From: Glutinoglossum americanum
Taxonomy: Eukaryota; Ascomycota; Geoglossomycetes; Geoglossales; Geoglossaceae
Direction: 5' to 3'
DNA: 64,000 nt
Assembly (NCBI GenBank): GCA_020080175.1
Contig: JAGHQL010000038.1
Span: 62,001 to 126,000 of the forward strand
The notes under the pieces are model-generated. The model worked only from the letters and a program-made list of their open reading frames with translations, was not told the DNA's origin and searched no databases. The translations under genes and the position numbers were made by a program. Below are positions 1 to 64,000 of this stretch, piece after piece (position 1 is the stretch's first letter; each line of letters opens with the position of its first letter).

Positions 1-363
1 CATTCGGAGCCAAGGATAAACCGCCGGGATTCCTGCGAGGCTTGTCCGTGTACTACGGGACTCTTTTACTTTTGCAAACGCTGCGCTTTTGGGATTTTCT
101 GTGCAAAGTGCATAAAGGAACGTCCCGAGGAAAAGGATCCCTGTCGAGGTCATGAATATCTCGAGGTTCCCGGCAGGGGATGGAGAAATCTCCCAAGGGG
201 GGTCGTCAACGAGCAGGGTCAGAGCTTTGAGGAGTGGTTGAAGGATCTCCAGAAGAAATACAGCTCTAACCAAGGCGAATCTGCTCTCACACATTCTACT
301 ATGAAAACACCCTCGCTCGTGCACGATCGGACGCACCGGCAGTCAGCAGCAAACGCCATATAG
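1..363 (+). CDS. C-terminal end of a STAND-type protein with a zinc-binding tail domain (partial)
   Basis: The gene enters from the left edge; frame 1 is open from base 1 to TAG at 361-363, giving 120 residues. The visible part holds a cysteine/histidine array: C-x2-C, then C-x2-C, C-x2-C, then C-x3-H followed by an aromatic residue, L and P. Next comes a helical tail with a conserved F-E-x-W-L motif. The spacing looks like a ZZ/RING-like zinc-binding fold. The same array and the same W-containing tail end the large NACHT-TPR protein encoded at 26784-31351, so this is probably the last exon of a related receptor whose NACHT and TPR parts lie outside the window. A serine/threonine-rich extension of about 35 residues follows the domain. 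The assignment rests on similarity between the two in-window copies; what the domain binds is unknown. Confidence 0.7.
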   Translation, partial: HSEPRINRRDSCEACPCTTGLFYFCKRCAFGIFCAKCIKERPEEKDPCRGHEYLEVPGRGWRNLPRGVVNEQGQSFEEWLKDLQKKYSSNQGESALTHSTMKTPSLVHDRTHRQSAANAI

Positions 364-2370
364 CCATTTCCCCGGATTTCTCTCAGAAAATAATAAATAA
401 CTACGCGGGGACATCATGCATATGCCTTCCAATTTATCAATTTATGGCCGTCCGTCTACCGTACGGTCATCGGGGGGCGACAGCAAAATCGCCAGACAAA
501 AGGAAACCCTCACGAGCAAAAGGCTGCCATCGGATTCGACGCGAAAACGAAAACGAACCTATTGACCAGATTTCACTCGAACTATTCGGATATATTATTG
601 GAGTTTAGGTTATGCTCACGCGGAGGACCGCGTAGATGCTTAAGCAGCGGGCCGGCAGGTAGAAAAGTAGTCAACCGATTGTGTATTAAAGATGCCCGCG
701 GTATGAAGTACAGAGTATAACCAATATATATTGGACAATGCAGCACCGAGCCCCTCATGTAATATTCTATCAACACTGAGTCAGTGATAATACTGACAAC
801 ACAAGCTCCTACCGTTCATCAAACGTGTTGGCATTCCACGAGACTCGCGACATAAGCCACGCTGTTTTGGAGCCCGGTCATGCGAATGCCTAAGCTCGAA
901 TAAGCAGTCAATTGCCACTAATTGCCCAAAACAAGTTTAAACCATATCCCTAGTCTTAAACTTATTCTGTCTTCGGCGGCCCACTAAGAGCCGAACGAGC
1001 TTTAAGCCCAAATTGACCTGTAATAGGCCTGGCCACCCCTCGGTGCAGGGCATAAATTTTGTTCGATGGCTAACGCCCCGCACCTCCGCAGGACCCCACC
1101 ACCTCTACCAGCGCTAAAGCGGCATCCCCTCACGAAAGGGACCCACAGCGGTCCGCCGGTTTAGGATAACCCCGACGAGCTGCCTCCAGGGGGCCGACGC
1201 CTATCACAGGCCAATCTAAGCTTGAAAAAAAAAACACAAACACCAGGCCATGGAGTTCCAAGACAGACTCGACGCGAAAATCCCGACGGGGTCGACTCCG
1301 CGAGTTTGTATCAGCGCCAGACTTCTCGACCCCGCGTCTCTCCCCGCCGCTTTAGACGCGGGGTCGCGCCTCCAGCGAATGCGGGAAAGCCGCCAAGGCG
1401 CGCGTTGCCCTCCCGATGCCCAGTCCCTCTCGAGTCGTCCCCAGGTTAGCCTCTACCCCACAGCCCGTCCATGCCTGGTTGCGCTCGGCGGCGGCATCCG
1501 ATCGAGGCTGAGGCCGCCCCGCCCTCCACGTATCGACCCCGCCCAGGGTTTTCCCCGGACGCGCTCTCTTTGGGCTTCGGTTTATCGGGGGAAACGGCGG
1601 GGCGTCCCGGTTCCAATCCCGTGTGGACACATTGCGCTTTAATATGGCTCTTGCTTTTCTCTTCATTGGTTTCTTCGAGAGGGGTTTTTCTGCGTCTTTT
1701 TTTTTTTTTTTGGTTCCGGTTGCGGCCGAACTAGCGGTATCTCTTTTTCTGCTAGTTCTGACTTGACGGAGGAAAAAAAGGTGAAAGCTCCAGAGAGGCA
1801 GTGGGGGTTTGGAGTTTGGAAATGTTAACTTTTCTCCCTGAGGTGGACTCCGGAGGGTAGATGTGCCCGTTGTCTTGCCCGGCTTGTAAGCGTTTGACGT
1901 TGCACACTTGTTTATAAGGGATGGAAGATCTCCCAAAATTCCCTATTGACAACTGTCTTTCGAATGGCTCCAACACCCCATCTTAAGTTTAGTGCATTCC
2001 TAAACGGAAACTACGTGTTCGACTACGATTACTCTCTTCAGAGCGCCCTGACGGCGCAACAGGTTCTAACACCTTGATTGGAGACGATTCCGGCATGACA
2101 CCTGCATGGTTCAGCTACCTGCCTCTTAGGAAGAACTACTTTAGCTCTCAACTACCCAGAAACACAACGGTGGGTTTACTATTCCCCAATCAACCATTAA
2201 GGAAGATTGTATGTACTATTAATATTCAAATTCTATGACCGAAACTTCCGCGTTTTCGACTTCTAGCCCGCCAGCTGACCAGGCCTGTATCGACGCGTTC
2301 ACATTTCGGCCGAAACATAAACACTCAACATGCAGTCATATTTTTCCCAAGTGCCGGAGATGGACACGTT
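364..2370. other. Intergenic, no supported gene
   Basis: GC-rich stretch around 1250-1640 has overlapping open frames on both strands, but none has recognisable composition or motifs. A T-run lies near 1694. No promoter or RNA gene could be supported. Confidence 0.5.
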
Positions 2371-2730
2371 GTAGGCTATTCTCCAGGGGCCGGTCATGTG
2401 TATAGAATGAGCAGCTCTTAGCTTGAGCGAATTTAGTTAATTATACTGTAGAATGGGAGCACGCCAAGGGAGAGTCCTGATATTCTCCCTGATGCCATGA
2501 GCAAGATACCGACGGCCTGCGTATAGTAGCAAAAGGCTGCCACGCGCTGACACCGCTAAGGTTATGCTTGAGAGCATCTTGGGCGCTCAACCACTGGAAC
2601 GGCGAAGTATGAGAAGTCTTATACATATGAGATTAAGCCCGAAATGGGCGCGAAACAAGACCACATACGTTGTAAGGACGCCATGCCGAGTACCAAGGGT
2701 GAGAGGTTCGCCTCGTCTTCCACTCACCGC
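2371..2730 (+). repeat. Dispersed repeat, copy A
   Basis: About 360 bp that can be aligned by eye with 7158-7510 in the same orientation, about 4.8 kb away. Shared blocks in the same order include CAGGGGCC, TTAGCTTGA, TAGAAT, CCAAGG, ACGGC(C/T)TGC(G/A)TAT, GAGCA and ATGCCGAG(n2)CCAAGG. Differences between the copies include many C/T and G/A changes. No coding frame is preserved. The family of the element is not recognised. Confidence 0.7.
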
Positions 2731-5008
2731 CATTCGACGAGCATGCACATAAGAATTATGCCAGTAAATTAACGTGTTTCCCTTACCTGCGTCTCTGCTG
2801 CATCTTCATTCAAGATGCGCTGCGGATTGCCCCAGTAGCAGTGGAGTGCGGGAGACAGTTGTTCCCTCGGGTCGCTCGCATATCGCTTCCTTCTTGCGCA
2901 GGCCGAGGATTCTGCAGTACGCATCACCATCCAGTCACAAAAGCCGCGCGATGCCACGGACATCACAGGGCCCCGGGGATGGCGAATATGGCCTGTGCTT
3001 CCGAGAGATGAAGCTCACTCTGAATTCCCGGAGCGGTTTTTTCCGCGTCACTGCGCTGGTGCCAGTGGAGCGAAAGAATATGCGGAGTGTGTCTCGCTTA
3101 CCCCCAGAGCACCGGGATAGACTCCTGCCCCAGTCCACTCCCGAAGCCTAAAGCTGTTCAGCTGTCGGATTCCGAAAGCTGAGCTGGGTTCATTGAAGAG
3201 TTCACGGGGGGGCATCTGAGGCTTCCGTGACGGAGCGATTTCATGGTCCGCGTTAGGAGAGTAACAGACTCGAGGCGAGGCACTGGGATAAGGATAGGTA
3301 GAACGGGCTCAGTCCGGGCATTAGCCTTGAGCTTGGAGTGATACCTAACCTTAAGGATACTGGCTGGGATGAGCAAGGCAGCGCTGGGGCAGGGTCCAGG
3401 GTATGTCGTACTAAGTACTGCACTATGCGGGAAGTTATCACGCATCACGCTGCATATACTCTCTGTATACGCGAGATTATTGACGTACCTCCGCCCAGGC
3501 TCGCCGCTCTTTGTTTCCCTCAATCCGCCCCCTCAGAAATATAAGTTCCTTCCTCCCCTCTTCTACCGCCCTCGATCCTCTTAACTACCAATTTCAATCT
3601 CAGAATCGCTGGTTTCGCACACCCGCCCGCACTCTTCTTTGCACTTTTACCGTGACCGCGACTCCGTTGTTTCCTTGTGGATATCCCGCGGATTCTGACT
3701 TTCTTGGAGATACCCTCGATCTTTCGCGTTGGTCGAGTGTTGTCGTTTTTCCAATTCTCGCGATCCTCCCGGTCGCATTTCTTCCCGAGGCAACGAAGCC
3801 TCAATCATTCATCTCCCCAAGCCACCGTCCAGTCGTCGGCTGCTTGCGATCTCCAGCCACAAACCGGTGAGTGGCAGATCTTGGCCGTTCGCCGTTCATG
3901 GCGAAAGGGCTATTTCACATGGCTCGTCCGTTCTTGGATGTGGTTGTCGGCATAAACACGCGTGACGTGGCATCCCCAATGCGCCGTGCTTCATGTATCG
4001 CTTTCGAGCGGTATGTATGGCTTCTCATAAGTGATTCGTTCGTTACTTTATATGTCTGCATCCTTTTACAACCAAAGAGAACTCGCAATAGCTGACCAGG
4101 GTTAGTCAGAGCAGCCTTAGGTACAGTTGTCAACGCAAACGCCCCGGCGCTCCCCTTCTCCGTCAGGCATACTCTCACGTTCGTTTCTCAGCCAATAAGA
4201 GGCCACCACATCTCTATGCGACATTTCTAAACCATCAACGCAGATGCCTCGAATAAATCAACATGCATAGGCCCCCTGGCTGTATACGTGTCCCGGCCTA
4301 TGCCTCCCACTCCCCACCCTCTGCAGTTGAAAAAAATAATCACAACACCTTCACGTCGCTACACCGCTAGCTTCAGTTAAGCACACTTCCCTTTAGCCCA
4401 GCTTGTTTCAAGCCCACAGACATTCGCAACCGTAGCCCTTACGCGTTGACAACTCCACGCTAACCCAAATAGTCCCACTAGGCTCTACCCTCCAACCCAC
4501 TTATTCCGATGTGCTATTAGAATGGGTGGGCTCGGGCAGTGTTTTGCTTGACCAGCCTTGCGCGAGATGATGACAACGAATCCTCTCCCCTGTTTCCCGT
4601 TGCCACACCCCCAAGACCATTTCCCCCCCGATGGATAGAGCTTCCCTCTGAGTGGATCCGCCCAGAGGACTCTTGCCTGAATGAGCGAATCCACTGCAGT
4701 GGAAACGAATCTCTGCCCGCCGCGAGAATACCACAGTGCCCTGCATTGGGACTTTGTGTATTGTGTGCGGCGGGGGCGATGGGCGATGCCCATTCTCCTG
4801 AATCTCTCAGTGATGCGGCATCTGGCATTGAAGGGCTTATCTAGGAGCTGGATTTCGCTTTGTTGTGTTGTTTAGATGAGTGTTAGGAATAAATTAGCAC
4901 TAAGCCAGAAACTTGTGTCCTTCCAAGCTCTCACGATCAGACCAGATTGACCCCCATATTTCATTTCTTCTACCACTTTTGCCTACAGTTTCTCAGCTTT
5001 TTTCTACG
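2731..5008. other. Intergenic, no firmly supported gene
   Basis: Several open frames lie at 2770-3150 and 3510-3870, none with recognised features. At 3540-3870 the + strand is pyrimidine-rich and a good splice donor (GTGAGT) follows at about 3868, so an unrecognised 5' exon or leader is possible. The stretch 4900-5008 is the leader of the zinc-finger gene. Confidence 0.4.
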
Positions 5009-5806
5009 ATGAAGAACAACCAGTATTCCAACAGCAACAACGCTCGCAGCAGCAGTGATAACGGCAACGACGGCTTTGCTGGGTTTGGGTATTTACCTGA
5101 CTCAGAAGCCTATGTCTCTTTTGTCGCCGGAGACAACATCAATTACCCCTTCGGAAATCAGCCTTGGGTGCCACAATACGACGAACTAGAGACGATAACC
5201 CTCTCTCCGGTCGGCCAGATCAACAACGCCGTCACGGAATCCCCGGCGCAACAGCAACAACAGCAATTCAACCCCAATTTCACCGTCAATAGTGGAGCCC
5301 CCCTCGCTCTCCGGGGGCCGCAGTGGCCCTTAGAGGCGTCTCAACTATCAGGAGGTTTCCCCAACGAGGGGTATGAAGTCGCCCCTGGGAACTCACTGAT
5401 TTCTGCTTCTCCCCCTTCCTACCATCCCCCGCCACCCCCGGCACCACCCCACCTAACGGAGCTTGATCCATCTCTGCCCGGGCTGGTTGGAGTCTACTCA
5501 TACCACCCTATCTATGGCTACTACCTGTCGCCCCCCCGGCCGCCAAACAGCGAACCTTCACTCTTCGCCCAACCCCCCGATCCTCGGCAGCTACATAACG
5601 ACTGCCACTACTGCAACAAGCGCCTTGGTCGCAAAGCCGACCTCATACGCCACATCAAGTGCATCCACGAGCGTCCACCCGTAGAGGAGCTTTACCAGTG
5701 TCCCGTGGAGGGGTGCACGTTTAGGGGGCCAAACGGGTTTGTGAGGAAGGACAAGTTGAAGAGTCACTATAAAGCGGTGCACTCAACACCTTATGCGCAA
5801 AGCTGA
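5009..5806 (+). CDS. C2H2 zinc-finger protein, probable transcription factor
   Basis: Uninterrupted 265-residue frame; the ATG at 5009 is the first in frame and precedes an Asn/Ser-rich segment. The N-terminal two thirds are low complexity: Asn/Ser, a short Gln run, then Pro-rich stretches, as in fungal activation domains. Two C2H2 fingers fill the C-terminus: C-x2-C-x12-H-x4-H, then C-x4-C with a longer loop and H-x4-H. The protein ends shortly after the second finger. The arrangement (disordered N-terminus, two terminal fingers) is common in small Pezizomycotina regulators; DNA binding in the nucleus is inferred from the fingers. No introns are needed. Targets are unknown, and no neighbouring gene within 2.8 kb suggests a pathway. 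It is one of the cleanest genes in the left part of the window. Confidence 0.85.
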   Translation: MKNNQYSNSNNARSSSDNGNDGFAGFGYLPDSEAYVSFVAGDNINYPFGNQPWVPQYDELETITLSPVGQINNAVTESPAQQQQQQFNPNFTVNSGAPLALRGPQWPLEASQLSGGFPNEGYEVAPGNSLISASPPSYHPPPPPAPPHLTELDPSLPGLVGVYSYHPIYGYYLSPPRPPNSEPSLFAQPPDPRQLHNDCHYCNKRLGRKADLIRHIKCIHERPPVEELYQCPVEGCTFRGPNGFVRKDKLKSHYKAVHSTPYAQS

Positions 5807-7157
5807 CTCCAGGCGCCATGTGGGGATCATATATGGCGCATACTAGGAGTACGAGCACGGCGTTCAGGGAGTTTATAGGGAGGCGAAGTTAGGGAATCGC
5901 TCTGGGTTGGTGCATGGGGGCTGAGTGGGGCTATGGAGGCTAGGGACTGGCGTAGGCGGTGGCGTGACTTGGAGGCACTTTCTTTTTGTTCTAGGCATGA
6001 CTAAGACAGTAATATTCAAATACGGCAGTGCAACCCCAATGACCAGTCTTCTTCCCAGAGATATCCTGCCCTGCTAAATGTCCGAGATTATACTGTACCG
6101 GCCCCAAAGCGAGCTGGTTACTACGTAGGGGGTACCAGCGCTTCACGAAGGGGACGGCCTTGGGACCAGAGTTGAGGGGGAGATCACGGCATGAAGGTTG
6201 AGCGAATGGAAAGCGAGCACTCGATGAGGCTACCCCTTCCCTATCTGATTGGAGAGGTTATGAGAAGAGGAAGAAGATAGACGGAATTACTATGAATGCT
6301 AACCTGCACGGGCCGCACACATACAGTTTTCGGTGGGATTACCACGGTGACCCATGATATCATGGGACCATGGAGGGCTCCCGAATGCACGTACTCTATT
6401 AACCGGGACGCCCCGTAAATAATGCGAGAAAAATCTAGCGCCGATTCCAGCAAACAAACGCCATGGGGTCCCTTTGTGCTGGCAAGGACAACATTCCCAG
6501 AAAAACTTGGCCGGGCCCACCAAATATTTCTTTTTCCTCAGCACCGCCGCCAGGCAGCAACAGGCCCGCATTCTAATGTGTGCCTCAAAATTAGCTTATC
6601 CCATCGGTGCAGAGTTGCCGCAAAGGGCTGGGTGCAGAAGAAGCATGCCAGCACAGCCTAACGCCAACACTCATTGTATTTAATTTCAATCTTCAGCTTT
6701 CCCTGATAGTCGATCGGGTACTATTCTACCCCTCGTTCCAGACACCCCCACCGGTTCTCCGCCACCTTTGTCGGGGATCTCCGTGAGAAAGAGGGGATTC
6801 CAGGCCAAGGCAACGTGTTCGAGAGGCAGATTATGGGATCATCGTCATCCTGGGGCCGACACACCCTTTTTCGATCCGGCCACACCTTTCGATTTCGCCT
6901 CGGCCACGCCCTCTCATCCGACCCCATTTAGGCTAATTGCTTACTCGGCTATAAAAAAACAAAGTGGCAGGCGATACCGGTAGAGCCACCCAGCTTAGTA
7001 AAACAGATCTTTGGATCTAGTTGAGGCCCTAGCGGTGATAATGCATGTCACAACCAGCTAGCCTAGCTCACCTAGACATGGCTGTGCGATAGAAACCGTT
7101 CTTTCGAGGGATAGCCTAAATTAGGCACCTAATAAATGTGAAAATTTGGTTATTACT
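5807..7157. other. Intergenic, nothing recognised
   Basis: No convincing gene on either strand. Short frames near 6241-6980 have no family features. Confidence 0.5.
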
Positions 7158-7510
7158 GTAGGTTATTCGTCAGGGGCCATATATGTAGAATAGGCAATGC
7201 TTAGCTTGAATGAATTAAATCGATTGCTATAGAATAAGAGCGTCCCAAGGAGCTCTTACACGCTCTTTAATACCACGAAAAAACTACTAACGGCTTGCAT
7301 ATTGGAAGTAGAGGGCTATTCCATACCAAAACCGACAAGATTATGTCTGAGAGCACTCAGCCGCGGGACAGCAAAGTACGGGTGCTCTCATAGAGATGAT
7401 ATTGAGCTTGAAGTGGGCGGAAAGCAGTGCGATAAAGCAAGAACGTTATGCCGAGCTCCAAGGACGAATAAGTTGCCCCACCTCCCAAACCGAGAGGTGG
7501 TCAAAAAGTC
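7158..7510 (+). repeat. Dispersed repeat, copy B (more AT-rich)
   Basis: Diverged partner of the repeat at 2371-2730, same orientation. Where copy A has GGCCTGCGTAT this copy has GGCTTGCATAT, and TGGGAG is matched by TAAGAG, so many differences are transitions with this copy the more AT-rich. That pattern fits repeat-induced point mutation. The end points are approximate. Confidence 0.7.
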
Positions 7511-8621
7511 AGGACTAAAGTTTAGGCGGCCGGATGGTGGGTAAATACTTAAAATGTTGTAGATCGCGAGACTAGACGGGATCACTTGATCACTCACTAA
7601 TCAATTAGAAGGGAGGGATATGGGAACTCCGCGGTGTGCTCCCCCATTTACTCTACATTGATAGTATATTTAATACAATCAACTGGCTGCTTCTCTATCT
7701 AACGTTCCAATCTATATAGCACTTTCTTGGTTTTCCGCATAAGTATAACCGAGACACCAATACTTGGTTCATCCTATTCCCAACAGAATGTCCGCAATTT
7801 ATACAAACAGAGCAGTTATACGCTGAAAACCGTCCTTCAGAAAAAGGACTTACTAATAAGAGCTCGAGAGATTAAGTTGGCGATCGAGTTTTGCTCTGGG
7901 GGGGAGATTGATATAATGTAAAGTGTTCTGGTTAGTTAGCGGCGGAGTAATAACCGGGGGATTTAAACGTGCGGATTAGTTAAACCCGAGGCATCAGAGT
8001 CTCGATTAATCTATTCAAATCACTGGCGTTGGAGCTAAGTCATGTTTTTTCTACAGGACATACTTTCTCCCCCAACGGCCTGTGGAGGTTAGAAACTATG
8101 CTAGGGAGAGTGCCCTTACATAATAATTTTTTTGATAAAAACGGCAAACTGATAGCCCAGTCCAGTTTCATAAAGTTTGTAGGGCCACTGCCCTATGTTT
8201 GTAGGAATATGATATACAAGAATTGATAATTCCCGGTGAAAATATCAGTTGAAAAATAAGTAAACAATACGGGGAAAATGTGCCCGGTTTAGTCTTCCTT
8301 CGATTCTCCCGCCGCTTTTCTGCGAAATTCAAACCCATCACATCCTCTTTCTGGCCTCTGTAGTTAAGCAAATGCCTAGGCTAAGGAGGGCATGATGTTG
8401 TCACTAATTGCTCTATGTTATTTCACCATAGCTTATATTGCGAAGTAGTTTGTCTACACTACAAAAAGAATTTTGGTGTACTTTTGCGGCTGGGTCGGCC
8501 CCACCATATCTTGGTCGGGATACTACGTCTTGGCAACTGCACGTGATTAAGAGCCTCGTCATAGCCTTGCCTTGTTCAGTCAGGCGCCTGCATCTCCCCC
8601 GGTTGTAAAGACGGACAGATC
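7511..8621. other. Intergenic, AT-rich
   Basis: AT-rich spacer upstream of the large receptor gene; no supported gene. A perfect 10-bp palindrome, CAGGCGCCTG, lies at 8581-8590. Confidence 0.5.
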
Positions 8622-8640
8622 AGCTCTCTGGCAGAGAGCT
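8622..8640. promoter_or_regulatory. Perfect 9-bp inverted repeat just before a start codon
   Basis: AGCTCTCTG, one base, CAGAGAGCT: two perfect 9-bp arms ending 7 bases before the ATG at 8648. In RNA it would form an 8-bp stem with a 3-base loop at the end of the leader; in DNA it is a dyad that could bind a dimeric factor. Either role is inference. Confidence 0.45.
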
Positions 8641-8647
8641 TACATCT

Positions 8648-11600
8648 ATGGCCTCCTCGTACGATAAAACCTATCGAGTCCGGGGAATACCAGGTGCGTT
8701 TACCGAGGACGATACAAGGAAACTTCTCAGTTCAGCTTTCCTGGTTTCAAACTCGAACGTTGAGGACCCTAAGCCGAGAGTTCATTCTCTCGGCCCCGAT
8801 CCGTATTCCTTTGGGCAGGACGCATTCCAGGTAGCCACGGTTACCTTCAGGAAAATCCTGCCAATTCTCCAAGAATCCCAAGACGAATGGACCCTGCCCA
8901 TATCTGGATGGAGAAGCCCCAATGGAGGACCTGAGGTTTCGTCGCTCACTATTGATAGCCATTTCCGTGGTTTCACACCACTCAATTCAGTGGAAGATCA
9001 CTCGATAGAGTTGGTATTCACCTCTTATCATAAGCAAGATAACCATTGCTAATGAAGCTTAGTTGTATAGCAATTACAGGTCTAAGCAGCCATCCATTCG
9101 GCTCTTGGAAACAAAGGGGGGGCCAGTATATGTGGCTTAGAGATAGTCTACCTCAGGATCTTAAAGGAGCTCGTGTGCTCCTGTATGGCTATGATACTGG
9201 TCTAGTGCGGAGCGAGTCATTCCAAAATATCGATGATATTGCCGTCACATTTAGCCGGAGCATAAGGAGCATCAGGCGAACCTATAAGGTCTGCGACAGT
9301 GGAGAAGTTCTTCCCATTCGTGAGACTAACTGGTGTAGGTTGACGATGACCTCACGCCACGACCCATAATATTTATTGCGCACAGTCTTGGAGGGCTTAT
9401 CTTGAAAAAGGTATTGAGTCAATCTCTCTCTTAATCAGGAGGCCTTACTAGGCAATAGCTAACTTCTCTGAAGGCTATACTACAGATGAAAGGTGGAGTC
9501 AAAGCTGATAGGGATAACTTCAATTCAATCTATGGCGCATTACTATTTGGCGTGCCAAACCAAGGAATCAGAATCGAACACTGGCTACCCATAGTCAATG
9601 GGCAACCAAACGAGGACCTTATTCGGAACTTGGGATTTGGTTCAAAGTATTTGCGCGATCTTGGGGACGAATTCCATTTAGCATTCTCCTTTCCGGACTC
9701 TGAAATTATATCCATTTACGAAACTGAGCGAACAAGGGTCGCAAAAGTGAGGATCCCGTAATTTATGCCTTGTTTGGATTATTTGACTTACCCGAATAAC
9801 ATCTAGGAAGTAGAACCTGGAAAGTGGGCGTTAACTGGCGATTATGAGATTCTAGTGCCGGTTAATTCGGCGACAGACAGCTGCCCAGCCGAACCGGTCC
9901 ATCGCGTCCTGGCGGTCAAACAAAACCACTCAAACTTGGTCAAATTCCCGAGCCGATGGGATGAGAACTACAAGCTGATTGTATCTCATCTGGGAGATTT
10001 TAGCGTAGCTGCTGTGAAGACGATTCAAGCGAGATTTTTTGACGAACAAGAGATAGAACAACTTGGACTGTTTGAACTTTGGCCGGCTAGTCCCGCTGGC
10101 ATCATTTCCAAAATTAAGACGAGAGTGGAGTAAGTAGCTGAAAACCTTCTTTTCAGAGACTTTTGCATCATTTTAACCCTTATTGCTTGTTTCGAATTCA
10201 TAGTATTGTAGCCATCCATGGTCTCGGTGGTGGTCCGTTTAAGACTTGGACAGAAGGGTACCGGATGTGGCTCCGCGACTTTTTACCCTCTACTCTACCC
10301 GAGGCACGGATTATGACCTACGGATATGGCTCTGCGATCGCCTTTTGCGACTTGGCGTCGGGCATCTCGGACACTGCTCTGGATTTGTTGGAGAGGCTTA
10401 GATCAAAGAAGAAGAAGGAAGAGAAAGAGGTAGGCTAGAACAGCACCCCTTGGACGAGATGGCAGAACTTTAGGCTCATGGAGGACTTGTGTTACGGTGC
10501 TAATGCGGAATTTCCACAGAAACCGATCATATTCGTCTGTCATAGCTTAGGTGGCATTATCCTCAAAAAGGTGAACAGGTCTCGGCGTCTTTTATCTCCT
10601 TCGGTGATCCTAGTTTCCCTTTCCTTGGCTTGCTGCCGATGGTATGGCCTTCGGTCAAATAGCTCCCTGGATTTCTCTGCTCCTAGGGTGTAGTCTTCTA
10701 CCCTAGAGCGTCTCACACGTCCCTATACAGGTCACCACGAGCCACATTATGATCCCAGAAGCTATATAGTGATATTTAACGCTCTTTATTTAACTATCTT
10801 TGATATAGGCTCTCGTCACCGCCAGCGAGCGACCACGGTATGAGATGATTCTCAGAGCTACCACTGGCGTTGTTTTCATGGGCGCACCTCACCATGGCGT
10901 GGATGCCGAGTTTTGGGCTAATGTGCTAGACAAACTAGCTAATATGTCTCTTACCGGATCAGCTCAGATGGGCCTATTGAATGAACTGCCGCGGAAATCA
11001 GCTTTGCTGAGTGAGATTTGCTCACAGTTTGTCGAGAAAACAGCGAGGCTACAAATATTCTCATTTTATGAGCGGCTGAAGACCCCAGGGCTGGAAGATC
11101 TGGTTAGTACGCGATAGTGCGATTCATATGGCTTGGTTGTCTTAATGGTTCTTGACGTCTAATGAATAACTAGGTGGTTGATCAACAATCTTCAATTCTC
11201 CATCTCCCGAACGAGACCCCACTACCAATAGAATCAGACCATGCTGGTCTGTGCAAGTTTTTGACAGCTAATAGCCAAAAGTATCTGATCGTACAGGAAA
11301 GCCTGGTGGAGCTAGTAGAAGAATTAGTAGGAAAAGAGGAGGAAAGTGCGTCATCATACAATCCTTAGTGTATAGGCCGTTGTAACTTGGGCCCTACTTA
11401 CTAAACCGAGCATACTTTAGACTCACCTGATCTGTCAGACCTCTACACTCGGCACTCGGAATTCCTTCGCGAGTTGCGTGATTTCGATCATGTCTCGATT
11501 CTAGAGCGAATCCCACGAAATAGAGGCACAACTTGCCAATGGATCCTGGGATATCCAGCATTCACGTCATGGGAAGGACCAGATTCTCCGTGTCTGCTTT

Positions 11601-14600
11601 GGATCTACGGCCTGGCGGGTTCTGGAAAGTCAGTGCTCGCTGGCTACATCATCAGACGTCTGCAGGAAATAAACTCTACAGGCAGCCAAGGGCAGGGGGA
11701 GAGAACAGAGCAACAATCACTCTCCTACTTTTTTTGCGACGACAAAGATTCTCAGAGAAATACTGCTACTGCCTTATTACGCTCAATCCTTTCTCAAATC
11801 CTACCACAAAATGCCAAACTGTTTCGACATGTCGATGCCCGCTTCCTTGAGAATTCTGCCGACTTTATCTTCAATTCCGAGGCAATCTTGGATTGCCTTT
11901 ATCGAATTTTCGGGAAAAGCAGAGGGATTGTGTTCTGGATAGTGATTGACGCTCTGGACGAGCTACAAGAAATAGATCGGGCAGAAGTCCTCGATGGGTT
12001 AAGGAGCATAATCGCTGCTGATCTCGTCGGCCGTGTGAAAGTCATTCTTACCGATCGCCAAGGCCCAAGTGCAGAATATGAGTCGTCGCTCGCTCTAGTG
12101 ATTCAGACTCTCAACTTGGATATTGGCCCAGTGTGGCGGGACGTTGAAATTTCCATTCGTTCGGATGTCCAAGCGTTTTGTGTCGAGCACCGATTCCCTC
12201 AGGGCCTCCGGGGGGCTATCCAATCCGAGTTGATCTCGAGGTCCCAGGGTGTATTCCTTTTAGCTTCTCTGAACTGGGCTAATTTCTCCGATAACGTGAC
12301 ATATTGGAGCCAGGAGGTGGTTAATCGGAGGCTATTGGACCTACGGAAGCTCTCAGCTACCCTTGAGTCTTTGTATTGTAGCCTCCTCCGGAAAATACCC
12401 CAAGATTTTCGACCCCTACTCCGAAGTGCTTTCTCCTGGATCTTGGCCGCGCGGGAATCACTTACTATGAAGGATTTGCAGTACGCCATCTTTATACATC
12501 CATGTTGTGTATCCTACCAGGAAGTATACTGTCTTGGTTTAGATTTCGCTGCTGTGCTACGACGATTCTGCAGCCGTTTTATAAGGGTTGGGGAAGATGG
12601 CTATATTGAATTTTGTCACCAATCTGTGAAGGAATTACTAACGCGAGATATTTCACTAGAGGGAAACCGCGAAATTCTGTGCCAGTACCGTACTTCGCAA
12701 TCAGAACGCGAGTATAAAGTCAGTATTGCCTGCTTGACTTTGCTCCGGTGGAAGGAATTCTCATGCCCCGGCGTGGAGGACAAGATTGCGCCAAAAAAAA
12801 CGTTGCTCTTATGGCCTGACCGGGCCTTTGTTGAAAACAAATTACGAGACTTCCCGCTCTTAAGATATTCTGTCAGAAACTGGTACCGCCATTGCGAAAG
12901 CGTGCGGAATGACCGTCGAGTTGTTAGCCTAATTTCCGAGTATATTCTCTCGCCAAATGGCAACTATTTCCGTCTTCTTGGCGGCCCTTGGATGGTGGAA
13001 ACCAGAGTAAGACGATGGGGGGTTACTCCAGAGCTATTTGAATATATACCTCCCCTGAATGCACTTATTCAGTATGGAGATTTTGCAATTGTGGCGGAAA
13101 CTCTGGTTAAGCTGGGTCACGATATCAACAGGCTGGATTTCGAAGGAATGACACCACTACACTGGGCGCTCATTAGGGGACGTCGAGAAACATTTGCTTT
13201 CCTCATGCGAAGGTCTGATCTTAATCCAAATGCTGGAAGAGAAGGCTGCGACAAGGCGATCCACTCATGTATCGACCAGACGTTCAAACACTTACATCTT
13301 TTTAAAACGCTGTTGGAAGACAAGAGGGTTGATCCCAATTCTGCAGGCCGTGTTGATGCCACTTCTGTAAGGTGCAAAGGAAAACGGGCCCTACACATGG
13401 TTGTGGAGCACATTTGGGCATTTGAGGCCATGCTAGATCCTTTGCTTGGCCGGGAAGACATTGTTTTGAACATAAAGGACGAAAAAGGTGTAACGCCATT
13501 CATAAAGGTGCTGAGCACAGGGCACGGGAAGTCAGCAACACTTAAATTCCTCCAGCAGCCTGTCTCTTCACTAGATATTACAGCCAAGGACCGAAACGGC
13601 ACCAATGCCTTGTCTTTAGCTAGTATTAGAGGTTGGGGGGACGTTGTGCGGCAAATAGCTTTGCGCGACCAGTCCCAAATCTTTTCTGCGGATAATGATG
13701 GAATGAACTCTCTCACGAGGGCTGCCTACTTCGGTCAGAGAGTCATGCTCGAATCCCTTTTAAACGGCATTACCGCTGACCGTGTACATCGCCTTGCCGA
13801 CCTTGGTAGATATAATCTACTGAATCTATGTGCTCAGCAGGATTGGGAAGAGCTCACGAATAGCCTAACAGCTAGATTCGGTCTTGTTAGCCTTGAGCAA
13901 GACGACAAGGGGCGCACATTGCTACACTGGGCTGTGGAATGGGGCTGGAAGTACGGCCATGCAAATCACTCGCGAGAGCAACGCGCAAGAATAAACGTGC
14001 AAGACAAGGATGGAAAGACAGCACTCCATATCGCTGCTGAATGTCGAAATTTCAAAGCGGCCAGGTCCCTTCTGGGCCAGGGTGCCTGTTATACCTTGAA
14101 AGACAAGTTTGGCAAGAACCCCGTTCACGAAGCAGCAGAGTCTGGATCTCGAGCAATTCTAGAACTGTTCCTCAGTGGCCTAGATAGGGAGTTCGGGAAA
14201 GATAATGAGGGCCGTGGTCTCCTACACTTCGTGGCAATGTGGGAGTGTGAAGCTGTTGTGCAGAAATACATTGCTTCCAGACATCCGATAATTGACCTAA
14301 GGGACAAAACGAGACGCACTCCGCTTCACTACGCGGCAATTTTCGGCAATATCGATGCCGCTACCGTCCTTCTCAGACATGGGGCTAGCGTGGGCCCTAG
14401 AGATTTCTTGGGCTGTACGGCGCTGCATCATGCTTTCCAGCAAGGTCACCTAGATATGATCAAACTCCTGCTTAAGCATGGTGCAAACATCCGAGAACGA
14501 GACGGCTTCAGCAGAACCTGTCTTCAGATCAGCATCAGTAGTGGAAGACTTCCCATCGTCGACTTTGTGTTTGAAAAAGGGGCCAACGTCCGGAATCGAG

Positions 14601-15082
14601 ACAAGTGGGGCAAGACTGCTCTGCATCGAGCAGCAGTCTCGGCGAATCCGCGCATAATCCACGAGCTGCTTGAATATGGTGCTGATATCAATTCAAGGGA
14701 CTCATCTGGCTATACTCCGCTACACGTTGCGGTCATGGCGGACAACCGTGTTGCCGTGCAGGCGTTGCTCACTTATAAAATAATCAATCCGTCACTGGAG
14801 GATAACCTTGGTTGCACAAGTCTCGATTGGGCTCTAGCCCGAAGGGAAATGGGGATAGCATCCGATTTGAGGGCTTCCGGAGCGACCAGCACTCCGGACT
14901 ACAAGAAAGCTCTGCGTTTATACGCCAGACCTGTGCCCAAGAAGGAGGAATGGCACGACTGGCCCCTCTACCTAATGAGAAAATCCCAGTCGAATGGCCC
15001 TAGGCCTCAGAGTGCAGGCCCCCTAACCCCCAACCCAACTTCTCTTTACTCCCTGTCGCCCCCCGAAATAACCCGCCCCTGA
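8648..15082 (+). CDS. STAND receptor: N-terminal domain, two tandem serine-hydrolase domains, NACHT, ankyrin repeats
   Basis: Hand-built ten-exon model: 8648-9009, 9063-9288, 9339-9410, 9474-9746, 9807-10129, 10204-10429, 10466-10570, 10809-11102, 11174-11345, 11421-15082. Exons total 5715 nt, or 1904 residues. Order: an N-terminal domain (1-120); hydrolase 1 (about 121-418) with ITGLSS, AHSLGG (Ser212), FGVPNQG and a C-terminal His352; hydrolase 2 (about 419-690) with HGLGG, CHSLGG (Ser521), MGAPHHG and His650; NACHT with P-loop GLAGSGKS (about 748-755) and Walker B ending DALDEL; then about 12-14 ankyrin repeats (about 1257-1850) with TPLH/TALH cores. Esterase-type NACHT-ankyrin proteins are known fungal STAND receptors, where the N-terminal domain is the likely effector. 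The odd points are two hydrolases in one chain, a 36-nt intron at 10430-10465, and a weak donor (GTTGGT) at 9010. It could instead be two genes, but the 10129/10204 junction joins cleanly in phase 2. Confidence 0.75.
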
Positions 15083-16222
15083 CGCCATAAGCCTACCAAA
15101 AAACCCCCCAAACTCGCTATCTGGTGGCGCAAACTATGATCACGCAACCGCCGCCAGCAAAAACAGATACGGCAGCAATATTCTATGCTAATTATGTATG
15201 TGTCAAATCGATTATCCCACCCCTAAGACAAGTTACTTAGACTCCTCCCGGTCTAGATACCCCAAATGCGGGCCCCCGGCCTCACCACCAGACCGAGAGC
15301 GACATGCCCAGCCGTCACTCAGAAAACACTTCTCGGCAAACCGCTCCAACCCACTTCCCACGCACAAGGCAGTGAACAGACCCGCGACGGACCGGATCTA
15401 CATATCACCCAAGATATCCGCGGCCATGCCTGCAAAGATACGAAATAATTCTGCGGTTATACTGGAGAAATCTCCGACCACTTACCCTCTCTACAACAGA
15501 AAAACGCCCAAGTCGGACTAATTTCGCCGGTACCTATCTACAAACCTTACCACTAGAATGCGCTTAAAATCTCTCGGAAAATAAGGTGTTAGCTGAGGCG
15601 CCTTCCTATATATTACATGGGTGGGGGTCCGCACGTATAGTCAAGCTGTGCCCTCTGGGAGTTGGTATTGCTTTTTACCTCCTAACTTTCCTAAATGTGG
15701 TATTGCTTAACTGGGGAGGTTGGGTGGGTTCAGAGACCATTCTCTTGAGAATGTAAAAACTGTCTAAGGCGGGCCTTTAACAGGTAGTGAGTTGAGGATA
15801 GAAATTCAACTAATTTAATCTCCTACGTGAGGATTTTGAGTTTCTGGAAGCACTTTCCCCTGTGATTAGTTAGTTGCAAAGCCGAGATGGAGAAAGAGGT
15901 TCGTTGGGGCCGTCTCGGTGTCGTTTATTAGCACTAAGTTACTGTAGCGAACAATTTTGATTCACTGGTTCCTGGCTAGACCTTTCACAAGGGCCCCACT
16001 ATGCTTCGCCGATCGTGGCTGTGTCTTCTAACACTTACTACATTCGATGCTCTTTTTCTGTTGTGTTGAAGGCTAATTCCATTGATTGTGGCGTTGCTAT
16101 CCCATAGCACTCACTTCGTTCCATATGACTCCGTTCCGTTATGAGTGACATGACGTGGCATGGCGGATGTGGCGAAGCAACCAACCTACTACGTTTGCGT
16201 ATGCGTGAGGCTGACAAGTTGA
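15083..16222. other. Intergenic, nothing recognised
   Basis: A proline/serine-rich open frame at 15198-15521 has no family features and may be 3' flank of the receptor gene. Confidence 0.5.
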
Positions 16223-16228
16223 TATAAA
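16223..16228 (+). promoter_or_regulatory. TATA-like box of the CorA-like gene
   Basis: TATAAA lies 81 bases before the ATG at 16309, followed by a pyrimidine-rich leader. It supports 16309 as the start of the next gene. Confidence 0.45.
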
Positions 16229-16308
16229 CCCGGGCCACCCCACACTTTCGCTTTCCAGTTTACAGGGTCTAGATCGCCAACGTTCATCCTACAAACTTTA
16301 ACCTCTTT

Positions 16309-18002
16309 ATGGCGTCGTCGAGACCATCGCTCTCGGGAACCCAATCACCCAACGAATTCGACAATGGTAGTATCAACCCTTACTGGAATGACAGGGGAAT
16401 TTACCCAGACTCTGCGTCGCGCACAGCCGAGTCGCGACCCGAGTTGGAATACGATGTGCTACATTGCAAGCGGCAACCTGGGGTGCGTGGTCGTGAGTAT
16501 GCTTCTGGTTGCGAGATATGCTTAGTGTTCTTAGGGCTTGGTCGAAATCCATTCCCGTGACGCCTTGGATGACGAAACCATTGTCGGAGCAATGGGGAAG
16601 TGCGATTGTGTAACGGCACATTTGAAAATGATGTCAGCGGCCTCTCCTCCCTCGGGCCAAGTGTAAATGATCAATTAGCTAATAGCATGCTCCAGCCGCT
16701 GCGAGAAAAAGCACTCATCGGCCACAGTTCCCTTCCAGGCAGACCAGCTCTCTTCAATCTGCAAAGGAGACCTTGATATCCTCAAGTTTAAGAACGGTAT
16801 TGCCAACCCAGGGTTTTCAGCGGTAATATGTACAAAAAACCATGTTCTCGGTCAGTGAAGCGTTATCGAATGGTGTTTAGGGTACCGCTGATGTTTGATC
16901 CAGGGTACCAACTGATTTTCCCAAGCCTCTATAAGGGACATATGGCTTTCACATTCTTGTTCCGTCAACACGACTGTCCTGGCCAGACTGATGGGGTTCT
17001 GATAGGTCTTGGACGAGAAAAATTACAGCTGATCTTGGCCGATCTCTTGTCGTCTCCCCTTACTGCACTTGAGGATTACAGTACGGACACCGTCATTCAC
17101 CCAGTCTCGTTCTTCGGATCCCTCCTAAAGATACTCTCCAATGAAGATGCTGAGAAAATCCACGAAAAAGTGGAAGTTCTGAAGGGGCTGGAAGAACAGA
17201 TATCTTCCAAACCCATTTCCAAACTCGGCAAGATAAGTGTTCAACTGAATGACCTTCGCTCGGGTCTTTCAACGTTGCGGACCGTCACCGACTTGATGCT
17301 CGCTTTCGTCAAAGACCTCGAAAACTCGGAGATTATCAACGATGGGAATGAAGTGCTCAAACTTGCTGATTTCCCAAAACGCGATGGACGGTGGTCTCGT
17401 CTCAATGACCAACTCCATCGCACAATGGACAATCTAAGGGAGGTGAAGCAGTATTGCCAGAGCTACAAACTTAACCTACAGTGTTTGCAGCAGAGCATCG
17501 ACATCAGTATAGCTGTTATCAGTAATCTGATGACACAGAACAACACCAAATGGAATAGGCGCGTTGCAGAAGCAACGAGGCGCGACAGCTCAGCTATGAA
17601 GGTCATCGCTCTTTTAGGATTACTATTCCTTCCCGGCACATTCATGTCTGTGGGTATACCTCTGTCTCTTAACCATCCCCTTTTTCTCTCTTCAGCTGGT
17701 AGCTGATCAGCTCTACCGTCTACTCTATTTTTTTTCCCGCGAAACTTACATTTAACGATGCGCTAATACATAGCCAGGCCTTATTCGCCATGCCCCTCTT
17801 CAACTGGGATAACTGGCCAAACCCTTCGACTACTAGAGGCTCAGTTATGAAAGCCGGATTTTGGGTCTATTGGGCCATCACGATTCCCATAACCGTCTCC
17901 CTCATCCTCTGTTTCAGTATTTATGTCAAGCACCAGGAGAGGGGGGATTGGAAGGATGATGAAGAAGTGGGCTTTATTGAAGGAAAATCACCAGAGGGTT
18001 AG
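16309..18002 (+). CDS. CorA-like divalent-cation transporter-fold membrane protein
   Basis: The C-terminal part is clear: exon 16828(or earlier)-17649, a 128-nt phase-0 intron (17650-17777, acceptor after a CTAAT branch site), and exon 17778-18002. Around the junction the protein reads GTFMS then ALFAMPLFNW, the hallmark between the two terminal helices of fungal CorA-like proteins. It is preceded by a long coiled helical stalk with the conserved RRDSSAMK segment and followed by a second helix (about 20 residues, WVYWAITIP...). The family forms pentameric channels; many fungal members have lost the GMN selectivity motif, and none is seen here. The N-terminus probably begins at ATG 16309, downstream of a TATA box, but 16560-16828 cannot be joined without frame changes, although IC-K-GDLDILKF-like coding is visible at 16740-16830. 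The N-terminal exons may be damaged or misread. Confidence 0.65.
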
Positions 18003-19666
18003 TGCTAATGCTGTATACCATACTACTACAGTATTTTACATGGGGAAACCGACCAACACAACACCAAGTTGACCAGGTAAAATTCTACTTCTTCGTGAAT
18101 GGGTGCAGTTTACTAAGCATGAGATAATCCCAGAAGATCTTAGCCCCCACATGTTTGTTAGAAGACATGGGTGGGCCCCGTTGGCGCGGCAAGGCGTTGT
18201 TAGCAGGTGTATAATTATTGAGATCTAGGAAACGTTTATTCTTAAAAGAGTGCTGATGGAGCTTTACGAGTTGAGGCGGCAACATGGCTTAACTTAATAC
18301 AAGCTAATTTGGGGCACACAATTTACGCTTATAGGCCAAAATCCTTGGGCGTTCGACAACCGAACTAAATCAATTAGTGATAGTTGCCGCTTTAACGCAT
18401 CTTCCTAACTCAGGCACTGCCCCCGCTGCGGGTTTAGAGCGGCGAAAATCAATGAGCGGGCTACCACTTCGCTCAAGCTTTCCGTAGGACTCCCTGCGTA
18501 GCTACAAACCCTGTTTGTTGGTTCTATGGACTCTCAGGCGAGCGCCAGATCTTTCTTCCCAGCCGATAAGAGGAAAAGAACTTAAGGGTCAGCGGACGGT
18601 CGAGTTCTAGTTCGCTTTAAGACGACCATGTTCCTCGGATGAAGGAATGTTTCTGCAGATAATTTTTGGATAGCTAAAATCTAACTCAGCGTGTAAATTA
18701 CATAAATAAAGTATCTCCCTTACTCTACTTTAAAATTCAATTGCCAGTTATGGTGGGATACCCCTGTGTTCGAGTTCAATCCACACAGACCACCTTGCTC
18801 TGTGTCATACAAGGATAACCTTAATCCTACTACATATAACATATCACGAACAGGGGCTTAATTGGTGCAAATTTTCTGGGTTAGTCTTTTATACTCCTAA
18901 AGTATTAGGAACCCATAAAAGGGGGTTAGCGAGTTTGTTGGAGCCGAATGGACCAGAGCTTCACATCTGTGTAGGACGAGTGAAAGAGAGGACCAGCTCA
19001 GCGAGTTCTTACATAGATATATTGCTCCCAGGGGCTTTGCCGGGATATGGGCGGCTTCGCTACGGGAAAGAAGATCACGAAATCCCCTCAACTGGGAGAA
19101 GCGCGATTTTGTACGGGGAAGGATGAATTAGGAAGAACTATCCAATTCGGTACCCGAAATATTCCTGGGTAAAAACTCATAGCCAACCAACAGCTGAGAA
19201 CTAAAAAATTTAGCCCACATTGGCCAACCGGCGAAGTTTCTCTTGCTACTACTCGCCACTATTCGATAGCTACTTCAAAAAACAAACAAACGAGCCCCGT
19301 TGGTCGCTGAACAGCCGCCATCCTCCCTATATAACATCCTCACTATCGCCTCCCAAGAATATTACTATTTCCCGTCCGTAATAACTCCCCACCAACGACT
19401 CTGTTCGCGCACGTAGCAATATGGGTTAAGATAATATCCAAGCACGTGTTTTTCAAAAAGGATGTCTTCATTCGTGCCGCAGAACGTTATATTTTTCTCT
19501 TTACCGGGCCTGCATTCCTGTGGCCTATCAAATTTCATCTTCCAGCAGTCATCCGTCTCAATTATAGTCCTATATTTAGAGAGTAGAGCCAGGAGCTAGC
19601 TGCAAGGTGCAAAATCTATTATTTTGTATGGCTGCTTTAGAAAAGGTATTCTACTTTGACAGGTAG
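18003..19666. other. Intergenic, AT-rich
   Basis: No gene, repeat or RNA gene recognised. A sequence resembling a tRNA B box near 18769 lacks a matching A box. Confidence 0.5.
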
Positions 19667-21742
19667 TTATGTTTGTGGTAGCATTAGATTAACAATCCTT
19701 TTTTTCTCTTCGTTAAACTGGTAGAGTTGCTCGACAAGCTCGCCTTCTTTCATCAGAGCCTCCGTTGGCTTTCCATTGAAGTTAGGTCTCTTCGCAAGCG
19801 TGTCAATCACGTCCATCACGTCGCTATTATGCAGAATCCCGGCCATGCTGAGTAAGCCGACCGGCTTTTCGTATAGCATGGACTCTTGACGTGCATAGAA
19901 GAAGAGAGAGATGTTCAGGATGGCAACCGCGGCAAGTACACCTAAGACGATATACGCTACCAGCGATACCACAATCAGCCGCGTCTCTTCCGCCGAGTGG
20001 ATACCGGTACCATTTAGTGGGGAGCTTGCTAGCCTAAAAAGGGCTGTGCTAGCGAAGACTGCGAATGTGGTGGCAAACAGCGTGTGCGAGGCATTTATTA
20101 CGGCCTCCGGAACCAGAGGCGAGGCCGGATTCTCCTTACTGGCAATTTTGTAGACGTATCGGCCAAATTCTGTGTCACTAATACGATTCAGTGGATCGAA
20201 GCATCCGGGGTCTTGGATTCCTTTTTCGAAGAACCTCCACAAAGCGTCTGGCCTAAATTGTGACGCATTCGACGGATGTGGAGTAAAAACTCCCGAGAAA
20301 GGCGATAACATGGGGTCAGTTACCGTGACCAACTTGCCTGAAGTGATCCAATAGGAAGGTGTGCATGAGATCAAGCTAAAGTTTGTCATTCCAGCTGATG
20401 CGTTCGTATACTGCCCCGTTAAAATGCTGAAGCGACTCCAACCTACATCGGAAGCACACGATAGGGTCGGCCAGACCTTCAGGAAAGTAGTTGGGTGCTC
20501 AGAGTTAAGTTCGAGGTTGACAAAACTTGATATTTGGCAACCGCGATCGTCTGCGGTTATTTGGATTGACAAAGCTGGGATGCCGGTCTCGCCTGGTGTG
20601 AGAATAGTCTTGTGGTACTGTGACTCTGGAATGTATATGCAGCCGCTCTGTGCCGAATAGGCTGTAGTTTCTAGCGTTACGCTGCCATTCCCGACCTTTA
20701 TCGACGGATCGAATTTCGCAAAGGCATATCCGCTGTCCGTCCATGGCGGCTGGCGTGCATCCAAGAGGCGCATTGCGGCAGCAGAGTCCATTAATAGACG
20801 CAAGTCTGGGGAGTTAGGGTACGGTTCCAGAATATCTGAGTTGAAGGAAGTTTTAAAAGATAGTGGGAGTATGGTATTCGAGGCGAATGAAACGGTTGTG
20901 AAAAGAAAGGATGTGAGTGGTACGACAAGAAGAACCAGGACCACCGAGAAGAACATGCATGCGGCTAGTAAGAAGTGTTTGTTCCGTAAAGCTACAAACC
21001 AGCCGTAAAGGAGAGGCTCGGCCTTATAATCCACCATGAGAGTAGTCTGTAGAGACCGTCCGCCCCTTTTTTTCAAGTCAATGTACGGCTGTCTGTCAGC
21101 GAAAGCGGTAACTGCCGACTCCCACATCGTTCGGTATACTGTCATGATAAAGGCCGGGAGTGCAGTATACACAATGCCTTGCAGCCAGATAGCTTTTTCC
21201 AATGCCGGATTGCGAGCTAAAAATGCCGGGGGTTTGCTCAGCCGGGCAAACCCAGAGTTGCGTCTGGAAACAGTGTCAAGGGTAGCAACAACCCCGATAA
21301 GTGATACGACGATGAATAGCAGAAACGATAACCAGGGCCATCTTATCTTCCAGGACTTCCATTCTTCCCAAGGCTTCTGGGGCGGAGGTGCTCCCACCGG
21401 TCTCATCTCAATGTCCGCAACTGCTGGTTGATCTACCGCTGGTTGGCTCGTCGTTTGCCGACTTGCTACCGGCCGCTGAGGCGCGGCTGGTGGCGTGGTT
21501 GGTGGAGGCTCAGTGTGGGGAGGACTAGTTGGCGCTGTTGGCCGTCGTATTGGCGCCACCAGTGGTGTAGAACTTGCGAGTGACGACCTGGAGCTATTAG
21601 CATCGCTACTGGTAGGATTGATCGCCCGGTATTGCGGATATGTGTTGCCTGATGGTCGCAGCGGGGTACTGGCGGAAGGCGGCGCATCAGCTCTCCGGGT
21701 GGAACCATTTCGCCTCGGTTCATTAGGGCTATTGCTGGCCAT
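19667..21742 (-). CDS. DUF3433-like multi-pass membrane protein
   Basis: Single-exon frame of 691 residues from the ATG at 21742; an upstream in-frame ATG at 21928 would add 62 residues of unremarkable sequence, so the internal start is preferred. The first 130 residues are Ser/Pro/Thr-rich and disordered. Membrane segments follow at the W-rich KIRWPWLSFLL stretch and the next two hydrophobic blocks. A large loop of about 300 residues then carries several N-glycosylation sequons (NGS, NAS, NFS) and scattered cysteines, and a last helix precedes a cytosolic C-terminal tail. This layout matches fungal DUF3433 proteins, whose function is unknown. It is transcribed away from the secreted cysteine-rich gene at 22019, with a shared 276-bp upstream region, so the two may be co-regulated. 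Family assignment is by layout, not by search. Confidence 0.75.
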   Translation of the reverse strand: MASNSPNEPRRNGSTRRADAPPSASTPLRPSGNTYPQYRAINPTSSDANSSRSSLASSTPLVAPIRRPTAPTSPPHTEPPPTTPPAAPQRPVASRQTTSQPAVDQPAVADIEMRPVGAPPPQKPWEEWKSWKIRWPWLSFLLFIVVSLIGVVATLDTVSRRNSGFARLSKPPAFLARNPALEKAIWLQGIVYTALPAFIMTVYRTMWESAVTAFADRQPYIDLKKRGGRSLQTTLMVDYKAEPLLYGWFVALRNKHFLLAACMFFSVVLVLLVVPLTSFLFTTVSFASNTILPLSFKTSFNSDILEPYPNSPDLRLLMDSAAAMRLLDARQPPWTDSGYAFAKFDPSIKVGNGSVTLETTAYSAQSGCIYIPESQYHKTILTPGETGIPALSIQITADDRGCQISSFVNLELNSEHPTTFLKVWPTLSCASDVGWSRFSILTGQYTNASAGMTNFSLISCTPSYWITSGKLVTVTDPMLSPFSGVFTPHPSNASQFRPDALWRFFEKGIQDPGCFDPLNRISDTEFGRYVYKIASKENPASPLVPEAVINASHTLFATTFAVFASTALFRLASSPLNGTGIHSAEETRLIVVSLVAYIVLGVLAAVAILNISLFFYARQESMLYEKPVGLLSMAGILHNSDVMDVIDTLAKRPNFNGKPTEALMKEGELVEQLYQFNEEKKRIVNLMLPQT

Positions 21743-22018
21743 CTTTGTAAATGATGAGGAGTATGACAACTTGTGGAGACAGTGTCCCGGAGTAGCAGCA
21801 TGTCTAGGCAGGTCAGAGAAGAGCCTTGTTAAACTCTGTATTTTTATCTCGCCTTGGCAGGAAATGATTGACGCTAAGAGCGATGTTTTGTTTATAATTG
21901 GCTGTAAGGGCGCCACAGTCTTGGCCATTTGCGGGGACTACCTACAGTGTAGCCTTCTTCATCTCCAAACCCTCCCCAACCAGGCGACCGAGAACTGTTC
22001 TCACTCAAGACTCTAACG

Positions 22019-23036
22019 ATGACTCTTCGTGTGTATCTCTTGCTTCTGGCCACTATCTATGCCGTCTCAAAGGCAGGCTTCGTCCCTCCGGCAGAGTGGT
22101 GCCTCCCAAGCGCCCATCTAAAGGAGCTGTCAGGATGCATTGCTATGACCGACAAAGAAGATGAATGTGGGGGAAAAGCTTCAGACAAGGAGAAGCTCGA
22201 TTGCTATTGTACTCAGGAGATGCTCTCCTCATTTTACGAGTAAGTCGCCTTTCCTCATACATAAGCCTCGTCTGGGCCTAGAGATGAATAGATACACCGA
22301 TGACTGCCGAGACATCAGCTAAGCCCTGGAAAGAGAGGATAACTGACCTCTATGCTTAGCTGCGAAAGTGACGTAAGGCGATGCCTCGAAACCCACATGT
22401 TCGACCCTCAGTTTGACGATAAAATCAGGCGATGGCACTCGACATGCGACCAACGCATCAGCTCTTCTGTGACCACACCTGGCGTACCCACAATCACATC
22501 GACATACGATTTCCAGGCCTGCAGCCGACTGCACCGAAGCTGCCTTAGCGGCGATTATGAGACGAACAAGTGCTCCCACAGATACATGCCTACGTCTAGC
22601 CTGTCATACGCATCATGCGTATGTCAGCCGCCAGTGTACTCGCTCTTCTCCGAGTGCCAGTATAACGGGAATATATCGTGTAAGCGAACGACTGCCGCTG
22701 AATCAAATATCTTGGGGTACTCTATTTGCTCATATTTTTGGTCCGGCTCGGTGCGTTAACCCCTCCGGATCGGAAGTTTTTTTCAAGGCCTAGCTAACTC
22801 GATATCTGCAGGAAACTCTTCCATCTATCGACCTCACCTCTTTCTTAGGCATAACCGAGACGGACGAGGGGTCTCATGTACAGTCGTCACAAAGCGCAAC
22901 AGATATACCCGGTGTGGATGGCGACCCATGGACTACAGGGATTAAGCCCGCTCCTGCTGGTACAACTGCAACTGCAGCGCAAACGGCGAGAGACCAGGCC
23001 GGTGATAGCGGCCCGCTCATGGGGGAGTTGAGATGA
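22019..23036 (+). CDS. Secreted cysteine-rich protein (three exons)
   Basis: Exons 22019-22239, 22360-22750 and 22812-23036 sum to 837 nt, giving 278 residues. Introns: GTAAGT to CTTAG (120 nt, phase 2) and GTGCGT to CTGCAG (61 nt, phase 0). Residues 1-18 form a signal peptide (LLLLATIYAVSKA, likely cut before GF). The mature part has 16 cysteines, including a DCYC pair, a C-x6-C and WH-x2-C, which is typical of secreted fungal cysteine-rich proteins. The last exon is Ser/Thr/Ala-rich without a hydrophobic C-terminal anchor, so it is probably released or wall-associated rather than GPI-anchored. It lies head to head with the DUF3433-like gene. Function is not known; effector-like or adhesive roles are possible. 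Confidence 0.75.
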
Positions 23037-24217
23037 GCTGCGAGATAGCACCTATGATTTTATTAGACAATGTTGGCGTAAGGTGCTCTTTGATTTATTT
23101 TCTGTCTGACTGCCAGTCGTTGGGGGGGTATTTGGGCGGTAGGAAATCTGTATCTCGTGCAATGCGTCCGTATTAGTTCTGTTATCAAGAACTATTGCCA
23201 TGTGCTAATTCGTCATGAAAACATGCGAAGGTAACCGCCTCGTGAAATTGTTTATGACGATCCATCAGTCCGCCCAATGAAGTGAAGTGACATTTAAGCC
23301 TGCGGGTCCCTTGACCCCACTTACGCAAAAGCAGTCAACTAGCATGCCTATATTCCCGGTTCTGCAACTCCCATCCCACCTACACTACCTGAATGCCTAA
23401 TCTCTAGAGCATTGACGCTATAGATCACTATTGTTGATGCTCGGTTTTGGAACGAGCATCCCAGTGCCAGGATAGGCGCAAGCACACAAGCATGCCTATT
23501 ATGGCTTCTGATGCGCAGATCAGTAGCTCAGGCGGGGAGATATTGCATGCATTGCTATAATCTAATCAACTCAACTCTATCCTACAAGCCTTCGTACTGC
23601 TGCTCATAAAACGACAGTCAACGTTCCTTCGTCTCGTTTCCTAGCCAAACCGCTATGCCTTTAACCACTAATGCAAAAGCCGGGGACAAAAACAATGCAT
23701 TATTAGAAACTGCCACTTTTTTTCCTGAGCCTCGTAAGTAAATGTATCCACTCAACCTTGCATCATTCCCCCAAATATTGGCGTGTATATACGTAGAACT
23801 ATGCTTTCGCTCGCGGACCCAGCTGGCACCGCTTTAGATGGTGATCCGTCGAGGCCTGGCGACAAACTGCGTACTTTACCATTTCATCCTTCACACTTGC
23901 GCCAGATATAAACGGCCCTTAATATGAGACATCATAAGAAGATTGGTTACCCATCCCTCCAACAGCTACTAAAGCGAATTGTTATAAGCCAATAGTGCTT
24001 AGAATTAATCTTGCTAATGAGAGGCAAAATAGAGAAGGAATCTGGGTTTCTTCCGGGGTATTGAAGAAGCGAGAGAATTTTGTTAGACAAGAAACTAAAT
24101 ATTTCCAGTAGAAAATCCATCACCTATGGATCTCACCCCCCACCCTTATTAGCCGTAATGTACTCGAAAATATAGGGACTGTGTTGAAATAGGCCAAAAA
24201 ACGCGGGGACCCAATTC
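23037..24217. other. Intergenic, nothing recognised
   Basis: 3' flank of the secreted protein gene and of the convergent membrane protein gene. No repeat or RNA gene recognised. Confidence 0.5.
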
Positions 24218-25222
24218 TCAGGGAGTGTCGTTCGGTGGCGGTATTTCGGATGTCGACTGAACTGTGTTGGACTGCCGGCGCTTTGAACCTGCGTGATGCG
24301 GTCCCGCCGGCGCCGCCCGTGGTACGCGTCTTGAACGCCGGTAGGATGACAACATCGCAATAAAGGCAAGGACCAGAAGAAAAATAATGGCGGCAGGTAT
24401 AGAAATCCCTATAGCGATCTTCGCGCCCAGTGAAAGGCCGTGGTGGTGCGGCGGTGCCTCGCTACCACTTTTGCCCACTACTGAGGCTGAGGATGTTGTG
24501 GATGTTAACGACGGCGAAGAAGTCACCGGTGCTAGGAGACGAACAATCCCAGTATCGGTTGTTTGATAGGCTATGAGTATTGGCCTCGCATAGATTGTCG
24601 TGCTTGGGTCGAAAGACATGGTCGTCAGGCTTCCGGCTCCGCCTCCTATGGCCCAGACGGAGATTGCGGAGTTCGGAGGTTTGCTGTTACACAGCGCGTC
24701 GTATGGGGCGTTGCTTTGTTGGGCGCATGAGAAGCCACTGGGATATGGAATTAGCGAGATGGGAAACCGGGTGCATCGGTCGGGCCCTTGAGGGCGGGCA
24801 GGGTGGTGACTTACGAGGGACAGCATTGCGCGGCGATCACGGTGGAATCAAAGACTCGCGTGCTAGAGTCCTGGGGAGCGCAGGCGCTTGTCCACCCTAA
24901 AAATAATTATTATCATCGGTGCAGCATTCTGAAGGAAAAGCTGTGGAGAGGAAAGAAAGGCCAAGAACGAAACTTCCCACACGGACGGCAAGCGAGCCTT
25001 TCGCGCATACGTACCACTAGGACACACGCCGGGAGAGAACACACTATCCGTCTTGTATCCTGGAGGGTAGCATTTGGGATCTATGATATTTCCTAGCGCG
25101 CCCACCCACAGCTCTTCCGAAGAGCCACCCGAGGAGGTGGAGGTGACGGTTCCTAGACAACCCGAAGGGGGTGTCCAGAAGGTGGTAAGGGGCCCGATGA
25201 CGGGGCTGGCTGTGATGGCCAT
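24218..25222 (-). CDS. Single-pass membrane protein with cysteine-rich ectodomain
   Basis: Exons (reading direction) 25222-25015, 24896-24815 and 24737-24218 sum to 810 nt, 269 residues. Introns: GTACGT to TTTTAG (phase 1) and GTAAGT to CCCAG with a GCTAATT branch site (phase 2). The spliced protein carries the pattern FWTPPSGC, CYPPGY, SPGVCPSGW, ACAPQDS, CCPSGFSC, which recurs in a large Pezizomycotina family. A Ser/Thr-rich stalk and one strong membrane helix (AIGISIPAAIIFLLVLAFI) follow, then a basic RRSRR stop-transfer and a short disordered cytosolic tail. No classical signal peptide is seen, so topology depends on the helix. The layout resembles fungal wall or surface sensors, but no family function is known. 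It lies 1.6 kb from the Goodbye-NACHT receptor gene. Confidence 0.75.
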
Positions 25223-26783
25223 TTCTCCCGACTAGCCTGACTGCAAGCCCGCGGGACCTTCGAGTTCAAGTTGGTGGCGTTACTGAGCGTGGATGCGGGC
25301 TAGCCCATGGGCTTGAGGTTTTACGTATGATAGTGTCGCTGGACCGCTGGGCGCCTGCTTCCGGAAGATCCCCGAATTATATATCGGCATCATTATCGAG
25401 CAAGGCTGAATGTGCTGCGTAACTGTGCAGGAATGTAGGGGGTAGGGGTGGAAATTTTCTTCGCCAGTATCACTAGGTAACTATCGCCTCAGCTGTTGTG
25501 TAAAACAATTAATCTCCCTAACGCCCTCACGGTTCTCCTCCCCCTGGTTTCCTTCCATGTTATGAACGGTTTGTGGAACCCGAGGCGAACAAATTGGCGT
25601 GTTTCTGCGATATTTTTATCTAATGCTGCGTCAAGGCTGCGGTTTCGAGAAACAGCCAAGAATGTGTGAGTGGATGGGTTTCAGGCTGGGGCCTCTATCC
25701 TCCGATCCCCCTTTTCTTTTTCTGCATAGCCGTGCAAACCGTCGTGAGGTTGAGTGTTTGGGGAGCGAGCGCGCCCCGTTAAGCGGACATGGCAGAGGGC
25801 GCGAGTTAAAAAACCCAGTCGCCGGGTTGGTTGTGACGATAGAGTACCAGGTACTGGAATACGAAGGAGGGTAACCAAGGAAAGGTATTGGTTCAGTGGT
25901 GCAGCGATCGCCCCTTTTGAGCCGTCAGCTCACCCGGCGCGCGAGCACAGGGCGGCATCGCTCGCCTGCTCGAACGGGAGGACGAATCATCTTGGCGCAC
26001 TAGTACAAATATGGAAAATCTCAGCCTCGCAGGGACTTATGCCCAGCGGCCCCACGAGGGAAGGCTGTGAGACAATGCTGCCTTGGTGGAGCAGCAGACG
26101 GATTCCCAGTGGGCTCACCAATCTGGGTGACACATGCATAAAACAGGGTTTACGGAACGCCGCCGGAGCCCCAAGGCTGCGCCTCCGAGGGCAAGTAGCT
26201 TGGAACTCTTGTGGCTGTCGAAGAGAAGCCTCACGCCGTTCCAATAGAATAGAATAGAGCGCAGCGATTCTGTTTGGGTTAAGCATGGACCGAATAACGG
26301 TGCAGTCTCTGGTGCGGTCGCCTCCGGCCGGGGCTTCGTCTACTTTCCTTGGATGGAGGAGGCGTTCGAGGATTATCGTCGCTCATAATCCTAAAGCAGC
26401 TCGTGGAACTAATCCAACCCACACTCCCTCCCACTAGGGAGGGCTTTGCCAAATTTGAGACAGCTCCACTGAAACGCTTGTGCGAATGTCTGAGCATCAC
26501 GCGTTCTCAGTGATTTGCTAGGGTGAATGGATATAACAAGCTAGCTCTTTTCCTTGATCCTACAAGATGTGACCACCCATCTTCAGGTGTGAATTACCAT
26601 TCCAATTTGTACGTTTGAAGTGTAGGATCGGCGCGCAACTCTCTGTCCCTAATAAAATCCACATCCCTTGACCCCAATACTGAAATCTTCCATATCCGCG
26701 TGCTACATTTCCTAGATATGCGACTTTATCACCTTAACAAACAATCCGATGCGAGTAAACCCCCCGAAAAGGAAACAGATCCG
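25223..26783. other. Intergenic, nothing recognised
   Basis: Several open frames at 25600-26290 overlap on both strands without recognisable motifs. Confidence 0.5.
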
Positions 26784-29700
26784 TTAGACCTGCCACTGCT
26801 GCTTCAGGCTCTCCTTCCAATTATCAAAATTAACAAGCTCGCCGTCGACCAATAACTTCCCAGCCTCGATTTCCTTTTCAGGCGGCGGAATGACAAGCCA
26901 GTCGTGTTTCGGGCTGCAGACTTTCAGCGGCATGTCATCCTCCTTCAAGCGCTTAAGGCACATCTCGCAAAAGCCGACGTCATAGCAGTATCGGCAGAGT
27001 GCCATGTTATGGAAGTTCGGAAACATGCGGTGGCAAGGCCCGTCACAGCCGCAATGTCCCCTAATATCGCCTTCGTTGGAGTCGTCATCTACAGGGTCTG
27101 ACGCTTCCTCTTCCTTGTTTTTATTCGTATCATTAGGCTCTTGCTGTTCCGGCTGGATCTTGTCCCAGCCTCCGAGGGCTTGAAACATGGCGACAGCGTT
27201 CTTGTCATCACCAGCGGCAATGAATACAAGCCCAAGTTTAAGATAACCATCGAAGTCGTTTCCTGGATCACCGTCTGATAATATCTGTATCGCTTCCTTG
27301 ACATGTGCTCGGAAGCAGGCCCGGGCATCTTCCGTTTGATCGTTGAGGCGGTACCACAAGCCCAAAATTATCGACGAGGTATTGGTGCTGATGAAAGTGG
27401 ACGGTGGCCCAGCGGTTTGGACCTTGAATTTTGCCAGCCTTTCTAGTTTGTCCACACATCTTCGAGCTAGCGAGGATCCTTTGTCGGCTCCGAGTGCCAT
27501 CTTGAACCAATGCCTGGCCAGGCAGGTCAATGCCTCATCCTTGACAAAGATCATCTCCGCTTCTACCTTCGATGCAGCAAATGTTTTCCTAATCTTCTTC
27601 CACATGCGAACAGCCCTCTCCTGGTCCTCACCATGTACGTAGTACACGCCAGCAAGGCAAAGCTCAAGCAAGCTTGCAGTGACCATCCTAAGCTCCTTTT
27701 TTGCCGCCGCGATCGCGGCATGATATGCATCGATCAGAAATGGTAGCTCATTAGTCTCTTGTGACGCGCGCGTGGCTGCCATTGTGAAAGGCGCGAGTTC
27801 GAATTGGTTTTTCCAGAACGACTCTGTCAAGCGCGAGTATCCTTGACCTGGGATCTCATCGTCCATACCCTTAAGCATGCTGATGATGTCTTGATACCGC
27901 TCTTTTTCGGCTAAGAGATTTAGACATACATTGATGCAGTCATTGCACCTGTTGTTATTGCTGAAAGCCTTCTGGCGGTACTCGAGAGCGGTTTCCTTAT
28001 CCCTTAACCTATAATAACACTCGCTCACGCTCTCCTGGATACTATGCAGGCTCGACTTTATGCTTGCGGACCGTTGGGGCTCGGCGACTAACATCTTCTG
28101 CAAGGTTTCTTCACTAACCTTGTGGAGCCGAACAGCTTCCTCGTACTCCGCTTTGGACATGTGCAACATAGCAATACCAGAGCGTGCGAGCCACATCGTA
28201 TCATCCATCTGCAAGGCTTTGTCAAAGTGTATTAGAGCATTGTCATACATTGCGTACTCGCGGAAGACGATTGCGAGCCTTCTGTGCCACAGAGCCGTTT
28301 TCTCAAACTGAGCCCATTCTGCAACATGAAGAATTTCTTGTGCCGTATCAGGCCCAGAGGCGGATGCGCTAAGTGGCGTCCCTTTTTGAAGGTTGATGAA
28401 GAAATACACCATCCGGCAGCAGATCTGCGCGATCCACCATTGATCCTGAAGCCACCTCTGAGCGACGTACCTAGCGAGTGGCAAGAACGTATCTGCGGGA
28501 GTATCCACAGTCGACTGTATCCACTCTCTATCCCCGGGAGGCAGGCCATCTCGAATATCTTTGTAATCCAGCCATCTCCTTACCATTTCGATATTATCCA
28601 CGCAAAAGAATATCGGAGGGATTTCACCAGCCCAAGCTTCCATAAAGGACTCTGACCTAAACATATTGGCTAGTAGGCCAGCGATTTCCCTACAATCGGC
28701 CCGGCTAGCCTTTGATGGGTCAACGGCGCGTAGATGGTGCTGCCAATTCTTGGCGGCATAAGGCAACAGGCTTGGGCTGCCTTTGATCTTCTCCATCAGC
28801 TTCTTATCGCAAAGGAGTTCAAGGCAAGTTTTCAGAACGCTGATCTTAGCCTCATTGAAGTTGACTCCGATCATGGGATGCCCATCGCCGACAGACACTT
28901 TCCCTTGAGCCTCGTCGCGAAAGAAGTCCCCAATCGAGGCGTGGCACAATGTCACTTCGGTAGTGGAAGGGTTAGAATGAAAATCTGTGGCGTTTTCGGT
29001 GTCGTCAAATCCCTCCTCCTCCATCTCCTGATCGCTATCCGAATCAACTGGAATTCCGCAAGGATTCTGAAGGTCTGCAGTTGACAGCCCATCCTCACGA
29101 ATAAGGCTAAAGAAGGAAGCATATTGCTTTCGGAGCATTCCTTCGAGGTAAAACATGCCGTCCCCATCATCAGACCTAAGCTTCAGTACTGTGTCAAGCT
29201 CGCCAAGTTTTAGCGGGGATTGGGCACACGTCGTCCAGGCTAACAGCTCATTCAAGTAGCTAGGATCCTCATCAGTCAGGCTTGACGAGAAGCCCTCAAG
29301 AACGTGTCGGAACATCTTTGAGATTCCTTTAGGCGCTTCATTCAGGCTCTTGCGGAGAGTTTCCGGTGATCTTTTTTTCATCAATTCTCTTAGCATTAAG
29401 TCTACCCAGAGGAACATCCCCTGGGCGCCTCTTGAAAGCTTATCCACAATCTCTGTCTGAAGTTCTGTTGGTACCCTCTTTAAGATCGTCGATTTGCGGA
29501 TGCTACTTCGTATATAGTGAACTATATCCTCCGAATTTTTCACTGACGTGACATGGATTGTCGGGACCTCCACCTCAAATGCTTCTGAAATAACATCAGT
29601 CAGCTGGGGACGCCCAACCATCATCAACTGTATGCGGGAGTGGCCGCTCTCTAGGGAACTCATCGTTAGTTTAACGATACTGAGTGAAGTTTAATGTAAA

Positions 29701-31351
29701 ATTAAAGTATTCAAGATGGAGCGTAGAGCGTAGATGTAACAATAAATTTGTCGGTAGTTTCCATCCCGATGCAGAATTGCCATACGTAAAAATGAGTTGG
29801 AGGAGAAGAGAACAGAGCACGATCGTCGCCTCAATACCCCATGCCAGTTGGCTCCGTCAACGTTGCGTTAAATAGATTTCTACTCACCTTCGATTAGATC
29901 CTTGACGAGCCCAAGGAAGGTTTGTGCCTCGGTATCGTATGCTTCGTCGATCCCATCTAATAGGATATAGACACTGCTACCAAGCCCGTTGTCCCGCAGA
30001 AAGAAATCCGTAAAAAGGATTCGCCAAGCGCTTTCAATGGAATCGACCTCTTCCGGAGAATCGCATTGGGCTATGATATATTTGGTGTAGACCGGATCGT
30101 TTTGACATATCTGGTATGCTACATCGCGGAGAGCCTGGTGAAATGACCTGGTCTTCAGGTTGTCATCCTTGAAAAAGAAATACGCAACTGAAGTGTGGGA
30201 AGGGTGCTGAATGCCTTGAGGGTGCTGTCCTCTCAGAAAGGTAATAACGTTGGACGAGAGGTACGATTTTCCAGCTCCTGGAGTACCTGAGATCCAGAGA
30301 ACGGGGAAGACTTTATCAACCCAGGACTTAAAAAGGCCTTCGCCTCTGACCCAGTCACCAGTACCGGGGACTCGCGTTTTGCTAATCTTATCATACCAGT
30401 CTTGGGCGCTCACTGAAGGCCGGAGGGTCTTCTTGATGCTGCCCTGGCGTTCCTTGTCTTTTTCCTCTTTTGCTTCAGCCTTTGACTCATCTATCGTAAG
30501 CATTATGTTTGTGACCTTTTCGTTGAGCTCCGTCACACCGATATCAACATGGCCAACGGTCAAACCCATCTCCTGAACAGTAATGTTACTTTGCTTTACA
30601 GACATAGCCATACCATCCACCGTGCGTCTTATTCTCTTAGACTCAATCCATGTCTCGGCACCCACAAGGCGGTCCTCGCTTTCAGTGAGTTTGGCAAGCT
30701 TGCTCACCGCCTCTCGGATCTTGTCGTTATTTCTAAGGAGGATATTTCTAGCGAACTTCAAAGTCCTCACTTCCTTGATCGCTCTCCTCGAAAGCGCGAA
30801 TATCTCAATGAGAGTTGTGAGCACCACGGTCAGCTTCTCACTCAGCTCTCCCGATATCTGCTCGCGTGCGTAAACACTTAGGCGCTCTGTGAAGTCCTGC
30901 GGTAGATGTTAGCTGGCTTTCCCTCCCCAGAGTTTTGTAAAAACTAAAGGAAATCCCGCGCATATCAGGTATCGCACCCTACCTTGAGCGTCGCCATCAG
31001 GTCTTGAATAGCGTCGTAGGATTCTGTAGTACCTTTTGCGGCGTTCACAAGGCACACGACAGCACCAAAGACGAGGCAGCTCGGAGGGAAACCCACTGAT
31101 GCTGTGCCGACGGCAAGTTTACCAGCTAGCTCGATAGGCTTCATCGCGCCCTCTAGTATATTGAAGAACGTGCGTTTCGTTTCGCGAAACTTTAGGAATT
31201 CGGCATTGCGCTTGTCAATTTCCTCAATAAGGTCGCCAACAGTGGCAATTCGAAGAAGATCGGGATCATCAAGCTTCTTATTAGTGATTTCCTCAAATCG
31301 TCTAATGGCCGCCTTGTAGATGGTGGGAATCTGGGGCTCCTGATCCGACAT
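26784..31351 (-). CDS. STAND receptor: Goodbye domain, NACHT, TPR, zinc-binding C-terminus
   Basis: Exons (reading direction) 31351-30983, 30896-29888 and 29650-26784 sum to 4245 nt, 1414 residues. Intron 1 (86 nt) runs GTAGGG to CGCAG with a GCTAAC branch site, phase 0. Intron 2 (237 nt) runs GTGAGT to CCCTAG with CTAAC, phase 1. Residues 1 to about 150 look like the fungal STAND N-terminal Goodbye domain: helical, with a segment ending in SYDAIQDLMATLK and then DFTERLSVY across the splice. The NACHT P-loop GTPGAGKS is at about 327-334 and Walker B ILLDGIDEA at about 432-442. Helical TPR-like repeats begin near 915. The last 90 residues hold C-x2-C, C-x2-C and C-x3-H ligands and a W-containing tail, matching the gene fragment at 1-363. 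Such proteins are cytosolic NLR-like receptors; the ligand is unknown. The gene appears intact. Confidence 0.85.
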
Positions 31352-31863
31352 GATAATGTGAAGCAGCTCAACGCTGCGCCAAGTGAACAGGCAGGATCTA
31401 TGCACGATCCTAAAAAGGGCACTCTGTTTAATGCACCACTCCAGTGGACTGTCAAGCGTATTTCTAGCAAACCCCGCCAAACAGGATTGTGGGGGGGAAA
31501 TTGACCGAGAGGTGCCTGCCACTTGCCAGCAATCGTTTCTGGACTTCAGATTGGCGGCGGCTGGAGCGCGGGGTATGGAGCCACTGCCGCAGGGTAAGCT
31601 CGGAGGCCCCCCGGAGGCCCCCAGTCTCAATCAGCCATAAGTTACTGTATCAAGACTTTTGGCCCCACCCATGTTGAGAATACCTGAGAATACAGAGCTA
31701 CTCCGTATTTAATAGTTTAGATTTGCCCTCCGACCTAGTTGGAAAAATTTGACCGTATAGATAGGCCGGCCTGGTCGGCATTTCGCCGCTTTTATGGGTG
31801 ACTCGTGCGAGTGTAGATTTGGCGGTCAAAGGGCCGAGGGGGTAATGCCTATTGCAGGCTAAT

Positions 31864-32181
31864 TTAGTCACTAACTAGCCCGTCTAGGAAATTAGCGGCC
31901 TTAATAACTTTTTTCGTATTCTCCCGGTTTGGACCTTGGCTTAGCTCATCATTTAAAACAGCGAAACAAATAGCGCGCTCCCGAATCCTATCATCGTCTG
32001 GAAGGCTATTCTTCCATCTGGTCACTTCAGGCTTCCTGGTTGATCCCTCTTACCCAAATCTTCGCTGGAGCAAACGGCCTCTGCTCCTTTTTGTATCGAT
32101 CGCTACAAAATCCTTATGAAGTTCGTCCAGTATGACGCGACCGGTAAAGTCGTATACACCTCCGCCGTCCAGCCCAGTCAT
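31864..32181 (-). CDS. Small hypothetical protein, one intron
   Basis: From an ATG at 32181 the minus strand reads about 43 codons (MTGLDGGGVYDF... RGRLLQRRFG), then TAA at 32050-32052. A 48-nt intron starting GTAAGAG and ending GAATAG removes the stop and keeps the frame (phase 2), giving about 89 residues to TAA at 31864. The composition is acidic/basic and helical, quite unlike random intergenic DNA. Without the intron it is a fragment with one stop. No family is recognised. It may also be the last exons of a decayed gene, since an upstream stop closes the frame 20 codons before the ATG. It lies between the Goodbye receptor and a decayed gene on the other strand. Confidence 0.35.
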
Positions 32182-32298
32182 AGCTGGTTTCTGACATCCC
32201 GACCGATTTTAGGTTAACCTCAGACATCTCGAGCCCCGGTGCCTCCACCCAGCTTTCACTGAATCCTTTGTACCCAAGAGATAAAACGGGGTGAAACT

Positions 32299-34009
32299 AT
32301 GGATATGTCCATGGACGTCGGTCCGAGGGGGAGGGGCCTGGGCCTGGCAGCTGAGAGCATCAACTTAGTGTCCGTGATAGCGAAGTCGTCTGGCCCATTG
32401 GCCGATGCAACAACAGAGTCTGTTCAATGACTGGCCAGAGAGCGGATTAATCATGACTCGTTTGTGTTTGCCCTGTCGCTGGGACAAGATCTCGCAGATC
32501 TAAATATGAACGAGATCGATGTTTTGAGAAGGGCGAACGTTACCCTGTCGCTTTTACGGATTGCGACCCGCCGTGCTTGGGGCTTCGGACGAGCCATACC
32601 GGCTGGCCATCGGCTCTGTTCGGTAGCTACGACGATGGCCGGTTGTCTTTGAATATCATGATAAGGGCTACGCAATGGATGTATTATGCGATGTGTCCCT
32701 ATCTACAAACTTAGCTCCGGCAAATCTTAGACGCCCCATGTATCAAGCTCGTACTCATCCGGCCATCTCCAAATCGGTCGCAAGAACAGCACTCCACACG
32801 GTCAATATGGGAGCAGGGGTCGCCGGCCCCCAAGACCCCCTAGGAGCCATTGCCAAACTGCTTCCTGTCATCAGATACACTTGCCCTTATAATCTACACC
32901 ACCCAAAAGGACCTCTCGCCCTAGGATTTTGTTGCAAATGAGTCGCTGCGCTATGGGCCTTCTGAAATGGGTCTATCATTATTGGGATGGGGAGCTTTCC
33001 GTCAGCTTCGAAAACCGCGTGTATCTAGGAAGCCCATGTGCCATACCCCCAGAAGCCTGTCGTTCACTATTGAAGGCTTATACGAGGCCGGAAATACATG
33101 CCAGGACGCTCAACATGCCGGACACGCCCTGGTCAGAACATACCAGCACTCGACTTTTAAACAAAACTCAGAAATTCTAAGTGGAGGGAAGGGCCGTGGC
33201 ACAACGCCTCCGGAGACATTTAGATACCGCTCTCCGCTCTACAATATTCAGAATCCACATGCCAGGGTTCATCTAGTCTGAGCGAAACGGAGAATGTAGC
33301 CCAACCAACCACCCAACAGATTATACGATCCATCGTGGAACTTACTGTGGCGCCTGGGTCTGTGCATAAGCCACTGGCACTAAAATACAGAAATCAGGAG
33401 CTCCAGGCTATCGTAACAACAAATTTCAATGGTGGCTCTCCCTTACACCTTTAGCGCAATCTCGGCGGGGATGAAGTCCCGCCGCCTCTACGTGATCCTG
33501 CCAATGCCAAGCACGACTACCAATATCACCTGGACAGCCTCGTTGCATGGTACCTGGAGATCGCAGGCGCCATGAATTTAGCTTCTGAACACTGCGCGTG
33601 CGGTTGGTTGCGCGAAGCAGAGGATCGAGGACCATGTCGAACAACATATTGATGGCGGCTGCTTGAAAATCGTCATGCTTTCAGAAGTTTTACTATTCCT
33701 TGGGTATGCTATGGCGGAGGAGCGGTTGATATATCGAATCTCGACAGCTTAAAGTCGGCTGTTGGGCTTATAGAGACAACGGAAAGTCTCTTTATTGGTA
33801 TCGCCAATGAGGGGGTAGTTGAATGGAAGATGTGATTTTGTTTAGCCGCATCAGCCATCACCAGGCCTTCACAACGGGAGACATCAAGTATTACCACTGA
33901 TATGCTGTGCTGGGCCACAGGCTCTATAGCCCTCGTTCCGCTCTGGTTTACTCTCGACGAGGAGATCCACCTCCAACACTCCTGGGGTGTGCGAAGACTG
34001 ACTTGAGGT
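32299..34009 (+). pseudogene. Decayed conserved fungal gene, family not identified
   Basis: Protein-like sequence can be followed along the + strand. From ATG 32299 one frame runs to 32652 with a TGA at 32428-32430; it contains a helical segment reading RIATRRAWGFGRAIPAGHR. The next coding blocks are 32675-32941 (YQARTHPAIS, QDPLGAIAKL), about 32935-33280 (LRYGPSEMGLSLLGWGAF) and about 33303-34009 (SLVAWYLEIAGAMNL, SAVGLIETTESLF), in shifted frames with further TAG and TGA codons. The blocks read as one continuous conserved protein broken by several frameshifts and stops. Some shifts could be unmodelled introns, but the in-frame stops inside conserved helices argue for a pseudogene. I have a general impression of having seen this family in other ascomycetes, but cannot name it. 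Confidence 0.5.
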
Positions 34010-35060
34010 GACCTTCCTCCGAGATTCTACTTAGTGATATGTCTTCACTGATCGCTTAGTTATAACCTGCACAAAATGATACACCTCAGCACCAGAACGA
34101 TTTCAGAAGGATTCGGCAATGATTCTTTTCGTTCCAGCCGGTCGTATTCTCTCAGGAAAAAAAAATCGCCGCTTTTAACTCTCAAAGAGCTTTCCGCATC
34201 TGGTACTCAACATTAAGGCACCCAACAACACGCGGCGCTCAACATTAGAGCCTTGTCACCAACAGCACTTTAGTGCTCCTCCGGGCGCTCTCCCTTAGAG
34301 CATATTTCTCAATTTGCAGTTGGCGGTTCTCAGTTTTCGGTTTGCGAGTTCCAGCTTTGAGTTTAGCCTCTACCAGGAAAAACCCGTTCTACCCCGGTAT
34401 TGGATAAAATACTCCTACTCTAGCATTGAGCGCCAGGTCCTAGCAAGAAGACTGCATACTCATGGGTTCTGCCGACAAACCGCCATCTCAACTGCCTACG
34501 CCTGTATCTATTTCTAGAACAATCATTTTAGGGGGAGCTGCTTTAGGGAACCGTTTCTGGTCCCCTCATTGTGACCCAAACACAAATGATTCAGCTTCAA
34601 TAAAATCACATCACCCCGCTAATTTCAAGCAGTTTCCTCAACATCTTATTGTTAATTCTAGTCAGATAACAGAGTGCTAGAAAGGCTCGCTCTTGATGAA
34701 CATGCGGAACGATGGCTACCCACACAGTGAAAGCTATTGGCTAGATTACACAACCGAATTATTAACGCGGTTGCTAGAATTGTTATAATGGAGGTGCGGG
34801 TGCACTGCTCAGCAGCATGCATGTTCCCGCGGGAATGGTTCTCGTGTAGGATAGGAGCCTTGGATTGCCGTTTACTGCGCTTGCATTATAGGAGGCGGTT
34901 TTCCTCTATACTTTGTTTCATTGAATCAAGTCTATTCTACATGCTCCCAGTCAGCTCATAACAGCCTTCGGTGAGCTGTCTATACATGATGAGGCGGTAT
35001 GCATGCCCCACGCCTCAGACTTGAATAAGAAATGAACGGTTGTCTAGAGTGAACTATCCC
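34010..35060. other. Intergenic, nothing recognised
   Basis: AT-rich spacer. Short frames near 34314-34960 have no family features. Confidence 0.5.
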
Positions 35061-36281
35061 CTATGAAGGTCTAACATAGGTCGAACACAGCCCCTCGTCA
35101 AGACCAGCTTCACGCGGGAAAGTAGTGTAGACCCCACAAGGCGTTCTCCTCGTCTCCAATCCCCGGATCACGACAACAACTACTGCCCCTACGTACCAAG
35201 CGATTGTGTACGCTGTATACCAAGATGTGCCGATGCAGGGCATAATGGTGGTATTGCCCTTTCCGGTGGTGATATAGAATAGGCTGATAAGGAATGTCAT
35301 GAGGCAGAGAAATAGATAAAGCAAATGGTCCACAATGGTAGAAGCCAAAGGGTAGGGAGAGAGGAGCTCTCCCATGGTTGTGATTTGGCAGATGACCATA
35401 TAAGCGGTAAAGCACAGCCACACGAAGAGGTACAGAACGCGTAGAAGTACTGCTGGCCAATAGCTTTGGGGATGCATGTTGTTCTTGTCGAAATCTTTGC
35501 TCATGAAGTCTTCCCATCGTCCGTCTCGGAGTTCGCTCGAGGCGCGCAACCAGCCACGAGGGGATTCTGTGAGTTCAATAGAATCGCCCCTCACGTCACT
35601 CAGACACCGATATCCATATTCATCAGACAGCCACACGGCGGGCAACAGTCTGACAAGCGACGCGACAGCAAGAGGCGCGAAAATGCCCTCAAGGTTCATT
35701 AGCGACGACCTAGTCTTAATCTGCAGCGCCATTGTAGAGAGTACGTATACGGCTTGCACACTAACGATGAATGTCCCCAGCACCGATACCGAGAGCAGAG
35801 GCACGCGAGTTCTGTTTGGACTTCTCGTCATCCAGGCTTTACTCCTTGTCATGATGTCCTCAGAGCCGTCCCAACGGATTCCGGTCCAGAACACCGCATT
35901 CGAAGCAGCCATATTCGAAGACGTCCATGCCTTGGAGCGTATTCGCCGGTCGGCGATTGCGAAATAGCGCCAGACGATGGAAGTCGGATTGAAGTGGCTG
36001 ATCCAATTAGCGACCGAGGGGTCTGGCCCTCGGAGGATGGCGGCAGAAGGAACGCCGGTGAGGATATGCGTTGCAAGCGGAGCGAGGCAGAGTGTCAGTT
36101 GTGATAGCCACTCGTTGAAAGATATCGATTGTGATTGATAATGGATGAGGGTCTTTCTTCGCGTAAGATGTCGCACAACACCATCATCACGTGGACCAAA
36201 TTTGTGACCACCGTGAATCGCTAAGAGTGCGGTAGAGAGACAGAGCAACAGAGCCAGAAACAGGATAGCTCTCGTATCCAT
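35061..36281 (-). CDS. Multi-pass membrane protein of unknown function
   Basis: Single open frame of 406 residues from ATG 36281; an ATG 11 codons upstream (36314) is also possible. The N-terminus is a signal-anchor-like hydrophobic stretch (AILFLALLLCLSTALL). About five further hydrophobic helices follow, the last ending in an RGLETRRTPCG segment before a short tail with conserved-looking cysteines. The central part is soluble and contains a WRYFAIADRRIRSKAW segment. This layout occurs in many uncharacterised Pezizomycotina membrane proteins; no transporter signature is seen. The next gene upstream (36985-38117) is a decayed membrane protein, but the two do not align convincingly, so a tandem duplication is not supported. 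Function unknown. Confidence 0.7.
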   Translation of the reverse strand: MDTRAILFLALLLCLSTALLAIHGGHKFGPRDDGVVRHLTRRKTLIHYQSQSISFNEWLSQLTLCLAPLATHILTGVPSAAILRGPDPSVANWISHFNPTSIVWRYFAIADRRIRSKAWTSSNMAASNAVFWTGIRWDGSEDIMTRSKAWMTRSPNRTRVPLLSVSVLGTFIVSVQAVYVLSTMALQIKTRSSLMNLEGIFAPLAVASLVRLLPAVWLSDEYGYRCLSDVRGDSIELTESPRGWLRASSELRDGRWEDFMSKDFDKNNMHPQSYWPAVLLRVLYLFVWLCFTAYMVICQITTMGELLSPYPLASTIVDHLLYLFLCLMTFLISLFYITTGKGNTTIMPCIGTSWYTAYTIAWYVGAVVVVVIRGLETRRTPCGVYTTFPREAGLDEGLCSTYVRPS

Positions 36282-36984
36282 TTCCGCGTTTCTACCAGCT
36301 GGAGAACGAGGCACTCAAAGCTGCTGAGGTGGCAGTGCCTCGTGGGATCTGCGAACAATCCAGGAGGTACATGATCTTATGAACGGAGGGGAGTTAACAT
36401 AAAACGACATCCAGGATGATTAAAAGCATAGGAAAGGGGTCCATACAACATAGGAGAGCATACGTAAAATATGATAGGCTGGTCGTTGAAAGTTCGAATA
36501 CGAGGCCAGGGAGCGGCGACCAATGAGAGTAGATGGCCGGGATGCGGCTCAGGGTCTTGATCGATTTGAAACCCTCGGCTATATTGAGGACCCCAGGAGC
36601 GAGGGTTCTCCGGGTCCGATCGATTAGTTGTTTATGCCAAACATGGGAAAGAACGGAGACATCGCTCAGGCTAGTTGACAGTCTCCGCTGTACTAACAAG
36701 ACAACATCTATTTGTCGCAAATGCCAGAGAAAGCCGCACCCTTATATATAATACTTGAGAACCATTTCGACCGTACCGAATCAAGATGCCCAATCACTAT
36801 AGGTTCAGAGGGCCATAGCCAAGACCTCACCGACAGACGAAAACTCCAAACAAAGTGACAGGCCTACCCTCGGCCCATGAAAAGAACTGCTAGATCTGAG
36901 ACATATTGCAACTGGCTTCCCAGCTCTAGTGCCGAAACCGACCGACCATAAGCCGCGAGATAGATGAGACCAGCGTTCTCCTCT

Positions 36985-38117
36985 TTAATGAAATCCTTGA
37001 TCTATCGGCAAGCGTGTTTCGTCTGCGTGTCTGGAAATGGAAAGGAAGCGTTTTTGAGAATCTGAATCAAGGCAATGATAGGGACCGCCCGGAATTACAA
37101 TGTCGCAGAACAGCCCACAGTGTTGAAGTGAATCAGGCGTTGTGGAGGACCTGGCGGCTGGTGCTATGAATTTCCTCGCTTCGGGTATTGTGATCCAACG
37201 GACCGCTCCAGCAGTTGCTGTGACGTGCATGATTAGCGTTTAGCTATGCGGCGAACATGCAGTGGTGGCCTTACCGCCAATCGTGCAGATAAGCAAGGCA
37301 CAGCAGCCGGCCTCTTGGCTATGAAATGGCAAAAGCACCGCCAGGCCAACGGCCACTAATGATAGCATAATGGGGCATCGGATCGTAGCCTTTCGCGCAA
37401 GCTTCGCGAGACTGCTCCATATACCGGCAGGTAACACAGCCGCATATCCTTATCCACCGACACACGGACCTGTTGCTAATACAGCTGCTGATTAAAGACC
37501 TCCCACCGGTGCGAAATTCGATCCTCATTCGCTGGATGGTTTGCTTGGATAGCCACCAGATCTTCTCGTATTCCCAGGGCCCAACGGGGAGGCACATCGC
37601 GCGCACTCAACGAAGAGGTATATCAGGGCCCTCGTGGAGAAGTAGGAGGTGAAGCAGAGGAGAACGCTAGCATTGTAGTGGGCAGTGATATTTAGGCCGG
37701 CCCATCAGAGGATCAAAAAGGGGACAGAGGATGCCGACGATGTAGATTATCATCTCGAGCTCGCGGATGACGGAAGTGTTTCGAGGACCTTCGCGGCAGA
37801 TGATGGTGATGAATCGGCCTGGAGGAGTAATGGAATCAGTGATAGCCGTCCTTTGCAAACGGATCGAGACACCAAGCAAGAGACTCGTCCATTCATCACC
37901 AACAACTCACCAAGGAGCCAAATTAACCCAAGCGACGCGACCAGCATCGCGGCCAGATAGCCCGCTATCCTCACAACCGGAATCTCTGCCCCGCTATAGT
38001 AGATCCTCCTAAGCGCCCCCCTAAGGCTTCATCACTCCCTAACCCCCCCGGTCACTCTGCCATCACCAGAAGCACAAGCACCGCCGCAAAGCGACCATAA
38101 ATCATCGCCCCCATCGC
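36985..38117 (-). pseudogene. Decayed multi-pass membrane protein gene
   Basis: Reading the minus strand from ATG 38117, coding blocks appear in order. First a hydrophobic start (MGAMIYGRFAAVLVLLVM), then after a G-rich break IYYSGAEIPVVRIAGYL with a membrane helix ending WLLG. A GTGAGT...CTCCAG intron follows and continues as RFITIICREGPRNTSVIREL and a second helix. Next come GLNITAHYNASVLLCFTSYF, GPWEYEKIWWLSKQ, and a last block in which a GTAAGG...CACAG intron joins CTIG to ATAGAVRW and ends at 36985. Joining the blocks needs at least two or three frame shifts not explained by good splice sites, and a TGA follows the first block. It is therefore probably a pseudogene of an unrecognised membrane protein; a multi-intron functional gene is less likely. 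Confidence 0.5.
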
Positions 38118-41100
38118 CACCCCGATGTTGCGATATAATTAACAGCTCAGTGAATATGACAACTGATGACTGCCGGTCTCGCCGAAGTATGATGGTTGCA
38201 ACAATCGATGCCAGACCGGAGTTGAAGATTCCGCCAAGTTCGGCTATTTCAGGAACCGGGACCCCCCGCGGGGTGATTACGGGTCCTCATCCCAGAAGGA
38301 TGCCGCCATGACATCAAGAGCCTGCGATGACACGGCCCCGTCGGGGGAAGCTCCGCGGAGGGTGCCGATGTTAGGAGTTGGTAGTTCCATGACCCGAAGG
38401 ATTTCCTTCTTTCCGTTGCGACTAGAGTTGGTGGGGATGGCTGTGCCTTCTTTCCTTAGAATGAGAACGCTTGGGACCTCGCCCACCTATGGGAGAATCG
38501 ATTACTCTCAATTACTAAGCTAGTTCACCTAACTAGTAATTGGTGGGAATGTCTTGAATGACTGGGCTCGCTAGACCGACTTAATTTAGTCGCAGCACGT
38601 TTTGTTCTAAAGCGGCGATTAGGCCCATTGTTCCCGCATCGCTGATTCTGGATGAGGAAACACGCCACTGTTTGGATTGCGGTCAATCTCAGATATACTG
38701 CGGCGGCGAATACGGTTACCAGCCTCTTTGTTCCATCGACTCTACGGCTCTGAGAGGAGCGGGTTGGCTAAGCTCTGGAGATGGCTCAGAGAACTGCTCG
38801 AAGAACAAACTGTGGCCTTTAAAACCCCTTAGGACAATACCACACGGACAAGGCAATGTGTCGGACCAGAGATTTCAGCAACATAACGGATATCCGGGCT
38901 GGGGAAATGCGTGGGAAACTCAAATGATGGGATTCAATCGGTAAAACATCCTGTTCTTAATTTGGGATTATCAGCTAATGTTGGCCGTAGGAACCCAATC
39001 GGACGTCGATTGGGGGAAGGGAAACGTCAATTCCCACCAATAAACGCGTCAAACATCTTAGTTGGGTGGCTTTAGACCCTCCGTACGTCCGCCTAAAACC
39101 AGCCAACTATCCAAACGAGGAAATAGACTAAGTTCGGTTTAGGGTCCCAGTACAGAGCTTATGTGGCTGTGGCTGATCCACTTAATCGGTCGGAGTGTCG
39201 TGGCTACGTCTCCAGGCACTAGATTAGGAAAGTGGCCGTTTAGGGCTAACCCCTAACCTCGTCATATAGCGGACCAGACCGCACGACGCTCACCCGCACA
39301 CACGCACGCATGCACAGCGAATCCGCCACCTCTAGGTCAACAGGGACTCAATTAATGCCATTAGATACACCCCAGATTCTCCCACATACAATGGGAAAGC
39401 TGGATCGAAGAAAATCCCGGTGGTTGGTGGGGGAGTGAAGAGAATCGTTTAGAAGGAGGACCAAGGAGGGTAGGGGTGAGGGCGGTGAGGGAGGCCGGCC
39501 GCGGTGTCACTGAGTGCCAAGTGGGCATAGAACCAGACGGTAGTGAGGTTTTAATAGCAGATATACAACACAGCACCGTGCGCTCCTGCCGGACATATCA
39601 CTACCCGTTTTCGCTGCGCTCGCTATATCAAAATCCCTTCCTTGTCGTGCCGTTCTCGGCCTAGGGACTGTGATTGAACCTGTAGTAGATCAGCCGTTGT
39701 ATATACTTCTTCGCGACAGCTCCTCAGCTCTGCGTGGACGCCGTGGTCTTATGACTGCCTCATGTAGGCAACACTCAGAACTACCCAGTAGGATACACCG
39801 TGTGCCAAACTCCAATTTAGTTTTCCCTCCAAGCTGGAGAGTAAATGGCGCAGTTTATGGAGGTAACGCGCCGTTTGTTGGCTTTCATTGGTTCTCGGCT
39901 GTCGCCGAGCGCGGAAAAAATTCTTCCGAGGTACCAAATGTATGACGGTGTCGCTCTCGAGAAGTCGGTCACTCCCGTAAATACAAATTTTCACAGCTCA
40001 GGTTGTGTTGTATGATACGGCGCGGCCGTGCTCCACAGTATATAAGAACGCCGACCGGTCACACGAATCGAATCTGTGTGTTGGAAGCGACTTGTTTGGT
40101 ATGCTATTTTCGTTCGGCTACACTACCCTCTCGTGCTCGAGATCCTGTACGCACTCCCTATCTAAGCTGTTAGACCGCTCTAAAAAGGACATCATGCTAA
40201 CTAATACCCCAATTTAGGGTCAGGTAACCCACCGAGCATAGAGTAGCCCCGACGGCAAACTACTTCCACTAGCAATAACCCTGTTGGGCAGAAGGAAGTT
40301 GGTGGAATTCGGCAGTCAGAAGTCGAAATCAATGGCGGCCGAAGCCTTGGCTGCGCTCCCCAACATAGGGATATGTCTGGGTCATACATGACTCAGAAGG
40401 AGCTACTAGTCGTGACACTTTCTCAGACTACTTTAGAGCACAAGTACTCTTTATTGAGAGTAGCAAGCTTCAGACCTAAGACCGTTCCGGATATTGTATG
40501 CGATAGGGACTATCGGTATCGCAACCATCCGTTGTTTTCACTGGCAGCAAGGCGAGGCATCTAGGAAATATTAACCAGAATAGGCTTGCACCGCCAACTG
40601 CCACTGGACTTGGTCCATCCTACAGGTCGCCCTACAGCCTGATCGACTTCGACGTCTCACCATTACAAATCTTCCTTCGTACTGCATCGCTCAGCTGAGG
40701 AGGGGATTGGTCGCCCTTTTCGTCGATCACCGAGATGTTTTTGTCAGCGGTCGGCGGCGATGCAAAGGCCCGTGTTTTGCAGTAGGCCACAGAATCTAGG
40801 CTTGGGTTCGTCGGGCTGGCCGTTAGCATGCAAACGCCAACGCATGTCAGTTGCATGATGCATAGATCGCGAGCCAAAGAGGACCGCCAATCTGAGATAC
40901 GATAAAAAAAAAATTTTTTTTCTCGATGGTGCTCACCAGAGTATCCACCGGGTATGATGCAATTGTAGTTCCAAGGCAATCCCAAACGCCGATCTAAGAA
41001 GGATCCCTCGGTACCCAGAATCAGCCCCTAATCCCTTCGGCCCAGAATTGACACGCGTCCAACCAAAGCCCCCGAATGCGCAGAGTCTATCTTTTGCTCC

Positions 41101-42274
41101 GATAACGCGTCGCAGGCCGCCGTCATCCGGAATGCAGGCTGTGTGGTTGGTGCCCAGTCACACAAACAATCGAACCTCTCGGGTGCGCGAATTAAGAAAA
41201 AGATGAGGGAAAAAACCAACTTGGGCAGCCTCAATTTGGACTCAGCCGCAAACGGTCTAGTAACTAACCACTAACCACTTGGCCTGTTTACAGCCTCATC
41301 TTACGTAGGTGCAGCGGGATTCCGTTACCCGGTTCGATACTCCGCCTCAAAACCCCCCGCGAATGAGCAATTGGCCTAACCGCCTGGCACGAGTTTTCCG
41401 TTTCCCCGCCGATGGGGGGCCTCCAGATGTCACTTAACGTGACCTGCGCGAAATCCACGAAATTGCTCTACGCTCTTTGTTGCGGCTCCCCATCGGCGAT
41501 TTACGGGCAGTGGCAAAGCGTGTTGTGCTGCTGCACTGCTCCTTCTTGAGTTAGCAATCGACCCCACACATGCATGATGTCGTCGGTTCCTAGCCTCCTC
41601 AGCTAGAGTCTCAGGCATCAATCGATTCGCTGAAGGCGCCCAAACATGGCCTCACTTTTTTCACGACGCCCTTTTTAATCCCCGTCCCCGACGTCGCTAT
41701 ATCCGACCCCAGACGTTCTAACGTGCCAACCACCATTCCCAATGCGTCGCCTAGCCTGTCATCCTTGGAATCTTTCGCCCTCTCGTTCGCTGGATGTGCC
41801 ACCATCATGGGATTGCTCATGAGTCGGTCGGAGCATCAACGAGTTCCGACACTTTCGACCTAAATCCGGTGGGGCCGGGTGGGTGATAACCAGGGTTTTT
41901 CTGTTTGTGATGCTCCACAGCCCATTTTCGTTAGTTTTAAAGATTTTAATTGTCGCGCATAAATTGGCTGGCGAGAGCTGAGGGTTCGTTTGAGGCTGTA
42001 CCGAGCTCCAAACCACCCCTACCTCAACATCGCATCGTGAGGCCACCAACTTTCAGTTTTCTTTTTCCTTCTGGCCGCCTAAGACACAAGGCACATTTCA
42101 CTTTTGGTTACTTCCGAGTTGCCTCACCAAGCCTCACCAATGCCTCGCCAATGCATTCCATAAGTAAGTGAGGAGGCCCATCCGCCTCGACTTAAATGGA
42201 ATCAGACGCCAACCCTCCACTTGCTAAAAACTGAATTATACCCCGATTGACCTAGCAGCTTAAAGGCACACAAG
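38118..42274. other. Long intergenic stretch, nothing recognised
   Basis: About 4.1 kb without a supported gene. Short frames near 38670-38940, 39360-39990, 40630-40985 and 41430-42050 show no motifs. A TATATAAG-like element lies near 40040. The 400 bases before 42275 are the probable promoter of the coiled-coil gene. Confidence 0.45.
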
Positions 42275-43519
42275 ATGGCGCCCCCAACTGGACGAGGTGT
42301 CTACGGCTATGGAGGCCGCTCTTACAGTGGTTACCCGAACGACTCAGGCTTCTCTGATGGAGATACGTCGTCGCTACATACAGGCAGGCGAGACAACATG
42401 AGCCGCGGAGGCCACGATCGGCAAGGCCGCCAAAGCCGACAGCCCTCAGTCCATCGTTACCCAGACGATGGATACTCGTCGTCTGATGGGTATGGGTCAT
42501 CGGCTCTGCGAGACCGTGCTAAGGTTCGTCTTAACCCAATTCGAGCGGGTGACTTAGAGTCATGACTAAAGCATCCCTTTCAATAGATGAGAGATGAAAT
42601 CAAACACCTCAAAGCACAGGTTAACAAGCTTCAAGAAGATGAGAAGAGACACGTCAAGGTTCTCGATGAGACCATCGCTGACCTCAGAGGCCGTAATAAG
42701 GCCCTCGATTATGAAAACAAGGGTCTCAGAGATGCCAACAGAGCCCTCGATGATGGAAGCAGGGCCCTTGAGGCGAGGGTCGAGTTCCTTGAAGGGCAGA
42801 ATCAGTCTCTCAAAGGGCAGAACCAGTCTCTCAAAGTGCAGCTCAGGGATCTTGAGGGAGAGTTCGGGCCTCTCAAGGAGGAGAACAAGGGCCTCAAGGA
42901 TTCTAACAGGATTCTCTCAAAGAACACTAGGACTTCCGAACATGAATACAATTCCCTCAGGGATAGGGTTGATCATCTTCAGACAGAGCTAGGACACTAT
43001 AGGCAGCTCGTCAAGTCCACCGAGAAGAAGCTCCAGGACGAGAAACACGCTGCAGCTGACCGCAGGAGGCTCTACGATGCCAACATCAAAGATGTCGAAC
43101 GCGAGCGCGACAACAATCTCAGAGCTTACAACGCGAGCGAAGGAAACCGAGCCACTCTCCAACAAGCCAATCACGCCCTCGAGGAAAACCTAACAGCCGA
43201 ACGTGCACGCCTCGCGATCCTCCAGACGACGAACCAGAGCCTCCGAGGCGAGGCCGCCACCCTCAACACCAACCTCAACGCCCAAATACGCCAGCTTGGG
43301 GAGGAAAACCAGAACCTCCGGTACCGCAGCCACCTCCTCAACCAGCAGTTTGAGAGGACCAGGCAAGAGCTAGATGAAGCCACGCGCAGCCTCCGCGAGA
43401 AGGAGGAAGCCCTCGAGAACGTCTACACAGCCCGCCAAGGCTACAGACGCGGCAACACCACCGTCCGCCAGAGGGCGAACGGCAGACTCGAGTCGTTTAG
43501 ACCGCATGAGCGAGAATAA
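42275..43519 (+). CDS. Coiled-coil protein
   Basis: Exons 42275-42523 and 42587-43519 (63-nt phase-0 intron, GTTCGT to CAATAG, branch site TGACTAAAG) give 393 residues. The first 80 residues are Gly/Ser/Tyr/Asp-rich and disordered. From about residue 84 the protein is almost entirely charged heptads: long runs of L/N/E/K/R with repeated units such as ENKGLRDANRALDDG and two copies of GQNQSLK in tandem, a recent-looking internal duplication of 21 bases. This predicts a long dimeric coiled coil of about 290 residues. No membrane segment, signal peptide or enzymatic motif is present. A structural, cytoskeletal or scaffold role is likely but not shown. Weak similarity to myosin-tail or SMC-like proteins would be expected from composition alone and should not be read as homology. 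Confidence 0.8.
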
Positions 43520-45820
43520 GGTTGCCGCTATGCAGCCACACTTACACGACTGAGTCCGGGGAGCGACGAGCACCGGACACACCAATACGGTATGCCAATG
43601 GCGCAGAGCTCCATGGCGATGAAACCATGACTTCCTTTTGTTGGGGTGGATTATTTCCTTTTCGCATCGGCAGCGGGCGGGGCATTTTTCTGGGTTTTCC
43701 TTTTTCGCATTCTCAACTGCCAACGGACCAACCAATCCGCGGGTGGCTCTTATGCCGCTGAAAAAAAAAAATTTGCTCTCATCCCATTCACGTTTGACGA
43801 CCTACACCCTAAATGATCTCTTATACTTTTTTTCAGAGTTGTTTTAGATACTGCTGTATTTTGTTGCACGGTCAAACCCCCCTCCTCGTCTTGTGTGTCG
43901 CCATTCTAGGGTGCCCGATTTGTCGCATCTTATTTGGTGGCCAGTTTTTTCTACTTGTATACGAACGGTACGTCCCTTTTTTACTCATCGGTTAAGCCTG
44001 GGGCAGGATATCACCAGAATGTTACAGTAATTCCTTTCTCGGCTTGTATAAGTACGAAGCTGTTTAAGGTATCGGGCAGGCTTTTTGAGGGACAAAATTA
44101 GACTTTTTCCGTTCGGTTCCAGACAGGAATGCGGTGGGGTTTTCTGCTCTACTTGAGAGCTTATAGAAGTAATAAATACACTCTGGTACGCACTTTTGAT
44201 TGGATGTAACCTCCACTGCGACAAGTGACATAGCTACTGCTTCCCCAGTGCGAAGCATAGCAAAAACACTCCTCTGCACTCACTAGTTCCCCAACTGGCA
44301 AGCTGCGACAACGGACACCGCAGCTGGGAGCTGAACTAGCGGCGCTGACAGCGTTATGCTCTGATTAGCGGGGGCTCGGCGGCTTACATAAACGGTATAG
44401 GTTAGCAACATTGGGATGCGTTTAGCAATGCCCCCATATAACTGCAACGCGACACAGTTCTGCATAGAAAATTTGGTGTGCAGCCACATTTTTCTAGACA
44501 AGCCATGACTTGTGCTAGAGATCCGCTGCCCCTAGAAGGACCAAGATCAACTAGTTCCTTAGACAAGGATAGCTACAATCCAACTTAAGTTTCTCGATCT
44601 CGTCACCATACCCATATCATATCGAGGAACTAGCGTTCAACTACCAAGTGCTGACCCACTAATACTTCGACAGCTGGCCTAGAAGCTTCATAGGTTATCC
44701 TTTGCGTTTTGCCCATAATTACACTATGAGAAAACTGGTGGTTTCGAGAGCGACAAGTCGACGAAAACATATGGACTCCTGTAAGCGGCTAGAGGAATTG
44801 CACAACTTTGACTAAAACAGCGCATAGGGCTTCCAGGAGACAGCAAGAGCGACTCTTGCTAACCCCTTTTCCGGGCAATATAATAAGCCGTGATAAGCAT
44901 TGGATGGGCTCACTTTAGAGATTGCGCGCCGCGGGTTGTTTCTTGTGAATTTTTGTACTCGGTAGACGCCGCTTTAACTCTATTGAACCCGCTTGAGCTT
45001 TCGGGCTGGTAGACGGATTTGTTATAGTTTATATACTTATAGATATTTGGCCATATATACACGAAATAAATAGGTAGATTCAATAGTGGAAAAATGGAAA
45101 CCTGCGTCTTCTAAAAATATACATCTGAAACAAGGCTGAAGCAACCGGTGCTAACCAGTGTAGCTACGTCATCAACACCGAGTCAGCATTAACGCTAGGA
45201 ACATAAGTTCTTGCCCACCGGTTAGCTAGTCTTTAGTAGAATACAATTCACCTTTCATCCGTTTTTATATGCTCAAACCACTCACAGTTCGCCAGCCGGC
45301 CGGCTGCTCGAAAGCTGGCCATATATATCCGTTCTATGATAACCCAGGTACAATGAGTGTAACATAGCCAGCCGATCTGAGATTAGAGTGTTAAAGAAAA
45401 GGAGAGTGAATCAGGAATTAACTCGTAGGATGGGCGAAGTCTTCGGCATTCAACTTCTATAAGTTGCTTGAAGGTCGCATATGTAAGCGGTGTGTTGCGG
45501 TGACACGAGGTTCACTGGATAATATCAATAGAAAAGGCGATTATAATTTATAATTGAAAAGTGTAAACTTGATCTGGCTTGGCGTATCACAGGCTGAAAG
45601 TCTGAGCATCGGCTGAACTAACTTAGGCAATTGGCGACAGTTAGCTTTTTCCTAGTTTAGGTACTTTGTTCAGTTGAGACTTTAAAACGGCAAATCCACC
45701 TTAACAATTCCGGGGAATTTGCTCGCCTCGGTGGCAGGAACAGCACAGAGCTTCTACCGCTCAAACTTCTTTAACTTCGACCGCTATTGCCTCTGGCATC
45801 TTGCGGCTGCCGCCAATTGT
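43520..45820. other. Intergenic, AT-rich, contains a nested dyad
   Basis: No gene recognised. The stretch 44900-45700 is strongly AT-rich. A nested inverted repeat occurs at 44283-44339. Confidence 0.5.
44283..44339. repeat. Nested inverted repeat
   Basis: Outer arms CTAGTTC (44283-44289) and GAACTAG (44333-44339) enclose inner arms AGCTGCG (44301-44307) and CGCAGCT (44319-44325) around an 11-base loop. Both 7-bp pairs are perfect. No gene is adjacent; its role is unknown. Confidence 0.4.
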
Positions 45821-46708
45821 ATGGAGAAACTTACAGTTAGGGTGAAATACCCACTGTTAAGCCAAGATAGCGTCGTAGCCCTTGGCGAGCCTCCGTGTAG
45901 ACGAAGCAGGCAAGCTTCCGAAAAGCTACCCTCTGCCACCTTCTCCGATGAGCGCCCGAACCGTCCATCTTTCCTAATCCTACCGCCGGAGATACGACTA
46001 CCTATATACCGGCACCTGCTCGTCACAAACCGGACAATCTTGCACGCGATCTGTCCCAGCGCAGGCGAGCTTCGCATTGTAGAATACGTCGAATACGGCC
46101 GCACCGTCAGGCACTACCTACACCCCGAGATCCTAGAGACTTGCCGTTTGATTAACGAAGAGGGCACGCCCCTGCTATACGGGGAGAACACATTTCGACG
46201 CCAATTTTCTTGGCCTCGCGGACCATACCGACCAACGGTCTGCAGAAACTGGCGCCTCAGCGACCGCAGCCTCCAGTATATCTCGCGGATCTGGATCTTC
46301 CGCCAGTACAACATGTGGCATGCCGCCAACGGGGACCTGCGAGTCCTCAACGACTTCCCCGCGCTGAAGGTGCTGGAAGTGGAAATCGATCTCAACGACG
46401 ATGGCGCCAGCCTGGAGACCTGGGAGACTCTGGTGAAGGCTGTCGTGGCGAAGCGGCCGACGCTCTCGAGCTTCCGCTGCGAGATTTGCCTATCGTTCTC
46501 CGATGCACCCGCTCGCGATTGGTTGGCTCGTTGTGAGGTCAACCAGAGTCTCAATTTCGACTTGCACAAATGTTGGGTGGATTACTACGCGGCGTGGATT
46601 CAGGAAAATGGAATTCTCCCGCCCGGGCGGAGTTTGCAGTGGTCGTTCCGCACGGAGGCATTTGGGAATTTTAGACCATCGTGCTATGTGTACCTCAAGA
46701 TTGAGTAG
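45821..46708 (+). CDS. F-box-like / 2EXR-type protein
   Basis: Open frame of 295 residues from ATG 45821; the same frame is open for about 100 bases upstream without another ATG, so an upstream exon cannot be excluded. At about residues 45-60 it carries FLILPPEIRLPIYRHLL, the LPxEIRxxIYxxLL core of the F-box-like/2EXR motif, followed further on by EILETCRLINEEGTPLLYGEN, which is the usual continuation in this Pezizomycotina family (cut here to its ends: EILETCR and LLYGEN). The C-terminal two thirds are mixed alpha/beta with WETL and WLARC segments. The family is very large in ascomycetes and largely uncharacterised; coupling to SCF ubiquitin ligases is suggested for true F-box members but not shown for this branch. 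The gene appears intact. Decayed transposon DNA begins about 330 bases downstream. Confidence 0.8.
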   Translation: MEKLTVRVKYPLLSQDSVVALGEPPCRRSRQASEKLPSATFSDERPNRPSFLILPPEIRLPIYRHLLVTNRTILHAICPSAGELRIVEYVEYGRTVRHYLHPEILETCRLINEEGTPLLYGENTFRRQFSWPRGPYRPTVCRNWRLSDRSLQYISRIWIFRQYNMWHAANGDLRVLNDFPALKVLEVEIDLNDDGASLETWETLVKAVVAKRPTLSSFRCEICLSFSDAPARDWLARCEVNQSLNFDLHKCWVDYYAAWIQENGILPPGRSLQWSFRTEAFGNFRPSCYVYLKIE

Positions 46709-47036
46709 CTGCGTGCTACGGCCATTCATTCAGATAATTGAACATCGACCTTCGCTAGACCGTCTCCAATTGGCAGCTCGGCCTAGAAATTACTGGAATT
46801 CGCAGGCCTGCTTTCGCCTTCGCTCGCTCTCCGTTGTTCCCCGGTTGCATATCACCAGTACTTGCAGTGCTCGTGCTTGTGTGAATTACCGGGGAAAACC
46901 GCATGGGTGTATTTTACCTAAGATACATCCCTGTGGTTTTCTCTGGATGCTCCTTTGCCGGCTGCTTACTAACATCGTGCGGTACTTGGTTAATGCACGA
47001 AAGAAAGTTTACTGGGAAGCGGCTTGAAAGCTCCAA
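46709..47036. other. 3' flank of the F-box-like gene
   Basis: No gene supported. Part may belong to the DNA transposon whose catalytic-core fragment begins at 47037; no terminal repeat could be located. Confidence 0.4.
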
Positions 47037-47390
47037 TTGGCCTCTATAAAGACTGAGCGATTGGTGCTTCTTGACGAATCAGCTGTCAAAAATACAGCGA
47101 AATGCCAGTATAGCTGGGCATACAAAGGATGCCAGTGTGGCGGACGAACGCTTAGAAAGTGGCCGAAGCGCCATCGTATTGCCCGCCTTAACGGTCAATG
47201 GATACATCTTGACAGATCGCAGGGGGCCATTTACTACGGAAATTTACATTGCGTTCGTCCGTGATACTTTACATTCTCGTGTAATCCTTGGTCAGGCCCG
47301 CGGTCGGTATTTGTAACAGATAATTGCGACATACATTCACAGGCGGAATTAGAATAGCTATATGTCATGAAAGGAGTTGCACTGAATAAG
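47037..47390 (+). mobile_element. Tc1/mariner-type (DDE_3) transposase fragment
   Basis: Three consecutive pieces of a DDE catalytic core lie in order in shifted frames. The first is LVLLDESAV with YSWAYKG (first catalytic Asp; 47060-47130). The second is IVLPALTVNGYI followed by GPFTTEIYIAFVRDTL (47170-47280). The third is RSVFVTDNCDIH (second Asp; 47303-47340), then a TAG and LYVMKGVALN. This is the order found in Tc1/mariner DDE_3 transposases: DES, the sheet reading LPALTVDGY, DN-x-x-H, and a GV-L segment. The final catalytic Glu region and the N-terminal DNA-binding domain are not found. At least two frameshifts and one stop are present, so the copy is dead. Terminal inverted repeats were not found. 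It lies just after the F-box-like gene and before a decayed receptor. Confidence 0.65.
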
Positions 47391-47532
47391 AGCCATCAAC
47401 ACCGCAGCGGCATCGCAGAAGAATGACTAGAAGGGAAAAGGGCATAGAGGAACATCTGTTGCCACCTATGGCAAATTCCATAGAAACTAGAAAAAAAAAC
47501 AATATATAAAGGACGCAGATATCGTGGCGGTG

Positions 47533-49905
47533 TCATTGAGGTATTATAGCCCCATTCTTGATCAGCAGCTGGATGATCCGGACGCGTTCACGAGCCCAAG
47601 CTGCCTGTAGCGCATTACTGTACATTCCTCCCTACGCGTTGACGTCGGCCCCGTTCTCAAGTAGTCGCTGGACGATCTGTGTGTGGCCAAGGGCCGAAGC
47701 CGCCTGAAGTGCGCTGCCAAATCCTCCTCTCTGCATGTTGACTTCGGCCCCGTTCTTGAGCAGCCGTTGGACGATCCGGTCGTGGCCGAGGTCTGAAGCC
47801 GCCTGCAGCGCGTTGCCGTACAGTCTTTTGTCCTCGATTTGTGCTGGACATATTTAACAATGTCTCGATCGTGTCCATTTTCTTCTTCCGCGGTCAGTTC
47901 AAGCTTTTTTCCCATGCTGATATTTGGGTGATGACGGCTAAACAGCAGATATCAACAGGGGTTTCAGCGCCAACAGCATTGGCGCTTAGCGATTCAAGGA
48001 ATGATGCAATCTCTTGCACTTCTAGCTCATTGCACTCATCTAAGGCGTCAACAAGAACGAGTAGGGGCCTGGGCTGGCACTTCGTCTCAGACAGCAGGAA
48101 GCATTTGAGTTCCCCTACCTGCCACTCCCAGCCTCTCTGATGCTTTTTCCGCTTATCCAGATATATGGGATTGAAGCGTTCGTATAGAAAAAAGATTCTG
48201 ATCGACCAGTTGATACAATAGCGAGCGTAATATGCCTAGAGGAGTCTTCTCAAGCTTGCTACCTCGAGCGTTGAAGAAACATGCTGCAATAGCGTGTGAT
48301 CTGTGAACGTCTTCTGATAGTGGAGCAAGGCGTGCTTCATCAGCGTAGATTTTCCAGCTCCTGGTTTGCCTTTGATCCAGAGTACTCCATTATAACTCGG
48401 AAGGTCATGCCGATCTCTCCACCCTTGGAACTGCACTGTTGCGAATAGCCAGTCGCACGTATCTTGATGAGCTGAGGCTATGTTATGCTGACGATCATCG
48501 ATGTTGGAGAAGCCAAGAGAAAATAGACAGTCCATTCACAGTTATTCTTGTACTGCACTATCTGAGGACCCCTCAGCGCAGACCAAGTTCTGCGTACATT
48601 CCGCCAAATGAAATAGCATATTAGATTATCATGCATAGCTTTCCGTACTGCTCCTTCGTGAGTGAACGTAATGTATGTAGTTTTCAACCACAATCTAGTT
48701 ACTAGGAAACGGTAGCGGTTCATATCTGCCTAAAGGTTTCTTCAAAGTTGTGTTTCGCGTAAAGTGGCCCCGAATAAGTGTAACCGCTTTGCGACGTGAT
48801 TTCCGAAAGCGAAGATATAAAAGGCTATAGAACATACATATTTCAATAATAGTAGTGTCAATACATGGGAAAGCTGGTGGCTAGGAATGGCCACACTAAC
48901 TCTTCTTCTGTGCATCCGATGAGTTCTGCGTACCTAAAGCTGCCCGTGCTTGTAATGGTTCCTCTCTGGCGGCGGTGGCATCTTCAACCAAGCGTTTGAT
49001 TGCTCTCCACACAGGGTCGTATTTATGGCTGTGTTCGTCGAACTTAACCGAGGCTTTGTGCTTTGCTTGGATAGGAGACCGTCTCTCGTTTAGGAGCATC
49101 ATGACAGTAGAATCTTCGTCCACGACCTGTTTTCTTATTCTCAGTACTGATAAAGTAGTTTCCATAATAGTCCTTACCAACATGTTCAGACCGGGCCAAT
49201 TCTCCCTCTCAAAAATTTTGATGATATGCATGCGTGCTCCCCGCTGGGAGAATTCGTTGCCGATGTTGAATAGAGTAGAGGAGTTGCGCGCGAGGTTTCT
49301 GAGGAGGTTGCGGCACACAGCAGCACCAAGTGTTGGCACATTAGGTATCCTCGCGAGGATCTCGCCCCGCGTGCTATATTCGAACCACGGTGCGGAGTTC
49401 CCATGAAGGCCACTCCACCGATCCTTGCTAGTAGTTCTCCATAGAAATCGGATTGCTGATGAGCTCGGTCTATGCCCAGCTCGTTTAGTATGTATGTACA
49501 TGCTATCTCTGTAGGTAAAACTGCTGTCTGATACCACGAACCTCTTTCACGATGATACCGCCTAGGCTATGGCAAATAAAGATGATGGAACGCTGTTTCT
49601 CCTACACACCGCCAACGTTAGTATCGCTTCCTAGGTTCCTGAATGCTGGTTATGGGATGAGGCGGAAAGGCTCACAAGCAGTGACTGGCAGATTGTGTCA
49701 GGGCGAAAGAGTATATGCACCGTATAATCTCCTATCTCGGAAACGTCCCCGCTGATCGCAAGAACACAGTCATAACCGAAGCTCAATACTCTCGCATTCT
49801 TAATTTGTGTTGGCAAAAAGTCTCGTAGCCAAAGCTTTTGATTGTCGGTTTCCCGCGTCTTGAGCGTATCCCCCTAGGCCATGTACAGCGACGAGGCTGG
49901 GTCTT
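47533..49905 (-). pseudogene. Decayed STAND receptor: serine hydrolase, NACHT, ankyrin repeats
   Basis: Coding blocks follow in order on the minus strand. HGLGG (about 49880) comes first, then LWLRDFLPTQI and ARVLSFGYD, IIFICHSLGGIIVKE (about 49560, nucleophile Ser intact) and FMGTPHRGS (about 49400). These are followed by RGEILARIPNV and EFSQRGARMHI, then a NACHT start with the classic DDRQHNIASAHQDTCDWLF and P-loop GKPGAGKSTLMK (about 48350). Next are LRSLLYQLV, VLVDALDECNELEVQEI (Walker B; about 48050) and HDRDIVKYV, and finally three ankyrin-like repeats of about 33 residues with (S/N)ALQAA cores, the last ending at TGA 47533. At least four frame changes and an in-frame TAG inside the repeats break it. 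The architecture is that of a patatin/esterase-type fungal NLR. The motifs themselves are well kept, so the loss is recent on this scale. Confidence 0.75.
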
Positions 49906-50189
49906 TGTTGGCAAATAGAGTGCGAAGATGAAGGAACCCGCACTCTACACAACCGGCTTCGTCTGCAGGCTTGTCTTGCAGGCGGAAGATGCCTGTTTTC
50001 TCCTACACCCCGAGTCTGGATGGCAAATCGCTAGTCTGTGAATCTTAGCAATGCCTCTTGCGGCTGATGTGACTAGCTAACTTACCTAGTAGAGAACGAC
50101 TGCGGCCCGGCCACGAAAAGGGAGTCGGAGGCCTCCGCGGGACGGGACGGTACAGTGACCAGGCATTATCCAACATCCAAGGGATGGCG
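49906..50189. other. Spacer between decayed receptor and transposon remnant
   Basis: Nothing recognised. Confidence 0.4.
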
Positions 50190-51110
50190 TTAGGCTGAAT
50201 GGGCGCGTTAGGTCGAATGGGTGATTCCCACTTTCCTCAATGGAGAACTGGTATTTCCAACTAAAAAGGCTTTCTTCCGTGCGCCTGAGTAAAATTGTAG
50301 AAATTCGTGCTTTGTGGCACCGCATGAACCGCAACGAGATGCCCTATTAGCTTCCGTGCGATTGAAACGGGCGAGAGGTACGACATGCCACATTCAAAGG
50401 CTGCAAAAGATGTGTAGAACGAGGCGGTAAGCATAACGGTAATATGTCATTGTCTATAGAAACTAAGGAATCGGCTAGTAAGGTGGCCGGAATGCTCGCC
50501 CATAATTGGGAGCCTAGTATGACCCCAAGATGGGCCGATTGTTGCAGGCTAGGAGACCTTGCTAACCCATTAAAACCTTAGTTCATTGTCCGTATAACCG
50601 TTAGGACTCGTTGCGAATATAGAGCCGCCCATTGTTTGGCTGTTTAGGAGAGTCCAGTTATTGCGATGGGATTTTGCGCTCCACATCACGAACGGAGGGA
50701 TGACGGTTCCAGTAGCACGAATGCACTCCATTATTGTAGCTAACTCCCCATTCCCAGGTCGCTTTGTGTATTGAACATGGGACTTTGATGGAGTGAGGAC
50801 CCTGGCTCCCATAGAAACGCCCAAAATATAGCCTTTTTTATCCAAATTTCAGATATTGATCTCAAGGATCCGGAAACTTTCCATGACCTTCTTCAAAAGG
50901 CTAAGCTAGTCCTCCAACGTTTCCCTAGACATGTCATCCAATCTCTCGCTATCTAGCTTCTCGCTCATGACGCTCTTTATCCTTTATTTTGGGGTGGCGA
51001 GCGACGGAGCGCGATATCCAGTTCTCCCAAGAAGGGAGAGCTCTCCCTAGGTTCCGGTCTAGCGTATGTAGTCTATCAGAAGCGTTAACGCATTGACGGT
51101 TAGCGGGTCT
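50190..51110 (-). mobile_element. pogo/Fot1-type DNA transposase remnant
   Basis: Protein blocks in order on the minus strand match a Fot1/pogo transposase. SWENWISRSVARHPKIKD (end of the second DNA-binding region; about 51040) is followed by LDSERLDDMSRETLED, a TAG, LSLLKKVMESFRILEINI, a TGA, and NLDKKGYILGV (first catalytic Asp region; about 50840). Then come KRPGNGELATIMECI, GTVIPPFVMW and SPNGYTDNE (about 50590). After a frame change, NDILPLCLPPRSTHLLQPL (about 50430; read DNDILPLCLPP) appears, then EFLQFYSGARKKAFL and SPLRKVGITHS (about 50230). The N-terminal helix-turn-helix and the element ends are not found. With at least two stops and two frameshifts, the copy is inactive. Confidence 0.8.
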
Positions 51111-52696
51111 TAAGCATTCTGTAGGCCCGATATGCAACCTCTTAACCCCACCACTGATATCTTAACTATCCCTCTTCGTGCCTCATCCCCGCGCCGCACT
51201 CGACCGATATAGTATCCCTGATTCACGCCATCATCGCCATCCCCATCGCCGCCCCCGGGCCTTGCCTGAGCGAAGCCCAGAAGAGATACGGACACTGCCA
51301 AACACTTTTGGGCGATGTGGACTCATTTCTACCCGGCGGGCTTAAAAGAGCAACTTGTTGAGGAAGATGAGCAGGACCGGAGGCGAAAGGAGAAACGTCA
51401 AGGTTGAAGGAGGGAATGGATGACGACGATTGGGAGGAGGAGTTTTGCTGTAGCGGGTTGAGTAAGCTGCAAGACCGCGTGCTCTTGTAGTAATTAGGAA
51501 GTGGTCCGAACCTAAATAGTATAACACCGAGATGGGGGCTCGAGGTATTCTTTGTATCCTAACCCATTAGAAAGGTTTTAGTAGAGTTTTTTGAGTTTCC
51601 TCTTTGCACTACAGATTATACAGAGCCTGGAGTTAAGGAAATAGGTTTCTAGGACTTCGGAAAGGACTAGATAGGAGGCGAGTTGGTAGAGTTGAAATCC
51701 GTTGCGAGTGTTCACTCAGCTCATGGTGGCGCGACGGTTAGCCGAATTAGACATTGCTGGATATATAGCGTACGAGGACCTCGATTAGACGCAGTGGTAT
51801 GAAAGTGCCGTCTTCCTAACGGGACGAGATATGATAGTGTCGCTACAAAGTGGGATTTTGATAAACTCGGAGGTGTACAGAGTACTCGGATTCTCACGCC
51901 AAGATTTCACTAGAGCCGCATGCGGTTACGTAATCGATAATTCCATCACCGCACTGCCGGCGCTCAACTTTATTTCACCGAACTCCGTTACAAAATTGAG
52001 GACTAATTCGTCAATAGCCTAGCAAAGATGACCCGCAACCACTTGTCATCTCATTCCCTTCGTTGACGATCAACTCTGCCCGCTGCTCATGGACGCTAGT
52101 GGCTCGGCTTCGCCCTCTGGGATGTTAATCAGATCGTTATGAAAATAAGTTTGACTGCAGCAGCGACTCTGGGAATAGGAAATTTAGTGCAGAATGTGGA
52201 GTACTATCCCTTTAGTCCAGAAGATGCCGCATGCATTACTGATCTCTCTCCTTCCCAGCAGTAACCTCCATTCGCGATCCTCAATCATCTCTGCCTAACA
52301 CGCAAGGGAGTATGGAGACGAATTAGGAGTGCCTACTACTCCTACTACCAGACGCTACCGGGAGATCCTCCGCTGCCCCTCCTCCCTCGATAACTTCGCC
52401 TCCTTCCTCTTCCTCCCGCAATGCTCCCTCCCCCGATCGAACCCCTTCGCCTCGCAATAACCACCACCCGAATCATTGGGAAAGGGCACACATATCTGAC
52501 GTGATATCGAAAGGACTCGAGATCGTTTACTGGAGTGAGATAAGTGGCTTTGTGTGGGATGCTATGGCGCTATTACATTAAGATATAACTCCGATGTTAA
52601 ACCTATGGACTAAGTGCTTTGAACGGTCGATAGGGCCCAAAGCGGCAAGGAAGATATGTACAATAGACAACATTCAAGCGGAGACCCGCCTCCATG
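51111..52696. other. Intergenic, nothing recognised
   Basis: No gene supported. A pyrimidine-rich block lies at 52370-52460. Terminal inverted repeats of the pogo-like element could not be located by eye. Confidence 0.45.
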
Positions 52697-53592
52697 TCAG
52701 ACATCCTTTAATATGTTTGGGCCCAAATCTCCGATCTTTTTCAAGTCCATTCCAAAGGTCACCGCAAGCTCTTCTAGGCACTCTTGCATGGATCGTTGGA
52801 CACAATGAGGGTTATCCACCATCGCATCTGTTGCTTCGCTCGAACTGCCGTCGCGGTAAATGAGGACCTCGTAATAATCAAGCAGATCTTTAACGGTTTC
52901 AGCTACATCAGGTCAGGGTCAGTAGCCCTTTTAGAAAATCGTGCTGGATAAGGGAAGCTCACGCTCGCGACTCAAATGCTTGAACTGAATGAGAGTTTTG
53001 GGGAAACGGGGGTGGTGTTCCCACTTTGGAGTACCATCTTCATCATACTTTTGTGCTGTGAGGGGAAGGATTGGAGAACTACTCTTGTAAGCTTGCGCGT
53101 TTTTCTGCACAGCTGCGGCATTTTTCTGCGATGCGAGCACCTCCTGACATAAATTCTGCTGTCGAATAACCTCAAGTCCCTGATTCCTAGCCTCCGCAAT
53201 CAGATCCTTTACGCTGTGAGTGCGTTAGTCAATGCGGTGCGTGCCAAATTAAAACATGGCCTACGCATTCTCCAGTGCAAAAATCCGACCCTCTAGAGCC
53301 CTAGTCCTGATAAGGGAATCCCGTCCATACTGTAAGCTCACCGCGTCAATCGCTAGGCATATTGCGAGGGGACTATCGGGATACGTTGTGGGGTTTTCGT
53401 CGCCGGTGGGGGTGAAACGTACCGTGGGAGGGTCGGAGCAGTCTCGGTATTACCAATAGAAGGTATGACCTCCTCAAGGACCTCATGAAGACGATGGGCT
53501 GCTTTTTGCGACTGCTCCCATGGGCCCGAAACTGCAGTGGACATTCCCAAATGGGTATAGGTTTGGAGAGGTTTAGATGGGTCGTGGTTCAA
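52697..53592 (-). CDS. Unknown four-exon gene
   Basis: Exons (reading direction) 53592-53423, 53372-53265, 53213-52963 and 52902-52697 sum to 735 nt, 244 residues. The three introns are 50, 51 and 60 nt: GTACGT to GATAG, GTAGGC to CACAG with a TGACTAACG branch site, and GTGAGC to ATGTAG, with phases that all match. The protein is soluble and mostly helical, with segments such as LQYGRDSLIRTRALEGR, KDLIAEARNQGLEVIRQQ, KYDEDGTPKWEHHPRFP and SMQECLEELAVTFGMDL. No signal peptide, membrane helix or metal-binding array is seen. A GTAAGT...CTGCAG pair just upstream (about 53606 to 53537) suggests a further 5' exon reading into VSGPWEQSQKAAH, so the true start may be farther out, near 53700. I do not recognise the family. 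The gene appears intact among decayed neighbours. Confidence 0.6.
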
Positions 53593-54808
53593 AGGGTTGA
53601 CTTACCCATAAGCTTTTAGCGGATTTGAGGAAAAAGCGGCGAACCTTCGCGGGAGTTCATACGAACTCCGCGCAACACGTTTGCTGGAGGAAGTGTGCTT
53701 GTGTTTACGGCTGTAGAGCAGAGATTTTCGTGGGTCTACCGCGAGTCTCAAACATCTACCTCAGGAGCTACCTCCAAGATAGAGGGAGAAACGGGCAAAT
53801 TTTTTAAAAATGATATTGGAACTCTGAAATTAATTTCTACATATTAGATAGTCGAATGTTCTGGGAATCAGTAAATAAACGCATAGCTCTAGCAAAAAAG
53901 GCTGTGTGGAGTATTTCCGAGGATTCAAACCGCCTAGTATTAATTTTCGAGCCGCGCTTTTGCGTGGGAAACTATATCCCCTGGGAAGGACAACCCCCGA
54001 GAGAATGATGCTGTAAAAGTCCAAGTATTTTAGAATTCCGTGCAGTTTTTCTCTGGGGACGATAAATTTTGGGGAGTTGGCCCTGGTGTGGGGATCGATG
54101 CTAGAAACTACGCTTGGACATCGTTGTCTTCATCACACATGGTTGGCACCCACCACTTCCTCTACCGAAATGCAGCTATTCCAATCCCCACTCTCGCATG
54201 TCAGTCATCCTGTAGATATGGGATTGTACTCAGTTCTGGGTGTCATATTTGAATGACTTGTCCTATCCGGGGTTGTGTGGCTGCGGATGAGAGGTTTCCC
54301 TCCCGTCTGAGTTTATCCGAACTCCGCTCCCTCCAGCTAGCTTCTACCATCAGTGTTCTTGTTGAAACGGATAAGAGCTGAGCCAAGATTATATGGGTTA
54401 GGTCGCGCTTCTCCATCTCCTGTCTCAAAAGCTGATTCTAAGATCTAGCTTAGTTATTCCTTCATGAACCTTCGTGCTTCGCTTGCGGATATGTCACTCC
54501 CTCCTCACCTCATCCGGCTCTCCTGCTCGTCGGCAAAAGACTCGCAGCACCCATACATTGATTTGGCCATCGAACGGTTCTCGGGAGCAAATGTAGTATC
54601 CTTCGGTTTCCGCCCGGGTTCCTTTCGTCGTGCTAAGTCTCTCGAGCAGGATGGGGAATGTTAAGAGCTGATGTCTGGAACTTCTCCATTCCATATTCTG
54701 CCTAGAGTACACAGTGAAGCTAATCTCATAGCTGATGAACAAAGGGACTTCCGTTGCCGGACCGGCCGTGATCCCAACCCACCCACCGCCTAATTAACAG
54801 ATGACACC
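53593..54808. other. Intergenic or possible 5' exons of flanking genes
   Basis: The minus strand 53600-53720 is open in a frame that could splice onto the unknown gene (reading ELPRRFAAFSSNPLKAYG before a GTAAGT). Otherwise no gene is supported. No HET N-terminal domain was found before the HET-like tail at 54809. Confidence 0.4.
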
Positions 54809-55489
54809 ATGTATTGCTGCATTCCTCGGACACTCGGTCTTAAAGCCACCACCACCGACGTAATCGAGGAGGCTGGGTTACTGTGGGACCCGCCGACAGG
54901 CGATATAAATTCGAGCTCGCGCGCCGGTCTGACGGCCATATGCCATAACCAACGGGTGCTCCGCTCATGGGAAAAGGTTTGCAAAGTGCGCGCAGGGCGC
55001 ACCTACTTCAATGGGGAGCTTATCTTAGAGGTGTTCTGGCAGGCTATGTCAGCTTCGCACCATCCTGGGGGGTACTGGGAAACTCGTTCTCAATTCCACC
55101 AATGGGACTGGGACCAAGGCATATTCCACGTGTTCCGCTGGCTCGGCCTATTCAGCCTTGGGCGATTTTCAGAGATGCTCATCCTAGCTGTGGTGATACT
55201 ACGTATCCTACACAACCTCCTTTTGTGCGGATTGGTTAGCCCTGTCGGTCACTTTAGGCGGGCCGTGACGCCGGCAATTCACAGGAGGGTGTTCTGGACG
55301 GAGAAAGGCTTCGTCGGGTTGGGACCGTCCTTTATGCAACCGAATGATACGGTCGGAGTTTTCCATGGAGGCCGGCTACCACTGGTTTTGCGGCCTCGCG
55401 GCCGGGAATGGAAGCTTATTGGAGATGCGTACGTCCACGGGTTCATGCAAGGAGAGGTGTTTAATGAGGCCATAGACAAAACTTTCTAG
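54809..55489 (+). pseudogene. C-terminal part of a HET-family (heterokaryon incompatibility) protein
   Basis: Open frame of 226 residues from ATG 54809. The last 60 residues carry the conserved end of HET-domain proteins: RRVFWTEKGFVGLGP, GDxV-like NDTVGVFHGG, PLVLRPRG, and IGDAYVHGFMQGE. The preceding 160 residues match the variable middle region of this family, including an LLWDPPTGD-like segment. The N-terminal HET domain, which triggers cell death in vegetative incompatibility, is not present in the 1.2 kb upstream. This is therefore either a truncated gene or a free-standing C-terminal domain that is still translated. The uninterrupted frame favours recent truncation or retained use. In fungi, HET proteins pair functionally with STAND receptors, which are abundant in this window; a link here is only inference. 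Confidence 0.65.
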
Positions 55490-56335
55490 CTGGCGTGACG
55501 CTCTCAAGGATTTTACCCGCTTCTCACTGTAGTGGTGGTGGGTGCCTGCCTTTTAATCCACGGTGTCACAATTTAGGCTGCTAAGGCCGGCAGTCTGGGC
55601 ATTCTATCAGACGGCGATTTAGCGTGTGGCAACAAGCGCAAGGAGTGAAATGTAGATGGCGGATGAGTTGAATTGGCTGAACTGCTACTTAGAACGAGTA
55701 GCTACAATGGACTCTCAAGAGCACTCTTTTATATAGTCTCGCGGCTTGCTTGCAGCGTTGCTTAGTCCATATACAGCCATAGGAAGAGAGAGAATAGATT
55801 GCTCGTCCGATAGAAAACAGCCCCACCTTGTCTGCACGAAAGAAGCAAGGCAACTTATATATTGACGCTCTGTACTGTTGCCATAGGGCTCTTTACCCCA
55901 CGACAAGTACAGGATCAGAGCGGCCGGTTGGCTAATGGTTACGGGGTAAACGTGGCTCAGCTCGGGCGGAACCCCGTTCGGCACGGGTCCCCTTGGTTTA
56001 AGTATAGCAACGGACGAGGCTGCGCAACGAACTACGAAAGCTGAGCGGAGAGAGCCGGACTGGAACCAGAACTATTTGCTTTTTGGTCGGAGAAGGACCG
56101 GCTACGGTATTCAGCATTGCTTTACCCTCCCACATTTTCTAAATAAAAGCTAGCGTGTCGTGAGATTCGTGGTGTCGTTCATTAACGCCGAGTGGCGTCC
56201 TATGCCCAGGCGAAAAACTGTAGGAAATAAACGCAGTGCCCTCCACCCGTATGCCCAACACCGTACTCCAGTACGCCCTGCGACCTTGTTGCCTCGCCCT
56301 CTCCGCAGCTGCTCCTCCATGCATCCCACATCCTC
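55490..56335. other. Intergenic, nothing recognised
   Basis: 3' flanks of the HET-like fragment and the GPI-type gene. Confidence 0.5.
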
Positions 56336-57046
56336 CTACAAACAAGACCAAATGAACGCCACTGCCGCCGCCCCGTAGAGACAACTCCCAGCCATGACCC
56401 TCCCAGCTCCGCCCGTTACCGCTCCGGTTGGCGTCGTAGCGGCCAGAATGGAGATTCGTCGAGTCGTCGACCCATAGTTAGTTGCCGTCGCGGCGGTCTG
56501 CGTTGCAGCCGCGGTGTAAGGCATTGTTGCTGTCCAGGAGGAAGAGCAGTAGCCCATCATGCTGTCTATTGCGTTGGTTGCACGAATTAGCCACTCTTTC
56601 ATGCGAAGGAATAAAAGAGGAACGAGAGGGCACAGCTCGATGGGCTGCCTCGGTTGCTCGGGCATGGTAGTTGGGAAACACTCTTGAACAACGCTGTAGT
56701 AAATAGAGCGCGAGCGCGCAGAGGACCTACCCCAGCCACCCCAGTTACCGTTACCGTTGCCGTTACCCCAATTACCTCCGCTGTGTGCCGAGCTGCAGCA
56801 GGAAGCGCACGAGTTGACTTGCGAGTTTTTCGAGGCGTCATCGCAGAAGCAGTTCATCCAGGAGTCGCGCTTCCAGCCGCCATTGCACTGGCCCCAGAGC
56901 GTCGAGACGGCGCTGCAGGCAGTCTCGCACTGGGTCGGAATGAAGTCGCCGGGGTTGCCCCAGTTGCCGCCCATCATGTCCGGCGCGGCCGCGACAGAGG
57001 CAGCGAGCGCGGCGCAGATCAGAACAAAAGAGCTTGAGAAATGCAT
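56336..57046 (-). CDS. GPI-anchored small cysteine-rich secreted protein
   Basis: Exons (reading direction) 57046-56731 and 56565-56336 sum to 546 nt, 181 residues; the intron is 165 nt (GTAGGT to GCAATAG, phase 1). ATG 57046 is chosen because it begins a perfect signal peptide (FVLICAALAASVAAAP, cut after AAA or AP). Then comes an eight-cysteine module (QCETAC, GQC, MNCFCD, NSCASCC), which is typical of fungal surface proteins, followed by a Gly/Asn/Trp-rich linker. A YCSSS segment and a Thr/Ala-rich stretch lead to a hydrophobic C-terminus (SCLYGAAAVAFIWSCL) preceded by small residues (GGAG), as expected for GPI attachment. It is likely a cell-wall or plasma-membrane surface protein. Function is not known. 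An in-frame ATG 25 codons upstream is less likely as a start. Confidence 0.75.
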   Translation of the reverse strand: MHFSSSFVLICAALAASVAAAPDMMGGNWGNPGDFIPTQCETACSAVSTLWGQCNGGWKRDSWMNCFCDDASKNSQVNSCASCCSSAHSGGNWGNGNGNGNWGGWGRSSARSRSIYYSVVQECFPTTMPEQPRQPIELCPLVPLLFLRMKEWLIRATNAIDSMMGYCSSSWTATMPYTAAATQTAATATNYGSTTRRISILAATTPTGAVTGGAGRVMAGSCLYGAAAVAFIWSCL

Positions 57047-60000
57047 TGTTTCTTTCTCTAAAGAATTTGGCTGTAACAAGTGCGGGGGGATTGTTGTTCT
57101 TGGGGTCAAGCGGGGTCGCACTGGAACCCGGATCGATCGATGTTTTTATGTTGGAGATGTCGGACGGCCCCTCATCTCCGACTTCCGCGACCGCGCCGGA
57201 GTTTATGCTGAGCGGACCGCAACGCCTTACGAACACAGATGCTGTTTTTATTCTATTTTCCCCGGCCATGCAAGGCTTTGCGCCTCTGGCTAATCGTCCA
57301 GCCTCCCTCACAAGTGCGTGCCCGTACCCTCCGAAAACACACCAACGGAGCTGAAACGGATGCGGGATCGTCCGGTAGGTGGACTCGACTCGCCGCGCGT
57401 CCCCACAGTTCGTTCATCTGACGGATGATTAAAGTATGAATTCGCATGGTTTAATGCCCAACCCAAAGCCGAAGGATAGCGATTTGGATGCGAGCCCTTC
57501 CTTATACGAGAGGGATCCGGCCAAGGACGACACGTATCTCGTGTATCGGTATGTACATTCACCCTGTTGCCTTCCTCAGCTCTGTGCCGATCTAATCCGC
57601 GACAAATACACGTTCTTCGCCTATGCTATATATAAGCACACCTAGTGCATCTGATGTGGGTGTTGGCTTCACAGCAGCCGGTAACAACAATACGGGGGCT
57701 GTTGCCAAAGCTATGATTAGTGTAGATCAAGAACTTCGTTAGCTCGGTGGGGTAGGAGATGTTGAAGGGGCTTATTTTTGCTAATTGCCTCATGATTAGG
57801 GGCAACGGCAAAGCCAGGCGGGTTTGTGGGAGGGTCTAGAATGCCATTGCAGGGGGGTTTGATTTTTTCGAGCTCCATTTGAGACTACATACAAGAGGCT
57901 ATCCTGAGAGACCCCCACTCCGCAGTCTATCCAGTCTACCACCTAACTCCGACCCATGCGATGGCAATTTGAATCTCTGTAGTTAAGCATTCGGTTGGAG
58001 CGAGACTCAGAGGCCAAGATGCCTAAATCAAAATCACAAGTCTCCAAGTGTGTGAAGGATCGTAATGATAATCTCCACAAGAAGGTTGAGAAGATCAAAA
58101 ATCGCCGACGGAGCATAAGCTGGCTACCGCACCAGGCGGAAACGACTCCTAGGAAAATGCGCTGGGAGAACCGAGGGCCTAGGGAAAATGCCCTATGAGG
58201 AAATGGCTGCTCTCGGGAGAAAGCCCAGGATCGATTGAGCGGAGAGCCCCCTTCTTGGGAGGATACCCCTATGTGGGTATAAAACGCACCATGCCAAGAA
58301 AACCACATCCAGAAATTGCTACTAGGAGAAACGGCCCGGGAGAATGTGGGCCCCAAGGAGGGAATTTCCTTCCGGGGAGCAATAGCCAGCCAAATAGAAG
58401 AAGAGTTGGTCTAGATAGGTCCGACCAAGCCGACAGGACCTGCGCAGGTGGTTGAGTGGAATATTGAAACCGATTAGTACTGCAGTACAACGTGGTGGGA
58501 TGGAAGTTATGGCTCGTATCATGTGCTATTGACTGTCCTGTGCTGCTGAATATCACTTGCTATTGAGTACCCCGTGTTAATGAGCACCGCGTGCGTTCCA
58601 GTCCACTCTCGAATTCTTGAATATAGGCCACTTATGAGCGGGTTGGCGAGGCAGTGAGTGGGCGAGTCTACTCGCAACCGCAACTAGACCGCCGGTTCAT
58701 GGATGAAAAAAACCTAACGACGAATGCCTATCGCGTGGTGAGCTCCCGCTTTACGTTCCTCTAGTTGTCACGTACAGCATGTATGCACACCCACAGTAGA
58801 TCCACATCGAATCAGTGTAAACATCATATGAACGCCGCCCGCGACATGTACCCCTGCAACTATGTAGATCAAATCGAGACGGAATAATCATATCCGAAAC
58901 AACGAGAGCAGTATTCAGCTACTCTATCAAGAGCGGCGATTCCCAGAGGGAATCCCGTAAAGGGTTATAGGGGAACAGCCAAGCGCGCTCGCCGGGCCGG
59001 GCGGAAGGAGACAACTTAGGCAGTAGGGCCTGTGGCATGCGCCGAGGCGGGGGGGCGTCGATGGTGGAGATCTTGAAGCTGTATTTGGGCGGATGGCTGG
59101 CGACGGGCTGCTGGCCAAGAAGGCGATGGGATCTCTCCCTAGGCCTCTTGGCTCTGCCCGCCCCACAGACGCGTCACGCAAGTCCGTGTCCAGGACCTCT
59201 TCCCATCCCTCCAGGCCAACCGAAACCTATCAGCGTCAGTGAGAGCACTCCCGTCCGCACGGAGAATTTACATCCCTCATCCCCCTCACGGTCCCGTTCT
59301 GACTACTCCACTCGTAACCGCTGCGTCATCGCCGAAAATCTGCGTCAATGTCCTCCGCCACCTACAAAATCGTCACGCACGGCTGCGGGCCGCACGACCA
59401 CCATAGTACGCTATAGGGTGAGACGACGGCCCGGGACAACGGCGGAGGAAGAGCCCCCCCCAGCTCGGGTCGGAGAGCAGATCGACGAGATTCACACAGT
59501 CGGCGATGGCGAGTACGTTGGTTGGCGGTGGGGATTGGGGACGCGGCGACGACGACGAGGCGGAGACGAGGGCACCACAGCGCATAGTGCGCACTGCTGA
59601 TCGTTAGTGGTTCGTCGAATAACTAGCTAATCAATTAATCGGCCACCTCAACCAGACCTCAATCGGCGGGAGTGCGTTAGTGCTCGGAGCAGAGAAAGGA
59701 AATTCGGAAGTTTGCGGGGTTCGCGGGTGGGGTTCCGCAAGCCTGCAGGGTGGCGCACTTTAAGTTTTGCCCATCCCGAGCCACCACCAACGTTCGCACG
59801 AAACCCAAGAATAGTAGTCTGTAGAGAGTCTATAAAACTTTATTCGGCGTTTGTAGTTCCGCGGTCTGGAATCTTTATGGCGTTAGCGGGGGCGGCATGG
59901 TCGAGCAGATATAGGATTTACTCGATGGTTTAATAGCAAGAGCTCGGATGGTGGTGGGAATTGGGTGGGCAACACCCGGGAAGGTTAACCGTAGGGTAAA

Positions 60001-60924
60001 TACAAATAGTGAACCCATAGATATACTAGACTGAGTCTCACGAACGAGATGCCGCTCCCTGGGATTCCTCTCCAGCGGTTCGTTACGAGTGCACTCCGGG
60101 ACAAACTGGGTCCTCCAATCGGCATCGTGATTTGCGCATCTGCCGACGATACCGCGGGGAAACTAAACTAGGCGTCTCAAGCAAGTTACATGTATATATG
60201 CATAGGATATACGACGCTTCAACTCTCAAACAGCAGCGACTGATGCCGGCGGGTGGCGGAATGCGGTGTGGCTTGAAGCTATTCTGTTGGCTGGCGTGGG
60301 AGAGGCTGAGCCGAGACGGACGGTGCCCCTACCAAAAACCCCGCCCGAGTCCCGGTGCGATACGGGCATGTCCACGAATTGCATCGAGGAGTCGAGCGCC
60401 ACCATCCATCTTTGCAGCATGCAACGCAGCGTCAAGTAACCTCTCTCGTTGGTTGAGCGCATGGCTGCTGTGAAGGCCACAAAAGGGGTGAGTAGGGAAT
60501 AAGCGGAAAGGAATCAACACCCAGTGATATGTCGGTGAGGCAAGGAAAAGCAGGAGAGCTAGGGAGAGTAATATAATTGCGGGGCGACGTGGGCGCCAGA
60601 GATATGGGCGTCGGCGAGATCACCACCTCTTTCGTTATGTTGCCGCTTTTAATCCGTCTTTAATGTCGTGGTATATATACAAGCTTTGCTTATACGACCC
60701 ATATGTCCATATCTGTATGTATATACAAGCATAACCCACAATAAACCATGCGAGCTGCAAAGTGGCGGGGCTGTTTCGTGGGCTGGAATATCCTCTTCAC
60801 CGAGTGGCTCACTTCGGGCCTGGCCTGGAATAGGAACGGAAGTGAGGCGATCTGCTCCGTCCACCCTAGTTACTTCCTAGCCCCCGGAGATAAAAGGATC
60901 GTGAGTTAGGACACAGGAGGGGCA
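57047..60924. other. Long intergenic stretch, nothing firmly recognised
   Basis: A 59-residue basic frame at 58019-58198 (MPKSKSQVSKCVKDRNDNL...) has a faint MADS-like look but cannot be extended. GC-rich frames at 58930-59600 overlap on both strands. No RNA gene recognised. Confidence 0.45.
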
Positions 60925-63554
60925 TCAAATGGTGATTGTCGTCCAGTTTCCAGTAGCCAAATCGTCGTTTGACAGCTCTAATATCTCCTGACCCGAAACG
61001 AAGTAGAGAGTTGCCGTCCCAGATGAGTCAACGGCTACAAGCCCAGCCGCTGGGTGTGCGCTACCCTCCACCAGGGTTTTCGGCGAAGAGAAGGCTGCAT
61101 GGTCGGAGGTTCCCACCGTTCCCCGCGTCTGCACTTTAAGCCACCCGTCTGCTGCAACATACGATAGGAGAACCGTGCCGTTGGTGGTAGCGTTAACGGT
61201 CGCGACCACGATGCTAGCCCCGTCTGGAACGTTGCCTGACGTTCCGGCGATCTCGTATATATCTGGGAGCCACGAGGATCCGGCATACATCCGCGCGTAA
61301 ACCGCCCCGTCGTACTCCTGAAAGAATACTTCCTCTACCTCGCCGCCAGTGGAGTCGTTTGTCCATCAGCAAACGCCGATACCTGATCCAACCTGGGCGC
61401 GACCCAACCGTGCTCCTTGAATCCATGATCGGTCCCGGTAATCGCCAATGCCAAATTCGTGGATTACCCCGCTTGGGTTTTGGTAGTAGATCCAGGCCGA
61501 GGTGCCATTACTCCATGTGAGGGAAGCAATCTGTGAGAGATCGTGGGCTTTTATTTTGTGCTCGTTGATGGATGAGGGTTTCCAGGTGTCGTTTTTTGGT
61601 ATATAGTCGATACCAGAAAGGGTGCCGTCGGCCGAAAGGAAGTAAATAGATGGGCCACCCATCCAGTCTAGCATCGTTAACGGGGTGTTTATCTTGGGGT
61701 TCACGCCTTCCACACATTCTACGCTGTTTCGCCATATCGGTTCCGATTTGGTGCGAATACAAAGCTTCCCACCCCCGCCATTATATACGACTTTCGTTTC
61801 TGGTCCACCAGGCCAGAGGGTAAAATATTGGTCCAGCACGATATGGGCAGCACCGAGTCCGGAATCGACTACAGGGAATACATTAGCGGGTGGGGCAGTC
61901 AACACGTGTGGGGTTGTCTTCGGTGCATGCGGCCTGCGGTAAAATATCCCCACACAGACACTAAGCGCAATAATCATGATGATGGAAACGAACAACGATA
62001 CGAGTCCTAATGGGGTTATGGGGTGAAGCTGTCCCTCTTGCCTTTGGGGCTTTCGCCCTTGTTCGGTGGTTGTTTGACCCCTAGGCGATGCGAAGTCCGA
62101 CCTCGTCACCGACGGCAACCGCTCAGGCTCGGGTTCTAGATGTAGCCGGTCTGACTGCAACGCCAAACCGTTGGTGGTAGGAATCTCAACCACTTTTTCA
62201 AATCGTTTTTCAATGTCGCGGAAAATTTGGTAGGCTGGCATAATGTATGCAAGGTTAGATTCTCCCGCAACTATATGACCATAGATGTCACCAGTTTCAG
62301 AGTCAATAACCCAAGATCCGCTATCTCCGGCCACTATGGATTACCGCGGTAAGTGTGATGCAGCATAACGGAACTGAATGGCTTGAACTTACTGATATCC
62401 CTCTCGAGGCGAACAACCCACACCTTCTGAAAGCCCTTTTGACAGCCTATGTTGAGGTAGAAGACTGTCCCAGAAATGTGGCCCTTGACCACACCAGTAT
62501 TACCCGTAGCCACCCAAACATTTCTATCTGGAGGCGTGTCCCGATCACTTCGCTTTGGCAAAAGTTTCTTCTCATTCAAGACCATTTCGTTTCCAGCGCT
62601 GAAATTGATATTTTCGATTTTGAAGAGTAACCAGTCCAGCGCTTCATCCACCCAGTGGGACTGCTTCAGCAATGTCCCTATCATCGCAGAGTTGGCATGG
62701 CGCTTGGTGTTTGACCTGTACTCTGGCCCTAGTTTCGCAGCTCGATTAGAGTATATCACAGTGAAGCGGGTGTCCCATTCCTTACAGCAGTGATCTCCTT
62801 CAGAAGTATCTGAGTCTCCAAGATCTTCGTCATCGAACTCGCTGTCGACTTCCAGTATCAGCTGATCACCATTACCCCCTGGTGGATCGTCGGGTCTAAA
62901 ATCATCGGATATGATGTGTTGCACAGTTAAGCCATAATATTCCCCGCCAATTGAAAGAACGCCACCCATTGTTGCGCTTCGTGGATCTGACGATAAGCCG
63001 GAGGTGGGAGCCCGCGTCGAAATCGGGGCACCGCAAGGGTTTGCGAACTCATCAAGAAGAAGAACTGTACGTGCATCTTTATCGGCCGGCTCTAACGTCC
63101 CTAGTGGTTCATGCCGGGTCTCTATCATCTCCCCTTGTCTCGCAACGAGCACAGGAGCGTGCGGAATGCTGCCTATTCTTATGCAAACATCCAGTTGTAC
63201 CTTCTCCTTAATCAGTGCGATGGCTTTTTTGCGAATATTCGGGCTGAGACAATAAACGATGACAGTCGGTCGCGCTTTTTCCTTTGTCCGCCCAATCATA
63301 TAAACCCCAAAGCCCAGGTTGTTCTTTTCCTTCTCTCCCTCACGCAGGTGTTCCTCTCGCTGTTCGAACACAGCTTTGATGTCCTTGCAAACACGTTCCG
63401 CAATCTCGCCTGCTGGTCCAATGGCTGCCCAACAGCACTTGCCTCTTCCCAGGTCCCGATAACGCTCACCAGCAGACCTCCCCGGCTCTGGCCACTGCGG
63501 GCGCTCGCGTGTTCGCGTGACTGTGATCAACTTAGAGCGAATCCATGATTCCAT
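60925..63554 (-). CDS. Trypsin-like protease domain, membrane helix and fungal lectin-type propeller (one in-frame UGA)
   Basis: Exon 1 is 63554-62393, exon 2 is 62333-60925; the 59-nt intron (GTAAGT to CCATAG, phase 1) creates the codon of M388. Residues 1-190 form a mixed domain (PTVIVYCLSPNIRKKAIALI). Residues about 195-420 look like a chymotrypsin-fold protease: LTVQH (His213), LDWLL (Asp307) and AGDSGSW (Ser392), the three catalytic positions in the usual order. A single membrane helix (about 494-519, LVSLFVSIIMIIALSVCVGIF) is followed by a stalk and a beta-propeller resembling the fungal fucose-specific lectin family, with repeats such as SLTWSNGTSAWIYYQ and EEVFFQEYDGAVYAR. A TGA at 61366-61368 falls between two strands of the propeller; the frame stays open for 146 more codons with lectin-like sequence. 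TATATA-like elements lie about 130 bases upstream of the start. A 48-nt intron (GTATCG to GGTAG) could also remove the stop. Confidence 0.65.
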
Positions 63555-64000
63555 GTCAATCCTGTAATGGAGCGAACATCCGGACCTCGAACGATCCTGG
63601 TAGTCGGGGGTTGTCTGCACACTATGAGGTGTCGAGATTTGGGGAATACCAGACACACTAACTGATCGTTAGAGCACGTATATATGGGATGTATATAAGT
63701 AATTGGAAACTAAGAAAACATAGTACAAATCTGAGTAGTTTTTAGAACTTTGCGTTTATATCATCTATCGGTACCGGGGCACTAATGCGGGGCCTAGCAA
63801 GCTTGAAAAGCCGTTTCTACGTTTGGGCCATCCGCTAGTACGCAAGGCTGACTGGCACCAGAGGCGCAGTCCTGTTGCTAAGCCTGGCGGGAAGGACTGT
63901 CATACATGCTCACCCACATGCTCCCTATGCAGACTTGGCTCGCCTCTATCCGGAAGTACTAGGTGTACGCGATCTCTGGTATCATGTCCGGAGGATAGCG
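63555..64000. other. Promoter-side flank, nothing recognised
   Basis: Contains TATATA-like elements at about 63679-63697 upstream of the protease-lectin gene; the rest to the right edge shows no gene. Confidence 0.4.

What the first reader, a model, noticed from the sequence alone, without database searches (positions are those of the whole stretch)
60925..63554. Protease-membrane-lectin architecture in one chain
Seen: His-Asp-Ser positions of a trypsin-like fold, then one membrane helix, then lectin-like propeller repeats. A lectin outside and a protease inside (or the reverse) would be a one-protein glycan sensor coupled to proteolysis. I do not know a described fungal system with this order. 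Inference only; topology is not determined by charge alone.
Basis: partly seen in the sequence, partly recalled or inferred. Interest (0 to 1): 0.75.

Follow-up and report, generated by a model that had tools for sequence, protein, structure and literature searches.

The report
Fungal protease fused to membrane lectin
In this fungus one gene joins a probable trypsin-like protease, likely inside the cell, to a membrane-anchored sugar-binding propeller likely outside; the two halves are separate genes elsewhere in the same genome, and this copy carries a premature stop, so it looks like a real but possibly damaged fusion receptor.

Summary
The order protease, one membrane helix, lectin is there, on the minus strand (ATG 63554, last stop 60925). 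A predicted 59-nt intron (62392-62334) lies just before GDSG. GDSG, helix and half the lectin then share one open exon, with no start before the helix, so one fused gene is the simple reading.

The lectin half is a Fungal_lectin (PF07938) propeller. Three full-length paralogues in this genome have the same helix and propeller without protease. The protease half belongs to a family that no Pfam model names; four further loci in this genome carry it without lectin, one beside HeLo-like and kinase-like regions. So this is a fusion of modules, not a conserved pair.

The chymotrypsin fold is probable, not proven: H, D and S are in order, but profile hits are weak and structure models were poor. Protease inside and lectin outside follows from the paralogues and the missing signal peptide; the window's own charges point weakly the other way.

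An in-frame TGA (61366-61368) cuts the propeller about in half. Codons behind it look as constrained as in intact paralogues, so the stop is recent, an error, or spliced round. Glycan-triggered proteolysis is inference. No fungal collection was on hand to test other species.

The parts
62393..63554 (-). Exon 1: N-terminal domain (about residues 1-165) and the His/Asp part of the protease-like domain
   Evidence: homologous along its length to the C300 protein, which has all this in one 665-codon frame
62916..62918 (-). His213 codon (LTVQH)
   Evidence: His invariant in the 4-member alignment A1
62634..62636 (-). Asp307 codon (ALDW)
   Evidence: matched by LDY (C300), IDW (C54), MDW (C61) by eye; not an invariant column of A1, C24 ambiguous
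62334..62392 (-). Predicted intron, 59 nt, GTAAGT...ATAG, phase 1, directly before GDSG
   Evidence: predicted introns of 54 and 48 nt, same phase, at or near the same place in C54 and C24; C300 has none there
60925..62333 (-). Exon 2: GDSG half of the protease, linker, membrane helix, lectin; ends at stop 60925-60927; interrupted by one TGA
62320..62322 (-). Ser392 codon of AGDSGSW
   Evidence: Cys in the C300 relative (GDCG), Ser in C24, C54, C61
61945..62001 (-). Core of the single membrane helix (residues 499-517)
   Evidence: Mean hydropathy 2.79, the only segment over 1.6 in the protein; helix with block pLDDT 84-89 in an otherwise poor model; aligned with the helices of C137, C210, C274
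60958..61701 (-). Fungal_lectin (PF07938) match, profile positions 47-284 of 299
   Evidence: 35.3 bits, cut-off 25.3, 1 TGA inside
61366..61368 (-). In-frame TGA at codon 710 of 856
   Evidence: sense codon at this place in 3 of 3 full-length paralogues

Best explanation
The gene is a fusion of two modules that this genome also keeps apart. Module 1 is a PA-clan (trypsin-like) serine-protease-like domain with its own N-terminal domain. Module 2 is a type II membrane protein with an AAL-type fucose-lectin propeller outside the cell. In the fusion the protease takes the place of the cytosolic tail of the lectin. Most likely action: the propeller binds fucosylated or similar glycans at the cell surface, binding or clustering changes the tethered protease inside, and the protease cuts a cytosolic substrate, much as Ssy5 or the protease-bearing sensors of fungal cell death do. 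Shown: order, single exon from GDSG into the lectin, homology of each half, presence of H, D, S. Favoured but indirect: splice, fold, topology. Inferred only: activity, ligand, substrate, coupling. The copy in this assembly is interrupted in the propeller, so it may now be inactive as a lectin.
For: One open exon of 322 codons runs from GDSG through the helix into the lectin; the only Met between residues 431 and 520 is 507, inside the helix. Protease half: E 1e-37 to C300; His and GD[SC]G[SA]W in order in 4 of 4 aligned members, and in C61 by eye; a predicted phase-1 intron just before GDSG in 3 of 5 loci. Fold: the 4-member profile finds 6 distinct PDB sequences at E up to 10, of which 5 are proteases of the chymotrypsin fold (fold recalled), weak at E 0.54-3.8; 4 of these 5 are variants of one viral protease. 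hhalign to the DegP/Q/S alignment scores 21.3 against at most 16.9 in 20 shuffles and at most 17.7 in 3 unrelated proteins. Lectin half: PF07938 over cut-off; a profile of the 3 paralogues, window left out, hits solved fucose-specific lectins at E 5e-5 and two chains named only 'predicted protein' at 8e-7. Topology: one hydrophobic segment only, N-side charge above C-side in 3 of 3 paralogues, sequon NGT663 kept in 4 of 4.
Against: No piece of the 5 family loci matches a protease model in Pfam; NCBIfam names none for the window pieces, C300 and C24; PDB by single sequence gives nothing for the window pieces and no protease for C300. In the best profile hit the GDSG stretch adds 0.0 bits. AlphaFold models were poor: mean pLDDT 33.9 and 44.3, so no fold search was made. 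The hhalign probability is only 1.5%, E 0.033, and covers only 74 columns around GDSG. The window protein's own helix flanks are 0 (N side) and +3 (C side), against N-inside by charge alone; one sequon (NFS317) lies in the protease half, and only 2 of the 6 lectin sequons lie before the stop. The stop at codon 710. The fusion is seen once; no relative was found in viral or prokaryote collections, where a fungal gene is hardly expected.
Confidence: 0.45

Rival explanations
1. A decaying fusion gene. The fusion formed and was once translated, but this strain's copy is broken: the protein ends in mid-propeller and is a membrane-anchored protease with a useless lectin stump.
For: In-frame TGA at codon 710 of 856; 3 of 3 full-length lectin paralogues have a sense codon there. 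Fusion found at one locus only.
Against: No frameshift and no second stop in the 146 codons behind it; these keep 35-43% identity and dN/dS 0.41-0.49 to the three paralogues, like the intact pairs among themselves (34-74%, 0.32-0.54). GDSG, His, Asp intact.
Confidence: 0.35
2. The stop is not real in the mature message: a base-call error in the assembly, or a 48-nt GT...TAG stretch spanning it is spliced out in frame.
For: Constraint behind the stop; the stretch from GTATCG to GAGGTAG is 48 nt by my count, a multiple of 3, and contains a CTGAT branch-like word (read from the output).
Against: That stretch encodes residues conserved in 3 of 3 paralogues (SGIGV..W), so splicing it would remove a propeller strand; no reads are available here.
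Confidence: 0.25
3. Two neighbouring genes, or an assembly join, misread as one chain.
For: The halves were separate in every other locus examined in this genome. The intron is predicted, not seen.
Against: GDSG and the lectin are in the same exon and frame with no Met between them but the one in the helix; the place is 32 kb from the nearer contig end (C250 is 157,782 bases) and GC is even across the parts (0.51, 0.51, 0.54).
Confidence: 0.08
4. The protease-like half is a non-catalytic binding or scaffold domain that kept the GDSG look.
For: Far from the named proteases; Asp not clearly alignable in C24.
Against: His and GD[SC]G are kept in 4 of 4 aligned members and, by eye, in C61; Cys for Ser in C300 is a swap known from active proteases (recalled).
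Confidence: 0.2

Closest known systems
Fungal_lectin / AAL-type fucose lectin (PF07938; solved relatives include FleA)
   Same: Lectin half is a member by sequence
   Different: Solved members are soluble lectins (recalled); here it is membrane-anchored and carries a protease. The 3 full-length paralogues in this genome have the anchor but no protease
MOA-type fungal chimerolectins (lectin plus papain-like protease; PMC8244254, start of abstract in the search listing only)
   Same: Lectin and protease in one fungal chain
   Different: Other lectin fold and no membrane helix (recalled), papain-like cysteine protease; here a GDSG protease and a PF07938 propeller
Ssy5 of the yeast SPS sensor (Peptidase_S64; PMC12958826, start of abstract in the search listing only)
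   Same: Works like: an endoprotease freed when a plasma-membrane receptor binds its ligand; chymotrypsin-like (recalled)
   Different: There the receptor is a separate transporter-like protein; the S64 model does not ring in this genome, though it rang in none of the controls either
Protease-bearing sensors of fungal cell death (S8 or CHAT domains with NLR, repeat or kinase-like parts; PMC12881547, passages read)
   Same: Protease as a swappable module on different sensor parts; the C54 relative lies on one chain with weak HeLo and kinase matches
   Different: S8 and CHAT are other folds (recalled); the term search found 'trypsin' 0 times in that text and 'lectin' only in a reference title

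Membership tests
Fungal_lectin PF07938 | Profile match over the curated cut-off | tested here: met
   35.3 bits against 25.3 for the locus, read by the tool across 1 TGA; the piece before the stop alone reaches 20.3, below cut-off, and the piece after it has no match
Fungal_lectin PF07938 | Fucose binding | not testable with these tools
   Binding residues were not mapped
PA-clan (chymotrypsin-fold) serine peptidases | His, Asp, Ser in this order, with GDSG | tested here: met
   in the family, Asp is not alignable in C24
PA-clan (chymotrypsin-fold) serine peptidases | Double beta-barrel fold | tested here: inconclusive
   Weak profile hits only; models too poor
Pfam Trypsin (PF00089) and Trypsin_2 (PF13365) | Match to the model | tested here: not met
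   Neither model rings at the window locus: 0 of 3 and 0 of 6 matches in the genome lie there, so it is not filed in these two families
Peptidase_S64 (Ssy5) | Match to PF08192 | tested here: inconclusive
   No match in the genome, but none in any of the 14 controls
MOA-type chimerolectin | Beta-trefoil lectin with papain-like protease | tested here: not met
   Lectin is PF07938 and the protease half carries GDSG; no other Pfam family over cut-off in the pieces; the definition of the family is recalled
Fungal cell-death protease sensors | S8 or CHAT protease domain | tested here: not met
   No such match in the pieces up to E 10
Fungal cell-death protease sensors | Gasdermin gene next door | not tested
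   Neighbouring genes were not searched for gasdermins; the stretch beyond the window was fetched but not analysed

The most novel reading that the evidence does not exclude
The protease half is an unrecognised PA-clan family that fungi use as a swappable signalling module: on a HeLo-like/kinase-like chain (C54), on a chain with a hydrophobic C-terminal segment (C300, with Cys as nucleophile) and on a type II glycan receptor (this gene). The window gene would then be a one-chain receptor that turns sugar binding outside into proteolysis inside.
Probability: 0.3. Interest if true: 0.8.

Novelty: new variant of a known kind. Interest (0 to 1): 0.48.

Why it matters
Fungi must tell friend, foe and self apart at the surface, and few surface receptors of theirs are known (recalled). 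A lectin tied through the membrane to a protease would be a short path from recognition to response. Even if this copy is dead, it points to a protease family with no name in Pfam, found at five loci of one genome and joined to different partners, one of them a HeLo-like domain of the kind used in fungal cell death.

Tried and rejected
Single proteins of the protease family against Pfam (pieces of all five loci), NCBIfam (window pieces, C300, C24, where the C54 piece sent was the kinase-like stretch before the protease, so C54 and C61 are untested there) and PDB (window pieces and C300): no protease match. Relatives in viral and prokaryote collections: 31, 60 and 2 pattern matches, 0 confirmed (for the protease profile; 38 for exon 2 in viral contigs). 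No fungal collection was on hand, so conservation of the fusion in other species is untested. Structure models of exon 1 and of exon 2 up to the stop: too poor to search with. A shared N-terminal domain: clear for C300 (score 151, shuffle maximum 53); marginal for C54 (1 of 500 shuffles reaches it) and C24 (0 of 500), whose slices also hold part of the core; not supported for C61 (18 of 500). C61: its GDSG part exceeds 500 shuffles (61 against 52), its His part does not (57 against 69). Splicing the stop out: thought unlikely, since conserved residues would go. PMC9864599, the one paper that held all four terms: passages read, separate lectins and proteases, no fusion named.

Full report
What is there. 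The window lies in a 25.8-Mb genome of 317 contigs (C250, bases 62001-126000), a fungus by inference from its genes. The feature is a gene on the minus strand. Its ATG is at 63554 and the last codon ends at 60928, followed by a stop at 60925-60927. Two long ORFs make it up, 62334-63656 and 61366-62334, in different frames. A 59-nt intron with GTAAGT at its start and ATAG at its end joins them in phase 1, directly before GDSG. The intron is predicted, not observed, but two relatives have a predicted intron of the same phase at or near the same place: 54 nt in C54 and 48 nt in C24. C300 has none there, and for C61 the join was not worked out.

The spliced chain has 856 codons with one TGA at codon 710. 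His213 sits in LTVQH, Asp307 in ALDW, Ser392 in AGDSGSW, and a single hydrophobic segment has its core at 499-517. The Fungal_lectin model PF07938 matches 60958-61701 at 35.3 bits, over the cut-off of 25.3, when the tool reads across the stop. The piece before the stop alone reaches 20.3 bits and the piece after it has no match.

One gene or two. GDSG, linker, helix and the first half of the lectin are one open frame of 322 codons. Between residues 431 and 520 the only Met is 507, within the helix. So the lectin part could not start on its own before its membrane helix, and the protease part has no stop before it. A fusion is the simple reading.

The halves elsewhere in the genome. Lectin half: C137, C210 and C274 carry the same helix and propeller, at 42-52% identity. 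In C137 and C210 the tail before the helix is long and repetitive or proline-rich; in C274 it is short and polar. None of the three shows GD[SC]G[SAT]W in the 6.0, 8.7 and 8.0 kb fetched; C137 lies 1.2 kb from its contig end, so a lost exon there is not excluded. Two further short matches, C44 (53 residues) and C46 (37 residues), were not followed. Protease half: C300 (665 codons, GDCG), C24 (GDSGSW), C54 (GDSGAW) and C61 (GDSGTW). None of the 4 lies at a lectin match. Their partners differ. C54 has, in the same 1175-codon frame as its His part, weak matches to HeLo (18.1 bits, cut-off 23.2), DUF7580 (22.5, cut-off 27) and a kinase model (21.6, cut-off 31.7), all below cut-off. C300 goes on behind the protease: residues 476-529 match ORFs at C213 and C32, and there is a hydrophobic segment at 611-629.

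Is it a chymotrypsin fold? No piece of the five loci matches a protease model in Pfam, and Trypsin and Trypsin_2 do not ring at the window. A profile of four members (A1; C61 left out) finds six distinct PDB sequences up to E 10: four variants of one viral protein (0.54 to 1.2; one of them named serine protease nsp4, the other three only non-structural protein), one unrelated (3.4) and mite allergen Der p 3 (3.8). In the best ones both the His stretch (10.5 bits) and the GDSG stretch (0.0 bits) align in order. None is significant; that two of the three different proteins hit are proteases of this fold (fold recalled) is suggestive only. Aligned with slices of E. coli DegP, DegQ and DegS by hhalign, the part around GDSG matches over 74 columns, score 21.3; 20 column shuffles reach at most 16.9 and three unrelated proteins at most 17.7, but the program's own probability is 1.5%. 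The models from single sequences have mean pLDDT 33.9 (exon 1) and 44.3 (exon 2 up to the stop) and show nothing firmly but the helix. I hold the fold probable.

Topology. The chain has no hydrophobic start and one helix only. An N-terminal half of 498 residues is then most likely cytosolic. In C137, C210 and C274 the net charge of the 15 residues before the helix is +6, +4, +4 and after it +2, +3, 0, which is N-inside. In the window protein itself it is 0 and +3, which by charge alone points the other way. The sequon NGT at 663 is kept in all four lectins. Of the 7 sequons of the window chain 6 lie in the lectin half, but only 2 of those before the stop.

The stop. Relative to the three paralogues, the part before the stop is 60, 59 and 55% identical and the part behind it 43, 43 and 35%; among the paralogues the fall is similar (84 to 74, 53 to 36, 49 to 34). 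dN/dS behind the stop is 0.41, 0.49 and 0.48 against the three, and 0.32 to 0.54 among them (ratios from the values; dS is above 1 in all but one pair of genes, so they are rough). Nothing says that the part behind the stop has drifted freely for long. Either the stop is recent, or it is an assembly error, or it is avoided by splicing. Intact paralogues exist.

Mechanism. The most likely action is that of a surface receptor with an intracellular protease: the propeller binds a glycan, the protease cuts a target. The closest working models are Ssy5, freed by a plasma-membrane sensor (PMC12958826, abstract start only), and the protease sensors of fungal gasdermins (PMC12881547, passages). The step from binding to cutting is inference. 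In the passages that I saw of PMC12881547, PMC9815663, PMC10481521, PMC12355970 and PMC9864599 no trypsin-like fungal sensor with a lectin is named. Ten paper searches showed none in their listed titles and abstract starts either, but several lists were capped (for example 15 of 774), the library lacks most subscription journals, and I read passages, not whole papers.

Verdict. The architecture is real. It is a fusion of two families in one genome, with an interrupted lectin. The more general and more novel lead is the protease family itself.

Noticed in passing
window 11405-15079 (+): NLR-like gene: NACHT / NPHP3_N with ankyrin repeats in one 1225-codon frame.
   Followed up: no
window 26787-29690 (-): 968-codon frame with weak TPR matches, all below cut-off, perhaps a second repeat-bearing receptor.
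   Followed up: no
L033:1194-5297 (G000:C54): Protease-family relative on one chain with HeLo-like and kinase-like regions, all matches below cut-off.
   Followed up: partly
L031:3588-5582 (G000:C300): Closest protease relative has GDCG, a Cys in place of the Ser.
   Followed up: partly
L031:3588-5582, L023, L025 (G000:C300, C213, C32): The stretch behind the C300 protease (residues 476-529) matches two other ORFs that look rich in hydrophobic stretches by eye: perhaps a second mobile membrane domain.
   Followed up: no
window 19670-21937 (-): 756-codon frame with DUF3433.
   Followed up: no
L047 and L048 (G000:C287, C116): Two similar proteins at Trypsin-model matches, with a GNSGSPVF motif and long C-terminal parts.
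   Followed up: no
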